From Paludisphaera borealis (GTDB lineage Bacteria > Planctomycetota > Planctomycetia > Isosphaerales > Isosphaeraceae): a DNA stretch of 64,000 nt. Below the pieces are notes generated by a model, which saw only the letters and a program-made list of their open reading frames with translations, did not search any database and was not told the origin of the DNA. Below, in pieces: positions 1 through 64,000 of this stretch. The stretch spans positions 2,728,001 to 2,792,000 of the forward strand of contig NZ_CP019082.1 in NCBI RefSeq assembly GCF_001956985.1, in the 5' to 3' direction. The position numbers and the translations under genes were made by a program. The stretch's first letter is position 1. Each line of letters begins with the position of its first letter.

Positions 1-118
1 GACCCCCTCATCCGACCCTCGGCTGACTTGTCTCGCAAGGAGGGAAGGCATGCTCGCGGCAGTCTGTTTTGATGACTTTCCGCAACACGGTGCTTGAGGT
101 GACGTCGTCTACGGATGG

Positions 119-748
119 TCACGCCCCGCGCCCGTCGGCTTCGGCTCCCGCACGGACGAGGGCTTCGGCTTCCGACTCGTCGGAGTCGGCTGGGTCGAAC
201 CCGATCTGACCCTTTCGGGCACCGGCTTTGGTGAAGAGCTTGGCGATCAGGGTTCCGCCGCGGAAGAGTCGGAGCAGCGAGGGGATCGGCAGGTTGTCGA
301 TGTGGCTGTACCACTCGGTGACCATCCGGGTGAAGTCGAGCATCTTTTCGAGCTGCTCGCGCGTGTATTGCTCCGACTCGTCCCCCGCCTTGGCTTCGCG
401 GACGCAGTTTTCGAGCAGCAGGATGGTCGGGTCCATCTCGCGCCGCTTGCGCTCGGCCATGATGACGCGGAACGTCTCCATCACATCCTTGAGCGCCTCG
501 AAACGGTCGCGGCGGTCGCCGATGATGTGGACGCGACGCACCACGCCCCAGGTGATCAGCTCGCGAAGGCTCGTCGAAACGTTCGAACGGCTGACGTCGA
601 GGAGCTTGCTGATCTCCTCGGCGTCCAGCGGCGAGGGCGAGACGAACAGCAAGGCGTGAACCTGGGCCATCGTCCGGTTGATGCCCCAGGCCTGCCCCAT
701 CTCTCCCCAGTGAAGCACGAATTTCTGCGCGGCCGGTGTGAGCGTCAC
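119..748 (-). CDS. GbsR/MarR-family winged-helix transcriptional regulator
   Basis: A DNA-binding regulator of the GbsR-like branch of MarR. The N-terminal signature LTPAAQKFVLHWGEMGQAWGI is followed by a winged helix (AEEISKLLDVSRSNVSTSLREL, then a wing with RRVHIIGDRRDRFEAL), a helical dimerisation region and an acidic tail. Family members usually begin just before the LTPAQQ-type motif, which points to the GTG at 748 with AGGGCGG upstream. Longer in-frame starts exist (ATG 793, TTG 817), but they lie inside a good promoter and a dyad operator, so I prefer 748. It lies downstream of msrB on the same strand, 102 bp away, and probably has its own promoter. The effector is unknown; osmotic or redox genes nearby would be plausible targets. 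Family call is firm, start moderate. Confidence 0.82.
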   Translation of the reverse strand: MTLTPAAQKFVLHWGEMGQAWGINRTMAQVHALLFVSPSPLDAEEISKLLDVSRSNVSTSLRELITWGVVRRVHIIGDRRDRFEALKDVMETFRVIMAERKRREMDPTILLLENCVREAKAGDESEQYTREQLEKMLDFTRMVTEWYSHIDNLPIPSLLRLFRGGTLIAKLFTKAGARKGQIGFDPADSDESEAEALVRAGAEADGRGA

Positions 749-776
749 GGTTGATACCGCCCTGTCTGGTAAAACA

Positions 777-817
777 GTTTCTACAGAAATCATACTCCCT
801 GTGAAACGGTCGAACAA
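777..817 (-). promoter_or_regulatory. Promoter and dyad operator of the GbsR-like gene
   Basis: On the minus strand TTGTTC (817-812) and TATGAT (794-789) are separated by 17 bp. An imperfect inverted repeat overlaps the -10 region: on the plus strand GTTTCTACAG (777-786), 12 bp, then CTGTGAAAC (799-807). MarR/GbsR regulators commonly repress their own promoters through such dyads, so autoregulation is likely. This is inferred from sequence only. Confidence 0.5.
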
Positions 818-850
818 GCAGGCGAAACCTCCCCCGAGCGCGGCTTCCGT

Positions 851-1423
851 TTATTCCGGCTTGGCTTTCGCGGCTGGTTCCCGGCCTTGCGAGCCGGCTC
901 GCTCCTCGAAGTCGAGCGACGCCGAGTTCAGACAATAGCGCAGGCCGGTGGGCTCGGGACCGTCTTCGAAGACGTGTCCGAGGTGGGCCTTGCAGTTGCG
1001 GCAGACGACTTCGTTCCGGCTCATGAAGAGGCTGGAATCGGTCTCGGTCTCGATCTTCTTTTCGGCGATCGGCTGCCAGAAGCTGGGCCAGCCGGTGCCG
1101 GACTCGTACTTGGTCGACGAGTCGAACAGCGGCTCGCCGCAGCAGACGCACTTGTAAACGCCTTCGTGCTTGTTGTTCCAGTATTTGCCGGTGAAGGCGC
1201 GCTCGGTCCCCTTCTCGCGCGTGACGTGGTATTGCTCGGGCGTGAGCTTGCCGCGCCAAGGGTCGGCCTTTTCGCTCGCGTCGTTGTTCGCCATGATCGT
1301 CGACCTCCCGTCGGTTGAAGGTTGCTGCGTCAGGTCGGCCGTCCAGAAGGCCGCCGCGCCGGCCAGAACGACCGTCGCCCCGACCAGAAGTTTGAAGCCC
1401 TTCGGCAAGTTCCCTGTCATCAT
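851..1423 (-). CDS. msrB: Peptide-methionine (R)-S-oxide reductase, membrane-anchored form possible
   Basis: Reduces methionine-R-sulfoxide in proteins. The zinc-binding CxxC pairs are CVCCG and CRNC, the family core is [12 protein letters not shown], and the catalytic cysteine lies in [10 protein letters not shown]. From ATG 1423 the product is 190 residues with a hydrophobic N-terminal segment ([16 protein letters not shown]), suggesting a signal anchor. A second in-frame ATG at 1294 (MANND) has a strong GGGAGG Shine-Dalgarno 9 nt upstream and would give a 147-residue soluble enzyme, the usual MsrB length. Both starts may be used. It sits between an aldehyde dehydrogenase (116 bp upstream) and a regulator, all on one strand. 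The long upstream extension of this frame is a shadow of the dehydrogenase. Confidence 0.92.
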
Positions 1424-1539
1424 CGGTCCTGCTCCGTGCCTGCCGCCGAGGAACTCGGCTCGGTTCCATCCATTGTATTCACGATCCGGGCCGCAATCGC
1501 GGCGATCATCCGAAATCGACCGCGCGAACGCCTCGAGCT

Positions 1540-3042
1540 TCACGCGCGACGGTGGAACATCCAGCGGTAGAAACCCAGAAACTTGTCGACCGTCCCGCCG
1601 CGCGAATACGGGAATAACTGGGGCCGGAAGCCCCCCGCGCTTCGTTCGAACAGAACCTGCGGCGCGACGAATTCGCGGAGCCCCAGCTCGCCGTGCGTCC
1701 GCCCGTAACCGCTCGACTTGAAGCCGCCGAACGGGGCCGAGGCCGAGGCCGTCGGCGCAACCGCCTCGTTGACGCAGACCATGCCAGCCTCGATCCGCCG
1801 GGCGATCGCGCGCGCAGCGCGCCTGTCGCGGCCCCAGACGCTTGCCGCGAGAGCCATGTTGCTGGAATTGGCCGCCGCGATCGCGGCCTCGGCGTCGTCG
1901 ACGCCCCGGATCAGCACGACCGGCCCGAACGCCCCTTCGAGCGCTCGTTCCGGCTCGGGCGACCGGGCCGAGAGGAGCGTCGGCGCGTAGAACGAGCCCG
2001 GCCGGTCGAGCGGTTCGCCGCCGGCGAGGACCTCGGCGCCCGCCTCGACGGTCGCGCGGATCGTCCGGTCGAACCGGTCGCGGGCCGGATCGTTGATCAT
2101 CGGCCCGACGTCGACGCCCGGCTCGGCCGGATCGCCGACCCTCAGCTTGCGGATCTCGGCCGCGAACGCCTCGGCCCAGGGGCGGGCGTCGCCGACTACG
2201 ATGATCCGCTTCACCGCTACGCAGGTCTGGCCGCATCCCACGAACGCCGACCAGACGATCGCGCGCACGGTGCTCTCGACGGGCGCGTCCGGCAGGATGA
2301 TCGCCGGATCGAAGCCGGAAAGCTCGACGACCGCCGGAATCCCCCGGCCGGCGAGGGTCGAGAGCACCCGCCGTCCGGTCTCAACGCCGCCAGTGAATAT
2401 CGCCTTGTCGATGTTCGACTCAAGGAGCGCCTGACCCACTTCGCCCCGGCCGTAAACGGCCGCGACCAGCCCCGGCGGCGTTCCCGCTTCCTCCAGGCTT
2501 TGCTGGAGCTTTTCGCCGCAAGCGATCGCCAGCTCCGACGGCTTCCAGACCACCGCGTTGCCCCCCGCGAGCGCCTGGGCGATCGGGGCCGCGTTGAGGA
2601 AGAGCGGGTAATTCCAGGTGCCGACGATCCCGACGACGCCGTAAGGGGTCCATCGCAGCCGGCCCGTCGGCGTCAGCAGCCAGCGCTGCCACGACGGCCC
2701 GATTCGCTCGTCGGCGAGCAGCTTGCCGGACCGCTTGACGGTCCATCGGAGCGCGTCGAGGGTGGGGATCAGGTCGCCGGCCATCGCCTCGGTCGCAGGC
2801 TTGCCGATCTCGTCGCGGATCAGGTCCGACCACGCGCGGGCGTCGCGGCCGAGAATCCGCCACCAGTCGGCCAGCACCATCCGGCGCTCGTTCCAGGGCC
2901 GCGCGGCCCATCCGGCCTGCGCGTCGCCGGCGCGACCGACGATCGCGGCGACCGCGTCGGGCGACGTCGCCGCGGCCCGGCCGACCTCGGCGCCGGAAGC
3001 CGGGTTTCGGGTTGCCAGAACGTCGTCGATCGTCACGGACAT
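1540..3042 (-). CDS. Aldehyde dehydrogenase family protein (NAD(P)+-dependent)
   Basis: A 500-residue ALDH-superfamily enzyme that oxidises an aldehyde to a carboxylate. Seen in order: the Rossmann-region signature [15 protein letters not shown], the cofactor loop [11 protein letters not shown], the glutamate in VVELSGFD (family consensus ELGGKD, so the second G and the K are changed), the nucleophilic cysteine in [13 protein letters not shown] and the C-terminal [16 protein letters not shown] 3042 follows GAGGGGAGAGGA and is preferred over longer in-frame starts. The C-terminal tail ([15 protein letters not shown]) is amphipathic and arginine-rich and may touch the membrane. The aldehyde substrate cannot be read from the sequence. 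Confidence 0.9.
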
Positions 3043-3548
3043 GACTTCCTCTCCCCTCGCGAAATCCCCCGAGGTCCTGGGGCGGCGCCGGTCCCGCCGG
3101 GCCTCGGATACGTCGACAAGCATAGCAGAATGATCGGCGGTGCGGAGACGCGGAAGTGATGTTCCGCCGACGCCACGCGTACGAACTTTTCGATGCCGAG
3201 GAGCGTATCCGTCGATGAGAAATCGATCATTCTTGGTGGACAACCGGGTCGCTCTTGTTATGATCAAGAATTGTTAAATGGCGGCGACTGGCTTCCCTCC
3301 CGAAGCGTTCGGCCGGTTTTCACCTTGGCCGTGGCGGTTTCATGGAGTCTGGAAGGGTTCGGCGCCGCTTGATCTTTCCGGCCCACCCACCCACCTGAGT
3401 CGTGGCTCGTATGGAACCTCTCCATCAACCGAGATTCGGCGGAAGCCGATAGAGGCTCGCGGACCTTGCGCCGGCCCCGTCGCCGCGCGCCTCGGTTGAT
3501 TTTTGGATAGTCCGTTCCGGGTGTGACTCGCAAAATTGGAGCAAGCCC
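3043..3548. other. Non-coding interval between ALDH and Gfo/Idh genes
   Basis: About 505 bp separate the divergent ALDH and oxidoreductase genes. I see no convincing gene: the 73-codon plus-strand ORF at 3278-3499 has no ribosome-binding site or recognisable domain. The part around 3170-3290 is AT-richer and holds a promoter candidate. A GGAGC Shine-Dalgarno lies just before the 3549 start. Confidence 0.6.
3236..3264 (+). promoter_or_regulatory. Candidate sigma70-type promoter
   Basis: TGGACA (3236-3241) and TATGAT (3259-3264) are 17 bp apart, each one base from consensus, in an AT-rich patch. It points towards the oxidoreductase at 3549 and would give a leader of about 280 nt. Confidence 0.4.
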
Positions 3549-4928
<1,380 letters not shown>

Positions 4929-4964
4929 GCCGAACCGGTTCGAGCTTCTCACTGGCAACATCGC

Positions 4965-5002
4965 ACGTCCCGTCCGGCCGACCGCCGGGCGGGACGTTTT
5001 TT
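4965..5002 (+). terminator. Rho-independent terminator after the Gfo/Idh gene
   Basis: A 13-bp stem with one mismatch (ACGTCCCGTCCGG at 4965-4977 pairing with CCGGGCGGGACGT at 4985-4997) is followed at once by a run of T and then GTTT. The geometry is typical of an intrinsic terminator. Confidence 0.85.
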
Positions 5003-5028
5003 GTTTCAAGTCCTGGGCATAAAGGCGC

Positions 5029-5361
5029 ATGGAGAAACGGCGTATCCTTCATGAATTTCTGCGCCTCTTGCCGATCGTGTGCAGCATCGCTCTCACCGTG
5101 TGGGAGGTCAAACTGTATTACGATTTCAAGCACGGGAGGGACTCATTCGACCATGTCATTGCCGTGGGACGGGCAGGCATGGGGGCTGAGGCGTTTGTAG
5201 ATTTCATCGTGTTTCTCGTGGCGATCACAGCCTTGTCGATACACATACGGATCGCACGAAAGCAGTCGCTCAACCTCATCCCAGTCTGGATATGCGTTGT
5301 GATCAGGCCGGTGCTGCTGATCCTTGCCTTATATTTCGCCCTCGATCTCCTGCCTTCTTAG
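5029..5361 (+). CDS. Small membrane protein of unknown function
   Basis: A 110-residue protein with three likely membrane helices (LLPIVCSIALTVWEV, AFVDFIVFLVAITALSI, and PVWICVVIRPVLLILALYFAL). No recognised family. The DNA is clearly less GC-rich than its neighbours, which may mean it was acquired. Its TAG stop spans the left junction of the IS5-family element: the TTA target duplication supplies TA and the first base of the element supplies G. Removing the element and one target copy also gives TAG, so the insertion left the protein unchanged. AAAGG lies just before the ATG. Expression is unverified. Confidence 0.6.
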   Translation: MEKRRILHEFLRLLPIVCSIALTVWEVKLYYDFKHGRDSFDHVIAVGRAGMGAEAFVDFIVFLVAITALSIHIRIARKQSLNLIPVWICVVIRPVLLILALYFALDLLPS

Positions 5362-6295
5362 AGGCTATCCCGTAATGATGTCCTGGTTTTTATGGTACTT
5401 GAACGGGATCGCCGGCCTTGAGCGATCGGGCTTCAAGAACTTGAGCATGCGATGAATAGAGCTGATGCGGATCATCGACTCGCTGCTCTCGGCGTGGTGC
5501 TCGTAATTCCGACTGTGTCGCCGATGCCGCCCCAGCCAGGCGAACGTCCGCTCCACCACCCAGCGCCTCGGCAGCTTCACAAACCCTTGGCTTCCCGGCG
5601 GCCGCTCCACGACCTCGATCCTGTACCCGGCCGAGGCCTCCGCCAGCCAGCCGTCGAGGTGGTGGTTGCGATACTTGCCGTCGCCCCAGACCAACGCCAA
5701 CCGGCTTCGATGCTCGGCCGTCAGCCGCCCCAGCACCTGGGGGGCGTGCGTCCCGTCGTCGGCGGACGCCGCCGAGACCGCCACGACCAGCAGCAACCCC
5801 AGCGTATCCACGATGATATGTCGTTTCACGCCGGTCAGCTTCTTGCCGCCGTCGTAGCCCCGTTCGCCCCCTGTCTCGGTCCCCTTGACCGTCTGGCTGT
5901 CGATGCTCCCGGCGCTTGGGGACGGCTCCCGCCCGGCCGTCGTGCGGACCTGGCGGCGCAGGGCGTCCAGGATGAGTTGCCATGTGCCGTCGTCCCGCCA
6001 CTGGGCGAAGTGGTTGTAGACGGTGCTCTTGGCCGGCAGGTCGTGCGGCAGCATATCCCACTGGCACCCCGAGCGGTTGAGGTAGAGGATGGCATTGAGC
6101 ACCTCCCGCATGTCGTTGGTCCGGGGCCGTCCGACCTGGGGAACGGGGATCAAGGGCTCGACGATCGCCCACTGTTCGTCGGTCAGGTCGGACGGGTAGG
6201 GCTTACGCATCGAACGGTGCTCCTGCGGCGATGAATCCTGCGAACCTCCTGGGAGGACAAGAGTTTACGATCTTCTAGAATTACGGGATAGCCTC
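5361..6295. mobile_element. Complete IS5-family insertion sequence, 935 bp
   Basis: Perfect 16-bp terminal inverted repeats, GAGGCTATCCCGTAAT at 5361-5376 and its complement at 6280-6295, flank one transposase gene. A TTA direct duplication at 5358-5360 and 6296-6298 is the target-site duplication; 3-bp TNA duplications are typical of IS5 subgroups such as IS1031/IS427. The ends, duplication and reading frame are all intact, suggesting a fairly recent insertion. Confidence 0.93.
5365..6210 (-). CDS. IS5-family DDE transposase
   Basis: A 281-residue transposase in a single frame. It starts with the IS5-like [22 protein letters not shown] (DUF4096-type DNA-binding domain), then the DDE domain: first Asp in SIDSQTVKG, second Asp in VWGDGKYR, Glu in [17 protein letters not shown]. 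It catalyses cut-and-paste movement of the surrounding element. The stop codon lies inside the left terminal inverted repeat. There is no frameshift or internal stop, so the gene should be functional. Confidence 0.95.
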
Positions 6296-6378
6296 TTAGA
6301 ATTCGGTACGGCCACAAAGTCAGTGCGCAAGCTCACCGCAGGTCGCCGATCCAACGCCGGCAGTCGAAACGTGATCGG

Positions 6379-6849
6379 CTATAATCGCAGCTCCAGGAAC
6401 ATGGCTCCCGGAATCGGGTTGTCACAGTAAGGGGCTATCGTCTCGAATCCCAGCGCGTGGTACATGGCGACGGCTCCACTCATGATCGAAGGGATCGTAT
6501 CCAGCCGGATGCGATCGTAGCCGATGTTTCGTGCTTCCTGGATCACTCGCTCCGCGAGCGCGCGACCTAATCCGGTCCCTCGGTGCTGGGGGCGAACGTA
6601 GAGCCGCTTCATTTCGCAGGCGCCGTCGGCCAGCGGCCTCAACGCCACGCAACCGGCAGGCTGGTCATCCTCCATCGCCAGCAGGATGCAGCCCGACGGT
6701 GGCGCGTACCGGCCGGGGAGATCGGCAAACTCCTGCTCGAAGTGCTGAAATCTAAGATCCATGCCCAGAGAGTCGACGTATTCCTGGAACAACGCTCGGA
6801 GTGTTTGCAACTCTTCGGGATCGGTGGACCGAGTGATCGTCCGGCTCAT
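6379..6849 (-). CDS. GNAT-family N-acetyltransferase
   Basis: A 156-residue GCN5-related acetyltransferase. Acetyl-CoA-binding motif A is visible in MKRLYVRPQHRGTGLGRAL (R/Q-x-x-G-x-G/A form), followed by helix VIQEARNIGYDRIRLDT and the motif B-like AVAMYHALGFETI. The N-terminal portion resembles small GNATs of the MarR-associated type. The acceptor substrate is not deducible. It lies just right of the IS element and left of the repeat tract, with no operon partner. Confidence 0.88.
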   Translation of the reverse strand: MSRTITRSTDPEELQTLRALFQEYVDSLGMDLRFQHFEQEFADLPGRYAPPSGCILLAMEDDQPAGCVALRPLADGACEMKRLYVRPQHRGTGLGRALAERVIQEARNIGYDRIRLDTIPSIMSGAVAMYHALGFETIAPYCDNPIPGAMFLELRL

Positions 6850-6884
6850 GTTTCAACCTCGACTTGCTGCGTGGATAACCCATT

Positions 6885-6970
6885 GTAGGGGCGCCCCTTG
6901 TGGGTGCCCGAATGGCGGAAGTCGCCGCTGTCGCCGATCCGGATCGGGCACCCACAAGGGGCGTCCCTAC
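6885..6970. repeat. Long inverted repeat, MITE-like
   Basis: Arms of 26 bp, 6885-6910 and 6945-6970, pair with one mismatch around a 34-bp loop. The arm contains GGGGCGCCCCTTGTGGGTG. A degenerate half-copy (GGGGCGCCCCTTCGG) recurs at 7222-7236. No ORF lies inside. It looks like a dispersed palindromic repeat. Confidence 0.8.
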
Positions 6971-7385
6971 GGCAAACCACGGACTGGATTCTTCATGGCA
7001 ACCGCCATGACGCCTTTGGGACGTCCAACCTCGCGGGCGGCCTCCGAATGGAAGCCCGAAGCGCCAGCGAGTGAATTTCCGGTCGGCCAGCGGGGAATTC
7101 ACTCGCTGGCGCTTCGGGCTTGTATTCCGCTCCCCGATCGTCTCACGGGCTATTTTCAGAGCAATCGATCGCGGCACCCATCCTGATGAAAATGGGGGTC
7201 TGCGGTCGCCCGGGGCCGGTAGGGGCGCCCCTTCGGCAAACCACGGACTGGAATTTCATGGCAGCCTGATGCGTCAGCGAGGGAGTGTTTTCGAATCCCC
7301 GAGGCGATCCCCTCGCTGGCGCGGCGGGCTGGTATTCCGCTCCTCGATCGTCCCGCAGTCGGTCCCACGAGCTATTCTCAGAGCA
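6970..7385. repeat. Duplicated repeat block with internal hairpins
   Basis: Two diverged copies of one block lie head to tail. Both begin with CGGCAAACCACGGACTGGA (6970-6988 and 7234-7252), run into TTCATGGCA, contain a CTCGCTGGCGC...CGGGCT palindromic section followed by GTATTCCGCTCC and CGATCGTC, and end with GCTATTYTCAGAGCA (7149-7163 and 7371-7385). In the first copy the arms 7053-7080 and 7092-7120 form a near-perfect hairpin of about 27 bp. No credible coding sequence. Confidence 0.75.
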
Positions 7386-7488
7386 GGCTTCGAACCTGTA
7401 GTACATTCATACTGGAGGGCTCCCTCGCGCGCCTCGGCTCTTTCTCAATTCGGACGTCGATCAGCCGCATCGACAGGGTCCAGAAACA

Positions 7489-7913
7489 GAGCGATCGAAC
7501 CCAATCCACCCGCCTCGACGAACCTCGAAAATGAGCGATCGAACCCAATCGGCCCGCCTCGATCCGTCTCGAAAAACGAGCGATCGAACCCAATCCGCCA
7601 GCAGCCGGGCGCGGGGAGCAAGGCGAAGCCCCGGACGCCTCGCCCGACGAAATCGCCGCGTTTCTGCGCGAACGAAGCCAACGCACCGTAATCGCGTAAC
7701 CCGCTATGGAATCAGGACTTGTAACCACACAAACGACCTCCATGAGACAGCGAACGAAGCCAATCCAGCCGATCGCCGAGGGCCTCGTCCACAGGCCGAC
7801 AACGGGCGAAGTCAGCCCCGTTTCCGCGGCGATCGAACCCAATCTCAAAGGCTCGCGCCGGCGGGGCGTCGGCCGTGTGTTTCGCCCCGAAAATGGAGCG
7901 AACAAAGCCAATC
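7489..7913 (+). repeat. Array of seven 18-bp repeats (GAGCGATCGAACCCAATC type)
   Basis: Copies: 7489-7506, 7533-7550 and 7578-7595 (identical, 44-45 bp apart), then degenerate copies near 7668-7684, 7749-7765, 7829-7844 and 7896-7913. The degenerate copies are of two types, GCGATCGAACCCAATC and GCGAACRAAGCCAATC. Several are preceded by CGAAAATG or CGAAAAACG. Intervals vary, so this is neither a CRISPR nor a simple satellite. No plausible protein is encoded; the frame into the next gene is fortuitously open. Confidence 0.8.
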
Positions 7914-8130
7914 GCGTTGGGGGCGGGGGAGGAAGGAAAAAGCCGCGCGATGCGCAAAATCGTCGAAGACCGCAGAACCGATTATTGAGTCGCGGCGACG
8001 ACCATTCTCCGGGTTCCGGGCGGCCTGTAGACTGGAACCTCATCATCTAGACGGCGCAGTTCCGGGCCTTGTCGCCGAGGCCCTTTCAGTCGCGACCGTC
8101 GGAAATCGAGCCCAAACGGAGCCGCTTCCC

Positions 8131-9051
8131 ATGCCTGGACCGCTGACCGGACTCGTCCCCGCCTGCCACTCGCCGTTTCACGCCGACGGCCGGCTCAACG
8201 TCGAGGCCGTCGACCGACAGGCGGACCTGCTGCGGGAGTCGCGGATCACCTCGGTGTTCGTGGGGGGGACGACCGGCGAGTGGGCGTCGCTGACCGTGGC
8301 CGAGCGGAAGGCCCTCACCGAACGATGGATCAAGGCCGGCAAGGGGACGATGCGGGTAGCCGTGCATGTCGGCCACAACTGCCAGGCCGACGCGATCGAG
8401 CTGGCGGCCCACGCCCGGCAGGCGGGCGCGGAGGCCGTCGCCGTGATGGCGCCGAGCTTCTTCAAGCCTTCCACCATCCACGACCTCGTCGAGTTCTGCT
8501 CCCCGATCGCCGCCGAGGCCGACCCGCTGCCGTTCTACTTCTACGACATCCCGGCCATGACCGGCGTCCGGCTGCCGATGTCCGAATTCCTCCACGAGGC
8601 GAAGTTCCGAATCCCGACGCTCAAGGGGCTCAAGTACTCGAACGACAACATGCTGGAGCTGCAGGAGTGCGTCCGGCTCGACGACGGCGGGTTCGACGTC
8701 CTGTTCGGGTCCGACGAGTGCCTGCTCGCCGGCCTCTGCCTGGGGATTCGAGGGGCCGTCGGCAGCACATACAACTTCGCCGCCCCGGTCTACCACCGGA
8801 TTCAGGCGGCCTTCGACAAGGGGGACCTCGCAACCGCCCGCGCCGAGCAAGCCAAGTCGATCACCCTGATCAAGACCCTCGCCGAGTTCGGCTTCCTGGC
8901 CGCGTCGAAAGCCGTCATGGCGATGCTCGGCGTCGACTGCGGCCCGGTGCGAACGCCGCTCGGCAAGCTCACGGCCGCTGAGCGCGTGGCCCTCTGGGAA
9001 CGCCTTGAGCCCCTCGACGTTTTCCCTCGTCCACTCAACAAGCCGGAGTAA
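8131..9051 (+). CDS. DapA-superfamily aldolase, N-acetylneuraminate lyase-like
   Basis: A 306-residue class I aldolase of the DHDPS/NAL superfamily. Visible features: the substrate carboxylate loop GGTTGEW, the tyrosine region FYFYDIPAMTGV (YDIP-MTG is typical of N-acetylneuraminate lyases rather than DapA), the Schiff-base lysine in LKGLKYSNDN and GSDE further on. The likely reaction is retro-aldol cleavage of N-acetylneuraminate to N-acetylmannosamine and pyruvate, though relatives act on other 2-keto acids. ATG 8131 begins at the conserved MPGPLTGLVPA; the open frame upstream runs through repeats and is not coding. No sialic acid genes are adjacent, so the substrate is uncertain. Confidence 0.85.
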   Translation: MPGPLTGLVPACHSPFHADGRLNVEAVDRQADLLRESRITSVFVGGTTGEWASLTVAERKALTERWIKAGKGTMRVAVHVGHNCQADAIELAAHARQAGAEAVAVMAPSFFKPSTIHDLVEFCSPIAAEADPLPFYFYDIPAMTGVRLPMSEFLHEAKFRIPTLKGLKYSNDNMLELQECVRLDDGGFDVLFGSDECLLAGLCLGIRGAVGSTYNFAAPVYHRIQAAFDKGDLATARAEQAKSITLIKTLAEFGFLAASKAVMAMLGVDCGPVRTPLGKLTAAERVALWERLEPLDVFPRPLNKPE

Positions 9052-9100
9052 CGGGCCGTCCGCGACGGCTGAACGATGACCGCGAAAACTGGATTCGGCT

Positions 9101-9243
9101 CACCACGGAGGACACAGAGGACACGAAGGGGGGAAGGGATGTGGGCCTGCCGCTCATCTTCAACCTCGTTCTCCCGCGCGACGGTGTCATCCGTATTACC
9201 GATCGAATCGTTTACCTCCGTCTCCTCTGTGTCCTCCGTGGTG
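9101..9243. repeat. Inverted repeat, 20-bp arms
   Basis: Arms 9101-9120 and 9224-9243 are perfect reverse complements (core CACGGAGGACACAG) separated by about 100 bp. Similar CCACGGAGGACAC palindromes occur as dispersed repeats in many bacteria. They lie between convergent genes and could serve as a hairpin end for transcripts. Confidence 0.75.
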
Positions 9244-9303
9244 AATTTCTTTCGGAACCCATAATTGGCGGTTGCTCACGGTCAACCCGAACCCACGCCC
9301 GAC

Positions 9304-10104
9304 TCAGTCGTCGAGCGGCATGATCTCGATTTTGCGAAACTCCACCGGGGCGGTCTCGGCCTGGAGGGCGATGTAACCGCCGGAAAGGGCCTTTTCGCCG
9401 TTGTTCGCCTTGAGCAGTTTGGCCGCGTCGCGGTCGTCGGGGTCGAGCTGCGGCTTCTCGTACTGGATGACCAGCTCGCCGTTGACGAAGTGCTTGATCG
9501 TGCCGTTGCCGTGGGCCTCAACCTCGATCGTCACCCACTGGTCGCCGCGAAGGGTCGGCGACTTCGAGTCGTTGCAGTGCTGCGTGATCAGTTTGCCGTC
9601 CATCACGATGTGGGTGCCCGGCGTGCAGACGTTGCCCGTCGGCCGGGTGCCCCGCTCCGCGCCTCCCAGAAACTGGACCTCGATCGAGACGGGGAACTCC
9701 TGATCCTTGCTCATCGTCTCGGGCTTCTGGCTGTGGATCATGACCCCGCTGTTGCGATACGCCCAGCCCGGACCGCCGGGGCACTGCTCGCCGACGAACC
9801 GGTACTCGATCCGCAGCTTGTACTTGGAGAACGGCTGATGGAAGAACAGGTGCCCGAACTCGCCGTTGAACTTCTCATACTTGTCGTAGGAGACCCGGAT
9901 CACGCCGTCCTCGACCCGGAACGTGTCCTTGTAGTTCTCCCCGAGGTCGCTCCCCTTGAGCTTCATGACCCAGCCGTCCAGATTCTTGCCGTTGAACAGG
10001 CTCGTCCAGCGCCCCTTCGCCGGCTCGGCGGTCGACTGAGCCGACGACGGGGACGACATACCGACGAGCATCGAAAGGGCGATCAATCCACTAAACCAAC
10101 ACAT
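9304..10104 (-). CDS. DUF1080 (3-keto-disaccharide hydrolase-like) secreted protein
   Basis: A 266-residue protein with a signal peptide (ALSMLVGMSSPSSAQS) and one DUF1080 domain: WTSLFNGKNLDGWVMK at the start, YRFVGEQCPGGPGWAYRNSGVMIHSQ in the middle, GYIALQAETAPVEFRKIEIMPL at the end. The fold is a concanavalin-like jelly roll. Some members hydrolyse 3-keto-glycosides together with Gfo/Idh oxidoreductases, which fits the gene 64 bp upstream on the same strand. ATG 10104 begins the signal peptide; a longer in-frame extension is not supported. Confidence 0.9.
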   Translation of the reverse strand: MCWFSGLIALSMLVGMSSPSSAQSTAEPAKGRWTSLFNGKNLDGWVMKLKGSDLGENYKDTFRVEDGVIRVSYDKYEKFNGEFGHLFFHQPFSKYKLRIEYRFVGEQCPGGPGWAYRNSGVMIHSQKPETMSKDQEFPVSIEVQFLGGAERGTRPTGNVCTPGTHIVMDGKLITQHCNDSKSPTLRGDQWVTIEVEAHGNGTIKHFVNGELVIQYEKPQLDPDDRDAAKLLKANNGEKALSGGYIALQAETAPVEFRKIEIMPLDD

Positions 10105-10168
10105 CGGCGGTTGCTCCGCAATCAAGAAAGGACTGGGCGGACCATGGACTTCAACGGTTCGACCCGGC

Positions 10169-11539
10169 TCAGGCCAGCTTCCAGCCCTTGCGGTATTCAC
10201 GTCGGAGGAACGGCTCGGCCTCCGGGGCGTTCGAGGCCTGGAGCTTGGCGGCGTCCCATTCGAGCTTCTTGCCGGTTCGGTAGGCGACGTTCCCCAGATG
10301 ATTCGCCTCGGTGAGCCAGCCGGAGTAGGCGAAATCGCACAGAGCCTTGCCGCCGGTCTTGCAGGCGTGAATCCACTCGGCGTGGTGGCCCAGCGACTTG
10401 GGGAACACCTGCGCGGGAGCGATGAAACCCTGGAATTCCTTCTCGGGGAGCAGCTTCAGGCGGCCGTAATCAGCCAGGAGCATCCCCTTGGAACCGACGA
10501 ACAGAACACCGCTGTCCCACTTGGGGATCGTCCCGTCATGGAACGCCTTAGGCTTGTCGGCGCCCTGATACCAGGTGAGGGTCAGCGGAGGCGCCTGGTC
10601 GTGCCCGGCGTACTCGTAGACGACCTTCATCGACGCCGGCGCGATCTCGGGGTGCGGCGGCGGGCCGAACGCCTCGATGGTCGCGGGCGACTTGAGCTTG
10701 AGCGCCCAGAACGGGAGATCGATCCAGTGGCTTCCCAGATCGCTCATCGTGCCGTTGCCGAAGTCCCACCAGCGATACCACTTGGGGCCGGGGAAGTAGA
10801 CTTCGTGGAACGGCCGCGCGGGGGCGGGGCCAAGCCAGAGGTCCCAGTCGAGCCCCTTGGGGATCGGCGACGAGCCCGTGGGACGTTCCTCGACATGGAC
10901 GATGTCCTGGTTGCGCCGGGCGTCCTCGGCCGACTGCCGGCCCCAGGCCCGGCCGACCCAGACGTGGGCTTCGGTCACGGGTCCGATCGCGCCGGCCTGG
11001 ATCAATTCCACGACGCGACGATAGTTGTCGCCGGCGTGGATCTGAGTCCCCATCTGGGTGGCGACCTTGGCCTTCTCGGCGGCCTCGCGGATGACCCGGG
11101 CCTCCCAGACGTTGTACGACAGCGGCTTCTCGCAGTAGACGTGCTTGCCGAGCTGGAGCGCCGGGAGGGTCGCGAAGGCGTGCGTGTGCTCGCAGGTGCT
11201 CACCACGACCGCGTCGAACTCGGCCGAGTGATCGAAAACCCTACGGAAATCGCGAAACCGCCTGGCCTTGGGAAACTGCGAGCCCGCCTGCTCGACGGCC
11301 GGTTCGAAGACGTCGCAGAGGGCCGTGATGTTCTCGGACGAGACGCCGTCGAGGTTCGCCGCCCCGCGCCCCCCCGCCCCGATGATCGCGATGTTCATCT
11401 TGTCGTTGAGGTTGCGGCCCCGCAGCACCGCCGGCGCCGCGAACACCGCCGCCGCCGTCCCGGCCAGTTCCAGCCCGAACCGCCGGCGCGTCGTCCCGCC
11501 GCCTTGACCCGCCTGGGCGTCCATCGACTGCTGTTTCAC
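10169..11539 (-). CDS. Gfo/Idh/MocA-family oxidoreductase, Tat-exported
   Basis: About 456 residues. A twin-arginine signal ([23 protein letters not shown]) precedes the Rossmann motif [14 protein letters not shown] and the catalytic EKP motif in [10 protein letters not shown]. The C-terminal part contains [24 protein letters not shown], typical of the large planctomycete subfamily. GTG 11539 has AGGAG 7 nt upstream; ATG 11524 is the alternative. It forms a two-gene unit with the DUF1080 protein downstream. Together they suggest oxidation of a carbohydrate to a 3-keto form followed by bond cleavage in the periplasm (inference). Confidence 0.92.
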
Positions 11540-11689
11540 GGCAAGGCTCCTGAAGATCGGTCCGATCGCTCGCTCCGCCGGGCGCGGCGCCACTCGTGCC
11601 AGGATGCCCCCGCCTGACCGCCATTTCAACCCCCTGCCCCCAACCCGACGTCCAATGGACACATCCCGCCGAACTTTGCCCGCCTAGGC

Positions 11690-11718
11690 TTGACTTTCCG
11701 CCGCCCAAACCCCAGAAT
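11690..11718 (+). promoter_or_regulatory. Candidate promoter for tRNA-Leu
   Basis: TTGACT (11690-11695), 17 bp, then CAGAAT (11713-11718), about 32 bp before the tRNA. The -35 is close to consensus, the -10 weaker. Confidence 0.4.
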
Positions 11719-11749
11719 GATTTCTCAACGCTCAAGGGCGTCACCCCTC

Positions 11750-11835
11750 GCCGGAGTGGTGGAATTGGCAGACACGCTAGCTTGAGGGGCTAGTCCGCTT
11801 CACGGCGGGTGCAGGTTCAAGTCCTGTCTCCGGCA
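11750..11835 (+). tRNA. tRNA-Leu (GAG anticodon)
   Basis: An 86-nt class II tRNA. The acceptor stem GCCGGAG pairs with CTCCGGC and the discriminator is A. The anticodon stem CTAGC/GCTAG holds loop TTGAGGG with GAG at 11784-11786. There is a long variable arm, and the T arm is GCAGG-TTCAAGT-CCTGT. CCA is not encoded. A strong terminator follows 14 bp later. Confidence 0.97.
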
Positions 11836-11848
11836 TTCTTTACGTCAA

Positions 11849-11882
11849 CGAAAAAACCCCGGTCTTCACCGGGGTTTTTTCG
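11849..11882 (+). terminator. Intrinsic terminator after tRNA-Leu
   Basis: The stem CGAAAAAACCCCGG pairs with CCGGGGTTTTTTCG around loop TCTTCA. The A- and T-runs on either side make it potentially bidirectional, serving the tRNA and also traffic from the opposite strand. Confidence 0.93.
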
Positions 11883-12033
11883 TGCGCGCCGGTTGGTCGG
11901 TCGTCCCGGTTATCCGTCCCTGCCTCGCCCCTTCGCTCCGGAAAACCGCTTAATTCTCCGCGGTCTCGTAGTACATTCCCTTTATGGGACGTCGCCGCCG
12001 ACGCGGCGACGTCCCCTTAGCCGAGTGTTTGGC

Positions 12034-14121
12034 TCAAGGAGTGGTGAGTTCCTTGACCAGGCGGTCGGCGCGGTAGACGGAGCGGAGGGCTTCCATGATG
12101 CCTCGCGAGTCGACGGAGACGGCGCGGGCGGTCTTGTCGTCGTAACCGAAGTCGAGGATCAGCGATTGGACGTTACCGTCGAAGATCAGGCCCACGACCT
12201 CATTGTCGCGATTCACGACCGGGCTGCCGGAATTGCCGCCGATGATGTCGGCCGTCGAGACGAAGTTCAACGGCGTCTGGAGATTCAACCGCTCCGCCCG
12301 GCGCGCCTCGTGCCACGACTTGGGGAGCGCGTACGGCGGCTTCTCGCCATGCGCCTTGGCGTGCTCGAAGGCGCCCTCGACGACGGTGAAAGGCGGGACG
12401 GCCGCGCCGTCGACCTCGTAGCCCTTGACGACGCCGAAAGCCAGCCGCAGCGTGAACGTCGCATCGGGATAAACCGAGTCGCCCCGCTCCTCGAACAGAG
12501 CCTTGGCGATCAGGGCGTAATTCGCCGCCTCGACTCCCTCGACCTTGTCCTCGCGCTCCTTGCGGAGCCGCCTCGACTCGGGATCGACCAGGAGGGCCAG
12601 CTTGATCATCGGGTCGTCCGACTTCTCGATCGCCTCCTTGCCTCCCTCTGCCAGCTTGCGGCGCACGGCGACGTCGCCCAGCTTCGTGCCCGAAACCAGC
12701 GCGGCCGCCGCCTCGGCCGGCGTGCGACCGTCGAGAACCCGGGCGAGCAGCGGGTCGTTGGGCTCGATCTGCTTCCAGTAGCCGAGCGAGAACGCGAGCT
12801 TCGCCTTCTCGAAATCGGGATAGATCGGCGCTTCGGAGAACAGCTCCAGTTCGAGCGAGGCCAGGCCCGAATCGCGATACTCCTTCAGGCGGTCGGCGTT
12901 CGGCTTGGGCTTCTCCTCGGCGAGCCTCACGAGTTCGCGGGCGATCCCGAAATGCTGCGAATCGATGGCCCGTCCGCGCTCCAGAAGGGCGAGCGGCCTG
13001 GCGATCGCGGCCATCGCCTTCTGAGCCTCGGCGATGCGATCCCAGGCCTCGCCGTAGGCCGCCTGCTTCTTGGGGTCGGCGGCCACGCTCTTGCGCAGGT
13101 CGTTCTCGGCCTCTTGCTTCTTGGCGAGGAACGCCGGGTCTTGCAACCCCTTGAAACCGCCCAGCCGCGCCTTGCGGCTGTTCTGGATCGAGAACAACTC
13201 CTCCTTCGACTGGCGGAACTCCTCATCCCCGCGACGGCCGAAGTCGAGCAGGAACGCCTCCTTGGCGTGGAGCCAGTCGAGCAGGCTCGGAAATCCGAGG
13301 TCGCGCAGATACGCGATGCTGGCCATCGTGTTCAGCCGGTCGGTCCGGCCGGGGTGCCCGGCGACGAACACGAGTTCGCCGTCCTTGCTGCCGTTGGCGC
13401 TCCACTTCAGGTGGTTGGCGATCTTCGCCGGCTTGCCGTCCTCGTAGGCGCGGAAGAAGCAGACGTCGAGGCAGTAGCGGGGGAACTCGAAGTTGTCGGG
13501 GTCGCCGCCGAAGAAGGCGATGTCGAACTCGGGAGCGAAGACGAGGCGGACGTCGGTGTACTTTTTATACGTGTAGAGATGATATCGTCCTCCTTGGTAG
13601 AGCGTGACGACGTCGCTCCGCAGGCCGGTCTTCTGGGTCGACGCCTTTTCGATGTCGGCCGACGCCTTCCTCCGGGCCGTTGCGGCGGCCGCGTCGTCCA
13701 TCTCGGGCTTCACGCCGGCGTTGACGGCCGCGGTCACGTCTTCGATCGCCACCAGGACGTTCAGTTCGAGGTCGGGCGCCTTGGCCTCCTGCTCGGGGGT
13801 CTGCGCGTAATAGCCGAGCCGGTAATAGTCTTTGTCGGCCGTGCTCAACTTCGACAGGGTGTCGGCGCCGACGTGGTGGTTCGTCATGATCAGGCCGTCG
13901 GCCGACACGAACGAGCCCGAACCGCCGTTGTTGAACCGGACGGCCGACGACCGCAGATGCTCCGCCCAGCCGGCCGGCGGCGTGAACCCGTGGCGCGCCT
14001 TGAGCGTCTCCAAAGGCAGGTTGTTGAAGACCCACATCCCCTCGTCGCCGCGCGTCACAGTGAATGACATGATGAAATTTAGACCTAACGTGAAGACGAT
14101 TGGAAGCAATCGACGGTTCAT
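12034..14121 (-). CDS. S46-family serine peptidase (dipeptidyl-peptidase 7/11-like)
   Basis: A 695-residue exported peptidase, close to the usual ~720 of DPP7/DPP11. A signal peptide (RRLLPIVFTLGLNFIMSFTVTRG) is followed by the family start DEGMWVFNNLPLE. The chymotrypsin-like double barrel contains the His in IMTNHHVG (about residue 82) and the nucleophilic Ser in GNSGSPVVN (about residue 629). Members remove dipeptides from peptide N-termini in the periplasm; specificity for acidic or hydrophobic residues cannot be decided here. ATG 14121 gives a clean signal peptide and is preferred over the longer frame. Confidence 0.93.
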   Translation of the reverse strand: MNRRLLPIVFTLGLNFIMSFTVTRGDEGMWVFNNLPLETLKARHGFTPPAGWAEHLRSSAVRFNNGGSGSFVSADGLIMTNHHVGADTLSKLSTADKDYYRLGYYAQTPEQEAKAPDLELNVLVAIEDVTAAVNAGVKPEMDDAAAATARRKASADIEKASTQKTGLRSDVVTLYQGGRYHLYTYKKYTDVRLVFAPEFDIAFFGGDPDNFEFPRYCLDVCFFRAYEDGKPAKIANHLKWSANGSKDGELVFVAGHPGRTDRLNTMASIAYLRDLGFPSLLDWLHAKEAFLLDFGRRGDEEFRQSKEELFSIQNSRKARLGGFKGLQDPAFLAKKQEAENDLRKSVAADPKKQAAYGEAWDRIAEAQKAMAAIARPLALLERGRAIDSQHFGIARELVRLAEEKPKPNADRLKEYRDSGLASLELELFSEAPIYPDFEKAKLAFSLGYWKQIEPNDPLLARVLDGRTPAEAAAALVSGTKLGDVAVRRKLAEGGKEAIEKSDDPMIKLALLVDPESRRLRKEREDKVEGVEAANYALIAKALFEERGDSVYPDATFTLRLAFGVVKGYEVDGAAVPPFTVVEGAFEHAKAHGEKPPYALPKSWHEARRAERLNLQTPLNFVSTADIIGGNSGSPVVNRDNEVVGLIFDGNVQSLILDFGYDDKTARAVSVDSRGIMEALRSVYRADRLVKELTTP

Positions 14122-14305
14122 ATCAATAAACCCCTGAATTCCCCGGAGGAACGAGGCCGGCCGCCGATCGCGGCGGCGAGCCGATCCCGACATCTTCAGA
14201 CCCCGCGCCGAAGACTGTCAAGCCGAGAGCCCCTTGATCGAGCCGCCCGTCGCGGTCAAAGTCCTAGAGTGGACCGGGAACGAGCCGTACTGACAGGAGA
14301 GTTCG

Positions 14306-15022
14306 ATGATCGACCGACCGCAACCGAGCTGGGCGCGACGGGCCGCCGCAATGGGAATCGTCGCCGCGCTCGCGGCCGCGAGCCCGTCGCCGTCGCCAGG
14401 GCAAAAGGCCGACGCGGCCGATCCCAAAGGCGTCGTCGTCCGCGACGATTTCGAGCGCGAGACGCCCGACGGCTGGGACTTCACCGACAAGGCCGCCTGG
14501 CGGATCGTTCGCGAGAAAGATCGCGACAACCGCGTCCTCGAACTCTTCCAGGCCAGCAAATACGAGCCGCCGGTCCGGTCGCCGTTCAACATGGCGCTGC
14601 GTCGCGAGGCCGACCTGGGCGGGTTCACGCTGGACGTGAAGGCCCGTTCGACCACGCGCGACTACGGCCATCGCGACCTCTGCCTGATCTTCGGCTACGT
14701 CGACCCCTCGCACTTCTATTACGTCCACATCGCGAAGGAGGCCGACCCGCACGCCAACAGCATCTTCCTGGTCGACGGCAAGCCTCGCGTCTCGATCGCC
14801 GAAGACCGAACGAAGGGGACGGCGTGGACCGACGGCTGGCACGACGTCCGCCTCAAGCGCGAGCCCGGCAGCGGCCTGATCGAGGTCTACTTCGACGACA
14901 TGACGAAGCCCGTCATGACGACCCACGATAAGACCTTCCCACACGGGCGGATCGGCCTCGGCTCGTTCGACGACACCGGGATGTTCGACGACCTCGTCGT
15001 GAAGCGCGCGGACGGCCGTTGA
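14306..15022 (+). CDS. Secreted concanavalin-like (LamG/DUF1080-type) protein
   Basis: A 238-residue protein with a signal peptide (AAAMGIVAALAAASPSPSPGQKADA) and one jelly-roll-like domain: VVVRDDFERETPDGWDF, FTLDVKARSTTRDYGHRDLCLIFGY, FYYVHIAKEADPHANSIFLVDG, HGRIGLGSFDDTGMFDDL. Such domains bind or cleave carbohydrate. No catalytic pair is obvious, so a binding role is as likely as an enzymatic one. Divergent from the S46 peptidase, with about 180 bp between the starts. Confidence 0.8.
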   Translation: MIDRPQPSWARRAAAMGIVAALAAASPSPSPGQKADAADPKGVVVRDDFERETPDGWDFTDKAAWRIVREKDRDNRVLELFQASKYEPPVRSPFNMALRREADLGGFTLDVKARSTTRDYGHRDLCLIFGYVDPSHFYYVHIAKEADPHANSIFLVDGKPRVSIAEDRTKGTAWTDGWHDVRLKREPGSGLIEVYFDDMTKPVMTTHDKTFPHGRIGLGSFDDTGMFDDLVVKRADGR

Positions 15023-15049
15023 CCTCGACCGTCCTTCCGGGTCGCGACG

Positions 15050-15766
15050 CTACCGCAACGCCTCCGGCAATTCGAGAGCCGTCCACTCGACCTTCACGAC
15101 TCCCGGGCGCTCGGACCATTCTCTCACGGGAATCCGTCGCGGTTCCGACGCCCGCGCCCGCCACTTCAGCTCGCAGCGAAGCATCCAGCGTTCGTCGGCC
15201 TTGTCGTAACAAACCTCCGAGGACTTGATCGAGAACCCCTGGCCGACAATGTCGCCGCGGACCTCGTCCTCGGTCGGCCCGCTCAGCGACGACGTCAACG
15301 ACAGAACACCCCGGTGATCCTGAAGCATGTGCGACTCCCATCGCTTGAGGCTCGTCAGCACCAACATTCCGATCGCCAGCGCGGCGACGCCCAGAACGAG
15401 TTGGCCGCCGCCGAAGCAAAGTCCGAGGATGGTCACAAACCAGAGCGTGGCGGCCGTCGTAACGCCCAGGACGACGTCGCCCCGCTTGAGGATCGCCCCG
15501 CCGCCGATGAATCCCATGCCAGTCAAAATGCCGAGCGGCAGTCGCATCAAGTCGAGCATCACAAAAGAGCTGGACGCCCTCCCCGCGGTCGCCAGCATCA
15601 GGTTGACCTGGATCATCGACACCGAGGCGGCCAGGCAGACCAGCATCGTCGTCCGGAGCCCCGCCGCCCGCCCATGCTCGCCACGGTTCACCCCGACGAT
15701 CGCGCCAGCCGCGACGGTGAGCGCCAGCCGCAAGACGACCTCATACCATTCAACATGCGTGGACAT
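15050..15766 (-). CDS. MgtC/SapB-family membrane protein
   Basis: A 238-residue protein. The N-terminal MgtC domain has four to five helices with the family motifs GAIVGVNRGEHGRAAGLRTTMLV and LPLGILTGMGFIGGGAILKRG, followed by GVTTAATLWFVTILGLCFGGG. The C-terminal cytosolic part looks like an ACT-type domain. MgtC proteins support growth at low magnesium and acid stress and can modulate ATP synthase; the transport function is disputed. ATG 15766 is chosen because it begins at MSTHVEWYEVVLRL directly before the first helix. Its 3' end faces the lectin-fold gene. Confidence 0.9.
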   Translation of the reverse strand: MSTHVEWYEVVLRLALTVAAGAIVGVNRGEHGRAAGLRTTMLVCLAASVSMIQVNLMLATAGRASSSFVMLDLMRLPLGILTGMGFIGGGAILKRGDVVLGVTTAATLWFVTILGLCFGGGQLVLGVAALAIGMLVLTSLKRWESHMLQDHRGVLSLTSSLSGPTEDEVRGDIVGQGFSIKSSEVCYDKADERWMLRCELKWRARASEPRRIPVREWSERPGVVKVEWTALELPEALR

Positions 15767-16094
15767 ACGAATTCCCCGACCTCGTACCAATCATCGCCCG
15801 ACCCAAGAACGTCGTGAGCCGAAGATACCCGATCAAGGGACGGTCGGCCGCATCAGTCCGCGACGTTAAGCCATGACCGAAATGCAATTGTGGAAGAATC
15901 CAATGCCGGATATCGTCTCGCCATGATCCGGCCCCGGGCTTCACGCCCGATCGGCCGGATCAGGATCGAGGGCGATGGAGGATCGTCCGAGGCAATGATT
16001 TACGACGGCCGTCCCCACATCTCGTAACGCCATGGGGCTCGGACGCCGATCAAGATGACGGAGCTCTCCGTCCTGAGACAGGAGCCGAACACGC
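15767..16094. other. Intergenic region upstream of porin 1
   Basis: About 330 bp between the divergent mgtC-like and porin genes. No gene seen. It contains a perfect 7-bp dyad, GACGGAG-CT-CTCCGTC, at 16057-16072 directly before an AGGAG ribosome-binding site, which could be an operator or leader hairpin for the porin. Confidence 0.5.
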
Positions 16095-17759
16095 GTGCGA
16101 CGGCCAGGATCGTGGATGTTTGCGTTCAGCCTGGCGAGCGTCCTGGCCGCGCTCGGGCCGAACGCGCGGTCGCAGGACGTCCCTCCCACGCCCGCACCCG
16201 CCGCGCCGATGACCGTCGAACAGCTCGCCCAGCGGCTCATGGTGATGGAAGAGATGAACCGGAAGCTCGCGAGCGAGCTGGCGCGGACCACGCGCGCACA
16301 CGAGCAGGAGATGAGGCAGCTCCGCGAGAAGATCGGTGAACTGTCGGGGAGGCCGGCGGACGCGGGCGAGGAGGCCAGCTCAAACGCCGAGGTCGCCATC
16401 CCGGGACCGATGAGGAACGACGCGAGGGCGGCCGATACCGACCCCGATACGCCGGTCCCGGACTACACCGAGGGCCAGTTCGATCCGTTCACCGCCGCGC
16501 CGGGATACGCGCCCACGAACGCCGCCGAATCCAGGAGGCTGCCGCTGAAGGGTACGTTCGGCCCCGGGTTCCAGTGGCAGACCGAGGACGAGGAATTCCG
16601 GCTCCAGGTCCATTACGAGTCCCAGATCGAGGCCCGGATCTGGGCGCAGAGCGATCAGGTCCCGGCCAACGGCGGCATCTTCCTGCCCCGCCAGCGGATC
16701 TTCTTCAACGGCAACATCACCAAGGCGATCGAGTACGAGCTGGCGATCAACCGCGGCTTCGGCGCTTTCAACTTGCTGAACGCCTTCGTCAATCTCCACT
16801 TCGACGACCGCTTCGAGGTCCGGATCGGCCGGTTCTTCACGCCGCTCCCCTACGACCAGTACGCGATCTCGAATTACTGGCTGCCGACTCCGGAGCGGTC
16901 GCTGTTCACGACCAACCTGTCGCTGAACCGGCAGTTCGGGATGATGGGATGGGGCTATCTGTTCGACAAGCGGCTCGACTATGCGGCGGGCGTCTTCAAC
17001 GGCTCGCGGAACTCGTTCGAGAGCCTCTCCAACTCCGCGGATTTCGTCGGTTACCTCAATGCGCGGCCGTTCCAGGAATCAGAAAGCCTGAAGTTCGCCA
17101 GGTTCTGGAACATCGGCAGTTCGGTCGCGTACGGATACCAGAACCAGGCGGCGGTGCCCCAGTCGTTCCGGATCGCCGGCGGCTCGCCGAACGCGGACGT
17201 CCCCGGGCCTGGGACGACGCCGTTCCTGATCTTGAACCGCGACGTCGTCGAGCGCGGCGAGCGACTGCTCGGTTCGGTCCACTCGGCCTACTTTTATAAA
17301 GGGCTGTCTCTGATCGGCGAGTGGCAGTACGGTTACGGCGGGTATGCGTCGGCGAACCGGCCGAGCCCGGTGCGGGTGCCGTTCTCGGGGTTCTACTTGA
17401 CAGGAGGCTACTTCTTGACGGGCGAGCACGTCGACCGCAGGGCGCGGCTCAAGCCGCTGCGGCCGGTGTTCCCGACGTCGAAGGGCGAGCGCCGCGGCGT
17501 GGGCGCCTGGGAAGTCGTCGGCCGATACAGCGACCTGCGGCTCGGCGAGCAGATCTTCACCGGCGGTTTCGCCGATCCGAGTCTCTGGTCCAATCAGGCG
17601 GACACGACCGAGATCGGCCTCAACTGGTACTTGAATGAATATCTCAAGGTCTATATGTTCTGGCTCCACGGCGAATTCGGCGACCCGGTCCAGTATCGCC
17701 CCGGCGGCCTTCAGAAGAGCGCCGATATGTTCTGGATGAGGTTCCAGCTCTATTTTTGA
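16095..17759 (+). CDS. Porin, phosphate-selective OprO/OprP-like
   Basis: A 554-residue outer-membrane beta-barrel. GTG 16095 begins a signal peptide ending at NARSQD and follows AGGAG at 11 nt; ATG 16116 would trim its n-region. Residues ~40-90 form a coiled coil (EEMNRKLASELARTTRAHEQEM), then a Pro-rich linker and the porin domain from ~150 (EFRLQVHYESQIEARIW, RIGRFFTPLPYDQYAIS). The C-terminus FWMRFQLYF ends in the aromatic residue expected for barrel assembly. It opens a locus with a carbonic anhydrase, the urease operon and a second porin, suggesting a role in solute entry; the solute is unproven. Confidence 0.88.
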   Translation: MRRPGSWMFAFSLASVLAALGPNARSQDVPPTPAPAAPMTVEQLAQRLMVMEEMNRKLASELARTTRAHEQEMRQLREKIGELSGRPADAGEEASSNAEVAIPGPMRNDARAADTDPDTPVPDYTEGQFDPFTAAPGYAPTNAAESRRLPLKGTFGPGFQWQTEDEEFRLQVHYESQIEARIWAQSDQVPANGGIFLPRQRIFFNGNITKAIEYELAINRGFGAFNLLNAFVNLHFDDRFEVRIGRFFTPLPYDQYAISNYWLPTPERSLFTTNLSLNRQFGMMGWGYLFDKRLDYAAGVFNGSRNSFESLSNSADFVGYLNARPFQESESLKFARFWNIGSSVAYGYQNQAAVPQSFRIAGGSPNADVPGPGTTPFLILNRDVVERGERLLGSVHSAYFYKGLSLIGEWQYGYGGYASANRPSPVRVPFSGFYLTGGYFLTGEHVDRRARLKPLRPVFPTSKGERRGVGAWEVVGRYSDLRLGEQIFTGGFADPSLWSNQADTTEIGLNWYLNEYLKVYMFWLHGEFGDPVQYRPGGLQKSADMFWMRFQLYF

Positions 17760-18037
17760 GGCGGGCGAGTCCCTTCTTTACCCGGCCGCCGGTGCATGCT
17801 ATATAGAGCGTCGGCGGGTTGTCACTGGGGACGCCTGGACGCAGGGTCCGAGGGCGGCCAGGCCGCAACGTCACTTCGCGGCGCGCCCCGGGCGATCGTC
17901 CGGAACGCCTTCACCACGCTCGGGGCTCGGCGACGCGTCCGCCCCGGAATCGCGGCGTCGCCCGCGGATCCTTTACCAATACGACTCGCGTCGAGTGAAC
18001 CGACCGAGCCTCGAATCCGCCCATGGAGAGCTTGACC

Positions 18038-18751
18038 ATGCGATCCCCGAATTCCCCGTCTCGACGCCGGTTCGTACAGCAAGTGGGCCTGGCGGCCGGC
18101 GTCGCGCTCTCATCGGGTTCCACCGACTTGAAGGCGGCGGCGCAACCGGCCCCCGACCCCGACGCCGTGCTCGCCCTTCTGCGGGAGGGCAACAAGCGGT
18201 TCGCCTCGGGTCAGACTTCGCTCCTCACCCGGCGGCGGCCGAGCGACTTCGCGGCGATGGCCGAGGGCCAGGCGCCGGTCGCCGCGATCATCGGCTGCGC
18301 CGATTCGCGGGTCGCGCCCGAGCTGATCTTCGACCAGGGGGCGGGCGACCTCTTCGTGGTCCGGATCGCGGGCAACGTCGTCGACGGCGCGGGGGCGGTC
18401 GTGAAGGGGAGCATCGAGTTCGCGGTGGCCGAGCTGGGCGTCCGGGTCGTCATGGTGCTGGGCCATAGTAAGTGCGGCGCGGTCAAGGCCGCCATCCAGC
18501 ACGTCGACGCCCGCGACTCCCTTCCCGGCTCGATCGACGGTCTGGTCGAACTTATCAAGCCGGCCGTCGCCGACGCCGCGGGCGCATCGGGCGACAAGCT
18601 TGAGAACGTCACCAAGGCCAACGTCCTGCGATCCGTCGCCAAGCTCAAGACCGCCGGGCCGATCGTCCCCGAGCTGGTCAGGGCCGGGAAGGTGAAGATC
18701 GTCGGCGCCGTGTACGACCTGGCCACCGGCGTGGTCGAAGTGTTCGGTTGA
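18038..18751 (+). CDS. Beta-class carbonic anhydrase, Tat-exported
   Basis: Interconverts CO2 and bicarbonate. A twin-arginine signal (SRRRFVQQVGLAAGVALSSG) precedes the beta-CA domain, with zinc ligands Cys and Asp in GCADSR, and His and Cys in LGHSKCGAV. FVVRIAGNVVD and the C-terminal VKIVGAVYDLATGVVEV are typical. ATG 18038 is preferred to 18023 because GGAGAG falls 9 nt before it. Export beside a urease operon suggests handling of the CO2 or bicarbonate from urea, or periplasmic pH buffering (inference). It is 180 bp before ureA with no clear terminator between. Confidence 0.93.
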   Translation: MRSPNSPSRRRFVQQVGLAAGVALSSGSTDLKAAAQPAPDPDAVLALLREGNKRFASGQTSLLTRRRPSDFAAMAEGQAPVAAIIGCADSRVAPELIFDQGAGDLFVVRIAGNVVDGAGAVVKGSIEFAVAELGVRVVMVLGHSKCGAVKAAIQHVDARDSLPGSIDGLVELIKPAVADAAGASGDKLENVTKANVLRSVAKLKTAGPIVPELVRAGKVKIVGAVYDLATGVVEVFG

Positions 18752-18931
18752 GGACGGCTCCGACGGACGCTCGTCCGGCAAATTGACTGCCCCCTGGCAT
18801 CGGACCAACTCACTGGTAGATTAAGATTAATACGAATTCAGGCGCGACCGCGTCGTGTCGCGCCGGTTCGCCCCGTCCGGCGGCCTCCCAGCGTCCTTCA
18901 GCCACCCATCCCAAATCCTGGAGTCCTTGCC

Positions 18932-19234
18932 ATGCACTTGACACCGCAAGAACGCGACAAATTGCTGATCTTCACGGCCGCCCAGGTCGCCGCGGCGCGC
19001 AAGGCGCGGGGGCTGAAGCTCAACGTCCCCGAGGCCACGGCGTACATCACGGCTCAACTGCTGGAGCTGGCGCGCGACGGCAAGTCGGTCGACGAGATCA
19101 TGAGCGCCGGCTGCGAGATCCTCGGCCGCAACGACGTGATGGAAGGCGTCCCGGAGATGATCCACTCGATCCAGGTCGAGCCGACGTTCCCCGACGGCAG
19201 CAAGCTGGTCACGGTCCACGAGCCGATCCGCTGA
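18932..19234 (+). CDS. ureA: Urease subunit gamma
   Basis: A 100-residue gamma subunit of nickel urease, which hydrolyses urea to ammonia and carbamate. The whole length matches the family: [56 protein letters not shown] and [18 protein letters not shown] at the end. GGAG lies 9 nt before ATG. It is the first gene of ureABC-F-G-D on the plus strand. Confidence 0.97.
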
Positions 19235-19298
19235 GCCGTTTCGAGCCGAGTTCGACGGTAGCCCCCCACATCCTTCCGCGCTTTCAGGGAGTCCGCAC

Positions 19299-19676
19299 AT
19301 GATTCCGGGCGAGTATTTCTTCGACGGCGACGACATCGAGCTCAATCCGGGCCGGCCGAACATCACGATCACGGTCAACAACACCGGCGACCGTCCGGTG
19401 CAGGTCGGCGCGCACTACCACTTCTTCGAGACGAATCGCGAGCTGGTCTTCGACCGCGAGAAGGCGTATGGGATGCACCTCGACCTGCCGAGCGGCACCG
19501 CGGTGCGGTTCGAGCCCGGCGACGTCAAGGACGTCCAGCTCGTCGCTTACGGCGGCCGACGGGTGGTGTACGGGTTCAACGGCCTGGTGATGGGCCGCCT
19601 CGACGATCCTTACACGCGCCAGATGAGCATCAAGCGGTGCATGGACCAGAAGTACGGCCACAAGCCCCAGAAATGA
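19299..19676 (+). CDS. ureB: Urease subunit beta
   Basis: A 125-residue beta subunit of urease. Family motifs: [53 protein letters not shown], and [13 protein letters not shown]. It forms the trimeric core with the gamma and alpha subunits. AGGGAG precedes ATG, and the gap from ureA is 64 bp. The gene is separate rather than fused to ureA, as usual outside Helicobacter. Confidence 0.97.
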
Positions 19677-19734
19677 GCCACGGCCTGGCGTCCCCCCTCG
19701 CATTCCTCATCTCCAAAGGAAAGAGACCCATCCC

Positions 19735-21108
19735 ATGAGTTTGCGGCTGACTCGACAGGCTTACGCGTACAAATACGGACCGACCACCGGCGACCGGATT
19801 CGACTGGCCGACACCGAGCTGATCATCGAGATCGAGCAGGATTACACCACTCCGGGCAACGAGGCGGTCTTCGGCGGCGGCAAGTCGATCCGCGACGGCC
19901 AGTCGCAATGCCCGTTCGACGAGCCGATGAGCCCCGAGCATTGCGACCTCGTGATCACCAACGCGGTGGTCATCGACCACTGGGGGATCGTCAAGGGGGA
20001 CATCGGCATCCGCAACGGGCGGATCGTGGCCGTGGGCATGGCCGGCAACCCGCTGACGCAGGACGACGTCGACCCCCGGCTGGTGATCGGGCCGGGAACC
20101 GAGGTCATCGCCGGCGAAGGCATGATCTGCACGGCGGGAGGGATCGACAGCCACATCCACTTCATCTGCCCGCAGCAGGTCGAGACGGCCGTCGCCTCGG
20201 GGATCACCACGATGCTCGGCGGCGGCACCGGCTCGGCCACCGGGACGTGGGCGACCACCTGCACGCCGGGCGCGTGGAACATCATGCGGATGCTCCAGGC
20301 GGCCGAGGGGCTGCCGGTCAACCTCGGTTTCATGGGCAAGGGGAACGGCAGCCTGGCGGAGCCGCTCCGCGACCAGATCCGCGCCGGGGCCTGCGGCCTG
20401 AAGCTCCACGAGGACTGGGGCACCACCCTCGAAGTCATCGACACCGCGCTCAAGGTGGCCGACGAGTTCGACATCCAGATCGCGATCCACACCGACACTC
20501 TCAACGAGTGCGGGTTCATCGACGACACGATCGCCGCGATCGCCGGCCGGGCGATCCACACGTTCCACACCGAGGGCGCCGGCGGCGGCCACGCGCCGGA
20601 CATCATCAAGATCGCCGGCTGCCCCAACGTCCTGCCCTCCAGCACCAACCCGACCCGGCCGTTCACCAAGAACACGATCGACGAGCATCTCGACATGCTG
20701 ATGGTGTGCCATCACCTGTCGCGGAAGATCCCCGAGGACGTGGCGTTCGCCGAGAGCCGCATCCGGGCCGAGACGATCGGCGCCGAGGACGTGTTCCACG
20801 ACCGCGGCATCATCAGCATGATGAGCTCCGACTCGCAGGCGATGGGCCGGGTCGGCGAGGTCGTAATGCGGACCTGGCAGACCGCCCACAAGATGAAGGT
20901 GCAGCTCGGCGCCATGGCATCGGACAGCGCCCGCAACGACAACGAGCGGGTCAAGCGGTACGTCGCCAAGTACACGATCAACCCGGCGGTGGCCCAGGGG
21001 ATCGCCCGCCACGTCGGCAGCATCGAGGGGGGCAAGCTCGCCGACCTGGTGCTGTACGAGCCGGCCTACTTCGGCGTCAAGCCGTTCCTGGTGATCAAGG
21101 GGGGATGA
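19735..21108 (+). CDS. ureC: Urease subunit alpha, N-terminal 457 residues (frame broken)
   Basis: The catalytic subunit, holding the dinickel centre. All active-site residues are in this part: the His pair in DSHIHFICP, the carbamylated Lys and following His in GLKLHEDWG, His in IHTDTLNE, His in [12 protein letters not shown], the flap Cys in MVCHHLS and the Asp in SSDSQAMGR. The ORF stops at TGA 21106-21108, about 115 residues short of the usual ~570. The missing part continues in the -1 frame from ATG 21105. The break is at six consecutive G (21099-21104), where a seventh would restore one frame. This may be a sequencing or assembly error, a true mutation, a -1 slip, or a genuine split gene. 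Confidence 0.93.
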
Positions 21109-21455
21109 TCGTTTACGCCCAGATGGGCGACCCCAACGCCAGCATCCCGACGCCCCAGCCGGTCTACATGCGGCCCCAGTTCGCCGCCTACGGCCGGGCG
21201 CTTTCGAAATCGTGCATGACGTTCGTCTCGAAGGCGTCGATCGAAGCCGGCATCGTCGACCGCTACGGCCTGCAACGCGAGGTCGTCGCGGTTGAGAACT
21301 GCCGCAACATCGGCAAGAAGGACATGCGGCGGAACGAGGCGACGCCCGAGATCAAGGTCGATCCCGACACTTATCAGGTGTGGGTCGATGGCGAGAAAGT
21401 CGGCAGCGATCCGCTCGACAAGCTACCGATGGCCCAGCGCTATTTCCTCTTCTGA
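21105..21455 (+). CDS. ureC: Urease subunit alpha, C-terminal 116 residues in shifted frame
   Basis: This frame encodes the expected C-terminus of Ure[24 protein letters not shown] at the start, [23 protein letters not shown] in the middle and PMAQRYFLF at the end. The ATG overlaps the stop of the upstream part as ATGA, an arrangement used for coupled translation. The lengths 457+116 add up to a normal alpha subunit, with no residues apparently lost. If the frameshift is an artefact, the true gene is 19735-21455. It contributes structural elements only; no nickel ligand lies here. Confidence 0.85.
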
Positions 21456-21471
21456 TGAAGGACGCTGGACG

Positions 21472-22158
21472 ATGAACCTTTCCCTGCTCCAGATCGCCGA
21501 CTCGGCGCTGCCGATCAGCGGCTACACTCACTCGTGGGGCCTCGAAGCGGCGATCGCCCGCGGCCTGGTCCACGACCCCGAGAGCCTGGAGCGCTGGACC
21601 CGACACTGGCTCCGGACGTCGCTGGGCCCCTTCGAGGGGGTCCTGGCGGCTTCCGGCTGCCGGTCCGCCCGCGCGGGGAGCCCCGCCGAGCTGCGCGCGT
21701 TGAACAACCTGGCCGACGCCTCGATCATGCCTCCCTCGACCCGCCGCGCCAGCCGCGAGATGGGGGAGCAGCTCCTCGCCCTGGGGACGACCTGGGCGTG
21801 GTGCTCCGGAGGCCTCGCGCCATTCGTGGAACCCGCCCGAGAGGGTGAGGAACCGCCCAGGTGGCACCATCCGGTCGCCTTCGGCCTGCTCGGCGCCCTG
21901 GCCGGCGGCGAGCCCGAGGACGTCCTGACGGTCTACCTGCACCAGGCGGTAATGGGTATGGTGGGGGCTGGGGTCCGGGCCGTCCCCGTCGGCCACACCC
22001 ACGGCCAACAGATCCTGGCCTACCTCCACGGCGACATCCGAACCATGGCCGCGGACCTCGTCAACCGCGCCCCGGAAACCGCCGGCGGCGGTTGCCCGTT
22101 TTATGAGATTCTCTGCGATGAACAGACTCGACTCTACGCACGCATGTTCCGTTCTTGA
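21472..22158 (+). CDS. ureF: Urease accessory protein UreF
   Basis: A 228-residue all-helical chaperone that, with UreD/H and UreG, delivers nickel to apo-urease and gates GTP hydrolysis by UreG. The family start [21 protein letters not shown] is clear, as are [25 protein letters not shown] and the C-terminal [17 protein letters not shown] lies 10 nt before ATG. It starts 16 bp after ureC and overlaps the likely ureG start. Confidence 0.94.
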
Positions 22159-22918
22159 TCCGCCGCCCGAACTGTCGGGCGGGCCCGCGGCGACGCGGCG
22201 ACGCGCCGGGCGATGGGGCGCGGCGTTCCACAAAGACCCCGACGGTTCCCACTCCCACGACCACATGGGGAGGCCCGGCCCGGCCCGCTACGCGGGGCCG
22301 ACGCGCAAGGTCTTCACCCTCGGCGTCGCCGGGCCGGTCGGCTCGGGCAAGACGGCGCTGGTCGAGGCGCTCTGCCGGGCCCTCTGGCCCGAGATCAACC
22401 TCGCCGTCATCACCAACGACATCTACACCCACGAGGACGCCGAGTTCCTCTCGCGCAGCGGGGTGCTGCCGGTGGAGCGGATCGTCGGCGTCCAGACCGG
22501 CGGCTGCCCGCACACCGCCATCCGCGACGACGCCAGCGCCAACCTGAGCGCCGTGGCCAACTTCCAGCGCCAGTTCCCCGACCTGAAGCTGGTCGTGGTC
22601 GAATCCGGCGGCGACAACCTCACGGCCGTCTTCTCGCGCGAGCTGGCCGATCGCTTCATTTTCGTCATCGATGTTGCTGAAGGGGACAAGATCCCCCGCA
22701 AGGGGGGGCCGGGAATTTGCTCCAGCGACCTGTTGATCATCAACAAGACGGACCTGGCGCCGCACGTGGGAGCCGACCTGGCGGTGATGGATCGCGACGC
22801 CCGGAAGATGCGGGGCGAGCGACCGTTCATGATGGTGAGCATCCGCAAGAAAGAAGGCGTCGAGGAGGTGGTCCAGTGGGTGCGCGAGCAACTCGCATCA
22901 CACGGGAAGAGTTCCTGA
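22103..22918 (+). CDS. ureG: Urease accessory GTPase UreG
   Basis: A SIMIBI-class GTPase for nickel insertion. P-loop [29 protein letters not shown], the metal-binding CPH of UreG in [25 protein letters not shown] and the guanine-specificity motif INKTDLAP are all present. A His-rich stretch ([12 protein letters not shown]) before the domain may store nickel. The start is uncertain: 22103 and 22118 (ATG, inside the ureF end) or 22265. I keep the longest because the His-rich part is typical. No ureE is present in the cluster, so this His-rich tail may partly stand in for it. Confidence 0.93.
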
Positions 22919-23814
22919 CGCCCCCCGAATTCCTCGGGCTTGAGTCGATCCACAACCCCGCCGCCCGCGTGGGCGGCGCGCGGATCGAGCTGATCCGCAC
23001 CGGCGACGAGACCCGCCTGGGCACCCGCTACCAGCAGATCCCCATGCGGATCTTCCCTCCGTTCGCGTTCCCGACCGAGCCGGCGGCGTTGCTCTATTTG
23101 ATCAACCTCACCGGCGGCCTGATGGACGGCGACGCCCACCTGGTCGAGCTCACGGCGAGGGCCGGCGCGCGGGCGTTGGTCACGGGACAGTCGGCCTCGC
23201 GAATCCATCCGGCCCTGGACAGTTACTCGACCCAGCAATGGGCCGTCACGGTCGAGGACGACGCCTGCCTCGTCGTCATGCCGGGCCCGGCGATTCCCTT
23301 CCAGGGCTGCCGCTACTACCAGCGGGCCCGCGTCGAGCTCGCGCCGCGCGCCCGGCTGGTCTGGGGCGACGTCTGGCTCCCCGGCCGCTACGACCGCGGC
23401 GTGCTCTCCGAGCGGTTCCAGTTCGATCGGATCGTCCAGGATCTGGAAGTCCGTCGCGAGGGCCGCCTGATCTATCGCGACCGGTTCCGATGGGACGGCC
23501 CCTGGACCGATGAGGAAGCCCACTGGTACTTCGGCGGCAACCTGGCGACCGCCAACCTGATCATCGCCGGGCCGACGCCCGAAACCGACGCCCTGCCCGC
23601 GGCCGGACCGGGCCTGCTGCGCTCGGTCTTCCCGCTCGACGTCGACGTCACCTGCGTGCGATGGTGCGGCCCGCCGACGGCCGTGACGACCGACCTCGCG
23701 AACGTCGCGCTACGAGTCGCCGGCTATTGGACCGACGGCCCCGGCGGCCGTCCCTGGCTCGTCGAGTCGGGGGGCCTCGCGCCCAATCACTGGTTCTCGC
23801 CGCCAGCCGGCTGA
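22876..23814 (+). CDS. ureD: Urease accessory protein UreD (UreH)
   Basis: A 312-residue scaffold of the UreDFG complex. Family motifs: [20 protein letters not shown] (usual TGGxxxGD), [33 protein letters not shown] and [13 protein letters not shown]. The GTG start at 22876 is supported by AGGAGG 7 nt upstream and overlaps the end of ureG by 43 bp, implying coupled translation. It is the last gene of the urease operon and precedes the second porin by 121 bp. Confidence 0.93.
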
Positions 23815-23834
23815 CCCAGCGTGTGGAAGCCTTA

Positions 23835-23918
23835 AGAAAAGTCAACTTTTCTGGTGTCAAGCCCCCGTTTCGCCGATCTGAATATCGACGCTGTATCGAT
23901 TTCATCGATTATTCAGAT
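23835..23918 (+). promoter_or_regulatory. Palindrome and leader stem-loop upstream of porin 2
   Basis: AGAAAAGT-CA-ACTTTTCT at 23835-23852 is a perfect 8-bp dyad. Further on, ATCTGAAT (23876-23883) pairs with ATTCAGAT (23911-23918), and the pairing extends inwards with one bulge (ATCGA/TCGAT). The second hairpin ends just before the ribosome-binding region of the porin gene. An operator plus a structured leader is plausible; the regulator is unknown. Confidence 0.45.
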
Positions 23919-23935
23919 GAGTGGGGGCCGACATC

Positions 23936-25654
23936 ATGCCAGACGGAGATACCCGCAAAACCCTGATCGGCCGCCGCCGACCAACCAAGCTTGCGAGCCT
24001 GCTTGCCATCGTCCTGATTGCGGGCCGTGTGAGCCTCGCCCAAGAGGCCCCCACTGCGCCCCCACTGCCCGCATCGAGCGTCAGCGCCGACTCGGAGCTG
24101 CTCAAGGAGCTTCGAGAGCTTCGCCGCGAGGTGAAAGAGGCCAAGGCCGACGTCGGCCGGCTCCAGGGCGAACTGTCGACCATTCGGGCTTATCAGTCGA
24201 CTCCCGCCCCTCCGGTCCAGCACGCGCCGGAACCATCGTCTCCGGGCTACGATCTTCAGGAAGGGACTGGCCAAGGGAGGCCCGAAGGCAAGGGCGAGAC
24301 TACGGACGAAGACGCAGGCGTCGGGGACTTCCCCGTGCCGCTTACCCAATCGTTTCATGACGCTAAGAGGAAGACCGGAGCCGGAGACAACTTCCCGCTC
24401 AAAGGGAGCTATCGATACAACGGCAAGGGCACCGGCGCCCTTGGCGGCGGCGGCTATTTCCACATCGGCGACGAGAACGACGAGTTCACCCTCAACCTGA
24501 CCAACCAGATCACCATCGACGGCGCGTTCTTCGACCGCCAGAACATGCCGACGTCGTTCCAGGGCTTTTTCGTGCCCTTCGCTCGTACGTTTCTGTACGG
24601 CAACATCACCAAGGACTGGAAATACCAGATCGGCACCCAGGGGTTCGCCGGTCAGTTCAACTTGCTCGATATGTGGATGTCGTACAGCTTCGGCGACTGG
24701 CTGACCCTCCGCGCGGGCAAGGGGCTGTCGCCGCCGCTTTATGAGTATTACGCGTTCTCACCCGCGCTCGAGCCCGTGATTACCAACTCGCCGGTGTTTC
24801 AGTTCGCCGGTAAGCGTCAACTGGGCGTTATGGCGACCGGCAACCTGTTCAACAAGCGGATGCAGTACTGGTCAGGGATCGGCAACTCAGGCACAAGCTT
24901 CTTTTACGACCTGAACCGGAACGTGGAGTACAACGGCGCCGTTACGTTCAAGCCGTTCGAGAACTCCACAACCGCCCTGAACGGGCTGGGCGGCGGCGTT
25001 GGCGGCTCGGTCGGCGAGCAGCACTACTCCCTCCAACAGAGCAACGTATCGTTCCTGAACGGTGCGGGGGAGCCGACCACGAACTCGGCCTTCATCAACG
25101 CATCGGGCGTGCCGTTCTTCACGTACAACAGTAACGTCAGCGCAAATGGCCTGCGGAGTCGGATCGCGCCGCACATCTTCTGGTTCGGCCGGTTCAGTTT
25201 CCTCGCCGAGTATATGAACTTCAGTCGTCAGCTCACCGACGGTGTGACCAGCGGCCGCTCGACCCAGCGGGCGTTCTACGTCAACGCCTCGTACTTCTTG
25301 ACCGGAGAGCGCGACTTCAGCGGCAGCGGCTTCCAGGCTTACTCGACCGTCACCCCGCTCCGCCCGTTCATCCCCAGCCGCGGTGAATGGGGCCCCGGCG
25401 CCTGGCAGATCGCCGCGCAGTACGCAATGGTCAACACCGGCACCGGTGACTTCGCCCGCGGATTCGCCGACCCGACCACTTCGACAAACCGCCTCGACTC
25501 GGTCATGGTCGGCCTCAACTGGTGGCCCAATAAGTACACCCGACTCAGCTTCGACTACCTCTGGAACGGCCTCAACAATGCGATCCCGCTCAACGGCCCC
25601 GCGCCGATCGACACCTTCAGCACCGTCTGGATGCGGTTCGCGATGTTCTTCTGA
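23936..25654 (+). CDS. Porin, OprO/OprP-like, second copy
   Basis: A 572-residue outer-membrane barrel related to the porin before the carbonic anhydrase. A signal peptide ends near VSLAQE; a short coiled coil follows (ELLKELRELRREVKEAKADVGRLQGEL), then a low-complexity linker and the barrel (EFTLNLTNQITIDGAFF, FGNI-type FLYGNITKDWKYQIGTQGF, LTLRAGKGLSPPLYEYYAFS). It ends SFDYLWNGLNNA...WMRFAMFF with an aromatic terminus. ATG 23936 is used; the frame also has a GTG at 23921. Placed just after ureD, it may admit urea or related solutes, but the family is best known for anions. Confidence 0.88.
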   Translation: MPDGDTRKTLIGRRRPTKLASLLAIVLIAGRVSLAQEAPTAPPLPASSVSADSELLKELRELRREVKEAKADVGRLQGELSTIRAYQSTPAPPVQHAPEPSSPGYDLQEGTGQGRPEGKGETTDEDAGVGDFPVPLTQSFHDAKRKTGAGDNFPLKGSYRYNGKGTGALGGGGYFHIGDENDEFTLNLTNQITIDGAFFDRQNMPTSFQGFFVPFARTFLYGNITKDWKYQIGTQGFAGQFNLLDMWMSYSFGDWLTLRAGKGLSPPLYEYYAFSPALEPVITNSPVFQFAGKRQLGVMATGNLFNKRMQYWSGIGNSGTSFFYDLNRNVEYNGAVTFKPFENSTTALNGLGGGVGGSVGEQHYSLQQSNVSFLNGAGEPTTNSAFINASGVPFFTYNSNVSANGLRSRIAPHIFWFGRFSFLAEYMNFSRQLTDGVTSGRSTQRAFYVNASYFLTGERDFSGSGFQAYSTVTPLRPFIPSRGEWGPGAWQIAAQYAMVNTGTGDFARGFADPTTSTNRLDSVMVGLNWWPNKYTRLSFDYLWNGLNNAIPLNGPAPIDTFSTVWMRFAMFF

Positions 25655-25859
25655 GCCGGACTCCGGACGAAATCCAGGCCCGCGCCTTGTCGCCTCGATC
25701 GCCATCGGCGATCATTCTGACGGAGCAATCGAGGCTCATCGATCGTCGCGCGGCACGCGACGAATCGGGATGAGCCCGACTCCGTCAGGCGGGGCGGGCC
25801 GGGATCGCGCCGCCGCCGGACTGACGTCCCACCTCGATCCCGAGGAAGCGTTCGACTTC

Positions 25860-26216
25860 ATGCGTCAAGTGTCGAAGATCGGGCCTACGGCGGGAATTCT
25901 CCTGCTCGGCGGCCTTGTGGGTCTTGCCTTCATCGCCCGTTCGGGCGAGGCGAGCGCGAACTCGTCCCCTCTCCCCTTCGAGTTCGCCCCTTCGCAGGCC
26001 CAGGCCGCTCCCGCAGCGGCGCCCGCCCCGTACTTCTACGGAGCCGGAGCCCAGGGCTTCGGCTACTACGTCACTCCCGGCCTCCAGGCCGCGACCGCGG
26101 CGGCGCCCGTGCAAGTCGCCGCGCGAAGGCCTCAGACCGTCGGCCCCGGCGCCCGCAACTGGGCGACTGGCAGCCGAGTTCCGCTTCATCGGCCCTGGCT
26201 CAAGTCCAGAAGCTGA
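25860..26216 (+). CDS. Small anchored protein with a conserved-looking C-terminal motif, unknown function
   Basis: A 118-residue protein: a short N-terminus, one hydrophobic segment (GPTAGILLLGGLVGLAFIA), an Ala/Pro/Tyr/Gly-rich extracytoplasmic part (PAAAPAPYFYGAGAQGFGYY) and a basic end RNWATGSRVPLHRPWLKSR. The patterned end, with Trp, Pro and basic residues, suggests a functional tail rather than random sequence. GAGGAA lies 12 nt before ATG. No known domain. It could be a peptidoglycan or envelope-associated factor. The longer frame upstream is a shadow of the porin. Confidence 0.6.
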   Translation: MRQVSKIGPTAGILLLGGLVGLAFIARSGEASANSSPLPFEFAPSQAQAAPAAAPAPYFYGAGAQGFGYYVTPGLQAATAAAPVQVAARRPQTVGPGARNWATGSRVPLHRPWLKSRS

Positions 26217-26293
26217 GATTTCCTCCCAGAGAGACGACGCGCGGCATCACAGAGAAACTCTCTCCGGCGCTAGCGCCGGGAAAGGAAATCGGC

Positions 26294-27367
26294 ATGAGAT
26301 CGATGACGAGAATCGGGATCGCGGCGGCCTTGCTCGGCGGCTGCGTCCTCCCGGCCGCGACGGTGCGGGCCGAGGACTGGAAGACCGAGCACGACGCCGG
26401 CTGGAACGCCTACAAGGCCGGCCGACTCGAGGAGGCCGAGACCCAACTCAAGGCGGCGGAAACCGACGCGCGATCGTTCGGCGAATCCGACCCCCGGCTC
26501 GCGACGACCCTCGACCACCTCGCCTGGGTGTTCTCCGCCGAGGGGAAGAACGCGGAGGCCAAGGCCTTCGCGAAGGCCGCCCTGGCGATTCGCAAGAAAA
26601 TCCACGGCGAAGCGCACGCCGACGTCGCCGACAGCCTCAACACGCTCGCCGGCGTCCTCGACGCCGAAGGTTCGGTCGCCGAGGCCGAGCCGATCTACGC
26701 CGAGTATCTGGCCGTCGCCGAGAAACTCGACGGTCCCGAACACCCCAACGTCGCGGCCGCCCTCGACAACCTGGCGGCGGTCGACCATGTGCTGGGTGAA
26801 CGCGATAAAGCCGAGGCCCTCTACAAGCGGGCCCTCGCCATCCGCGAGAAGACGGCCGGCGCCGAATCGATCGACCTCGCCGCCACCCTACACAACCTCG
26901 GCGTCCTCTATTTCGACGAGAAGAAGTTCGAAGTGGCTGAGCCGCTCCTGGACCGCGCGCTCGCGATCCGGAAGAAGGCCCTCAAGCCCGATCACCCGGA
27001 CGTCGCGGCGAGCCTGGAAGTGCTCGGCTGGCTGCACGCCGCCGAAGGGAAGGCCGACGCTGAGTCACTGCTCAAGCAGGCCCTGGCGCTGTATGAGGCC
27101 GACCTAGGGAAGGATCATCCCCATGCCGCCCGCTGCTGCTCGGAGCTAAGCCGCGTCTGCAAGAATCTCGACGAGGCCGAAGCCCACTCCAAGCGGGCCG
27201 TCGGCATCCTCGAACACGCCGGCGACCCCGGCCAGCTTGCGACGGCCCTTGACGATTACGCCGCCGTGCTACGCAAGATCGGCCACGACGAAGACGCCGA
27301 GAAAATCGAAGCCCGCGCCGAAACCCTCCGCGAATCGGCCAAGAGCCCCGCGACGCCCAAGAACTGA
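26294..27367 (+). CDS. Secreted tetratricopeptide-repeat protein
   Basis: A 357-residue protein with a signal peptide (RIGIAAALLGGCVLPAATVRAED) and about six TPRs of the kinesin light chain (TPR_10/TPR_12) type, each with HPNVAAALDNLA-like or LAIRKK-like sequences (residues ~60-330). TPRs mediate protein-protein contacts; no catalytic domain is seen. ATG 26294 or 26303 both give a signal peptide. A perfect hairpin lies 27 bp after the stop. Function unknown. Confidence 0.85.
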   Translation: MRSMTRIGIAAALLGGCVLPAATVRAEDWKTEHDAGWNAYKAGRLEEAETQLKAAETDARSFGESDPRLATTLDHLAWVFSAEGKNAEAKAFAKAALAIRKKIHGEAHADVADSLNTLAGVLDAEGSVAEAEPIYAEYLAVAEKLDGPEHPNVAAALDNLAAVDHVLGERDKAEALYKRALAIREKTAGAESIDLAATLHNLGVLYFDEKKFEVAEPLLDRALAIRKKALKPDHPDVAASLEVLGWLHAAEGKADAESLLKQALALYEADLGKDHPHAARCCSELSRVCKNLDEAEAHSKRAVGILEHAGDPGQLATALDDYAAVLRKIGHDEDAEKIEARAETLRESAKSPATPKN

Positions 27368-27394
27368 GCGTCGAGCCACCGCCCCCCCTCTCCT

Positions 27395-27419
27395 ACCGGG
27401 CGCCGCCAAGGCGCCCGGT
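27395..27419 (+). terminator. Hairpin after the TPR gene
   Basis: A perfect 10-bp stem ACCGGGCGCC/GGCGCCCGGT with loop GCCAA, followed by TTCTCG. The short T tract makes intrinsic termination uncertain. Confidence 0.5.
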
Positions 27420-27504
27420 TCTCGCCCTTGCTTCCCATGACGATCGCCATACAATCGATGGACGAGCGCGGGTCGTCGATGGGGGTAAAGCGGAGCGTGG
27501 ACGG

Positions 27505-28122
27505 ATGCGATACGGGGCGGGCCGTAAGGAAGAGACGCGGGCGCGGATCTTGAAGGCCGCGGGAAGGGTTTTCCGACGCCACGGCTATCATGCGTCGGGC
27601 GTCGACAAGGTGATGGAGGAGGCGGGCCTGACGGCCGGCGGCTTCTACGCCCATTTCGCCTCCAAGGAGGCGCTCTTCGCGGCGATGCTCGCGCCCACCG
27701 CCGCCGACCCCCCCGCCGCGCGGCAGCCGGATCGCTCCGACGCGACGGACCGCGAATGGGTCGAGGCGTTCCTCGAAAGCTATCTGAGCGCGTCGCACCG
27801 CGACAAGCCCGAGGACGGCTGCCCGCTGCCAGCCCTGGTCTCCGAGATCGCGCGGGCGGGCGGGCCGGTGAAGGCGAGCTTCCAGGAAATCGTCCGCGGC
27901 CTGGCGGCCCGGATCGAGCGCAGCGCCGGCGGCTCGGAAGACCGCGCGCTGGCGATCGTCGCGCTGTGCGTCGGCGGGCTCGGCGTCGCCCGGTCGGTCC
28001 AGGACGAGGCGCTCGGTGAACGCATTCTGTCGGCCTGCCGCGACCTGGCCGAGCGCTCGCTCGCCGATACGGACGACCCGCCTCAGCCGGCGAACCGCCG
28101 GAAGACCAAGGACGTATTCTGA
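27505..28122 (+). CDS. TetR/AcrR-family transcriptional regulator
   Basis: 205 residues. The N-terminal helix-turn-helix is clear: [53 protein letters not shown] (residues ~10-60). The C-terminal ligand-binding domain contains [15 protein letters not shown], as in the TetR_C_16/AefR-like group. TetR proteins repress efflux or metabolic genes and release DNA on binding a small molecule. The target is unknown; the RND pumps 4 kb away are a possibility only. Its 3' end overlaps the convergent fabF-like gene by 40 bp. Confidence 0.9.
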
Positions 28123-29366
28123 CCGCCGAATCCGAAGCTGTTCGAGAGCACGGCGTCCACACGCCGCTCGCGAGCCTGGTTCGGCACGTAGTCCAGGTCG
28201 CACTCGGGGCCGGGGTTCTCCAGGTTGATCGTCGGCGGGATGACGCCGTCGCGGACGACCAGCAGGCAGGCGATCGCCTCGACGGCCCCGCCGGCCGACA
28301 CGAGATGGCCGGTCATGCTCTTGGTGCTTGATATCGGAATCCGCGACGCCGCGTCGCCGAAGACCCGCTTGATCGCCAGGGTCTCGATCGAATCGTTCGA
28401 CGGCGTGCTCGTGCCGTGGGCGTTGATGTAGCCGACGTCCTCGGGGTTCAGCCCCGCGTCGTCGAGCGCTTCGCGCATGGCGGCGATGGCGCCTCGGCCC
28501 TCGTCGTGGCTGTCGGTCAGGCGGAAGGCGTCGGCCGTCGAGCCGTAGCCGACGACCTCGCCGTGGATGGTCGCCCCGCGAGCCCTGGCGTGCTCCAGCT
28601 CCTCAAGGACCATCACGCCCCCTCCTTCGCCGAGCACGAAGCCGTCGCGGTCGCGATCGAACGGCCGGCTTGCCCGGGCGGGCTCGTCGTTGCGCGTCGA
28701 CATCGCCGTCAGGAGGATGAATCCCGTGACGCCGAGCGGGTGGATCATGCTGTGCGCCCCCCCCGCGAGCATGACGTCGACGTGTCCCCGGCGGATCAGC
28801 TCGGCCGCCTCGCCGATCGCCTGGGCGCTCGCGGCGCAGGCGGTCTGGCAAGTCATGTTCGGCCCCTTGGCCCCGAAGACCGCCGCGAGATGGCCCGCCG
28901 GTTTCCCCGGCTCTTGATCGTCCTCGCGGATCGGATGGAGCGAGCGAACGCCCAGGCTCGTGAACCGCTCGGTGTCGACCCGGCCGTCGCGACTGGTCCG
29001 ATTGACCAGATCCACGAACCGACCGAAATCCTGCTGGCCTTCGCCGGAGCCGAGATAGACGCCGAACCGCTCCCGATCCAGCCGGGCCTCGTTCAACCCC
29101 GCGTGCTCCACGGCGATCGTCGCCGCCGCGAGCGCGAACTGCGACGTCCGGCTGTGGTCGACCCACCGGGCCCAGTCGGAACGGTAGTCGGCCAGGCGGA
29201 AGCCCCCCGCCTCGGCCGCGATCCGCGTGGGAAACGTCGACGCGTCGAACAGCGTGATCGGCCCGATCCCTCCCCTCCCCTCGCACAACGCCCGCCACGA
29301 CGACTCGACGTCCCCCCCCACGGGGGTGATCATCCCCATCCCGGTCACGACGACTCGTCGTTCCAT
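28083..29366 (-). CDS. fabF: Beta-ketoacyl-ACP synthase II
   Basis: A 427-residue thiolase-fold condensing enzyme that elongates acyl-ACP with malonyl-ACP. Start [22 protein letters not shown]; active-site Cys in [15 protein letters not shown] (about residue 175), His in [14 protein letters not shown], Lys/His in [16 protein letters not shown], and the C-terminal [15 protein letters not shown] are all present. ATG 29366 starts at the conserved MERRVVVTG. It stands alone, without fabD/fabG/acpP neighbours, so a specialised lipid or polyketide role is possible. It overlaps the end of the TetR gene. Confidence 0.92.
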
Positions 29367-29471
29367 CGCACGACTCCCCAAGCCCCGAAACCCGCTCGCC
29401 CGATCACGCCGCCGGATTGTATGACGGACGTACTTTCAAGTCAACCGAGCTCGATCGTGGGCGGTCGGGTC

Positions 29472-29654
29472 TCAGCCGAGGCCGGCGTCGTTGGGGGGCG
29501 GCGGCAGCATCAGGAGTTCGTCTCGCTTGATGTGGGTGTTGTGAGGCGCCTCGATTCCGATCCGGACATTGCCGCCCCGGATGCGGAGCACGGTCAGCAC
29601 GATGGTTTCTCCGATCCGAATCCGTTCTCCGTTCTTGCGAGACAGCACGAGCAT
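29472..29654 (-). CDS. csrA: Carbon storage regulator CsrA
   Basis: A 60-residue RNA-binding post-transcriptional regulator. MLVLSRKNGERIRIG and VRIGIEAPHNTHIKRDELL match the family along its length, including the Arg of the C-terminal RNA-binding face. It dimerises and binds GGA motifs near ribosome-binding sites. The strong leader AAGGAGG precedes ATG. It lies between the S53 protease and fabF on the same strand. A second, divergent copy lies at 50108-50302. Confidence 0.96.
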   Translation of the reverse strand: MLVLSRKNGERIRIGETIVLTVLRIRGGNVRIGIEAPHNTHIKRDELLMLPPPPNDAGLG

Positions 29655-29704
29655 GACGAACCTCCTTGAGACGAAACCCTTAGAAGAGAGTGGTGGTCGG
29701 CTTG

Positions 29705-29751
29705 CGAGGCGTGTCGGGTTCGGGTCGGAACGACGATCCCCGACACACCTC
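29705..29751. promoter_or_regulatory. Hairpin between the S53 protease and csrA
   Basis: Arms 29705-29718 (CGAGGCGTGTCGGG) and 29738-29751 pair with 13 of 14 matches around a 19-nt loop. It lies 51 nt upstream of csrA and 18 nt past the protease stop. There is no T-run, so it may be a leader structure rather than a terminator. Confidence 0.45.
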
Positions 29752-29768
29752 GGGCGCGGGTTCGGGTC

Positions 29769-31742
29769 TCAGTTATCGGACGGCGTTGGGAAGACGGACG
29801 GGCGGAACCGACGATCGTCGTCCCGCTGGCCCAGACGACGGTTCCAGCTCATCCAGAAGACGGCGGCGACTCCCACGGCCCCGAGCAGGCAGGGCCCGGC
29901 GTCGGACAAGTCGTCCTCGACCTCCTCGTAGGCCGACCAAGGAATGAACGGTTGCGGTTTGGCCAGGCCGTCGACGTCCTCGTCCTTGAAGCCGGCGAGG
30001 GCCTCGTCCCAGACCTCGATAGGGGTCGTCGGATCGAGGATCGGCGGCGAGAAGAAGTCGCCGCGAACGGGAGCAGCCGCGGGTTCGGTGGTCGCGCCGG
30101 GAGCGACTCCCGACTTGTTAGAGACGGTCAGAGCCTCCTGGCCGACCGGCGAGGCGATGGCGAGCGATTCGGTCGCCGCCGCCACGGCCTGGTTCGGCAG
30201 GGCTCGACCGGCCGCGTCCGAGGCGACGGCGGCGGTCGTGGAGGTCAGCGCCTGGGCGCCGACCGCGTCCGACGCGCCGGTCAGCGTGGCGATGTTCGTC
30301 GGGCTCGGGGCCGCGACCACGACGACCGAGGCTGTGACGCTCGTATTGCTGGTCGTCGTTTCGGTCTCGTCATGGCGATGAACGAGGAGTCGTACGCGAA
30401 TCACAGTTTGGGTCGGCGTGGTGGGCGTGGTGATCGTCGTCTTGGCGTACTTCGATGCCGCCGCGACGATCGCGCTGGCGATGGGCGATCCCAGGCCGGT
30501 GACCCTATCGTAACCGGTCGTTGCATAGCCGGCGAAGTTCACGCCGCTGGTGACGTCGTGGAAGTCCGCCGCGTAGGTCGTCGCCTTTGACGCGGTCGTG
30601 CCGTATTGGCTGTACAACAGGCTCAAGGTCTGAGTCGAGCTGAGCGCGCTCATCCCGGAAGCCGCGCGGGCCTGGTCGGAAGTCGCCACCAACCCCGCCC
30701 AGATCGGAGAGCCGGCGCTGGTGCCGCCGACCTGGAACCATCCCGACTGACTCAGCCCCGGCACCGAGCTGTAGACCGAGACGCCGGTGTTGGGATTGGC
30801 GTCCATCGAGACGTCGGGGACGACTCGACCGGTCGCGTAATTCGATCCCAGGGCCGACGACTGATACGAGGGCAACGTCTCGACGGCGCTCACGCCGCCG
30901 GTGCTGCCGGAGTAACCTGTCCACCACGAGCCCGAGGCGCTCCAGGCGGTCTCGCCGAGATAGGTTCCCGAGGAGGAGACCGAAAGCGTGGTGCCGCCGA
31001 CGGCCACGACGTCCGGCGAGCTCGCCGGCCATTCGGCTCCATAGGCGCCGCCGTCGTCGCCCGAGGCCGCCACGAAGGTCACGTTCGGATTGGCGAAGTA
31101 AGCGGCGGTGTCGTAAGCCTTCTGCCCCGACCACTCACTGCCTCCCCAGCTCATCGAGACGACGTTGGCCATTCTGGCCCCGGTCTGGACGGCCGTCATA
31201 AGGTCCGAGGCGCTCGTCGACGAGGCTTCTACGAGCACGATCTTCGCCGCCGGAGCGACGGTGTGCGCCCACTCGACGTCCAACGCGATTTCGAGCGACC
31301 AATCCGGGCTCGTGGCAGGCAGGTTCGTCGTCTGGCCCTGCTGATTCACAACCGTCAGCGAAGCCGCGGCGAGTCCGTACGTGGCGTCGAACGTCGCGAG
31401 GTCGGCCTTGATATTGGGGTCGTTGTACGCGTCGACGATGGCGATCGTCGTTCCGGCGCCCGCCGTGGCCGACTTGCTGAAGCCGTAAGCGGTCAAAATC
31501 TGCGATGGCGTCAGCGCTGTTGCGACAGGCTTGGTGTTGGTCACCGCTCCGGTCGGCTGTCCGCCGGGGCTATTCCATCCCTCGGCGGCGATGACCGAGG
31601 CGACGGCCGGCAGAATGGTTCCGAGCGTATCGATCGTCGAGAGCAAGGCGCGGGTTTCGAGCGATTCCACGCAGAGGCGGGCGATACGACGCGTCCGGCG
31701 CGGGCGGAGAGACGGGGCGCTGGGGGTTCGATGACGTATCAT
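29769..31742 (-). CDS. S53-family (sedolisin-like) serine-carboxyl peptidase with LEPR-XLL-like N-terminus
   Basis: A 657-residue exported protease. The Arg-rich N-terminus ends in CVESLETRALLST, the LEPR-XLL-type motif common in large planctomycete surface proteins. The catalytic domain follows: Glu/Asp in DWSLEIALDVEWAHTVAP, the oxyanion-region Asp in VVSMSWGGSE...AASGDDGG, nucleophilic Ser in VGGTSAGSPIWAGL and a calcium-site region near VTGLGSP. After a Thr/Ala-rich linker (residues ~430-600) comes one membrane helix (CLLGAVGVAAVFWMSW) and a basic tail, so the protease is probably cell-anchored. ATG 31742 is chosen because it directly precedes the basic motif. Confidence 0.9.
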   Translation of the reverse strand: MIRHRTPSAPSLRPRRTRRIARLCVESLETRALLSTIDTLGTILPAVASVIAAEGWNSPGGQPTGAVTNTKPVATALTPSQILTAYGFSKSATAGAGTTIAIVDAYNDPNIKADLATFDATYGLAAASLTVVNQQGQTTNLPATSPDWSLEIALDVEWAHTVAPAAKIVLVEASSTSASDLMTAVQTGARMANVVSMSWGGSEWSGQKAYDTAAYFANPNVTFVAASGDDGGAYGAEWPASSPDVVAVGGTTLSVSSSGTYLGETAWSASGSWWTGYSGSTGGVSAVETLPSYQSSALGSNYATGRVVPDVSMDANPNTGVSVYSSVPGLSQSGWFQVGGTSAGSPIWAGLVATSDQARAASGMSALSSTQTLSLLYSQYGTTASKATTYAADFHDVTSGVNFAGYATTGYDRVTGLGSPIASAIVAAASKYAKTTITTPTTPTQTVIRVRLLVHRHDETETTTSNTSVTASVVVVAAPSPTNIATLTGASDAVGAQALTSTTAAVASDAAGRALPNQAVAAATESLAIASPVGQEALTVSNKSGVAPGATTEPAAAPVRGDFFSPPILDPTTPIEVWDEALAGFKDEDVDGLAKPQPFIPWSAYEEVEDDLSDAGPCLLGAVGVAAVFWMSWNRRLGQRDDDRRFRPSVFPTPSDN

Positions 31743-32202
31743 CGCGGTAATCCTTGATGTGAATCCGTGGTGTGGGTCGTCGCGGGCACCTGAAGGCACG
31801 CGCCGAAAGAGTTGAAGAACGCGGTTGTTGACTCACAAGACACTCGAGGAGAACGTCAAGGGCGCACATACAGGAGGGGGGGTGAGCCTCCTTCGGGACT
31901 AGGGTGTCGAAGCTCAAATGCGAAGCGATGTTGAAAATATCTTAATCGACTCTACCATTCCATCGTTGTAGCCCCGAAAAGGCGCGCGCAGCCGGCCGCG
32001 ATTCTCTGTAACGATTTGTAACGCCAAGGCCTGCGCCGTTCGGAATAAGCCGCGCCGACGGGTTGCGCGGGTTGTAAGGCCCCTGGCCACGCCGGGCCGA
32101 GGCATGGGAATTGCGTTGCGAGTTCCGCGAATCCAAGATGAGAATCGTCGGGCGGATCGAGGCATCGGTGTCGCAAACGCTTGAAGGAACCCGGATTTCG
32201 TC
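31743..32202. other. Intergenic region between the S53 protease and the RND operon
   Basis: 460 bp between divergent genes. The ORFs here have no support. A weak promoter candidate for the RND operon is TTGAAA (31931-31936), 16 bp, TACCAT (31953-31958). A short G-rich/C-rich hairpin lies near 31872-31892. Otherwise nothing recognisable. Confidence 0.45.
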
Positions 32203-33522
32203 ATGCAGGCAATCAGGTTGAGTCCGCTTTTGGTCGGCGTCCTGTTGTCCACGACCTTGAGCGGATGCGCGCGTCGGACGCCCCGGCCGGCCCCGGCCGA
32301 GCCCTCCGCCATCCCCGTGAGCAAGCCGATCACGCGGCAAATCACCGACTACGTCGATTTCACGGGACGGACCGAGGCCGTCCAGTCGGTCGACATCCGG
32401 CCGCGAACCACCGGCTACCTCGTGAAGATGCCGTTCACCGAGGGCTCGGACGTCAAGGCCGGCGACCTCCTGTTCGAGATCGACCCCCGGCCCTATCAGG
32501 CTCAGCTCGACCAGGCGCAGGGCCAGGTCAACCTTTACCAGGCGCAGCTCAAGCTAGCCCGCACCACGTATGCACGCGACCGCGCCATCAATCGAATTAC
32601 GCCCAACGCGGTCAGCGACCAGCAGCTCGACCAGGACGTCGCGGCGCTCGACGAGGCCGACGCCCGCGTGAAAGCCTACGAGAAGAACATGGAGGTCTAC
32701 CGCCTGAACCACGAGTTCACGCGGGTGGTCTCGCCGATCGCCGGCATGATCAGCCGGTATTACCTGACCCTCGGAAACCTCGTCAATCAGGACCAGACCC
32801 TGCTGACGACGATCGTTTCGCTCGACCCGATGTACGCCTACTTCGACCTCGACGAGCCGACGATGCTCCGCATTCGCCGGGCGATCAACGAGGGACGCCT
32901 GAAATCACGGGCCAGCGGGATCCGCCTCCCCCTCTATATGGGGTTGCAGGGCGAGCCGGGGTATCCGCATGAGGGCGAGATCGATTTCGTCAACAACCAG
33001 CTCAACCCGACGACGGGGAGCATCCTGGTGCGCGGAGTGTTCGCCAATCCCAAGCCTCAAACCGGGGTGCGGCTCCTCTCGCCGGGCATGTTCGTCCGCA
33101 TCCGGCTGCCGATCGGCCAGCCTCATCCCGCCGTGCTGGTGATCGATCGGGCGATCTCGTCGGATCAGGGAATCAAGTACGTATACGTCGTCGATGAGAA
33201 GAACGTCGCGCAGTATCGTAAGGTGACGACCGGCTCGCTTCAGGACGACGGCCTGCGGGTCATCACGTCGGGCCTGACCGCCGACGAATGGGTGGTCGTG
33301 GGAGGCTTGCAGCAGGTCCAACCCAAAACGGCTGTCAAACCCGAGCCGATGGCCATGCCCTCGCTCGATTCAACCGAGTCCGCCGAGAATCCGCCGTCCG
33401 CCGTCGAGGAGCCCGCCCCGTCGGAGAAAGCCAAGCCGGATCCGAAGGAGAAGGCCAAGCCAGCCCCGAAGGAGGAGGCTCGCGAGCCGGCGAGGTCGGG
33501 CGCGCAGGCGGGTCGTCCATGA
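32203..33522 (+). CDS. RND efflux periplasmic adaptor (membrane-fusion) lipoprotein
   Basis: A 439-residue AcrA/MexA/MdtA-type adaptor. The lipobox LLSTTLSGC gives acylation at Cys24. The biotinyl-lipoyl half-motifs flank the hairpin: VDIRPRTTGYLVKMPFTEGSDVKAGDLLFEIDPRPYQAQLDQAQ, then a short helical hairpin with ARTTYARDRAINRI, and VVSPIAGMISRY. Beta-barrel and MP domains follow. The tail after residue ~390 is Lys/Pro/Glu-rich (EKAKPDPKEKAKPAPKEEAREP). It connects an RND pump to an outer-membrane channel; no TolC-like gene is adjacent. Its TGA overlaps the next ATG. Confidence 0.94.
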   Translation: MQAIRLSPLLVGVLLSTTLSGCARRTPRPAPAEPSAIPVSKPITRQITDYVDFTGRTEAVQSVDIRPRTTGYLVKMPFTEGSDVKAGDLLFEIDPRPYQAQLDQAQGQVNLYQAQLKLARTTYARDRAINRITPNAVSDQQLDQDVAALDEADARVKAYEKNMEVYRLNHEFTRVVSPIAGMISRYYLTLGNLVNQDQTLLTTIVSLDPMYAYFDLDEPTMLRIRRAINEGRLKSRASGIRLPLYMGLQGEPGYPHEGEIDFVNNQLNPTTGSILVRGVFANPKPQTGVRLLSPGMFVRIRLPIGQPHPAVLVIDRAISSDQGIKYVYVVDEKNVAQYRKVTTGSLQDDGLRVITSGLTADEWVVVGGLQQVQPKTAVKPEPMAMPSLDSTESAENPPSAVEEPAPSEKAKPDPKEKAKPAPKEEAREPARSGAQAGRP

Positions 33523-36500
33523 TCTCGCATTTCTTCATCGATCGGCCGATCTTCGCGACCGTGCTGTCGATCGTGATCACCCTGGCGGGCGCGTTGGCCC
33601 TCTGGACGCTGCCCGTCGCGCAGTTCCCGCCGATCACGCCCCCCTCGATCCAGGTCGCGATCAACTACCCCGGGGCGAGCGCCCAGGTCGTCGCCGACAC
33701 CGTCGCCGCCCCCATCGAGCAGCAGGTCAACGGCGTCCAGGGTATGTTGTACATGTCGTCGCGGATGGGCAACGACGGCTCGTACACCCTGACGGTCACG
33801 TTCGACATCGACGTCGACCTGAACACCGCGCTGGTCATGGTACAGAACCGGGTGGCGCTTGCGATGCCTCAGCTCCCCACCTCGGTCCAGAACCAGGGGA
33901 TCACGATCCGCAAGAAGACGCCCGACATCCTGATGATCATCAACTTCTTCTCGCCCGACCGCCGCTACAACGACATCCAGCTCAGTAATTTCGCGACGAT
34001 CTCCGTCAAGGACGAACTCTTGCGCGTGCCGGGGGTTTCAGACGTCGCCTACCTCGGACTTCGCGATTACAGCATTCGCGCCTGGCTCGATCCGCAAAAG
34101 CTCGCCTCGAAGAACATGACGGCGATGGAGGTCGCCAACGCGGTCCGCTCGCAGAACCAGGCCGCCGCCCCGGGCCAGACGGGCCAGCCCCCCTCGCACT
34201 CGGGGCAGTCGCTCCAGTTGCCGATTCACACCCTCGGCCGACTGACCGAGCCCGAGGAGTTCGGCGAGATTATCGTGAAGGTCGATCGGGCGGCCCCGCG
34301 CAGCCTGGCGATGCAGTCGCCCTCGACGCCGAGAACGGCGGGAACCGGCCCGACGCCCGCGAGCCTGTCGACCGCCCCCGAAGGCCCGTCGCTGCTGGCG
34401 ACGATCTTGCAGATAGAATCCACGAGCGGCTCGGCAGTCGCCGGAGCGTCAAGCCTGGGGACGCCGATTGTCGGTCCGTTACCGCGGCTGGGCGCGGTGG
34501 GGGGCTCGCGAACGACCTCGACGGCGAGCAGCAGCGCGGCGATCCTGCCCGCCGGTCCGACGAGCGTGATGCCTTCGGGGGGCGCGACCGCCCCCGGCGG
34601 CGGCGCAACCCCTGGCGGAGGGAGCGCGGGGGGAGGAGGCGACACCGGCGGAGGCGCGACGCCCGGCGCGGGGGCGACCGGCGGTAATTCGGCCCAGCCT
34701 GCGACGGGCGACCAGCGCATCGGCGGGGCGCTCGGATCAACCAGCGGCCCGAGCATCGGCACGACCGAGCGCAACCCTTCCGACGCCGTCGTCCGGCTCC
34801 GCGACGTCGCCCGCGTCGAACTGGGAGCGCAGAACTACAACCAATCCTGCATCTTCGACGGCCAGCCGTCGGTGGGCATCGCCCTCTTCCAGTTGCCCAA
34901 CACCAACGCCCTCGACGTCGCCGATCAGATCAAGAGCAAGATGCGCGAGCTGAGGACGCGGTTCCCCGAAGGGATCGAGTACGCGATCCCTTACGACACC
35001 ACGCCGTTCATCAGCGAGTCGATCGCCGAGGTGATTCACACGCTGCTTGAGGCCGTCGCACTGGTCGCCCTGGTGGTCCTCGTCTTCCTGCAGAACTGGC
35101 GCGCGGTGTTGATCCCGCTGGTCGCGGTGCCGGTGGCGATCATCGGCACCTTCTCGGTGATGGCGGTGCTCGGATTCAGCCTCAACACGATCTCGCTGTT
35201 CGGGCTGGTGCTGGCGATCGGGATCGTGGTCGACGACGCGATCGTCGTCGTCGAGAACGTCGAGCGCTGGCTGGCCAAGGGCCTGTCGCCGCGCGACGCG
35301 GCGCGGCAGGCGATGGACGAGGTGACCGGCCCCGTGGTCGCCGTCTCGCTGGTCCTCTGCGCGGTGTTCATCCCGTGCGCCATGATCAGCGGCATCACGG
35401 GCCGCTTCTTCCGCCAGTTCGCGGTGACGATCGCCGTTTCGACGTTGTTCTCGGCGTTCAACTCGCTGACCCTCAGCCCGGCCCTGGCCGCGATCCTGCT
35501 CAAAGGCGAAGGAGGGCGGCGCGACCCCTTGACGTGGCTGCTCGACACGACGCTCGGCTGGTTCTTCCGGCTGTTTAACAAGGCTTTCGGGATGGGGACG
35601 TCGGCGTACGGCTGGGCGGTCGAGAAACTGCTGCGGGGCAGTTTTCTGGTCTGCCTGGTTTACGCGGGGTTGCTGTACGTGACCTTCCTGACGTTCAGCC
35701 GCGCGCCGACGGGTTTCATTCCCGAGCAGGACCAGGGTCGGCTGATCGTCAACGTTCAGTTGCCCGACTCGGCGTCGCTCCAGCGGACCAACGAGGTCAT
35801 GGCGAAGCTCGACAAGGTGACCCGCGAGACGCCCGGCGTGGCGCACGTCACGGCGATCTCGGGGATCTCGTTCGTACAGACAGCGAACAGCTCGAACTTC
35901 GGATCGATGTTCGTGATCCTCGACCCGTTCGACGAGCGCCAGAGCCCCGAACTGACCGCCAACGGGATCATGGCGAGGCTCCGCAAGGTCTGGGCGAAGC
36001 AGATCCGCGAAGCGCAGGTGGTCGCCTTCGGAGCGCCGGCGATCCCCGGCCTGAGCGTCGCCGGCGGGTTCCGCTTGATGGTTGAAGACCGCGGCGGCCT
36101 CGGCTTGCCGGCGCTCCAGTTCCAAACCGACTCGCTGACCAAGCGGCTCGCCGCGCTCCCCGGCCTGGTCGGGCTGTCGAACCAGTTCCGATCGAACACG
36201 CCGCAACTGTTCATGGCGATCGACCGCACCAAGGTCGAGTCGCTCGGCGTCCCGCTCGAAGACCTCAACAACACGCTGCAAATCTATCTGGGCTCGCTCT
36301 ACGTCGGCAACTTCAACGCGTTCGGCCGGTCGTGGCAGGTGAACCTTCAGGCCGACGGCCAGTTCCGCGACCGCGTCGAGGACGTCAATCTGCTTCAGGT
36401 CCGAAACAAGTGGGGGGGAATGGTTCCGCTTGGCACGCTCGTCGACGTCCGCGACATCGGCGGTCCGGTGTTCCTGACCCGATACAACCTCTCGACCGCC

Positions 36501-37403
36501 GCGCCGATCACCGGCGGCGTCCTGCCCGGCCTGAGCACCGGCGAGGCGATCAAGGCGATCGACGAACAGGCCTCCCACGACCTGCCGCTGTCGATGAAGA
36601 CCGAGTGGACGGAACTCATGTTCATGCAGATCAAGGCCGGCGACACCACGCTGGCCGTCTTCTCGCTGGCGATCGCCTGCGTGTTCCTGGCGCTCGCGGC
36701 CCTGTATGAGAGTTGGTCGCTGCCGCTGGCGGTGATCCTCGTGGTCCCGCTCAGCCTGCTCTGCTCGGTGGCGGGCGTCTTATACACCGGCAATTCGGTG
36801 AACATTTTTGTGCAGATCGGCCTCGTGGTGCTCGTCGGGCTCGCGTGCAAGAATGCGATTCTGATCGTCGAGTTCGCGCTCGAGCTGAACGCTCTGGGCC
36901 GTTCGCGGTTCGACGCGACAGTGGAGGCGTCGCGGCTTCGGCTGCGGCCGATCCTGATGACCTCCTTGGCCTTCATTCTCGGCGTCGTGCCGCTCGTGCT
37001 CGCCAACGGCGCGGGGGCCGAGATGCGAAAGTCGCTGGGGACGGCCGTGTTCAGCGGCATGCTCGGCGTGACGATCTTCGGGATCTTCCTGACGCCCGTC
37101 TTTTACTACGTCATCAAGGGCCTGGGAGAGTCGCGACTCTTATCCGGGGCTTTCATGAAGCGGATAGGCTCGCCGATCGCCGGCGGGCTGCTGGGCGCGG
37201 CCAGCGGATTTCTGGTCGCATGGCTGAGATCCGCCGATGAGGGCCGGACGATGGCGCTTGGGGCCGCGATCGGGGTTTTGATGGGCTTGATGGTCCTGGG
37301 CCTGGGCCGGCTCCGCGCCGGTCGGCCGGCCGCGCTGAAGGCGTCGCGGGCGAAGCTCCGCGAGGCGGATTCGGAACCCCGACCGGGAGGGCGCGAGACG
37401 TGA
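33519..37403 (+). CDS. RND efflux permease 1 with a large low-complexity insertion
   Basis: A 1294-residue HAE1-family transporter (typical length ~1040). Start MISHFFIDRPIFATVLSIVI, porter-domain motifs, proton-relay Asp pair in GIVVDDAIVVVENVERWL (TM4) and a C-terminal permease half are present. Residues ~256-421 are an extra Gly/Ala/Thr/Pro/Ser-rich stretch inserted between the family segments FGEIIVKV and VVRLRDVARVELG, in a periplasmic loop. The C-terminus has about 80 extra residues with two further helices (GGLLGAASGFLVAWL, ALGAAIGVLMGLMVLGL). It is translationally coupled to the adaptor by ATGA. Drug or other substrate unknown. Confidence 0.93.
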   Translation: MISHFFIDRPIFATVLSIVITLAGALALWTLPVAQFPPITPPSIQVAINYPGASAQVVADTVAAPIEQQVNGVQGMLYMSSRMGNDGSYTLTVTFDIDVDLNTALVMVQNRVALAMPQLPTSVQNQGITIRKKTPDILMIINFFSPDRRYNDIQLSNFATISVKDELLRVPGVSDVAYLGLRDYSIRAWLDPQKLASKNMTAMEVANAVRSQNQAAAPGQTGQPPSHSGQSLQLPIHTLGRLTEPEEFGEIIVKVDRAAPRSLAMQSPSTPRTAGTGPTPASLSTAPEGPSLLATILQIESTSGSAVAGASSLGTPIVGPLPRLGAVGGSRTTSTASSSAAILPAGPTSVMPSGGATAPGGGATPGGGSAGGGGDTGGGATPGAGATGGNSAQPATGDQRIGGALGSTSGPSIGTTERNPSDAVVRLRDVARVELGAQNYNQSCIFDGQPSVGIALFQLPNTNALDVADQIKSKMRELRTRFPEGIEYAIPYDTTPFISESIAEVIHTLLEAVALVALVVLVFLQNWRAVLIPLVAVPVAIIGTFSVMAVLGFSLNTISLFGLVLAIGIVVDDAIVVVENVERWLAKGLSPRDAARQAMDEVTGPVVAVSLVLCAVFIPCAMISGITGRFFRQFAVTIAVSTLFSAFNSLTLSPALAAILLKGEGGRRDPLTWLLDTTLGWFFRLFNKAFGMGTSAYGWAVEKLLRGSFLVCLVYAGLLYVTFLTFSRAPTGFIPEQDQGRLIVNVQLPDSASLQRTNEVMAKLDKVTRETPGVAHVTAISGISFVQTANSSNFGSMFVILDPFDERQSPELTANGIMARLRKVWAKQIREAQVVAFGAPAIPGLSVAGGFRLMVEDRGGLGLPALQFQTDSLTKRLAALPGLVGLSNQFRSNTPQLFMAIDRTKVESLGVPLEDLNNTLQIYLGSLYVGNFNAFGRSWQVNLQADGQFRDRVEDVNLLQVRNKWGGMVPLGTLVDVRDIGGPVFLTRYNLSTAAPITGGVLPGLSTGEAIKAIDEQASHDLPLSMKTEWTELMFMQIKAGDTTLAVFSLAIACVFLALAALYESWSLPLAVILVVPLSLLCSVAGVLYTGNSVNIFVQIGLVVLVGLACKNAILIVEFALELNALGRSRFDATVEASRLRLRPILMTSLAFILGVVPLVLANGAGAEMRKSLGTAVFSGMLGVTIFGIFLTPVFYYVIKGLGESRLLSGAFMKRIGSPIAGGLLGAASGFLVAWLRSADEGRTMALGAAIGVLMGLMVLGLGRLRAGRPAALKASRAKLREADSEPRPGGRET

Positions 37404-40400
37404 TCTCCCACTTCTTCATCGACCGTCCGATCTTCGCGAGCGTTCTGTCGATCGTCTTCGTCCTGGCGGGCGGGGTCGCGGTCTTCACGCTGCCGGTCGC
37501 CCAGTATCCCGACGTCGCGCCGCCGACCGTCGTCGTGACGGCGCTCTATCCCGGCGCCAACGCCCTGACGGTTCAAGACACCGTCGCCGCGCCGATCGAG
37601 GCGCAGGTCAGCGGCGTCGAGGGCATGATGTACATGTCTTCGCAGTGCACCAACGACGGCGCGTACACGTTGACCGTGACCTTTCGTCTGGGCGTCAATT
37701 CCGACATGGCCCAGGTGCTGGTTCAGAACCGCGTCTCGCTGGCGCTCCCGGTGATCCCGGCGCTCGTGCAGAGCGAGGGCATCAACGTCAAGAAGACGTC
37801 GCCCAGCACGATGATGATCGTCAACCTGATCTCGCCCGACCATCGCTACGACGACATATTCTTGAGCAACTACGCCACGATCTACATCCGCGACGAGCTG
37901 GGCCGCCTGCCCGGCGTGGCGGGCATCACCTACCTCGGCCAGCGCGATTACAGCCTTCGCGCCTGGCTCGATCCGGACAAGCTGGCGGCGCTCAACCTGA
38001 CCGCCGGCGACGTGGTGAAGTCGATCAGCCAGCAGAACCTCCAGGTCGCGGCCGGCCAGATCGGCCAGCAGCCGGTGCCGCGCGGCCAGCAGTTCCAGCT
38101 CACCATCAACACCCTCGGGCGGCTCACCACCCCCGAGGAGTTCGCCGACATCATCCTCAAGGCCGGCACGCCCTACTCGCAATCACAAGGCGCCCCCAGC
38201 GCGTCGGGAGGGGCGAGCACTTCGGACTCGTCGTCGACCAATGCAGCCCAGGCGGCGGGCGGCCAGGACGGATCGAATACGCCGACCAACACCCGGCCGC
38301 CGGCTATCGGCGTCGTTCGGCTCCGCGACGTCGCTCGCGTCGAGCTGGGCTCGCAACAGTACAACCAGTCCTGCACCCTCGACGGCCAGCCGTCGGTGGC
38401 GCTCTCGGTGTTCCAGCTCCCGGGCTCGAACGCGCTCGAGACGGCGCGCGGCGTCTACGCCAAGATGGAGGAGTTGAAGGGCCGGTTCCCCGACGGGCTC
38501 GAATACCAGATCGTCTACGACACGACGCCGTTCATCCGCGAGTCGGTGAACGAGGTGTTCAAGACGCTTCGCGACGCCATCATCCTGGTGGCGATCGTGG
38601 TCCTCGCGTTCCTCCAGAACTGGCGCGCGACGGTGATTCCGCTGGTGGCGGTGCCGGTAGCGATCATCGGCACGTTCGCGGTCATGGCGGGGCTCGGCTA
38701 CTCGCTCAACAACCTGTCGCTGTTCGGGCTGGTGCTGGCGATCGGGATCGTGGTCGACGACGCCATCGTGGTCGTCGAGAACGTCGAACGCTGGCTTGAG
38801 CACGGCCTGGAGCCACGTGAGGCCGCGCGTAAGGCGATGGACGAAGTGACCGGCCCGGTCGTCGCCGTGGCCCTAGTGCTGTGCGCGGTGTTCGTCCCGT
38901 GTGCGTTCCTGAGCGGGATCACCGGGCAGTTCTTCCGCCAGTTCGCGGTGACCATCGCCGTCTCAACGGTGATCTCGGCGTTCAACTCGCTGACCCTCAG
39001 CCCCGCCCTGGCCGCCATCCTGCTCCGCCCCAAAGGCGCGAGCCGCGACCCACTAACGTGGCTGCTCGACACGACGCTCGGCTGGTTCTTCCGGCTGTTC
39101 AACGGCGTGTTCGAGGCCGGCACCAACTTCTACGTGCGAATCGTCGCGGGCTTGTTACGGATCAGCTTCCTGACCTTGCTCGTCTATGGCGGGATGCTCG
39201 TCGCGACCTACTGGCAGTTCACGAAGGCGCCGAAGGGGTTCATCCCGCAGCAGGACAAGGGGTACTTCCTGCTCAACGTCCAGCTCCCCGACTCCGCGTC
39301 GGTCGAGCGGACCAGTCAAGTCATGGCGCAGATCGAGACGATGGCCCGCGAGACCGAGGGGGTCGCGCACACGGTGGGGGTCTCGGGGCAGTCGCTGATC
39401 CTCAACGCCAACTCGCCGAACCTCGGCTCCATGTACGTCTTGCTCAAGGAGTTTCACCATCGGAGTGGGCCGGGGCTGTCGGCCGGCGCGATCGCCGACG
39501 CGCTCCGCGAGCGGTGTCGGCGCGAGATCCTCTCGGCGCAGGTTTCGGTCTTCGGTCCGCCGCCGGTCGAGGGCCTCGGCGCGACGGGTGGGATGCGGAT
39601 GATCGTCGAGGATCGCGCCAACCTCGGCCTTGGCGCATTGCAGCGGGTCAGCGACCGCATCGTCGCCCGGGGCAATCAGACGGAGGGATTGACGGGCCTG
39701 TTCAACGGCTCGCGAGCCCACACGCCCTGGCTCTACCTCGATATCGACCGCACCAAGTGCGAGGTGCTCGGCGTCGCGGTCAGCGACCTGTTCAGCACGC
39801 TGCAGGTCTACCTCGGCTCGTACTACGTCAACAACTTCAACGAGTTCGGCCGGACGTGGCAGGTGAACGTTCAGGCCGACCAGCAGTTCCGCGAGCGCGG
39901 GCGCGACATCCGCGCACTTCAAGTCCGCAACAACCAGGGACGGATGATCCGCCTGGGAACGCTGCTTGACGTCCGCAACACCAGCGGGCCGGTCGTCTTG
40001 CTGCGGTACAACATGTACTCGGCCGCCGCCATCACCGGCGACGTCGCACCCGGCGCCAGCTCGGGGCAGGCGATCGAGCTGCTCCAGCAGATCGCCGAGG
40101 AAGAACTCCCCCGTTCGATGGCCTACGACTGGACCGAGCTGACCTACCTCCAGCTCCAGGCCGGCGGGACCGCCATCGGCGTCCTCGCGCTCTCGGTCGT
40201 GTTCGTGTTTTTGGTCCTGGCGGCGCAATACGAAAGCTGGTCGCTCCCCCTGGCGGTGATCCTCGTCGTGCCGACGTGCTTGCTCTGCTCGATCGTCGGG
40301 ATCGGGTTCGCATCGATGGACGTCAACATCTTCACGCAGATCGGCTTCGTCGTCCTCATCGGCCTGGCCGGGAAGAACGCGATTCTGATCGTCGAGTTCG

Positions 40401-40726
40401 CCAAGCTCCAGCAGGAGTCGGGCGTCGACGCCCGCCAGGCCGCGCTCGAAGCCTCGCGGCTGCGCCTGCGGCCGATCTTGATGACTTCGTTCGCGTTCAT
40501 CTTCGGCGTCGTCCCGCTCGTCCTCTCGACCGGAGCCGGAGCCGAGATGCGCCAGGCGCTCGGCCTGGCGGTCTTCAGCGGCATGCTCGGAGTCACCGTC
40601 TTCGGCGTCTTCCTCACCCCGGTGTTCTTCTACGTGATCCGCCGTCACCGGCGCGCCGAACCGACGACCGAAGCAGCCGACCTGATTCCCCCCGACGCCC
40701 ACGACGGCGCCTCGCAGGAATCGTGA
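37400..40726 (+). CDS. RND efflux permease 2
   Basis: An 1108-residue HAE1-family transporter. GTG 37400 overlaps the previous TGA (GTGA). Start ISHFFIDRPIFASVLSIVFVLAGG, TM4 VVDDAIVVVENVERWLE and C-terminal GLAVFSGMLGVTVFGVFLTPVFFYV are typical. It has the same insertion site as permease 1, but only about 50 residues long and Ser/Thr/Ala-rich (residues ~254-303). Two distinct permeases after one adaptor recall MdtABC, whose MdtB and MdtC form mixed trimers; the same is possible here. No outer-membrane factor follows. Confidence 0.94.
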   Translation: MISHFFIDRPIFASVLSIVFVLAGGVAVFTLPVAQYPDVAPPTVVVTALYPGANALTVQDTVAAPIEAQVSGVEGMMYMSSQCTNDGAYTLTVTFRLGVNSDMAQVLVQNRVSLALPVIPALVQSEGINVKKTSPSTMMIVNLISPDHRYDDIFLSNYATIYIRDELGRLPGVAGITYLGQRDYSLRAWLDPDKLAALNLTAGDVVKSISQQNLQVAAGQIGQQPVPRGQQFQLTINTLGRLTTPEEFADIILKAGTPYSQSQGAPSASGGASTSDSSSTNAAQAAGGQDGSNTPTNTRPPAIGVVRLRDVARVELGSQQYNQSCTLDGQPSVALSVFQLPGSNALETARGVYAKMEELKGRFPDGLEYQIVYDTTPFIRESVNEVFKTLRDAIILVAIVVLAFLQNWRATVIPLVAVPVAIIGTFAVMAGLGYSLNNLSLFGLVLAIGIVVDDAIVVVENVERWLEHGLEPREAARKAMDEVTGPVVAVALVLCAVFVPCAFLSGITGQFFRQFAVTIAVSTVISAFNSLTLSPALAAILLRPKGASRDPLTWLLDTTLGWFFRLFNGVFEAGTNFYVRIVAGLLRISFLTLLVYGGMLVATYWQFTKAPKGFIPQQDKGYFLLNVQLPDSASVERTSQVMAQIETMARETEGVAHTVGVSGQSLILNANSPNLGSMYVLLKEFHHRSGPGLSAGAIADALRERCRREILSAQVSVFGPPPVEGLGATGGMRMIVEDRANLGLGALQRVSDRIVARGNQTEGLTGLFNGSRAHTPWLYLDIDRTKCEVLGVAVSDLFSTLQVYLGSYYVNNFNEFGRTWQVNVQADQQFRERGRDIRALQVRNNQGRMIRLGTLLDVRNTSGPVVLLRYNMYSAAAITGDVAPGASSGQAIELLQQIAEEELPRSMAYDWTELTYLQLQAGGTAIGVLALSVVFVFLVLAAQYESWSLPLAVILVVPTCLLCSIVGIGFASMDVNIFTQIGFVVLIGLAGKNAILIVEFAKLQQESGVDARQAALEASRLRLRPILMTSFAFIFGVVPLVLSTGAGAEMRQALGLAVFSGMLGVTVFGVFLTPVFFYVIRRHRRAEPTTEAADLIPPDAHDGASQES

Positions 40727-40767
40727 ACAGCGAAGTTCCTGCCGCTGCCTCGTCTCGAACCACAACA

Positions 40768-41058
40768 TCACGATATCACGACATCGAAATATTCGACCGT
40801 GATACTTTCCAGGACGGCTCGAATCTTGGGAAAGTAGATTTTGCCATGCTCCGAGGTCTCATGCGCGTCCAGGGAAGCCTGATCGCGATATTGTTCTTGG
40901 ACGATGTAAGACCGCGAGTTCGTTTGGGACCTGAGCAACGCGTAGAGCAGGCAACCCGGCTCACGCTCCCGCATCGTCTCGCGCAATTCGCCGAATAGCC
41001 TCTCGAATTCCTGTTCATGCCCCGCCTTGACCAGAATCACCTTGAGCCCACCGACCAT
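40768..41058 (-). CDS. Antibiotic biosynthesis monooxygenase-domain protein (YgiN-like)
   Basis: A 96-residue dimeric ferredoxin-like (ABM) protein: GLKVILVKAGHEQEFERLFGELRETMREREPGCLLYALLRS, then YIVQEQYRDQASLDAHETSEHGKIYFPKI. Members are quinol monooxygenases or small-molecule binding proteins. ATG 41058 has AGGAG 8 nt before it and is preferred over the long upstream frame. Convergent with the RND operon, 41 bp away. Confidence 0.9.
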   Translation of the reverse strand: MVGGLKVILVKAGHEQEFERLFGELRETMREREPGCLLYALLRSQTNSRSYIVQEQYRDQASLDAHETSEHGKIYFPKIRAVLESITVEYFDVVIS

Positions 41059-41108
41059 CGTAATCGCTCCTACTCGAACATCAGGAACCTGAGTCCAGCT
41101 TCCGACAG

Positions 41109-42479
41109 TTACCCGGCATCCACCGATATCCGCAGCGCGACGTCGTCGCGATACTCGGGTGATTCCATGACGGTCTCCGCGCCGGCGTCGAGTACGTCGA
41201 CCCGCTCGGTCTTGACGACGGCGCCGGTCGCGGGCTCGATCCATTCGATTTTGTAGGCTTTCGGCGGGAGCATGAATGAGAACTTCGCGCGAGGGCCCGC
41301 GCTGGCGTAAAAAGCGTAGAGAGGTTTTCCTGTGTCGACGAGGCCGATCACAGGCCGAGCCCCTCCGTCCCGTGAAGCGAGCCGGGCGTTGATCGGCCGA
41401 GTCTTCGTCAGGTCGAGCCCGTCGATGAGCTTCTTGAGGATCGACAACTGGCGGCGGAATTCGGGACCGCCTCCCCCCGGAGTCGGATCGACGATCTTCG
41501 CGGTTCCGTCGGGATGATCGATGGTGAACGAGTAGTCGAGATGGCTGAACACCGCGCCGCCGCTCAGCAGGAATTCCCAAGCTTCGCGACGGTAGACTGC
41601 GTCGGCCGTCCCCTTGAAGCCCGTCTCGTCGAAGCCGATCGGCCGCGACAGGCCCCGGTTCTCGCGGATCGCGTCCGGAGGCGAGGCGTAGTGGAAGTTG
41701 AAGATCGAGACGTTCGGGTCGGGCTTGTCGATCTTGGCGCTGCCGTTGGCGATGTTCTGGGCGATCAGGTGCGTGTTCGGCAGACCCTTCTCGACCGCCG
41801 CGATCGTCTCGGCGACCTTCTTCTGCCAGTCGAGCGTCACGCCGCCGAAATAGGGCTCGTTGCAGATCTCGAAATACAGGTTGTCGAACGCGTTCAGCTC
41901 GGCGACGGCCCGGCGCACGAAAGCGAGCTGACGATCAACCAACTTCAGATGCTTGAGCGTGAAGACCTCTTCACGCGGGCAATCGCCGATCCGATTAACG
42001 TTGTTCTGGGCGTTCATCGGACTCACCGTCCAGAGTCCGTCTTCGTAGAACGGGCAGAACAGCACGTACTCGACGACGACGCCCCGCTTGCTCGCCTCGG
42101 CCATGAACGACTTCAGGCGACGGAAATAGGCGTCGTCGAAGGCGTCCAGATCGTACTTTCCCCCTTTTTCGATCCAGGGGGAAGCATAACGGCCCGGTTT
42201 CGGCGCCAGCGTGTTGTGCTCGATCTTGAACGAACCGGGCGTCTCGCGATACGTCCCCGAGAACGTTCGCGTCAGGTTGAATCCGCGCGACTGAAGCTCA
42301 TCGAGATAGCGGACGTAATCGAAATCGAGGTTCAGCACGGCGCCGTAATGCTCGCCCGACGTGACGAGCACCGTCGGCTTGCCTCGAAACTCGAAATACC
42401 GCTCATTGGCTGGATGGAGCCGAAGCGGCGGCAGCGAACCCGTGAGCAACATCGAAAGCACAACGGCGAAGACCGGCAT
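41109..42479 (-). CDS. Clan GH-A (GH5-like) glycoside hydrolase, exported
   Basis: A 456-residue protein with a short signal (PVFAVVLSMLLTGSLPP) and a TIM barrel. It carries FEFRGKPTVLVTSGEHYGAVLN and the acid/base Glu in LYFEICNEPYFGG (NEP motif); the likely nucleophile Glu is in IGFDETGFKG. A beta-sandwich-like end follows (LYAFYASAGPRAKFSFMLPPKAYKIEWIEPATG). It probably hydrolyses a beta-glycan; exact specificity is open. ATG 42479 follows AGGAGG. It is transcribed away from the penicillin-acylase-like gene. Confidence 0.85.
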   Translation of the reverse strand: MPVFAVVLSMLLTGSLPPLRLHPANERYFEFRGKPTVLVTSGEHYGAVLNLDFDYVRYLDELQSRGFNLTRTFSGTYRETPGSFKIEHNTLAPKPGRYASPWIEKGGKYDLDAFDDAYFRRLKSFMAEASKRGVVVEYVLFCPFYEDGLWTVSPMNAQNNVNRIGDCPREEVFTLKHLKLVDRQLAFVRRAVAELNAFDNLYFEICNEPYFGGVTLDWQKKVAETIAAVEKGLPNTHLIAQNIANGSAKIDKPDPNVSIFNFHYASPPDAIRENRGLSRPIGFDETGFKGTADAVYRREAWEFLLSGGAVFSHLDYSFTIDHPDGTAKIVDPTPGGGGPEFRRQLSILKKLIDGLDLTKTRPINARLASRDGGARPVIGLVDTGKPLYAFYASAGPRAKFSFMLPPKAYKIEWIEPATGAVVKTERVDVLDAGAETVMESPEYRDDVALRISVDAG

Positions 42480-42684
42480 GGAACGACCTCCTTCGAGATT
42501 CAAGGCCCGCCGTCATCATGAAGGTTTGACGGCCGAAGGACAATCGCCCAGCCCCTCCGCCGTCCGCGATCACGATTGCCCGGGTTTCGCCGTCGCATGG
42601 GTGGTTGCGGCCGTTGCCCCTCATTAGAATAACGAGGTTTCGAGGCGGTTCGGCCCGGTCAAGCACGATCAACAGGACACTGCG

Positions 42685-44799
42685 ATGATGCAACGTCTTT
42701 CGACTTTCCTCCTCCTCCTTTCCCTCGCGATCGCCGCGACAAGCTCGGCGAAGGCCGCCGAGGATTCGACGACGATCTACCGTGACGAGTTCGGGATTCC
42801 CCACGTCTTCGCCTCGACGCTCGAAGACGCAACATTCGCGGTCGGCTACGCGCAGGCTGAAGACCGCCTCGAAGAACTCCTCAAAAACTACCGACGCGCG
42901 AACGGTACGATGGCCGAGGTCTTCGGCCCTTCGTTCCTCCAGGACGACGTGATGCAGCGCCTGATGCGGCACACCGAGATCAGCCGCGACCGCTACGACC
43001 AGGTCACGCCAAAGGTCCGCGGCCTGATCGAATCGTACCAGCGCGGCATCAAGCAGTTCATGCGCGAGCATCCCGAGCAGGTTCCGTCGTGGGCCCAGGA
43101 GATCCACCCCTGGGACGCGATCGCCTTCGGCCGACACATCATCTGGAACTGGCCGATCGGCGAATCGGCCGGCGACCTCGAACACGCGGGGATCAAGTTC
43201 CGGCCCGGCCCTTACCTCGGCTCGAACCAGATGCTGATCGCCCCCAGCCGCTCGGCTTCGAAAGCCGCCGTCGCAATCATCGACCCTCACGTGAGCTGGT
43301 ACGACGCGATCCGGTTCTACCAGGTGCGCGTCTACACCCCCGAATACAACGTGGCCGGCGTCTGCCTGCTGGGCATGCCGCTGCCGACGCTGGGCCACAG
43401 CCAGTTCTGCTCCGTCGCCATGACGACTGGAGGCCCCGACACGTCCGACTCCTTCGAGCTGGAGGTCAACCCCGCGAACCCGCTCCAGTATCGCCATGAC
43501 GGCCGATGGCGCGACATGACGCTCGTCGGCGTCAACGTCGGGGTCAAGGAGGGGGACAAGGTCGCGCAGAAGCCGATGAAGTTCGCCTACTCGCACCTCG
43601 GGCCGATCGTCGCGCGGCAGGACGGCAAGGCCTACACCATGACCATCCCCTACACCAACGAGATCGGCCTGGCCGACCAGTCGTACGAGATGCTCAAGGC
43701 GCGCAACCTGGGTGAGATGAAGACGGCGCTCTCGCGTCTGCAACTGATGTCGCAAAACGTCATGGTCGCCACCGTCCAGGGCGACATCTACTACCTCCGC
43801 AACGGCCGCGTCCCGATCCGGGCCAAGGGGACCCACGCCCACAAGCCGATCGCGGGATCCGAGTCGGCGAACGAATGGCACGGCATCCACCCGTTCCAGG
43901 ATCTCTTGCAGATCGAGAACCCGGCCTGCGGCTGGATGCAGAACTGCAACTGCTCGCCCGCCGCGATGATGAAGGAAGGAGGCCCGAAGCCCTCGCTCTA
44001 CGCCGAGCACCCGTACCTCTACAACGAGCGCGACGACCGCGTCCGACACCAGCGCTCTGAGATGGTCAACGACCTGCTCGAAGCGGCCGACAAGGTCACC
44101 GTCGAACAGGCCATCGAGATCGCGTTTTCGACGCAGGTCTGGCACGCCGAACTCTGGCAGGCGCGGCTGAAGGACGCCTGGGCGAAGGCCGCGACCGTCG
44201 CCGACACGTCGGGCGACGCCGGACGCGTCTACCAGCAGATCGCCGACTGGAACCGCCGCAGCGATCCCGACTCGAACGGCGCGATGGCCTACTACGCGTT
44301 CAAGACGTCGCTCGGCGGCGAGGAAGCCAAGCAGACCGAGCCCCCAGCGAGCCTCACCGACGCGCGGCTCGTCGAGGCCGTCCGCAAAGGCGCCGCGATG
44401 CTCAAGACGATGTTCGGCGAGGTCGAGGCACCGTTCGGTCGTTACTTCCGCGTCGGCCGCAAGGGGGGCGACCGCACCTGGCCCGTCGGCGGCGGCTCGT
44501 TCCGCGACATCGGCATGGCCACGCCTCGCGCGGTGTCGTTCGACCCCTCTCCCGACGGCAAGCAGATGATCGGCCGCACCGGTCAGACGGCCACCCAGGT
44601 CGTGATCATGACCGATCCTCCCGAGTCGTATTCGATCAACCCGCTGGGCGCGAGCGACAGCAAGGAAAGCGGCCACTTCGACGACCAGGCCGAGAAGCTG
44701 TTCAGCAAGGGCAAGGCCGTGCAAACCTACTTCCTCCGCCCCAATGAACTGATGAAGCACGTGACCTCCAAGAAGTCCCTCAGCCCCCATCGGCCCTGA
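42685..44799 (+). CDS. Penicillin acylase-family Ntn hydrolase
   Basis: A 704-residue exported precursor that should self-cleave into two chains. The signal peptide ends near KAAEDS. The A-chain start TTIYRDEFGIPHVFASTLEDATFAVGYAQAEDRL is diagnostic. The catalytic Ser at the new N-terminus is Ser180 in GPYLGSNQMLI. Substrates of relatives include beta-lactams, acyl-homoserine lactones and other acyl-amides. It is followed at 30 bp by the large cytochrome/ThuA fusion, probably in one operon, so it may act on acylated amino sugars or similar polymers. Confidence 0.88.
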   Translation: MMQRLSTFLLLLSLAIAATSSAKAAEDSTTIYRDEFGIPHVFASTLEDATFAVGYAQAEDRLEELLKNYRRANGTMAEVFGPSFLQDDVMQRLMRHTEISRDRYDQVTPKVRGLIESYQRGIKQFMREHPEQVPSWAQEIHPWDAIAFGRHIIWNWPIGESAGDLEHAGIKFRPGPYLGSNQMLIAPSRSASKAAVAIIDPHVSWYDAIRFYQVRVYTPEYNVAGVCLLGMPLPTLGHSQFCSVAMTTGGPDTSDSFELEVNPANPLQYRHDGRWRDMTLVGVNVGVKEGDKVAQKPMKFAYSHLGPIVARQDGKAYTMTIPYTNEIGLADQSYEMLKARNLGEMKTALSRLQLMSQNVMVATVQGDIYYLRNGRVPIRAKGTHAHKPIAGSESANEWHGIHPFQDLLQIENPACGWMQNCNCSPAAMMKEGGPKPSLYAEHPYLYNERDDRVRHQRSEMVNDLLEAADKVTVEQAIEIAFSTQVWHAELWQARLKDAWAKAATVADTSGDAGRVYQQIADWNRRSDPDSNGAMAYYAFKTSLGGEEAKQTEPPASLTDARLVEAVRKGAAMLKTMFGEVEAPFGRYFRVGRKGGDRTWPVGGGSFRDIGMATPRAVSFDPSPDGKQMIGRTGQTATQVVIMTDPPESYSINPLGASDSKESGHFDDQAEKLFSKGKAVQTYFLRPNELMKHVTSKKSLSPHRP

Positions 44800-44829
44800 G
44801 CGGCCGACGCCAAGAAAGGAGCGGATCGC

Positions 44830-47800
44830 ATGAGACTCACACGTTTCCCACTGACCTCGATCGTCGTTCTCGGTCCGCTCCTGTTCGCGGCCTCGATCGC
44901 CTGCCTCACGGCTCCGGCCCGAGCCGCGCTCGAACCCTGGGCCGACCCCGCGCTGCCGGTGCAAAACGGCCTGATCGTCTGGCTCGACGCCGGGCGACAG
45001 GCCTCGGCACGCGTCGCTCGCAATGCGCCGGCCGCCCTGCCGGATACGCCCCTGGCCTTCTGGAACGACGGCTCCGGGACGCATCGCGATTTCCTCCAGC
45101 GCCGGAGCGAATCGCAGCCGGTCCTCGTCGTCTCGGCGGGCCGATCGGTCGTTCGGTTCGACGGCAAGGACGACTATCTGGAATTGGCGGGCTTGAATCG
45201 CGACCTGTCCGAAACTTCCGTCTTCATCGTCGCCGCCCCCGCGACGAACCTCGGCGGCTTCCGCGGCTTCTTCGCCGCCAACGCCCAGGGGCGCAACGAC
45301 TACACGTCGGGCTTCACGATCGACCTGGGCCCCGCGCCGTCGTCGCGGTTCGATGCACTCAACATCGAAGGCAAGGGCTTCAGCGGATTCTTCAACGTCC
45401 TCGAAACGCCGCGCGGGTTCGGCGAGTTCGCGACGATCGAGACCATCCTGAACGCCTCGCCCGCGAACGTCGCCACGACCCTCGACGGCCGCCCGCAAAA
45501 GCCCCGCGAACGACGCGTCGAGAACTTGCCGATCGACGAACTGACCCTCGGCGCGCGGTTCTACAGCAACGATGCCCGGCCGGCGTTCGTCCAGGGCTTC
45601 TTCCAGGGCGACGTCGCCGAAGTGCTCGTATACGACCGCTCGTTGTCGGACGCGGAACGCGCGGCCGTCACCGGCTACCTCGCGGCCAAACATCGCGGCC
45701 TGACCGACGCGGTCCGCGCCTCGGCCCCGACCGGCGACGAACGCCCGTTGCGGACGGTCGACAATCCGCCTCCGTTCCAGACGCTCGTGCCGGGCTTCAG
45801 CGTCCGTCAATCGCCGCTGGATCTGACCAACATCAACAATATTCGCTACCGTCCCGACGGCAAGCTAGTCGCGCTGGCCTACAACGGCAACGTCTATCTT
45901 TTGAGCGACACCGACGGCGACGGCCTCGAAGACCATGCGTCGCTGTTCTGGGACAACCAGGGGCGCATCCGGGCGCCGATCGGCATGGCGCTCACGCCCC
46001 CGGGCTACCATCTGGGCGAGGGCCTGTTCATCGCGTCCAAGGGCAAGTGTTCGCTGGTCGTCGATGAGAACGGCGACGGCCGCGCCGATCGCGAGGTGTT
46101 CGTCGCGCAAGGCTGGCCCGAGCTGGCGAACAACGTCGACGCGCTCGGCGTGGCGGTCGGCCCGGATGGCTCGATCTACTTCGGTCGCGGCACCCACGAC
46201 TACACGAACGCGTACCTGGTCGACCGCGCCGGCAAGTCCCAATACGACCTGAAGGACGAACGCGGTACGATCATCAAGGTCTCCCCCGACTTTCGCACTC
46301 GCGAGATCGTCGCGACTGGAATTCGCTTCCCCGTCGCCCTGGCGTTCAACCACGAGGGCGACCTGTTCGCGACCGACCAGGAGGGGGCGACCTGGCTCCC
46401 CAACGGCAACCCGTTCGACGAGCTGCTGCACATCCGGCAGGGCCGCCACTACGGGTTTCCGCCCCGGCACTCGCGGCACCTGCCGGGCGTGATCGACGAG
46501 CCCTCGGTCATCGACTACACGCCGCAGCACCAGTCGACGTGCGGCCTGACGTTCAACGGCGGCGGCCCCGGCAAGCCGGTCTTCGGCCCCTCGTGGTGGG
46601 CCGGCGACGCCATCGTCTGCGGCTACTCGCGAGGCAAGCTCTACCGCTCGACCCTCGCCCATGTGCGCGGCGAATACGTGGGACGGACCGACTTGATCGG
46701 CGTCGCCAGCATGCTGCTGGTCGACTCGTGCATCGCGCCCGACGGCTCGCTCGTGGTCGCCGCTCACAGCGGGCCGCCCGACTGGGGGAGCGGCCCCGAA
46801 GGCCGGGGCAAGCTGTTCAAGCTGAGCTATTCCGAGCCCGCGCTCCCGCAGCCCGTCGTCGCCTGGTCGAGCGGCCCGCGCGAGGTTCGCGTCGCCTTCG
46901 ACCGTCCTCTCGAACCCGACGCTCTGCGCGACCTGTCCACCAAGACGACCATCGAATACGGCCCGGCCGTCTCGGCCGGCGACCGGTTCGAGACGCTGCG
47001 GCCCGGCTACGCGGTCGTCGCCGCTCAGCTCGCCCAGCCGCGTCGGAGGTTGGCCGTCCGGGGCGTCGGCGTGACGCCCGACCGTCGTACGCTGCTGATC
47101 GCCACCGATCCCCAATCGGCCTCCCTCTCGTATGCGATCGCGCTTCCCGGCCTCGGCCGCGCCGACGGCGAGAAGGCGAAAGGGCTGCCGCAGCGAGCCG
47201 AGGTCGACGTTGCCTACAGTTTGAACGGCGTCGAGGCCCGGTGGACGGACGCGAACGGCGGCGCGTCGAGCGCGACCTGGCTGCCGCACCTCGATCTCGC
47301 CGTCGCTCGATCGCTGTCGCGTCGGAGCGCCGAGCAGGACGGCTTCTGGACGAACCTCGAAACGCCCGGACGGATCAAGCTCAAGGCGCGGCTCCGGCTC
47401 GCCGCCCTGCTGCGGCCGGCGGTTCAGCCGGGCTCGACAGTCGACGACCGGCTGCCGGCCGAGAAGCCCTCGCTGATCGTCCGTGGTCGCGACGGCCTGC
47501 TAATCTCGGCGGCGGGCGCCCGCGTCGAGTCGACGACCTCGGGCGATGGCATGATCGAGCACGTCGTCCACTTCGAGTCGTTCGATCTCCTGACGCCGAT
47601 CGAGATCGAAGGACCGACCGGACCGGGCTTCGCGATCGAGGTGAGCTTCCGCACCAGCGACGACGCCCGCGCGCGGCTGCTGCCGCCCTCGCGGATCTTC
47701 GTCCCCTGGGCGTCCGACGAACCGCCGTCGAGCCATCCGGCCGGCCCGTCGCCCCCCCCCGCGCTGGCGGGAGGCGACTGGGTGCGGGGCCGCGCCTTGT

Positions 47801-48996
47801 TCTACGGCCCGGTCGCCCAGTGCGGCAAATGCCACGGCATCCGGGGCGAAGGGGGTCGAATCGGCCCTGACTTGTCGAACCTCGTCGAACGCGATTTCGA
47901 TTCGGTCGTCCGCGACGTCTCGCAGCCGAGCGCGACGATCCATCCCGACTACGTGACGTACAACATGGCCCTGGCCGACGGCCGCGTCTTGACCGGCTCG
48001 GTGCGGACGGAAGGCCAGACGCTGCGCGTCGGCCTCAGCACCGGCGAGGAGGCGACCGTCGCGCGATCTGAAGTCGAGGACATGAAGCCGACGAACCTCT
48101 CGACGATGCCCGAGGGCCTGCCCGCCTTGCTCGGTCCGGAGAGGATGAAAGACTTGCTCACTTTCTTACTCGTCGCTCCTCCAGGGCCCGCCCCGATCCA
48201 CCGCGACGACGCCCCGCCGCCGCGTACGCGCGCCGAGTGGGACGCCGTGCTCAAGGCCCGGCCGGCGGCTCCGGCCCAATCCGCCCCCGTCCGACCGTTG
48301 CGGATCACCCTGGCGGCAGGTCCCAAGGACCACGGCGTCGACGAGCACGACTACCCGCTCTGGCTCGACCGCTGGACGCAGTTGCTGCGCACGGCCGAAG
48401 GCGTCACGGTCCGATCCGTCGCGACCGGCAACGGCCTCGACGATCTCGACCACACCGACGTCGTCGTCTGGTATTCCGCCAACCTCACCTGGTCGGCTGA
48501 CGAGGCCCCCAAGCTGCGTGCGTTCCTCGAACGCGGCGGTGGGCTGGTGGTCGTCCACTACGGCGTCAATGGAGTGAAAGCGCCCGACGCCCTGGCAGAC
48601 CTGATCGGCCTCGCCTGGGCCGACGGCCAGTCGAAGTTCCGCCACGGCCCGCTCGACCTGAAGTTCAGGAAAACCACGAAGCACTCGATCGTCGCGGGCC
48701 TCGATGCGCTCAAACTCGTCGATGAAAGTTACTGGAAGCTTCGCGGCGATCCGTCGCGCGTCGAAGTCCTTGCGACCGGCGATGAAGAGGGGGCGGCTCA
48801 GCCGCTGATCTGGGTCCGCCGACAGGGCAAGGGCCGGGTCTTCTGCTCGGTCCCCGGCCATTACACATGGACGTTCGACGATCCGCTGTTCCGACTCCTC
48901 CTCTTGCGCGGAATCTGCTGGACCGCCGATCAGCCCGTCGACCGCCTCATCAACCTGGCCCCGCTCGGAGCGCGTATCGAGGGTGGGTCGAAGTGA
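44830..48996 (+). CDS. Multidomain LamG / quinoprotein-like / PVC haem-binding CxxCH / ThuA protein
   Basis: A 1388-residue exported protein. After a signal peptide, residues ~35-290 are a LamG-like domain (GLIVWLDAGRQ, FRGFFAANAQGRNDYTSGF). Residues ~310-680 form the PVC-type membrane-bound dehydrogenase propeller (LPGFSVRQSPLDLTNINNIRYRPDG). A haem c site, CGKCH, begins at residue 998, followed by the PVC haem domain (VERDFDSVVRDVSQPSATIHPDYVTYN). The end (~1157-1388) is a ThuA-like domain (LRITLAAGPKDHG, GGGLVVVHYG). AAAGGAG precedes ATG. It is likely a periplasmic sugar-oxidising electron donor; substrate unknown. Its 3' end overlaps the convergent gene by 47 bp. Confidence 0.88.
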   Translation: MRLTRFPLTSIVVLGPLLFAASIACLTAPARAALEPWADPALPVQNGLIVWLDAGRQASARVARNAPAALPDTPLAFWNDGSGTHRDFLQRRSESQPVLVVSAGRSVVRFDGKDDYLELAGLNRDLSETSVFIVAAPATNLGGFRGFFAANAQGRNDYTSGFTIDLGPAPSSRFDALNIEGKGFSGFFNVLETPRGFGEFATIETILNASPANVATTLDGRPQKPRERRVENLPIDELTLGARFYSNDARPAFVQGFFQGDVAEVLVYDRSLSDAERAAVTGYLAAKHRGLTDAVRASAPTGDERPLRTVDNPPPFQTLVPGFSVRQSPLDLTNINNIRYRPDGKLVALAYNGNVYLLSDTDGDGLEDHASLFWDNQGRIRAPIGMALTPPGYHLGEGLFIASKGKCSLVVDENGDGRADREVFVAQGWPELANNVDALGVAVGPDGSIYFGRGTHDYTNAYLVDRAGKSQYDLKDERGTIIKVSPDFRTREIVATGIRFPVALAFNHEGDLFATDQEGATWLPNGNPFDELLHIRQGRHYGFPPRHSRHLPGVIDEPSVIDYTPQHQSTCGLTFNGGGPGKPVFGPSWWAGDAIVCGYSRGKLYRSTLAHVRGEYVGRTDLIGVASMLLVDSCIAPDGSLVVAAHSGPPDWGSGPEGRGKLFKLSYSEPALPQPVVAWSSGPREVRVAFDRPLEPDALRDLSTKTTIEYGPAVSAGDRFETLRPGYAVVAAQLAQPRRRLAVRGVGVTPDRRTLLIATDPQSASLSYAIALPGLGRADGEKAKGLPQRAEVDVAYSLNGVEARWTDANGGASSATWLPHLDLAVARSLSRRSAEQDGFWTNLETPGRIKLKARLRLAALLRPAVQPGSTVDDRLPAEKPSLIVRGRDGLLISAAGARVESTTSGDGMIEHVVHFESFDLLTPIEIEGPTGPGFAIEVSFRTSDDARARLLPPSRIFVPWASDEPPSSHPAGPSPPPALAGGDWVRGRALFYGPVAQCGKCHGIRGEGGRIGPDLSNLVERDFDSVVRDVSQPSATIHPDYVTYNMALADGRVLTGSVRTEGQTLRVGLSTGEEATVARSEVEDMKPTNLSTMPEGLPALLGPERMKDLLTFLLVAPPGPAPIHRDDAPPPRTRAEWDAVLKARPAAPAQSAPVRPLRITLAAGPKDHGVDEHDYPLWLDRWTQLLRTAEGVTVRSVATGNGLDDLDHTDVVVWYSANLTWSADEAPKLRAFLERGGGLVVVHYGVNGVKAPDALADLIGLAWADGQSKFRHGPLDLKFRKTTKHSIVAGLDALKLVDESYWKLRGDPSRVEVLATGDEEGAAQPLIWVRRQGKGRVFCSVPGHYTWTFDDPLFRLLLLRGICWTADQPVDRLINLAPLGARIEGGSK

Positions 48997-49957
48997 GGTC
49001 TTCTTGCGCTTCGGCGACGGGTGACGCGCCGGAACGACCGTCGCGACGAGACGATTCACCTCCGAGCCTCCGCGAGCGAATGATCGCGAGCTGCGATCGG
49101 GCGCTCGCGACGAGATTCCGCTCGACGCGCACAATCGCGGGATCGGAGGCGTCGAAGTCTTGAATGAACTGTTCGTAGAGCTGCGCCGCTTCTTCCTGCC
49201 GCAGCTCACCCGCCCCCTGAACGATCGAGGCCATGGCGTACGAAGCCGTGCAGCGAACCAAACGGGTGCGATTCATTTCCAGGATGAGACGCAGATGGTT
49301 CTCGTACTTCCCTCCCCACGTGGGGCTGCCGTTCACCGAGCCGAGGACCTCGCAGAAATTCGAGATGTCCGGACTGTCGGCGAACTGGTCGGTCAGCATG
49401 TCGGCGGCCTCGGCGAAGGTGGGAGATTCCTCGGGCCGATCGCTGCCGAAGTCGTTCACGCAAACCCACGTCAGCAGCCGAGCGGCGCGCGGGTCGCCGA
49501 AGCATCGGCTGGCCCGTGCGAGCACCAGGGGCGCGAGCGACGACGGACGCCTCGGCATCGACGTGCGCGTTCGTTCCAGCGCGTCACCCAGCGCCTTTGG
49601 GTCGGCCCGAGCGATCCGTTCGTCCTTGAGCAGGGCGAGCGCTCGCCGGCCCGCGTCGGTCTCCGGGGCGTTCACGACGGCCCAGCATAAGCCCGTCAAC
49701 GCGCCTCGGTCGTCCGGCCGGGCCTCGGCGAGGTCCACAAGCCGCGCCGCGTACAGCGCCGGCTGCGGCTTCAGCTCGGCTTCAATCCTCCGCCGCGCGT
49801 CGGCCGTTTTCGCCCGACCGAGGGCGGCCATGTACGCGTTCTCGGCCGCCCCCCAGTCTGAAAGGATCTGCTCGAACGGGTCGCCCGGCTTGAGGGCGAC
49901 GAAGGCGACCGCCGCCATGGCGACGGCGAAAGCGATGTGGAGATACCGCATCTTCAT
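48950..49957 (-). CDS. Exported TPR/SEL1-like hypothetical protein
   Basis: A 335-residue protein with a signal anchor (RYLHIAFAVAMAAVAFVAL) and an all-helical body resembling tetratricopeptide or hypothetical planctomycete repeat proteins (AEAADMLTDQFADSPDISNFCEVLGSV, QLYEQFIQDFDASDPAIVRVERNL). No catalytic motifs. The start is ATG 49957 or 49951. The last 47 bp overlap the end of the ThuA fusion gene in antisense. Function unknown. Confidence 0.7.
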   Translation of the reverse strand: MKMRYLHIAFAVAMAAVAFVALKPGDPFEQILSDWGAAENAYMAALGRAKTADARRRIEAELKPQPALYAARLVDLAEARPDDRGALTGLCWAVVNAPETDAGRRALALLKDERIARADPKALGDALERTRTSMPRRPSSLAPLVLARASRCFGDPRAARLLTWVCVNDFGSDRPEESPTFAEAADMLTDQFADSPDISNFCEVLGSVNGSPTWGGKYENHLRLILEMNRTRLVRCTASYAMASIVQGAGELRQEEAAQLYEQFIQDFDASDPAIVRVERNLVASARSQLAIIRSRRLGGESSRRDGRSGASPVAEAQEDLTSTHPRYALRAGPG

Positions 49958-50107
49958 GGTCCGTCCTCGAACGTTCCAGGAGAAGGTGGCCTATCTCCTG
50001 TTCGTTCGAGACGCGCGATTATTCGTGCGGAAACCGTCGCACGAAAACCCCAGGGCTTCCTCCCCGATCCCGGGAGGAAGCCCGCCCAGGGGCCGCGCCC
50101 TTCGATC

Positions 50108-50302
50108 TCAGCCCCGCAACGACGACTCGGCGACCGGCCGGTCGTCTTCGATCAGTTCCGCCCGAAGCACGGTCACCGCTCGATCCGCGATGACGCCGAT
50201 CCTCCCCTGCCCACTCCGTTGGCCGAGGTAGCAGACCTCGACGACCTGATCGCCGAGCATGATGACCAACCGCTCTCCGGCACGCCGAGACAAGACGAGC
50301 AT
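50108..50302 (-). CDS. Divergent CsrA-family paralogue
   Basis: A 64-residue CsrA-like protein. MLVLSRRAGERLVIMLGDQVVEV and QGRIGVIADRAVTVLRAELIEDD fit the beta1-beta4 pattern, with differences from the usual VRIGVNAP section and a longer charged C-terminus. AGGAG lies 9 nt before ATG 50302; the longer frame upstream is not supported. With the canonical copy at 29472-29654, the chromosome has at least two csrA-type genes. It could bind a different RNA set or antagonise CsrA. Confidence 0.82.
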   Translation of the reverse strand: MLVLSRRAGERLVIMLGDQVVEVCYLGQRSGQGRIGVIADRAVTVLRAELIEDDRPVAESSLRG

Positions 50303-50913
50303 CGTGGAAACTCCTGCGTAGCGCGACAACCTCGCCCCGAGCCTTCCCCCGACCTCCATGGTGAGGGTGCTTGATTTCGTGATCATATTCTCAAAAGCCA
50401 CGGCAATCGTTCGGGGCTGACTGCATGTCTACCAGAAGATTGGTTCAGGCGTAACAAATTTCTCCCTCCCCCCACGCCCCGAAAACGGGCGCACAAGCGC
50501 TAACCTCGTGACGACGCGAGGCTTAGCGCCGGCCCTCGATCTTGAGCGTTTTTCCGATTTTTCCGCGCCGCGAGGCTCGCAGCCGTTCAGGTGGTCGGAC
50601 GTTTCCATCTGACGACTGTCGGCCAGGTCCAGCCACCTGGAAAAACCAGTCGGTCACGATCAGCCAACCGGGCCGGGGCGAGCCCCCCGGGCGGGTCACT
50701 CTGACGACGAACTCGCACGAAAACACAAACGGACGGAGAGTCCGTAAGAACGAGACGGACCCGACCATGATTTCACCCGCGAGTCGCCGACGGCGATTGA
50801 CGCTCGGGACGCTGACGGACCTTCTTTACTGCGACGGCAGTAGTCGCAGTACTCTCGATGGAGAGTTTTAAGAACTGCTGACGGATGGGACCGGTCAGGA
50901 AATGAGTCGCATC
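50303..50913. other. Intergenic region with no clear gene
   Basis: About 610 bp. The ORFs here (50542-50871 on plus, 50523-50768 on minus) have no family, no good ribosome-binding site and biased composition, so I leave them out. At 50828-50866 two short hairpins (ACTGCGAC/GTCGCAGT and ACTCTC/GAGAGT) are followed by TTTTA on the plus strand, which may be a terminator or attenuator. No rRNA, tRNA or known riboswitch found. Confidence 0.45.
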
Positions 50914-51630
50914 CTACGTATTCTCGGGACGCGCCTCGGTTTCGGACGCGTTCTGTTGGCCTTTCTGCCATTTGAAGGCGAGGTCGAGTAGGCAACTAGT
51001 CGCCCAGACGAATCCTACCATCGTCGCGCGTATCTGGATTTCGTCCCAATGCGGAAGGGCATCGGGGCTTGTGAAGACTAGCCTATCAGGCCTCGACGCC
51101 TCCGCAGCCCAGATCCCGGCAATGTGGCGAACCGATAAATGCACATAGCCAGATGTCTGCTCGTAAATCCGGCTCGCCTCGGGGTACTCACTGGAAAGCC
51201 TGGTGTGGAGACGGAAGTCGTTCAAGGGCTGGCCACTGAGATCCTTGAACTTGCTCGGCTTTCCACCATTGAGAATGTGCTCGATGAGTTCCTCAGGCTC
51301 CGCCGCTATCAGACAACCGATAAGGCGCATCGCCGAGTCTAATTGGAACCGGATCATCGACTGCGCACACAGCTTGTTCCGCTGCTCGATCATGGCAAGG
51401 AAACCCACGACCGTGCTCTGAGAACGAATGAGAGCAGCGAGGACCAGACTGTCAAAGCGCCCGATCCCGGCCGGCCCCTGCGCTGTAAATTCAGCGATGA
51501 GATCCACCGTGTCCTTGAGCATCTCAATCAACGTGGCGGTAGACTGCTCGATCGAGGGGTAATCGGGCAGCTTCTCGATGCTTGCGTAAGTGATGGCGAG
51601 GAGACTGCGGTCGTCACGATCCTCAGGCAT
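50914..51630 (-). CDS. Orphan protein of unknown function, lower GC, near tRNA-Val
   Basis: A 238-residue, mostly helical protein with features of the DUF5677-like group (FDSLVLAALIRSQSTVVGFLAMIEQRNKLCAQSMIRFQLDSAMRL, and YVHLSVRHI). No signal peptide, no certain membrane helix. Base composition and codon use are visibly less GC-biased than in neighbouring genes, and it lies 88 bp from a tRNA, both suggesting horizontal acquisition. No integrase is nearby. Function unknown; an abortive or regulatory role is possible but unsupported. Confidence 0.7.
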   Translation of the reverse strand: MPEDRDDRSLLAITYASIEKLPDYPSIEQSTATLIEMLKDTVDLIAEFTAQGPAGIGRFDSLVLAALIRSQSTVVGFLAMIEQRNKLCAQSMIRFQLDSAMRLIGCLIAAEPEELIEHILNGGKPSKFKDLSGQPLNDFRLHTRLSSEYPEASRIYEQTSGYVHLSVRHIAGIWAAEASRPDRLVFTSPDALPHWDEIQIRATMVGFVWATSCLLDLAFKWQKGQQNASETEARPENT

Positions 51631-51718
51631 CGCTCATCCCTCAGATTCTGCAATCTGGAGTAACCGACAGACAATTGCTCATCCGGTCGCAGATTGGGAG
51701 GCAAGCGCAAATTCAGAA

Positions 51719-51791
51719 TGGGCGATGAGGGATTTGAACCCCCGACCTCCTGCTTGTAAAGCAGGCACTCTAACCACTGAGTTAATCGCCC
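51719..51791 (-). tRNA. tRNA-Val (TAC anticodon)
   Basis: A 73-nt class I tRNA. The acceptor stem GGGCGAT pairs with ATCGCCC, discriminator A. The anticodon stem CCTGC/GCAGG carries loop TTTACAA with TAC (plus-strand 51756-51758). The T arm is GGTTCAAATCCC. CCA is not encoded. The spurious ORF across it is typical of tRNA regions. Confidence 0.96.
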
Positions 51792-51847
51792 TCGGGTATT
51801 GGTCGTTGGGCCATTATAACCAGAATGCGGGAGCGGCGAGAACACCA

Positions 51848-53023
51848 TCACGGAACGGGAGGCAGGGCATCGGCGCCGGACGGCGGGACGTCGCCGGGCG
51901 AGCGGGGGGGCGAAGGGGGTTGTTGGGGTACTTTGGGCTCGGGCGCGGGCTGTTCGGCGTCGTCGTCGGGGACGCCGGGGAGGACGCGACGCGCCCTGGT
52001 GACGCGCCAGGCGGTGTTGATGCCTTCGAGGCGGAAGCGGACGAGGTTCAGGCGGAGCCGCGTGGGAGGATCGCCGAGCGAGCCCAGCTTATCGGTCACC
52101 AGGGCGTCGACCTGGGCGCGGTCGTAGACGAACGGGCCGTCGGCCTTGAGCGTGAAGAACGGGCGCTTGAGCAGGGCGTCCCAGGTCTTGGGGTCCCTGG
52201 CGACGTCCAGGGCCAGGGCGGCCTCGGCGACGGGGAGCGGCGGCTTGGCGTCCTCGACCAGCATCTTGTAGGTGGGCAAGACCTTCTTGGGGGCGAGCGC
52301 GCCTTCGGCGAGGGTCGAGAACACCTTGCCGAAGCTCTCGGCGGCGTCAAAGATGTCGTCGGGGTCGCCGCTGGCCATCTTGTCGTACACGCCCGACTTC
52401 TCGGCGTCTTCTTTCGCCTTGTGGAGCGCGTCCAGGGTCTCGCCGGCCGCGCCCAGGGGATGGCGCGGGGTGAACCGGCCGATGGCGGAATCATAGGCGA
52501 AATCGGCGTCGATCTTCTTGTGCAACGCCGCGATCGGCGCGAACGAGCCCTTGGTCGTCAGGTTCTTCGTCTTGTCGCGCGCCACCTGCTGATACGAGCG
52601 GATCGCCGGCGGCTCCTCGACCACCGACAGCCGGCGCTGGGCTTCGGAGTCGTCCTTCGTCAGGGCTTCGAGATAGTCTTCGGCGACCCGTTCGACCGGG
52701 TCGTTGGAACGGGGCTTGAACCGAGGCCAGACGACCAGGGCCACGGACGCGGCGGCCGTGATCAGGAGCAAGAGCCCGAGCAAGACACGGTTCCGCCGCC
52801 AGGTCGAGCGCGCTCGGGACTCGCCGGAGGGGCGGAAAACCGACGTCACCTCGTCTTCGACTTCGATCGGAGGCGCGGGCGCGACGCGGGGCGCTTCCGA
52901 CACCTCAGTCGTCGGAATCTTGTGACGCGCGCCGCACTTGGGACACGGGACGATGTTGCCCGGTCGGTCGTCGGCGGCCATGAAGGCCGTGCGGCACTTG
53001 TTGCAACGGACGCGAACGCTCAT
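51848..53023 (-). CDS. Zinc-ribbon membrane protein, unknown function
   Basis: A 391-residue protein. An N-terminal zinc ribbon of the MJ0042 type (VRCNKCRTAFMAADDRPGNIVPCPKCGARHKI), a Pro-rich linker, one membrane helix (VLLGLLLLITAAASVALVVWP), then a helical exported domain and a Pro-rich tail. Such domain layouts recur in planctomycetes; function unknown. ATG 53023 overlaps the stop of the upstream gene as ATGA, so the two are translated together. Confidence 0.78.
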   Translation of the reverse strand: MSVRVRCNKCRTAFMAADDRPGNIVPCPKCGARHKIPTTEVSEAPRVAPAPPIEVEDEVTSVFRPSGESRARSTWRRNRVLLGLLLLITAAASVALVVWPRFKPRSNDPVERVAEDYLEALTKDDSEAQRRLSVVEEPPAIRSYQQVARDKTKNLTTKGSFAPIAALHKKIDADFAYDSAIGRFTPRHPLGAAGETLDALHKAKEDAEKSGVYDKMASGDPDDIFDAAESFGKVFSTLAEGALAPKKVLPTYKMLVEDAKPPLPVAEAALALDVARDPKTWDALLKRPFFTLKADGPFVYDRAQVDALVTDKLGSLGDPPTRLRLNLVRFRLEGINTAWRVTRARRVLPGVPDDDAEQPAPEPKVPQQPPSPPRSPGDVPPSGADALPPVP

Positions 53024-53889
53024 GGGCGCTCCTTCGAAGACGATCGGCGAGGGGCGGGGCTTGGTGGGGACGGCTTCGGCTTCGTGCCGTCGTCGCGACA
53101 GCGCCCGCAGACGGGCTGACCTCCCGCGACGGCCTGGCCGCAGACCGTGCACAGGCCCGCCCGGCGACGGATCACCGGCAGGGCGGCTCTTAGTGATTCG
53201 GTCTCGGGCATGTCGCCCAGACTGTCCAGCGCGCGGGCGACCCAGCCGGCGACTTCCCAGTCGGCGGATTGCTCGCGAACCCGACGCTCGACGCGCTTCG
53301 CGACCCAGAGGGCCAGTTCCTGATCGAGCGCATGCAGCGGCTCGCCGCGCAGGTACTCGGTAAGGGCGTCGCGGAGGTCGAGCGCGCGTCCGACGTCGCC
53401 GGCCTCCCGGGCCGCTTCCAGCTCATCCGCCAGCTCGTCGGCCGGCGACCGGGATCGTGACCGCGAGGGCGACGGCGACGGAGCCAAGGACCTCGCCACG
53501 GCCGCGCCAGGCGGTTGCGGGGCGTCCGGAGAATCGAGCCGGGCGGCGATCCGTCCGAGCGTGGGGATGACGTGCATTTCCAACAGGTCGACGGTCCGCC
53601 ACGAGGCCTCCGCGCCGTCGGCCAGAACGTCGAGCAGCTCGGCGACGACCTTCAACAGCCGGCCGAGCACCCAGCCGCCCAGGGCGAAGCCGACGATCGT
53701 CGACAGGGCGATGAGGCCCAGCATCCGCCGCTCGGCCCAGGTGAACTGGGTGTCGGACAGTAGCCCCTGAGCCTGCTCCAGAAAGTAGGCCAGGCCCAAC
53801 GACGCCACCCCGAGCTGCACCACGGGGGCGAGCCTGACGAGGGCCCGACCGCCGCCGCGAACCGAGGTGTAGCGTGATGACGTCGCCAT
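53020..53889 (-). CDS. Membrane protein with C-terminal zinc ribbon, unknown function
   Basis: A 289-residue protein. Two hydrophobic segments (VVQLGVASLGLAYFLEQ and GLIALSTIVGFALGGWVLG), a Ser/Arg/Pro-rich linker, a helical acidic part and a C-terminal zinc ribbon (CTVCGQAVAGGQPVCGRC). It overlaps the next gene by 4 bp, and both have a zinc ribbon, so they may form one complex. No catalytic motif. Confidence 0.75.
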   Translation of the reverse strand: MATSSRYTSVRGGGRALVRLAPVVQLGVASLGLAYFLEQAQGLLSDTQFTWAERRMLGLIALSTIVGFALGGWVLGRLLKVVAELLDVLADGAEASWRTVDLLEMHVIPTLGRIAARLDSPDAPQPPGAAVARSLAPSPSPSRSRSRSPADELADELEAAREAGDVGRALDLRDALTEYLRGEPLHALDQELALWVAKRVERRVREQSADWEVAGWVARALDSLGDMPETESLRAALPVIRRRAGLCTVCGQAVAGGQPVCGRCRDDGTKPKPSPPSPAPRRSSSKERP

Positions 53890-53977
53890 TTGTCGATCGA
53901 TTTCCCAAGGCCCGCGTCGAACGCCCGCCGACGCCCTTTATTATACGCGCCGTTCCGGCCGCCACGTATCCGAGACG

Positions 53978-54838
53978 TCAGGCCGGGCTCGATCGTTCGA
54001 GGACGTAGCCGCAGCGCGGGAGATCGCCGGAGTCGTCGCGAACGAAGCCGACGGCCTCGTAGCCGAGCGCGAGCGCCCCGACGAATGCCTCGCGGACGGC
54101 CTTCCCCCACCGTCCGGCCAGTTCGGGATGATCGCGGCGGAGACTGGCGACGTCGGCCGGCGTCGCCAGCCAGACGCGGTCCGCATCGACTGGCGAGATC
54201 ACGGCGACGGGCTCGACCAGGCCCGAATCACCGATGCGGGTCTCGATCAATCCGGGGGCCGTCGCAAGGATGCCGGGCGTCGACGCCCCCGCCGCGGGCC
54301 GGGCGTCCCGGCTCACGTCCCACTCGGCGATGAGACGGTCAGTCGCCGCGCCGGCGTTGAGGCGGTCGGAGCGCGCGCCGTACATGTCGACGACGTACCG
54401 GCACGCCCGGGCTCCGAGTTTCGCGAGATTGAAATAGGCGTTGCGGGCCTGGAGCGGGTCGAAGGCCCAGGCGATCGTCGGCACCTCTTCGGCGATCGCG
54501 AAATCGCGCTGAAGCTGTTTGATCTCATATCCCAGACCGAGCGACTGCCGGCCGGGGACCACGCCGGTAAGCTGCGAGTAAAGGCAGATGCGGCCCTCGA
54601 TCCGGCCCATGAACGCGAACGACATGGCGACCGCGCGGCCGTCGGCGAGGAACGCCCCCAGCACGAGCCCGCCGTGCAGGTTCGCGCCGACCATCGTGGC
54701 GATCGGGATCACATAGCCGTCCTCGGTAATCCCCCAGGCCAGCCGCTGGGCGTCCTGGCAGGCATGGTAGTCGGCGACGCTTTCGGCTCGTCGCAGCGTG
54801 ATCTCGCCGCCGCCGACGGCTCGGCTCAGGGTCGACAT
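53978..54838 (-). CDS. GNAT-like acyltransferase of the NSAR operon (COG3375-type)
   Basis: A 286-residue protein. It carries ITLRRAESVADYHACQDAQRLAWGI, then IATMVGANLHGGLVLGAFLADGRAVAMSFAFMGR, the acyl-CoA-like GLGYEIKQLQRDFA, and IAWAFDPLQARNAYFNLAKLGARACRYVVDMYG, the pattern of COG3375. In Geobacillus a GNAT in the equivalent operon transfers succinyl from succinyl-CoA to D-amino acids. It is 15 bp after the M20 gene, same strand. The substrate is inferred from operon content. Confidence 0.82.
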   Translation of the reverse strand: MSTLSRAVGGGEITLRRAESVADYHACQDAQRLAWGITEDGYVIPIATMVGANLHGGLVLGAFLADGRAVAMSFAFMGRIEGRICLYSQLTGVVPGRQSLGLGYEIKQLQRDFAIAEEVPTIAWAFDPLQARNAYFNLAKLGARACRYVVDMYGARSDRLNAGAATDRLIAEWDVSRDARPAAGASTPGILATAPGLIETRIGDSGLVEPVAVISPVDADRVWLATPADVASLRRDHPELAGRWGKAVREAFVGALALGYEAVGFVRDDSGDLPRCGYVLERSSPA

Positions 54839-54853
54839 GCGCGGGGCTCTTTC

Positions 54854-55993
54854 TCAGAGTTCGAGGATCAGGTCGGCCAGCAGCGAGGCGCGTGCGGAGA
54901 AGGAATCGATGACGATGTGCTCGTCGTCGGCATGCGCGCCCCCCCCTTCGACCCCGAGGCCGTCGAGCGTCGGCACGCCGAGGGCGGCGGTGAAGTTCCC
55001 GTCGCTGCCCCCCCCCGTCGAGCCCTCGGTCAGCTCAAGGCCGAGACCTCGGCCGACGCGCCGGGCCTGCTCGAACAGCGCGGCGACCGCCTCGGTGCGC
55101 TCCATCGGCGGGCGGTTGAAACCGCCGGTCACCGAGAGCCGGGTTCCCGGGGTGACCGCCACGAGCGCCGACAACGCTCGCTCGACTTTTTCGGCCCCGG
55201 CGCGGGTCACGGCCCGGACGTCGATCTCGGCCGAGGCGTGGGCGGGAACCACGTTCGGCGTCGTTCCCCCCTGGATCAGGCCGACGTTCAGCGTCGTCCC
55301 CGCGGCCGGGTCGTTGAGCGTCTGGACGCGAAGGATCTGATGGGCCAGCTCGACGATCGCGCTCGCGCCCTTCTCGGGTGAAACGCCCGCGTGGGCGGCC
55401 TTCCCTTCGACGGTCATCGTGAATCGGCCGACCCCCTTGCGGGCGGTTTTGAGGCTGCCGTCGGCGAGCGGAGGCTCCAGGACGAACACGTGGGCGGACT
55501 CGGCGGCGATTTGCTCAATGAGGGATCGCGACGTGGGGCTGCCGATCTCCTCGTCGGACGTGAACAGGGCGACGACCGGCCGCGCCAGCCGCCGCTCGGT
55601 CGCCTCGAGCGCTTCGAGAACCGCGCTGACGAGCACCAGGCTGGCCTTCATGTCGTAGACGCCGGGGCCGTGCAATCGGCCTGCTTCGCGGCGGACCGGC
55701 ATCCGGCCGAGGGTGCCGACCGGCCAGACGGTGTCGAAGTGGCCGAGGACCAGGCTCGGACGCTGGCCGGTCGCGCGGCCGAACCGCGCGATGATGTGAT
55801 CGCCGCCTCGCGGATTGGCGACGATCTCGACGATTCCGCCGAGGCCCGCCCACCGGCCGGCGATCGTCGCGGCCAAGGCGTCGAGGCGCGGCTTGTCGCG
55901 ACTGGGGGACTCGTGCTCGGCCAGGGCGGTCAGCTCGGCCAGGTAGGCTTCGACGTGATCTTCAACATATGCGCGGATCGCGAGGTCGCTCAT
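54854..55993 (-). CDS. M20-family metallopeptidase (carboxypeptidase G2/desuccinylase-like)
   Basis: A 379-residue dizinc hydrolase. Metal and catalytic residues are visible: His in LVLGHFDTVWPVG, Asp in GPGVYDMKAS, catalytic Glu-Glu in FTSDEEIGS, Glu in FVLEPPL and the final His in GGGAHADDEH. The bacterial dimerisation domain lies in between (GKAAHAGVSPEKGASAIVELA). In the NSAR operon the enzyme would remove the N-acyl group from N-succinyl-L-amino acids. ATG 55993 is 14 bp after the upstream stop. The long frame before it is a shadow. Confidence 0.93.
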   Translation of the reverse strand: MSDLAIRAYVEDHVEAYLAELTALAEHESPSRDKPRLDALAATIAGRWAGLGGIVEIVANPRGGDHIIARFGRATGQRPSLVLGHFDTVWPVGTLGRMPVRREAGRLHGPGVYDMKASLVLVSAVLEALEATERRLARPVVALFTSDEEIGSPTSRSLIEQIAAESAHVFVLEPPLADGSLKTARKGVGRFTMTVEGKAAHAGVSPEKGASAIVELAHQILRVQTLNDPAAGTTLNVGLIQGGTTPNVVPAHASAEIDVRAVTRAGAEKVERALSALVAVTPGTRLSVTGGFNRPPMERTEAVAALFEQARRVGRGLGLELTEGSTGGGSDGNFTAALGVPTLDGLGVEGGGAHADDEHIVIDSFSARASLLADLILEL

Positions 55994-56007
55994 GATCGGT
56001 CTCGATC

Positions 56008-57120
<1,113 letters not shown>

Positions 57121-57318
57121 CGCTTCAGCTTCGGCCGCCGCCCGCGCGATGTCAAGCCGACGCGGCCGTAAACGGTCGGACTCGTTGCCCGCCGCCTGAG
57201 CGGACGTTAAGATCGGAATCGCGATCGGATGAAGTCTCCACGCGACGACTCCGCGCCGACCGCGCCCTATCCCTTGCACGGTCTTCTTCCGTCATTCCGA
57301 AGAGAGTCGAGCCTATCC

Positions 57319-58566
57319 ATGAGCGCGTCCCCGACTCCCACCGCTCCTCCGCCGTCGCCGTCGCGGATCGTGTCGATGGACCAGTTTCGCGGTTACACGG
57401 TCGCGGGGATGTTCATCGTCAACTTCGTGGGGGGGCTGGCGGCGATGCCGGCGGTCCTGAAGCACCACGACAACTACCTCAGCTACGCTGAGACGATCAT
57501 GCCCAGCTTCATGTTCGCCGCGGGCTACTCGTACCGGCTCTCGGTGCTCCGCAGGCTCTCTCAGATCGGCCCTCTCGCCACCTACGGCAAGTTCTTCATC
57601 CGCAGTTTGGGCCTGGTGCTGATCTCGCTGGTGATGTACGGCGAGGAAGACTTCAAGGTCGATAAGTGGGCGGACCTCGTCGGCCCCGGAACCTGGCGGT
57701 TGATCGGCGGAATCCTCAAGGCGAACCTCTGGGAGACGCTGGCGATCATCGGCATCACCCAGATCTTCATCATGCCCGTGATCGCCGCGAGCGCGCGGGT
57801 TCGACTCATCGCGACGGTCGCCTGCCTGGTGCTCTACACGATCATGTGCCACTCGTTCAACATCCACTTCGTCTACGGCAAACCGAACTGGATGGACGAC
57901 CTCTGGGGCGTCAAGGGGGGCGCGTGGGACGGCGGGTTCTTCGGGATCGTGGGATGGTCGGTCCCGATGCTCATCGGCTCGCTGACCTACGACTTCATGT
58001 CGACCCGCCCCCCCTCGGCCGCCTGGCGGAAACTGCTGGCGGTCGGGACGGTCATGATGGTCGTCGGTTACGCGTTCAACTGCCTGGCGACCCTGTACGA
58101 CACCGACAAGGGGAAGGTCGCGGTGATTGACAAGGACGTCGCGGCGTCGCCCGTGGTTCCGCCGTGGGAGAACATCCAGGGCCGCTCGCTCGTCTCGCTG
58201 CTGGCCACCCCGCCGTTCTTTGAACCGCCGTCCAAGGACGTCCGGCCTATCAGCTACTGGCAGATCAACAAGAAGCTCGTCACGTTGCCGTTCATGCTCT
58301 TCGCCTCGGGCTTCGCCCTGGCGCTTTACGGCTGCTTCATCCCGGTCTGCGACCTCGGCGGCGTCCAGATCGGCGTCTTCCGGACGCTCGGCCAGAACCC
58401 GCTGGCGGCGTACATCCTCCACCACTACGTCGAAGGCGCCGTGCTCGCCGTCCTGCCCGGCGACTCGCCCCTCTGGTACTGCCTGCTCGGCACGGGGCTC
58501 TTCTTCCTCATCAGCTACGTGTTCGTCCGCTACCTCGAAAAGAACAAGTTCTACTTGCGGCTCTGA
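57319..58566 (+). CDS. DUF5009 / HGSNAT-like membrane acyltransferase
   Basis: A 415-residue multi-pass protein with about ten hydrophobic segments. The N-terminal [30 protein letters not shown] resembles heparan-alpha-glucosaminide N-acetyltransferase-like (DUF5009/YeiB) proteins, which transfer acyl groups across the membrane. [28 protein letters not shown] holds the conserved His-rich loop. Its last 16 bp overlap the convergent VCBS gene. The acceptor is unknown; carbohydrate acetylation is a reasonable guess. ATG 57319 is chosen at the MSASPTPT start, close to the first helix. Confidence 0.85.
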
Positions 58567-61427
58567 CCGATCGGGGAGCCCGTCTCGACCGGCGGGCTCC
58601 CCTCGCGGAGCAGGTATTCGCGATCGACGGCCAGAGCCTCGTGGCGTTCGACGAGGCCCGACGGCCACCGCACCTCGACCCAATCGACGGCCTTCGCGTC
58701 TCCCAGGCCGAACTGAAGCCGCGGGTCGCTCGCCGACTGATAGCTGCCTCCGCCGCGGCGCTCGTCGACCCGCTTCCGCCCCCCGGCGAAAACGCTGACA
58801 CTCGCCCCCACGGCGTCGCGGTTCGAGCGCGTGCCTTCGAGCCGGAACCGGATGATGCGGCCGGCGGCCTCGGTCTGGTTGTGGAGGAAGATCAGCGGCT
58901 CGTTCTGGGCGACCACCAAGGCGTCGAGCCGGCCGTCGTCGTCGAGATCGCCCACGGCCAGACCTCGACCGAGATGGAGCCGCTGAAACGCTTCGCCCGC
59001 CGTCGCGGAGACGTCGACGAGCTTGCCGCCGGGCACGGCGCGCAGCAGGTTGAGCGGCATCGTCCAGGGGATTTTCGGCCGCTCGTCGAGGATGTGGCCG
59101 TTGGCGCTCAGGACGTCGAGCCAGCCGTCGTTGTCGACGTCGACGAAGGCGATTCCGAAGCCGAGCAAGCTGCGCGTCGGCGCGGCGATACCGATGCTGG
59201 TCGAGTGGTCGGCGAAGAAGCCGCGCCCGAGGTTCCGGTAGAACGTGGTCGACTCGCCGAAATAGTTGGTGACGGCCAGGTCGGGCAGACCGTCGCCGTC
59301 GAGGTCGCCCGCCGCGACGCCCATCCCCGCCTTGTAGCCGCCGTCGGAGCTGGCCGACACGCCGGCGAGCTGGCCGACCTCCTCGAACTGGAAGCCCCCC
59401 TTGTTGCGGAACAGATAATTCGCCGACATGTCGTTGGCGACGAACAGGTCGATCCGGCCGTCGCCGTCGAAATCGCCGGCGGACACCCCGAGGCCCCGCC
59501 CGTCAGGGTCGACGAAGCCGCTGGCGGCCGTCACGTCGACGAACCGGCCGCCGTCGTTCCGGAACACATGATCCGGGAGCGACGGGAAGTCGATCGGGTT
59601 GCAGGTGCGGGCCGTCGGCGAACCCGGATGCGCGCACCGCTTGGGGTTGCTCGGGTCGTAGAGCAGGTAATGGCAGACGTACAGATCGAGGTCGCCGTCA
59701 CCGTCGAGGTCGGCGAAGGCCGCCGAGGTCGGCCAGTCGCGAAACCCGTCGAGGCCCGCCGCTCGGGTGGCGTCCTCGAAGCCCCCCTTCCCGGTGTTGC
59801 GATACAACGCATACGAACCCCAGCGGGTCACGAACAGATCGGGGAAGCCGTTGTTGTCGTAGTCGGCCACCGTCGCGCCGTGGCCGTAGCCGCCGGGGAA
59901 CCGGGAGATCCCGGCCTGCACGGTGACGTCCTCGAATCGACCGCCGCCGAGATTGCGATACAGCCGGTCGCCGTCGTTGAGGGCGGTCGGCGAGGCGGGG
60001 AACGGCCCCCCCTGCACGACGTAGACGTCGAGCCGGCCGTCCTTGTCGTAGTCGAGCAAGGCGACGCCGCCGCTCATCGCTTCCGTGGGGGGCGGGTTCC
60101 GCTCGCTCGAATGGCCGTTGTCGTGCTCGAACGTCAGGCCGGCCGCCGCCGCGTCGTCGCGAAACGCGAGCGTCGCGCCCGGTTGAGCCGTCCGTGAACG
60201 AGCCGAGCCGGGCCGGGCGGCGCTCAGCAGGTCGGCGAGCTGGACGCCCGGCGCGACGGCCGACGGCTTCGACTCCGTCTCAAGCGGTTCGAGCCCCTCC
60301 TTGCCGTCACGGATCATCTCCCAGCCCCGGGCTTCGAGCGAGCGCCCGAGCTTGGCCGCCAGGTCGGCGAGTTCCGGAGCGAAATCGCTTCGGTCGTCGC
60401 GCGTGATCAGCGTCTTGTAGCGTTCGCGGATGACATTGATCTCGGCCTTGCGGCGGCGGTTTCGCTCGGCCTCGTCGCGGTCGCCGCGCACGACCGCAAG
60501 CTCGGCCAGCCGGTCCCAGGCCGCGATGCTCCCCGGCTCGCGGTCGAGCCATGCGACCAGCGCCTTGCGCTCGATCTCGACGTCGGGCTGGCGCGCGGCC
60601 AGCCAGGCGCGGAGGCGAAGGACTTCCACGTCGGCCAGCGACCCCGCCGGCAGCGCCGCGACGGCCGCGCGCGCCCGATCGAGGTCGTCGGCCGCGACGG
60701 CCAGCCGGAGATTCGCCCGCGCGACGGGCAGGTCGCCGGGCGCCTTCGCCGCGCAGCGGTCGAGCCACTTGGCCGCGTCGTCGTATCGGCCCGTCCAGAT
60801 GGCGAGATTGGCCTCGCCCAGCCAGACCCGCGGGTCGTCGCGATCACCGGCGTCGAGGTTCTTGCGGACGAAATCGATCGGGTAGGCGGAATTGTCGATC
60901 AGGTAGATCCGCCGCAGGATGTAGCCCGGATCGGCCGCGCCCTTCCAGGTCTCGGCGACGAGCGGCAGCGACTCATCGAGCCGGCCTTCAAGGCGATAGA
61001 GGAGATCGAGCGCGTTCCGCGCCTGGTCGCCGTCCGGGCCGCCGGCGCGGGGCAGCGCTTCAAGGATGTCGCCGGCGCGCGAGAGTCGACCGGTGTTGGC
61101 CATCACCCGGGCCTCGGCCAGCCGCGATCGGTCGGAGAACGGCGACGACGCGGCGACGCGGCCCCATGCGGCCAGGGCGGCGTCGAATCGGCCCCGGGCC
61201 TCCTCACAACGGCCGATCCAGTAAAAGGCCTGGTCGCGCGCGGACGGCGAATCGGTAAGAGGGGTGAGCCGGGCCTGAGCGACGCCGAAACGGCCGGCCG
61301 CGAACAGCCGATCGACCTCGGCCAACTCGGCCTCCGCCCAGAGCCGCTGCCGGCGCGCCCAAACCAGATAAAACGAAAGCACGACGAGCCCGAGGATCAA
61401 GCTCGCCCAGAGCCGCCTCGAACGCAT
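58551..61427 (-). CDS. TPR plus VCBS/FG-GAP repeat and ASPIC/UnbV-domain protein
   Basis: A 958-residue protein with an N-terminal signal anchor ([19 protein letters not shown]). Residues ~40-400 are TPR-like helices ([39 protein letters not shown]). From ~450 come VCBS/FG-GAP propeller blades with calcium-binding DxDxDG loops ([63 protein letters not shown]). The ASPIC/UnbV (CRTAC1-like) part closes with [14 protein letters not shown]. Probably a surface or periplasmic adhesion/scaffold protein. ATG 61427 directly precedes the anchor. Confidence 0.9.
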
Positions 61428-61488
61428 CGTGCTTCCCTTTGACGACCAACGATTGACGATGAACCAGCGATCGAGTCGAAAGAAGCGA

Positions 61489-62592
61489 TCAATACTGGTC
61501 GGAGCTGATGACTTCACCGCCGGCGCGGGTGGACAGGGCCTGGTAGACTCCCTGCTGGGTGCCGACCGGCAAGACCGGCACGCAGTTGGCGTCGTACGTG
61601 AGGGCCACGTAGTTCCAACTGTTGATCGAGTCTTTGATGAACCGCACCGAGCCGTCGGCGAACGCGAAGTTGGCGCCGCCGGGATGGTTGCTGGAAGCGG
61701 TCATGCCCGAGACCGACCCACCGTCGCAAGGCCCCGCGATGACCTGGACGTCCGGCTTCTTGATGTTAGGCGGATACTTGGTGCACATCGAGGAGTCGCC
61801 GTAATCGGAATCCGCCCACCAGCCCGACCCCTCGAAGGGGCAATTGCCGGTGCCGTTGCACGGGGTCTTCAGATCGCTTGCGACCTTGGCGTACTTGCTC
61901 TGGGCCCGTTCGCCGAACAGGAAGGTGTTGCTGGTGCCGTCCGTGATGCCCGAGATGCGGACGACGTTACCGCTCGGCTTCGGATTGGGTTGCAGCCAGC
62001 TCGGACCGTTGATTTCGGGGAAGATCCCATTCTCGGCCGTGATGGATTGCTGATTCGTGGTGCCCGGGCAGAAGGTCCCCATCACGCCGGCGTAGCTGCT
62101 GTAGGTGATCGGCAGGGTCGCACCATCCCATCCGGCCTGGGCTTCGTAGAGCCGAAGATTGAGGATGTCACCGTCGCTGGGGCACCAGAAGATGGTGATC
62201 CCCGTCCCGATCACGGTTGAGTTGCGAATCTGGTAGCAGCCCAGGCCCTGGTTGATGGCATTGTAGAGCGGCGACTGCTCAGTGAACTGAAGAACGCCGG
62301 CCAGCATGCCCCAGCCATCGTGATAACCTTGGGCCCCGCCACCGAAATCGATGTAGAGCTGGTTGTTCTTCCCCATGGGGAAGCTGCCGTTGGCGCTCTC
62401 GTAGTTGTGGGCCGCAAGTCCGAGCTGCTTCAGGTTGTTCACGCACTGGGCGCGCCGAGCGGCTTCGCGAGCCGACTGGACGGCGGGTAGGAGTAAGGCG
62501 ATCAATACCGCGATGATAGCGATGACCACGAGCAGCTCGATCAGCGTGAATCCACGGACGACCAATGCGCGTCCGTACACTTTCCGTTGCAT
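61489..62592 (-). CDS. DUF1559 prepilin-like protein with type IV pilin cleavage motif
   Basis: A 367-residue planctomycete-type pseudopilin. VVRGFTLIELLVVIAIIAVLIALLLPAVQSAREAARR is the prepilin leader and helix, with G|FTLIE cleavage by a prepilin peptidase. The DUF1559 body has the hallmarks AQCVNNLKQLGLAAHNYESANGSFP and HPGGANFAFADGSVRFIKDSINSWNY (H-x-G-G-x-N-x-x-x-x-D-G). ATG 62592 (MQRKVYG) is used; the longer frame lacks support. Dozens of copies per genome are typical in planctomycetes, possibly as surface fibre components. It is 66 bp after a small lipoprotein gene on the same strand. Confidence 0.94.
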   Translation of the reverse strand: MQRKVYGRALVVRGFTLIELLVVIAIIAVLIALLLPAVQSAREAARRAQCVNNLKQLGLAAHNYESANGSFPMGKNNQLYIDFGGGAQGYHDGWGMLAGVLQFTEQSPLYNAINQGLGCYQIRNSTVIGTGITIFWCPSDGDILNLRLYEAQAGWDGATLPITYSSYAGVMGTFCPGTTNQQSITAENGIFPEINGPSWLQPNPKPSGNVVRISGITDGTSNTFLFGERAQSKYAKVASDLKTPCNGTGNCPFEGSGWWADSDYGDSSMCTKYPPNIKKPDVQVIAGPCDGGSVSGMTASSNHPGGANFAFADGSVRFIKDSINSWNYVALTYDANCVPVLPVGTQQGVYQALSTRAGGEVISSDQY

Positions 62593-62658
62593 CAAGGTCT
62601 CCTTCTCTTGCAAGGGTGGGGGGGAAAATCCGCGCAGCCGAAGACGCATCCGGAGAGG

Positions 62659-62907
62659 TCACCCTCCCGCCTTCTCCGCCGCTCTCTGCTTCTGACGCTC
62701 TTGCCGCGACGACGTATCGACGGCCTGCTTACCCTTAGTAGTCGCCTTCTTGGTGGCATGAGCGTCAATAGAGGCGGGGGCGGCCGATGGAGTCGTGGGA
62801 GGCGACGGTTCTTCGCCACCGCATCCCGACAACCCGATCCCAGCCGCGATCAGCCCGATCGACGCAATCCCCGACAACAAGACGCGCTTGCCCTTACGAC
62901 TCTTCAT
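62659..62907 (-). CDS. Small lipoprotein of unknown function
   Basis: An 82-residue protein. Basic start KSRKGKR, hydrophobic h-region GIASIGLIAAGIGLSGC with a lipobox cysteine, then a short Pro/Thr/Ala-rich and Lys/Arg-rich tail (TKKATTKGKQAVDTSSRQERQKQRAAEK). It precedes the DUF1559 gene and may be co-transcribed with it, as small lipoproteins often are in planctomycetes. ATG 62907 gives a proper signal; the extended frame does not. Confidence 0.7.
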   Translation of the reverse strand: MKSRKGKRVLLSGIASIGLIAAGIGLSGCGGEEPSPPTTPSAAPASIDAHATKKATTKGKQAVDTSSRQERQKQRAAEKAGG

Positions 62908-63475
62908 CGTTGAACAGTCTCCTGCGACGACCTGGGCCGCAGTCACCATCTGCGTGTAGGAACGCGATTCACCTCAGCAAGGGATACTGCGGTCGTACTG
63001 GGCGCCATGACCCGATGCCTTCGCCACCGACTCAGAAACCACCGGCTGGGTCGGTCTCAAGGCCGACCGACCTCGAACGAACCAATTCGGACTTGGATTC
63101 TTCGCTGATCCTGAACAACCAACAGCCGATGTCGCGCTTCCACCTGAACGGCGGCGAGAGGCAATCTGAAAATGCATTCGGTCAAATGACTTCAGTTAGG
63201 AGAATAGAGCATAGCTCCTAACGCTTTCAAGGAAAATCCAGCGTCGCATTCCATTATCGTCTTGATTCCCAAAGGTCCCGCACAAGAAAGCTGCATTCAT
63301 CAAAAGGAAAACGTGATTGCCACGCCAGGAACCAATCGAGACCGCCTGAAACCGAAATAATCAACAACTGTCAAACATCGAATCCCATCACTGAAATCTG
63401 CACCTGTCTACTCGAAAGCATGGCCCGAGGCTTCACGAGATCCACACCGGGCCGAGGCGAAATTGAATCTTGCGG
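62908..63475. other. AT-richer intergenic region
   Basis: About 570 bp between two minus-strand units; no gene supported. It is less GC-rich than the rest, especially 63180-63420. A 7-bp inverted repeat TTAGGAG/CTCCTAA lies at 63196-63221. It probably holds the promoter of the lipoprotein/DUF1559 pair and the terminator of the partial gene further right, but I cannot place either confidently. Confidence 0.45.
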
Positions 63476-64000
63476 TCACGAGCCGCCGTCGACCAGCGCC
63501 TTGATCTTGTCGAAGCCGGTCTGGGCCACGACGGCCGGGTCCTCCTTCCAATAGTCGCGGTTGAAGACTTCGAGCGACAGCATGACGCGGAATCCGCCGT
63601 CGGCGAGGGTCTTGAGGATCGACTTCAACGGCGCGACGCCGTCGCCGGGGTAGACGCGGTCGCCGTCGTTCAGCTTCTCGCGGTCGGCCGCGGCCGGGTA
63701 ATCGTTGAAGTGGAGGACGTGGACCGACGCCGGCCCGAGCAGCTTCAGGCCCTCGAACGGCGACCCGCCGCGGTACATGTGGTAGACGTCGGGGAGGATG
63801 CAGGCCTTGGGGTGGCCCGCCGCCATCGCGACGTAAGCGGCTTCGGCCAAATTGCCCAGCGTCTTCGACGGCCCCCAGACCTCGACCTCGGGGACGATCC
63901 CGAACTGGTCGCCGAGTTCGAGCAGCTCGCGGTAGCGTTCCGCCAACCTCGGCAGCGCGACGGCCGGGACGTCGGTCGCGCCCGCCGGCGGCGCGGCGAT
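63476..64000 (-). CDS. Sugar phosphate isomerase/epimerase (AP endonuclease-2 fold), 5'-truncated by window
   Basis: The C-terminal 174 residues of a TIM-barrel protein of the xylose isomerase-like/IolE group. Visible: IVPEVEVWGPSKTLGN with the metal-binding Glu, CILPDVYHMYRGGSP with Asp-x-x-His, VHVLHFNDYPA with His/Asp, VYPGDGVAPLKSILKTL and VMLSLEVFNRDYWKEDP with the last Glu. The frame stays open to the window edge, so the start lies beyond it. Members isomerise or epimerise sugar and inositol derivatives and often work with Gfo/Idh oxidoreductases, as is common in planctomycetes. Confidence 0.88.
   Translation of the reverse strand: MAAPPAGATDVPAVALPRLAERYRELLELGDQFGIVPEVEVWGPSKTLGNLAEAAYVAMAAGHPKACILPDVYHMYRGGSPFEGLKLLGPASVHVLHFNDYPAAADREKLNDGDRVYPGDGVAPLKSILKTLADGGFRVMLSLEVFNRDYWKEDPAVVAQTGFDKIKALVDGGS

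Follow-up and report, generated by a model that had tools for sequence, protein, structure and literature searches.

A frame-split ureC in Paludisphaera borealis PX4T, probably one G short in the assembly

Passages of a study of PacBio assemblies from three high-G+C strains describe G/C homopolymers of 4–10 bp that are one base short (PMC11649196), and the authors of the GeneTack survey, in parts of their text, expect frame transitions that occur as singletons to be sequencing errors (PMC3711429). In Yersinia pestis, excerpts of PMC4773443 describe a mutation in ureD with loss of urease activity, and passages of PMC3017870 report genes of Blochmannia vafer with single indels in homopolymeric tracts that are otherwise in frame.

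The frame-split ureC described here resembles each of these in part. It shares with the PacBio assemblies a single-base shortfall in a 4–10 bp G/C run, although those shortfalls were shown with independent reads, whereas we infer that of ureC. Like the GeneTack singletons, it breaks the frame in a single genome while homology continues through the break; that study differs in being a general survey, and the word 'urease' is absent from its main text. The Y. pestis operon likewise carries a small lesion in one gene, reportedly within a poly(G) tract, but the gene is another, the lesion occurs in all strains and it is accepted as real, whereas here there is one unverified assembly. The indels of B. 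vafer differ in lying in poly-A/T tracts of an AT-rich symbiont, which reportedly retains its urease cluster and in which transcriptional slippage possibly corrects them.

The split gene and its operon

P. borealis is a soil bacterium, and its genome as analysed here comprises 7,651,896 bases in three contigs, the main one of 7,497,544. The parts of the genome account that cover strain PX4T give a chromosome of 7.498 Mb and plasmids of 111,833 and 42,519 bases (PMC5352709). The window, that is, the whole stretch of 64,000 nucleotides that was analysed, contains a urease operon with the following features:

18932–19234, plus strand: ureA, gamma subunit (NCBIfam)
19299–19676, plus strand: ureB, beta subunit (NCBIfam)
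19735–21108, plus strand: head of ureC, 457 residues ending in VIKGG, stop codon TGA at 21106–21108
21099–21104, plus strand: run of six G at the frame break, read from the sequence
21105–21455, plus strand: tail of ureC in the −1 frame, 116 residues, overlapping the stop codon of the head as ATGA
21472–22158, plus strand: ureF (Pfam PF01730)
22103–22918, plus strand: ureG (TIGR00101)
22867–23814 (the stretch scanned, not an exact start), plus strand: ureD (Pfam PF01774)

As the first-pass annotation had described, UreC reads for 457 residues up to its TGA, with six G before the junction; the remaining residues, put there at about 115 and counted here as 116, follow in the −1 frame from the ATG at 21105–21107 to a C-terminus MAQRYFLF and a stop codon at 21453–21455. 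In an NCBIfam profile search, the head covered positions 2–452 and the tail positions 453–568 of the 568-position urease alpha family TIGR01792, a full-length match, though spread over two frames. Because the two parts abut exactly, a single base is missing and nothing else has been lost or duplicated, which bears out the earlier claim that no residues were lost. The C-terminal end of urease alpha chains in the PDB aligns with nearly the whole tail, and a codon-usage Viterbi script located the change of frame at 21102, within the G run. When the translation is read, all the active-site motifs of UreC lie in the head, in agreement with the earlier placing of the catalytic residues. A one-base lesion in a gene as well conserved as this one exceeds chance.

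Removal of any G from the codons GGG GGG ATG ATC yields GGG GGA TGA, so that the premature stop, the ATGA overlap and the heptamer G_GGG_GGA at 21099–21105, which fits the pattern X_XXZ_ZZN in frame, arise together. The overlap and the heptamer are thus forced by the loss of one base and carry no independent information.

The remainder of the operon, judged intact in the first-pass annotation, is indeed present, with ureA, ureB and ureG recognized by NCBIfam and ureF and ureD by Pfam; ureE is absent from it (window 18932–23814). The sole UreE_C match of the whole genome lies in a second urease operon (L234, G000:C1 1,260,001–1,270,000), which has UreE and an intact UreC and consists of ureA, ureB, ureC, ureE, ureF, a gene with a CobW/HypB/UreG domain and ureD. 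Its UreC is about 58% identical to that of the window over the head, and at the same codons its gene carries seven G, followed by ATG ATC.

ureC in relatives and selection on the two parts

Comparison with close relatives, suggested as a check in the first-pass annotation, covered 59 genomes, namely this one and 58 relatives. Orthologues of the window UreC occurred at 16 places in 15 relatives (77–86% identity), and a second type of urease at 12 places (56–59% identity), one of them within this genome. At all 28 UreC places, head and tail lie in one frame, the tail beginning one base further on than it does in the window, a result in favour of a homopolymer error and against programmed slippage or a two-chain subunit. 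These 28 include one match that spans only head residues 50–457 (L025) and two in which the tail match begins at residue 2, in register (L028 and L029); the rows G009:C21 (residues 1–77), G009:C272 and G055, each of them either fragmentary or something other than UreC, were excluded. Among the 15 orthologues L004–L018, the G run extends to the junction in three, with seven G in L013 and L018 and four in L007; in the other 12, several of which have an in-frame run of six G one base upstream, the base before the junction is not G.

Wider searches gave the same picture. In a collection of genome contigs, all 80 loci kept from 589 confirmed, among the matches listed, were contiguous, and at most four G adjoined the junction in each of these 80 listed loci. 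In a survey of 392 genomes of the phylum, in which up to three candidates per genome were scored and weak rows, at or below about 30 bits, and own-genome rows were dropped before counting, any UreC match at E ≤ 0.001 was found in 48 genomes and a strong match in 27 besides this one. UreC lies in one open frame in 25 of these 27, and ureC is split between frames in none of them. The match in G310 (L214, G310:C318) carries one in-frame TAG and that in G308 is divided between two contigs; neither is a frame split, yet neither is a clean intact copy. Conservation of the break in relatives, as programmed frameshifting would lead one to look for, was thus not observed, no homologue examined being frame-split.

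The tail shows no decay and is conserved as in intact genes: at 0.115, its mean pN against the 15 other sequences is the smallest among the 16 (others, 0.123–0.172), and its GC3 is 0.88. An ancient split with a decaying tail is ruled out by this lowest mean pN. The head has a mean pN of 0.110, against 0.078–0.096 in 13 others and 0.139–0.141 in L017 and L018, and its pN/pS to the orthologues is 0.277, compared with 0.187 for orthologue pairs. This raised ratio could reflect some relaxed constraint on this copy, and would favour a real loss. Private differences in the head number 18 when 14 sequences are compared (without L017 and L018) and 4 among all 16; they are spread along the head, in which no local patch of wrong residues was seen. 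In private residues, the head exceeds its orthologues and the tail has only one. Taken together, the selection data leave three readings of the split: it is not real, it arose very recently, or it is decoded through.

Error, mutation or recoding

We consider it about 75% probable that the split is a consensus error in the assembly. The deposited sequence of an ordinary ureC would have one G too few in the conserved Lys-Gly-Gly-Met-Ile stretch, and the living strain would make one uninterrupted alpha subunit. The first-pass annotation had left four options unranked; homopolymer error is now the best supported, because the reported sequencing was with PacBio only, the homologues examined are contiguous and the assembly contains further one-base breaks. 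The lesion also has the form expected of such an error, a single base in a G/C run of a gene that is otherwise intact. According to the parts of PMC5352709 that describe the work, PX4T was sequenced on a PacBio RSII with a single SMRT cell and assembled with HGAP2 from 524 Mb of reads; the word 'Illumina' is absent from the main text, and the account is one of long reads only. Our own division of the 524 Mb gives a read depth of about 68×. PacBio consensus at 68× is usually good. Also counting against an error, few breaks were sampled (five likely ones in 864 kb) and some may be real pseudogenes, and with a second complete urease operon the cell could tolerate a real loss.

The recent frameshift among the four options keeps some weight, though clearly less: the G run may have contracted by one base through replication slippage in the sequenced culture, giving a fresh null or slowly reversible allele. 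The second operon, with ureA, B, C, E and F, a ureG-like gene and ureD, would allow such an allele to be tolerated. G/C runs are established hotspots of replication slippage. The other breaks in the sampled genome, some of them clustered, and the raised pN/pS of the head point the same way. Against a real mutation, the undecayed tail means that it would have to be very recent, and the sequencing method reported for the strain is one that tends to produce this lesion as an error. A genuine six-G form from which this UreC is still produced, by −1 slippage or as two chains that assemble into an active urease, appears highly improbable; these two remaining options lack comparative support and their signals are by-products of a one-base loss. 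Ribosomal −1 frameshifting at G_GGG_GGA, just before the TGA, would yield a normal alpha subunit. In its favour, the heptamer fits and stands in the correct frame, slipping there would recover the conserved sequence, and the tail is constrained. The frame is split in no homologue examined, however, the base loss produces the heptamer automatically, and no unusual fold was found downstream (21106–21205, in a model free of pseudoknots: z = −0.43, with 74 of 200 shuffles folding as well), so we regard frameshifting as very unlikely. According to passages of a study in Escherichia coli, downstream structure is not present at every bacterial frameshift site; G_GG.G_GG.U stood at the bottom of the range of rates, with 0.018% in the absence of a stimulator (the value for ..A falling outside these passages), and the 21 motifs chosen there for efficiency and under-representation include no G_GG.G_GG.N (PMC4066793). 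A two-polypeptide alpha subunit, its second chain made by ATGA-coupled reinitiation, is the least likely of all, even though the ATG overlaps the TGA and the two parts retain all residues: no homologue examined has this arrangement, the overlap follows automatically from ATG ATC, and by eye the G run abuts the ATG without the usual spacing of a ribosome-binding site, which coupled reinitiation may not need. Transcriptional slippage was ruled out as the main reading, a single run of six G being below the usual length; according to parts of PMC3711429, such slippage often involves a homopolymer of at least eight bases, or two shorter runs together.

The observation itself is confirmed, but a biological feature is improbable and the finding probably ordinary. 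If the missing G is a consensus error, the matter is one of annotation only, and the labels pseudogene and split enzyme should be avoided for this urease. A six-G form that proved real and active would mean that the cell makes a recoded or two-chain urease alpha subunit alongside a normal one. We know of no such alpha subunit elsewhere, recoded or two-chain. None is named in the titles and abstract openings of the literature, among the matches listed. The literature searched, which included parts of PMC5845749 and did not extend to the species description, yielded no urease test of P. borealis.

Broken genes elsewhere in the assembly

Under the same reading of ureC as a consensus error, other broken genes of this assembly merit the same caution. 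We counted frame switches at which the upstream frame runs on for more than 50 nt before its stop; in ureC the stop comes only 3 nt after the switch, so that the measure misses ureC itself and the survey count is a lower bound. Such late-stop switches made up 0 of 6 in the window, 6 of 26 in a first sample of 400 kb of this genome and 2 of 42 in a second, 3 of 14 in the 198 kb flanking the window (all in L224), 0 of 44 in the drafts G005 and G004 (400 kb; drafts whose sequencing platform may differ) and 9 of 57 in G002, a genome of few contigs (400 kb). The survey shows a burden of frameshifts, which by itself does not discriminate error from mutation.

Five of the eight late-stop switches in the 864 kb of own samples, ureC apart, are likely to be true breaks. 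The two pieces of an LptF/LptG permease (L118) match one Pfam family, as do those of an ISAZO13 transposase (L160), broken between profile positions 105 and 109. In L121, an AMP-binding enzyme is broken between profile positions 178 and 180 and two more breaks lie between domains; these three breaks fall within 1.2 kb (L121 7908–9121, G000:C1 ~2,697,908–2,699,121), some 50 kb ahead of the break in ureC, and the gene that holds them looks like an MFS-acyltransferase-AMP-ligase fusion. The switches in L115, L133 and L164, judged by reading only, look like ordinary gene pairs.

Many switches also occur in L224 ~1–5750 (G000:C1 ~2,590,001–2,595,750), where the sequence resembles genes for NiFe hydrogenase and acyl-CoA synthetase. 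This stretch may be an eroding locus or real pseudogene, or a poor patch of assembly; near it, a break at a run of eight G looks more like the gain of a base than a loss. In G002, which belongs to the same genus, frame breaks affect PNPase (L179 3467) and PlsY (L190 17974). Of the nine late-stop switches there, these are the two that were scanned, that in PlsY splitting the protein inside one family and that in PNPase lying between adjacent domains, which suggests similar consensus errors in that genome. With breaks confirmed in it, G002 is no clean control, and breaks of this kind are not special to P. borealis PX4T.
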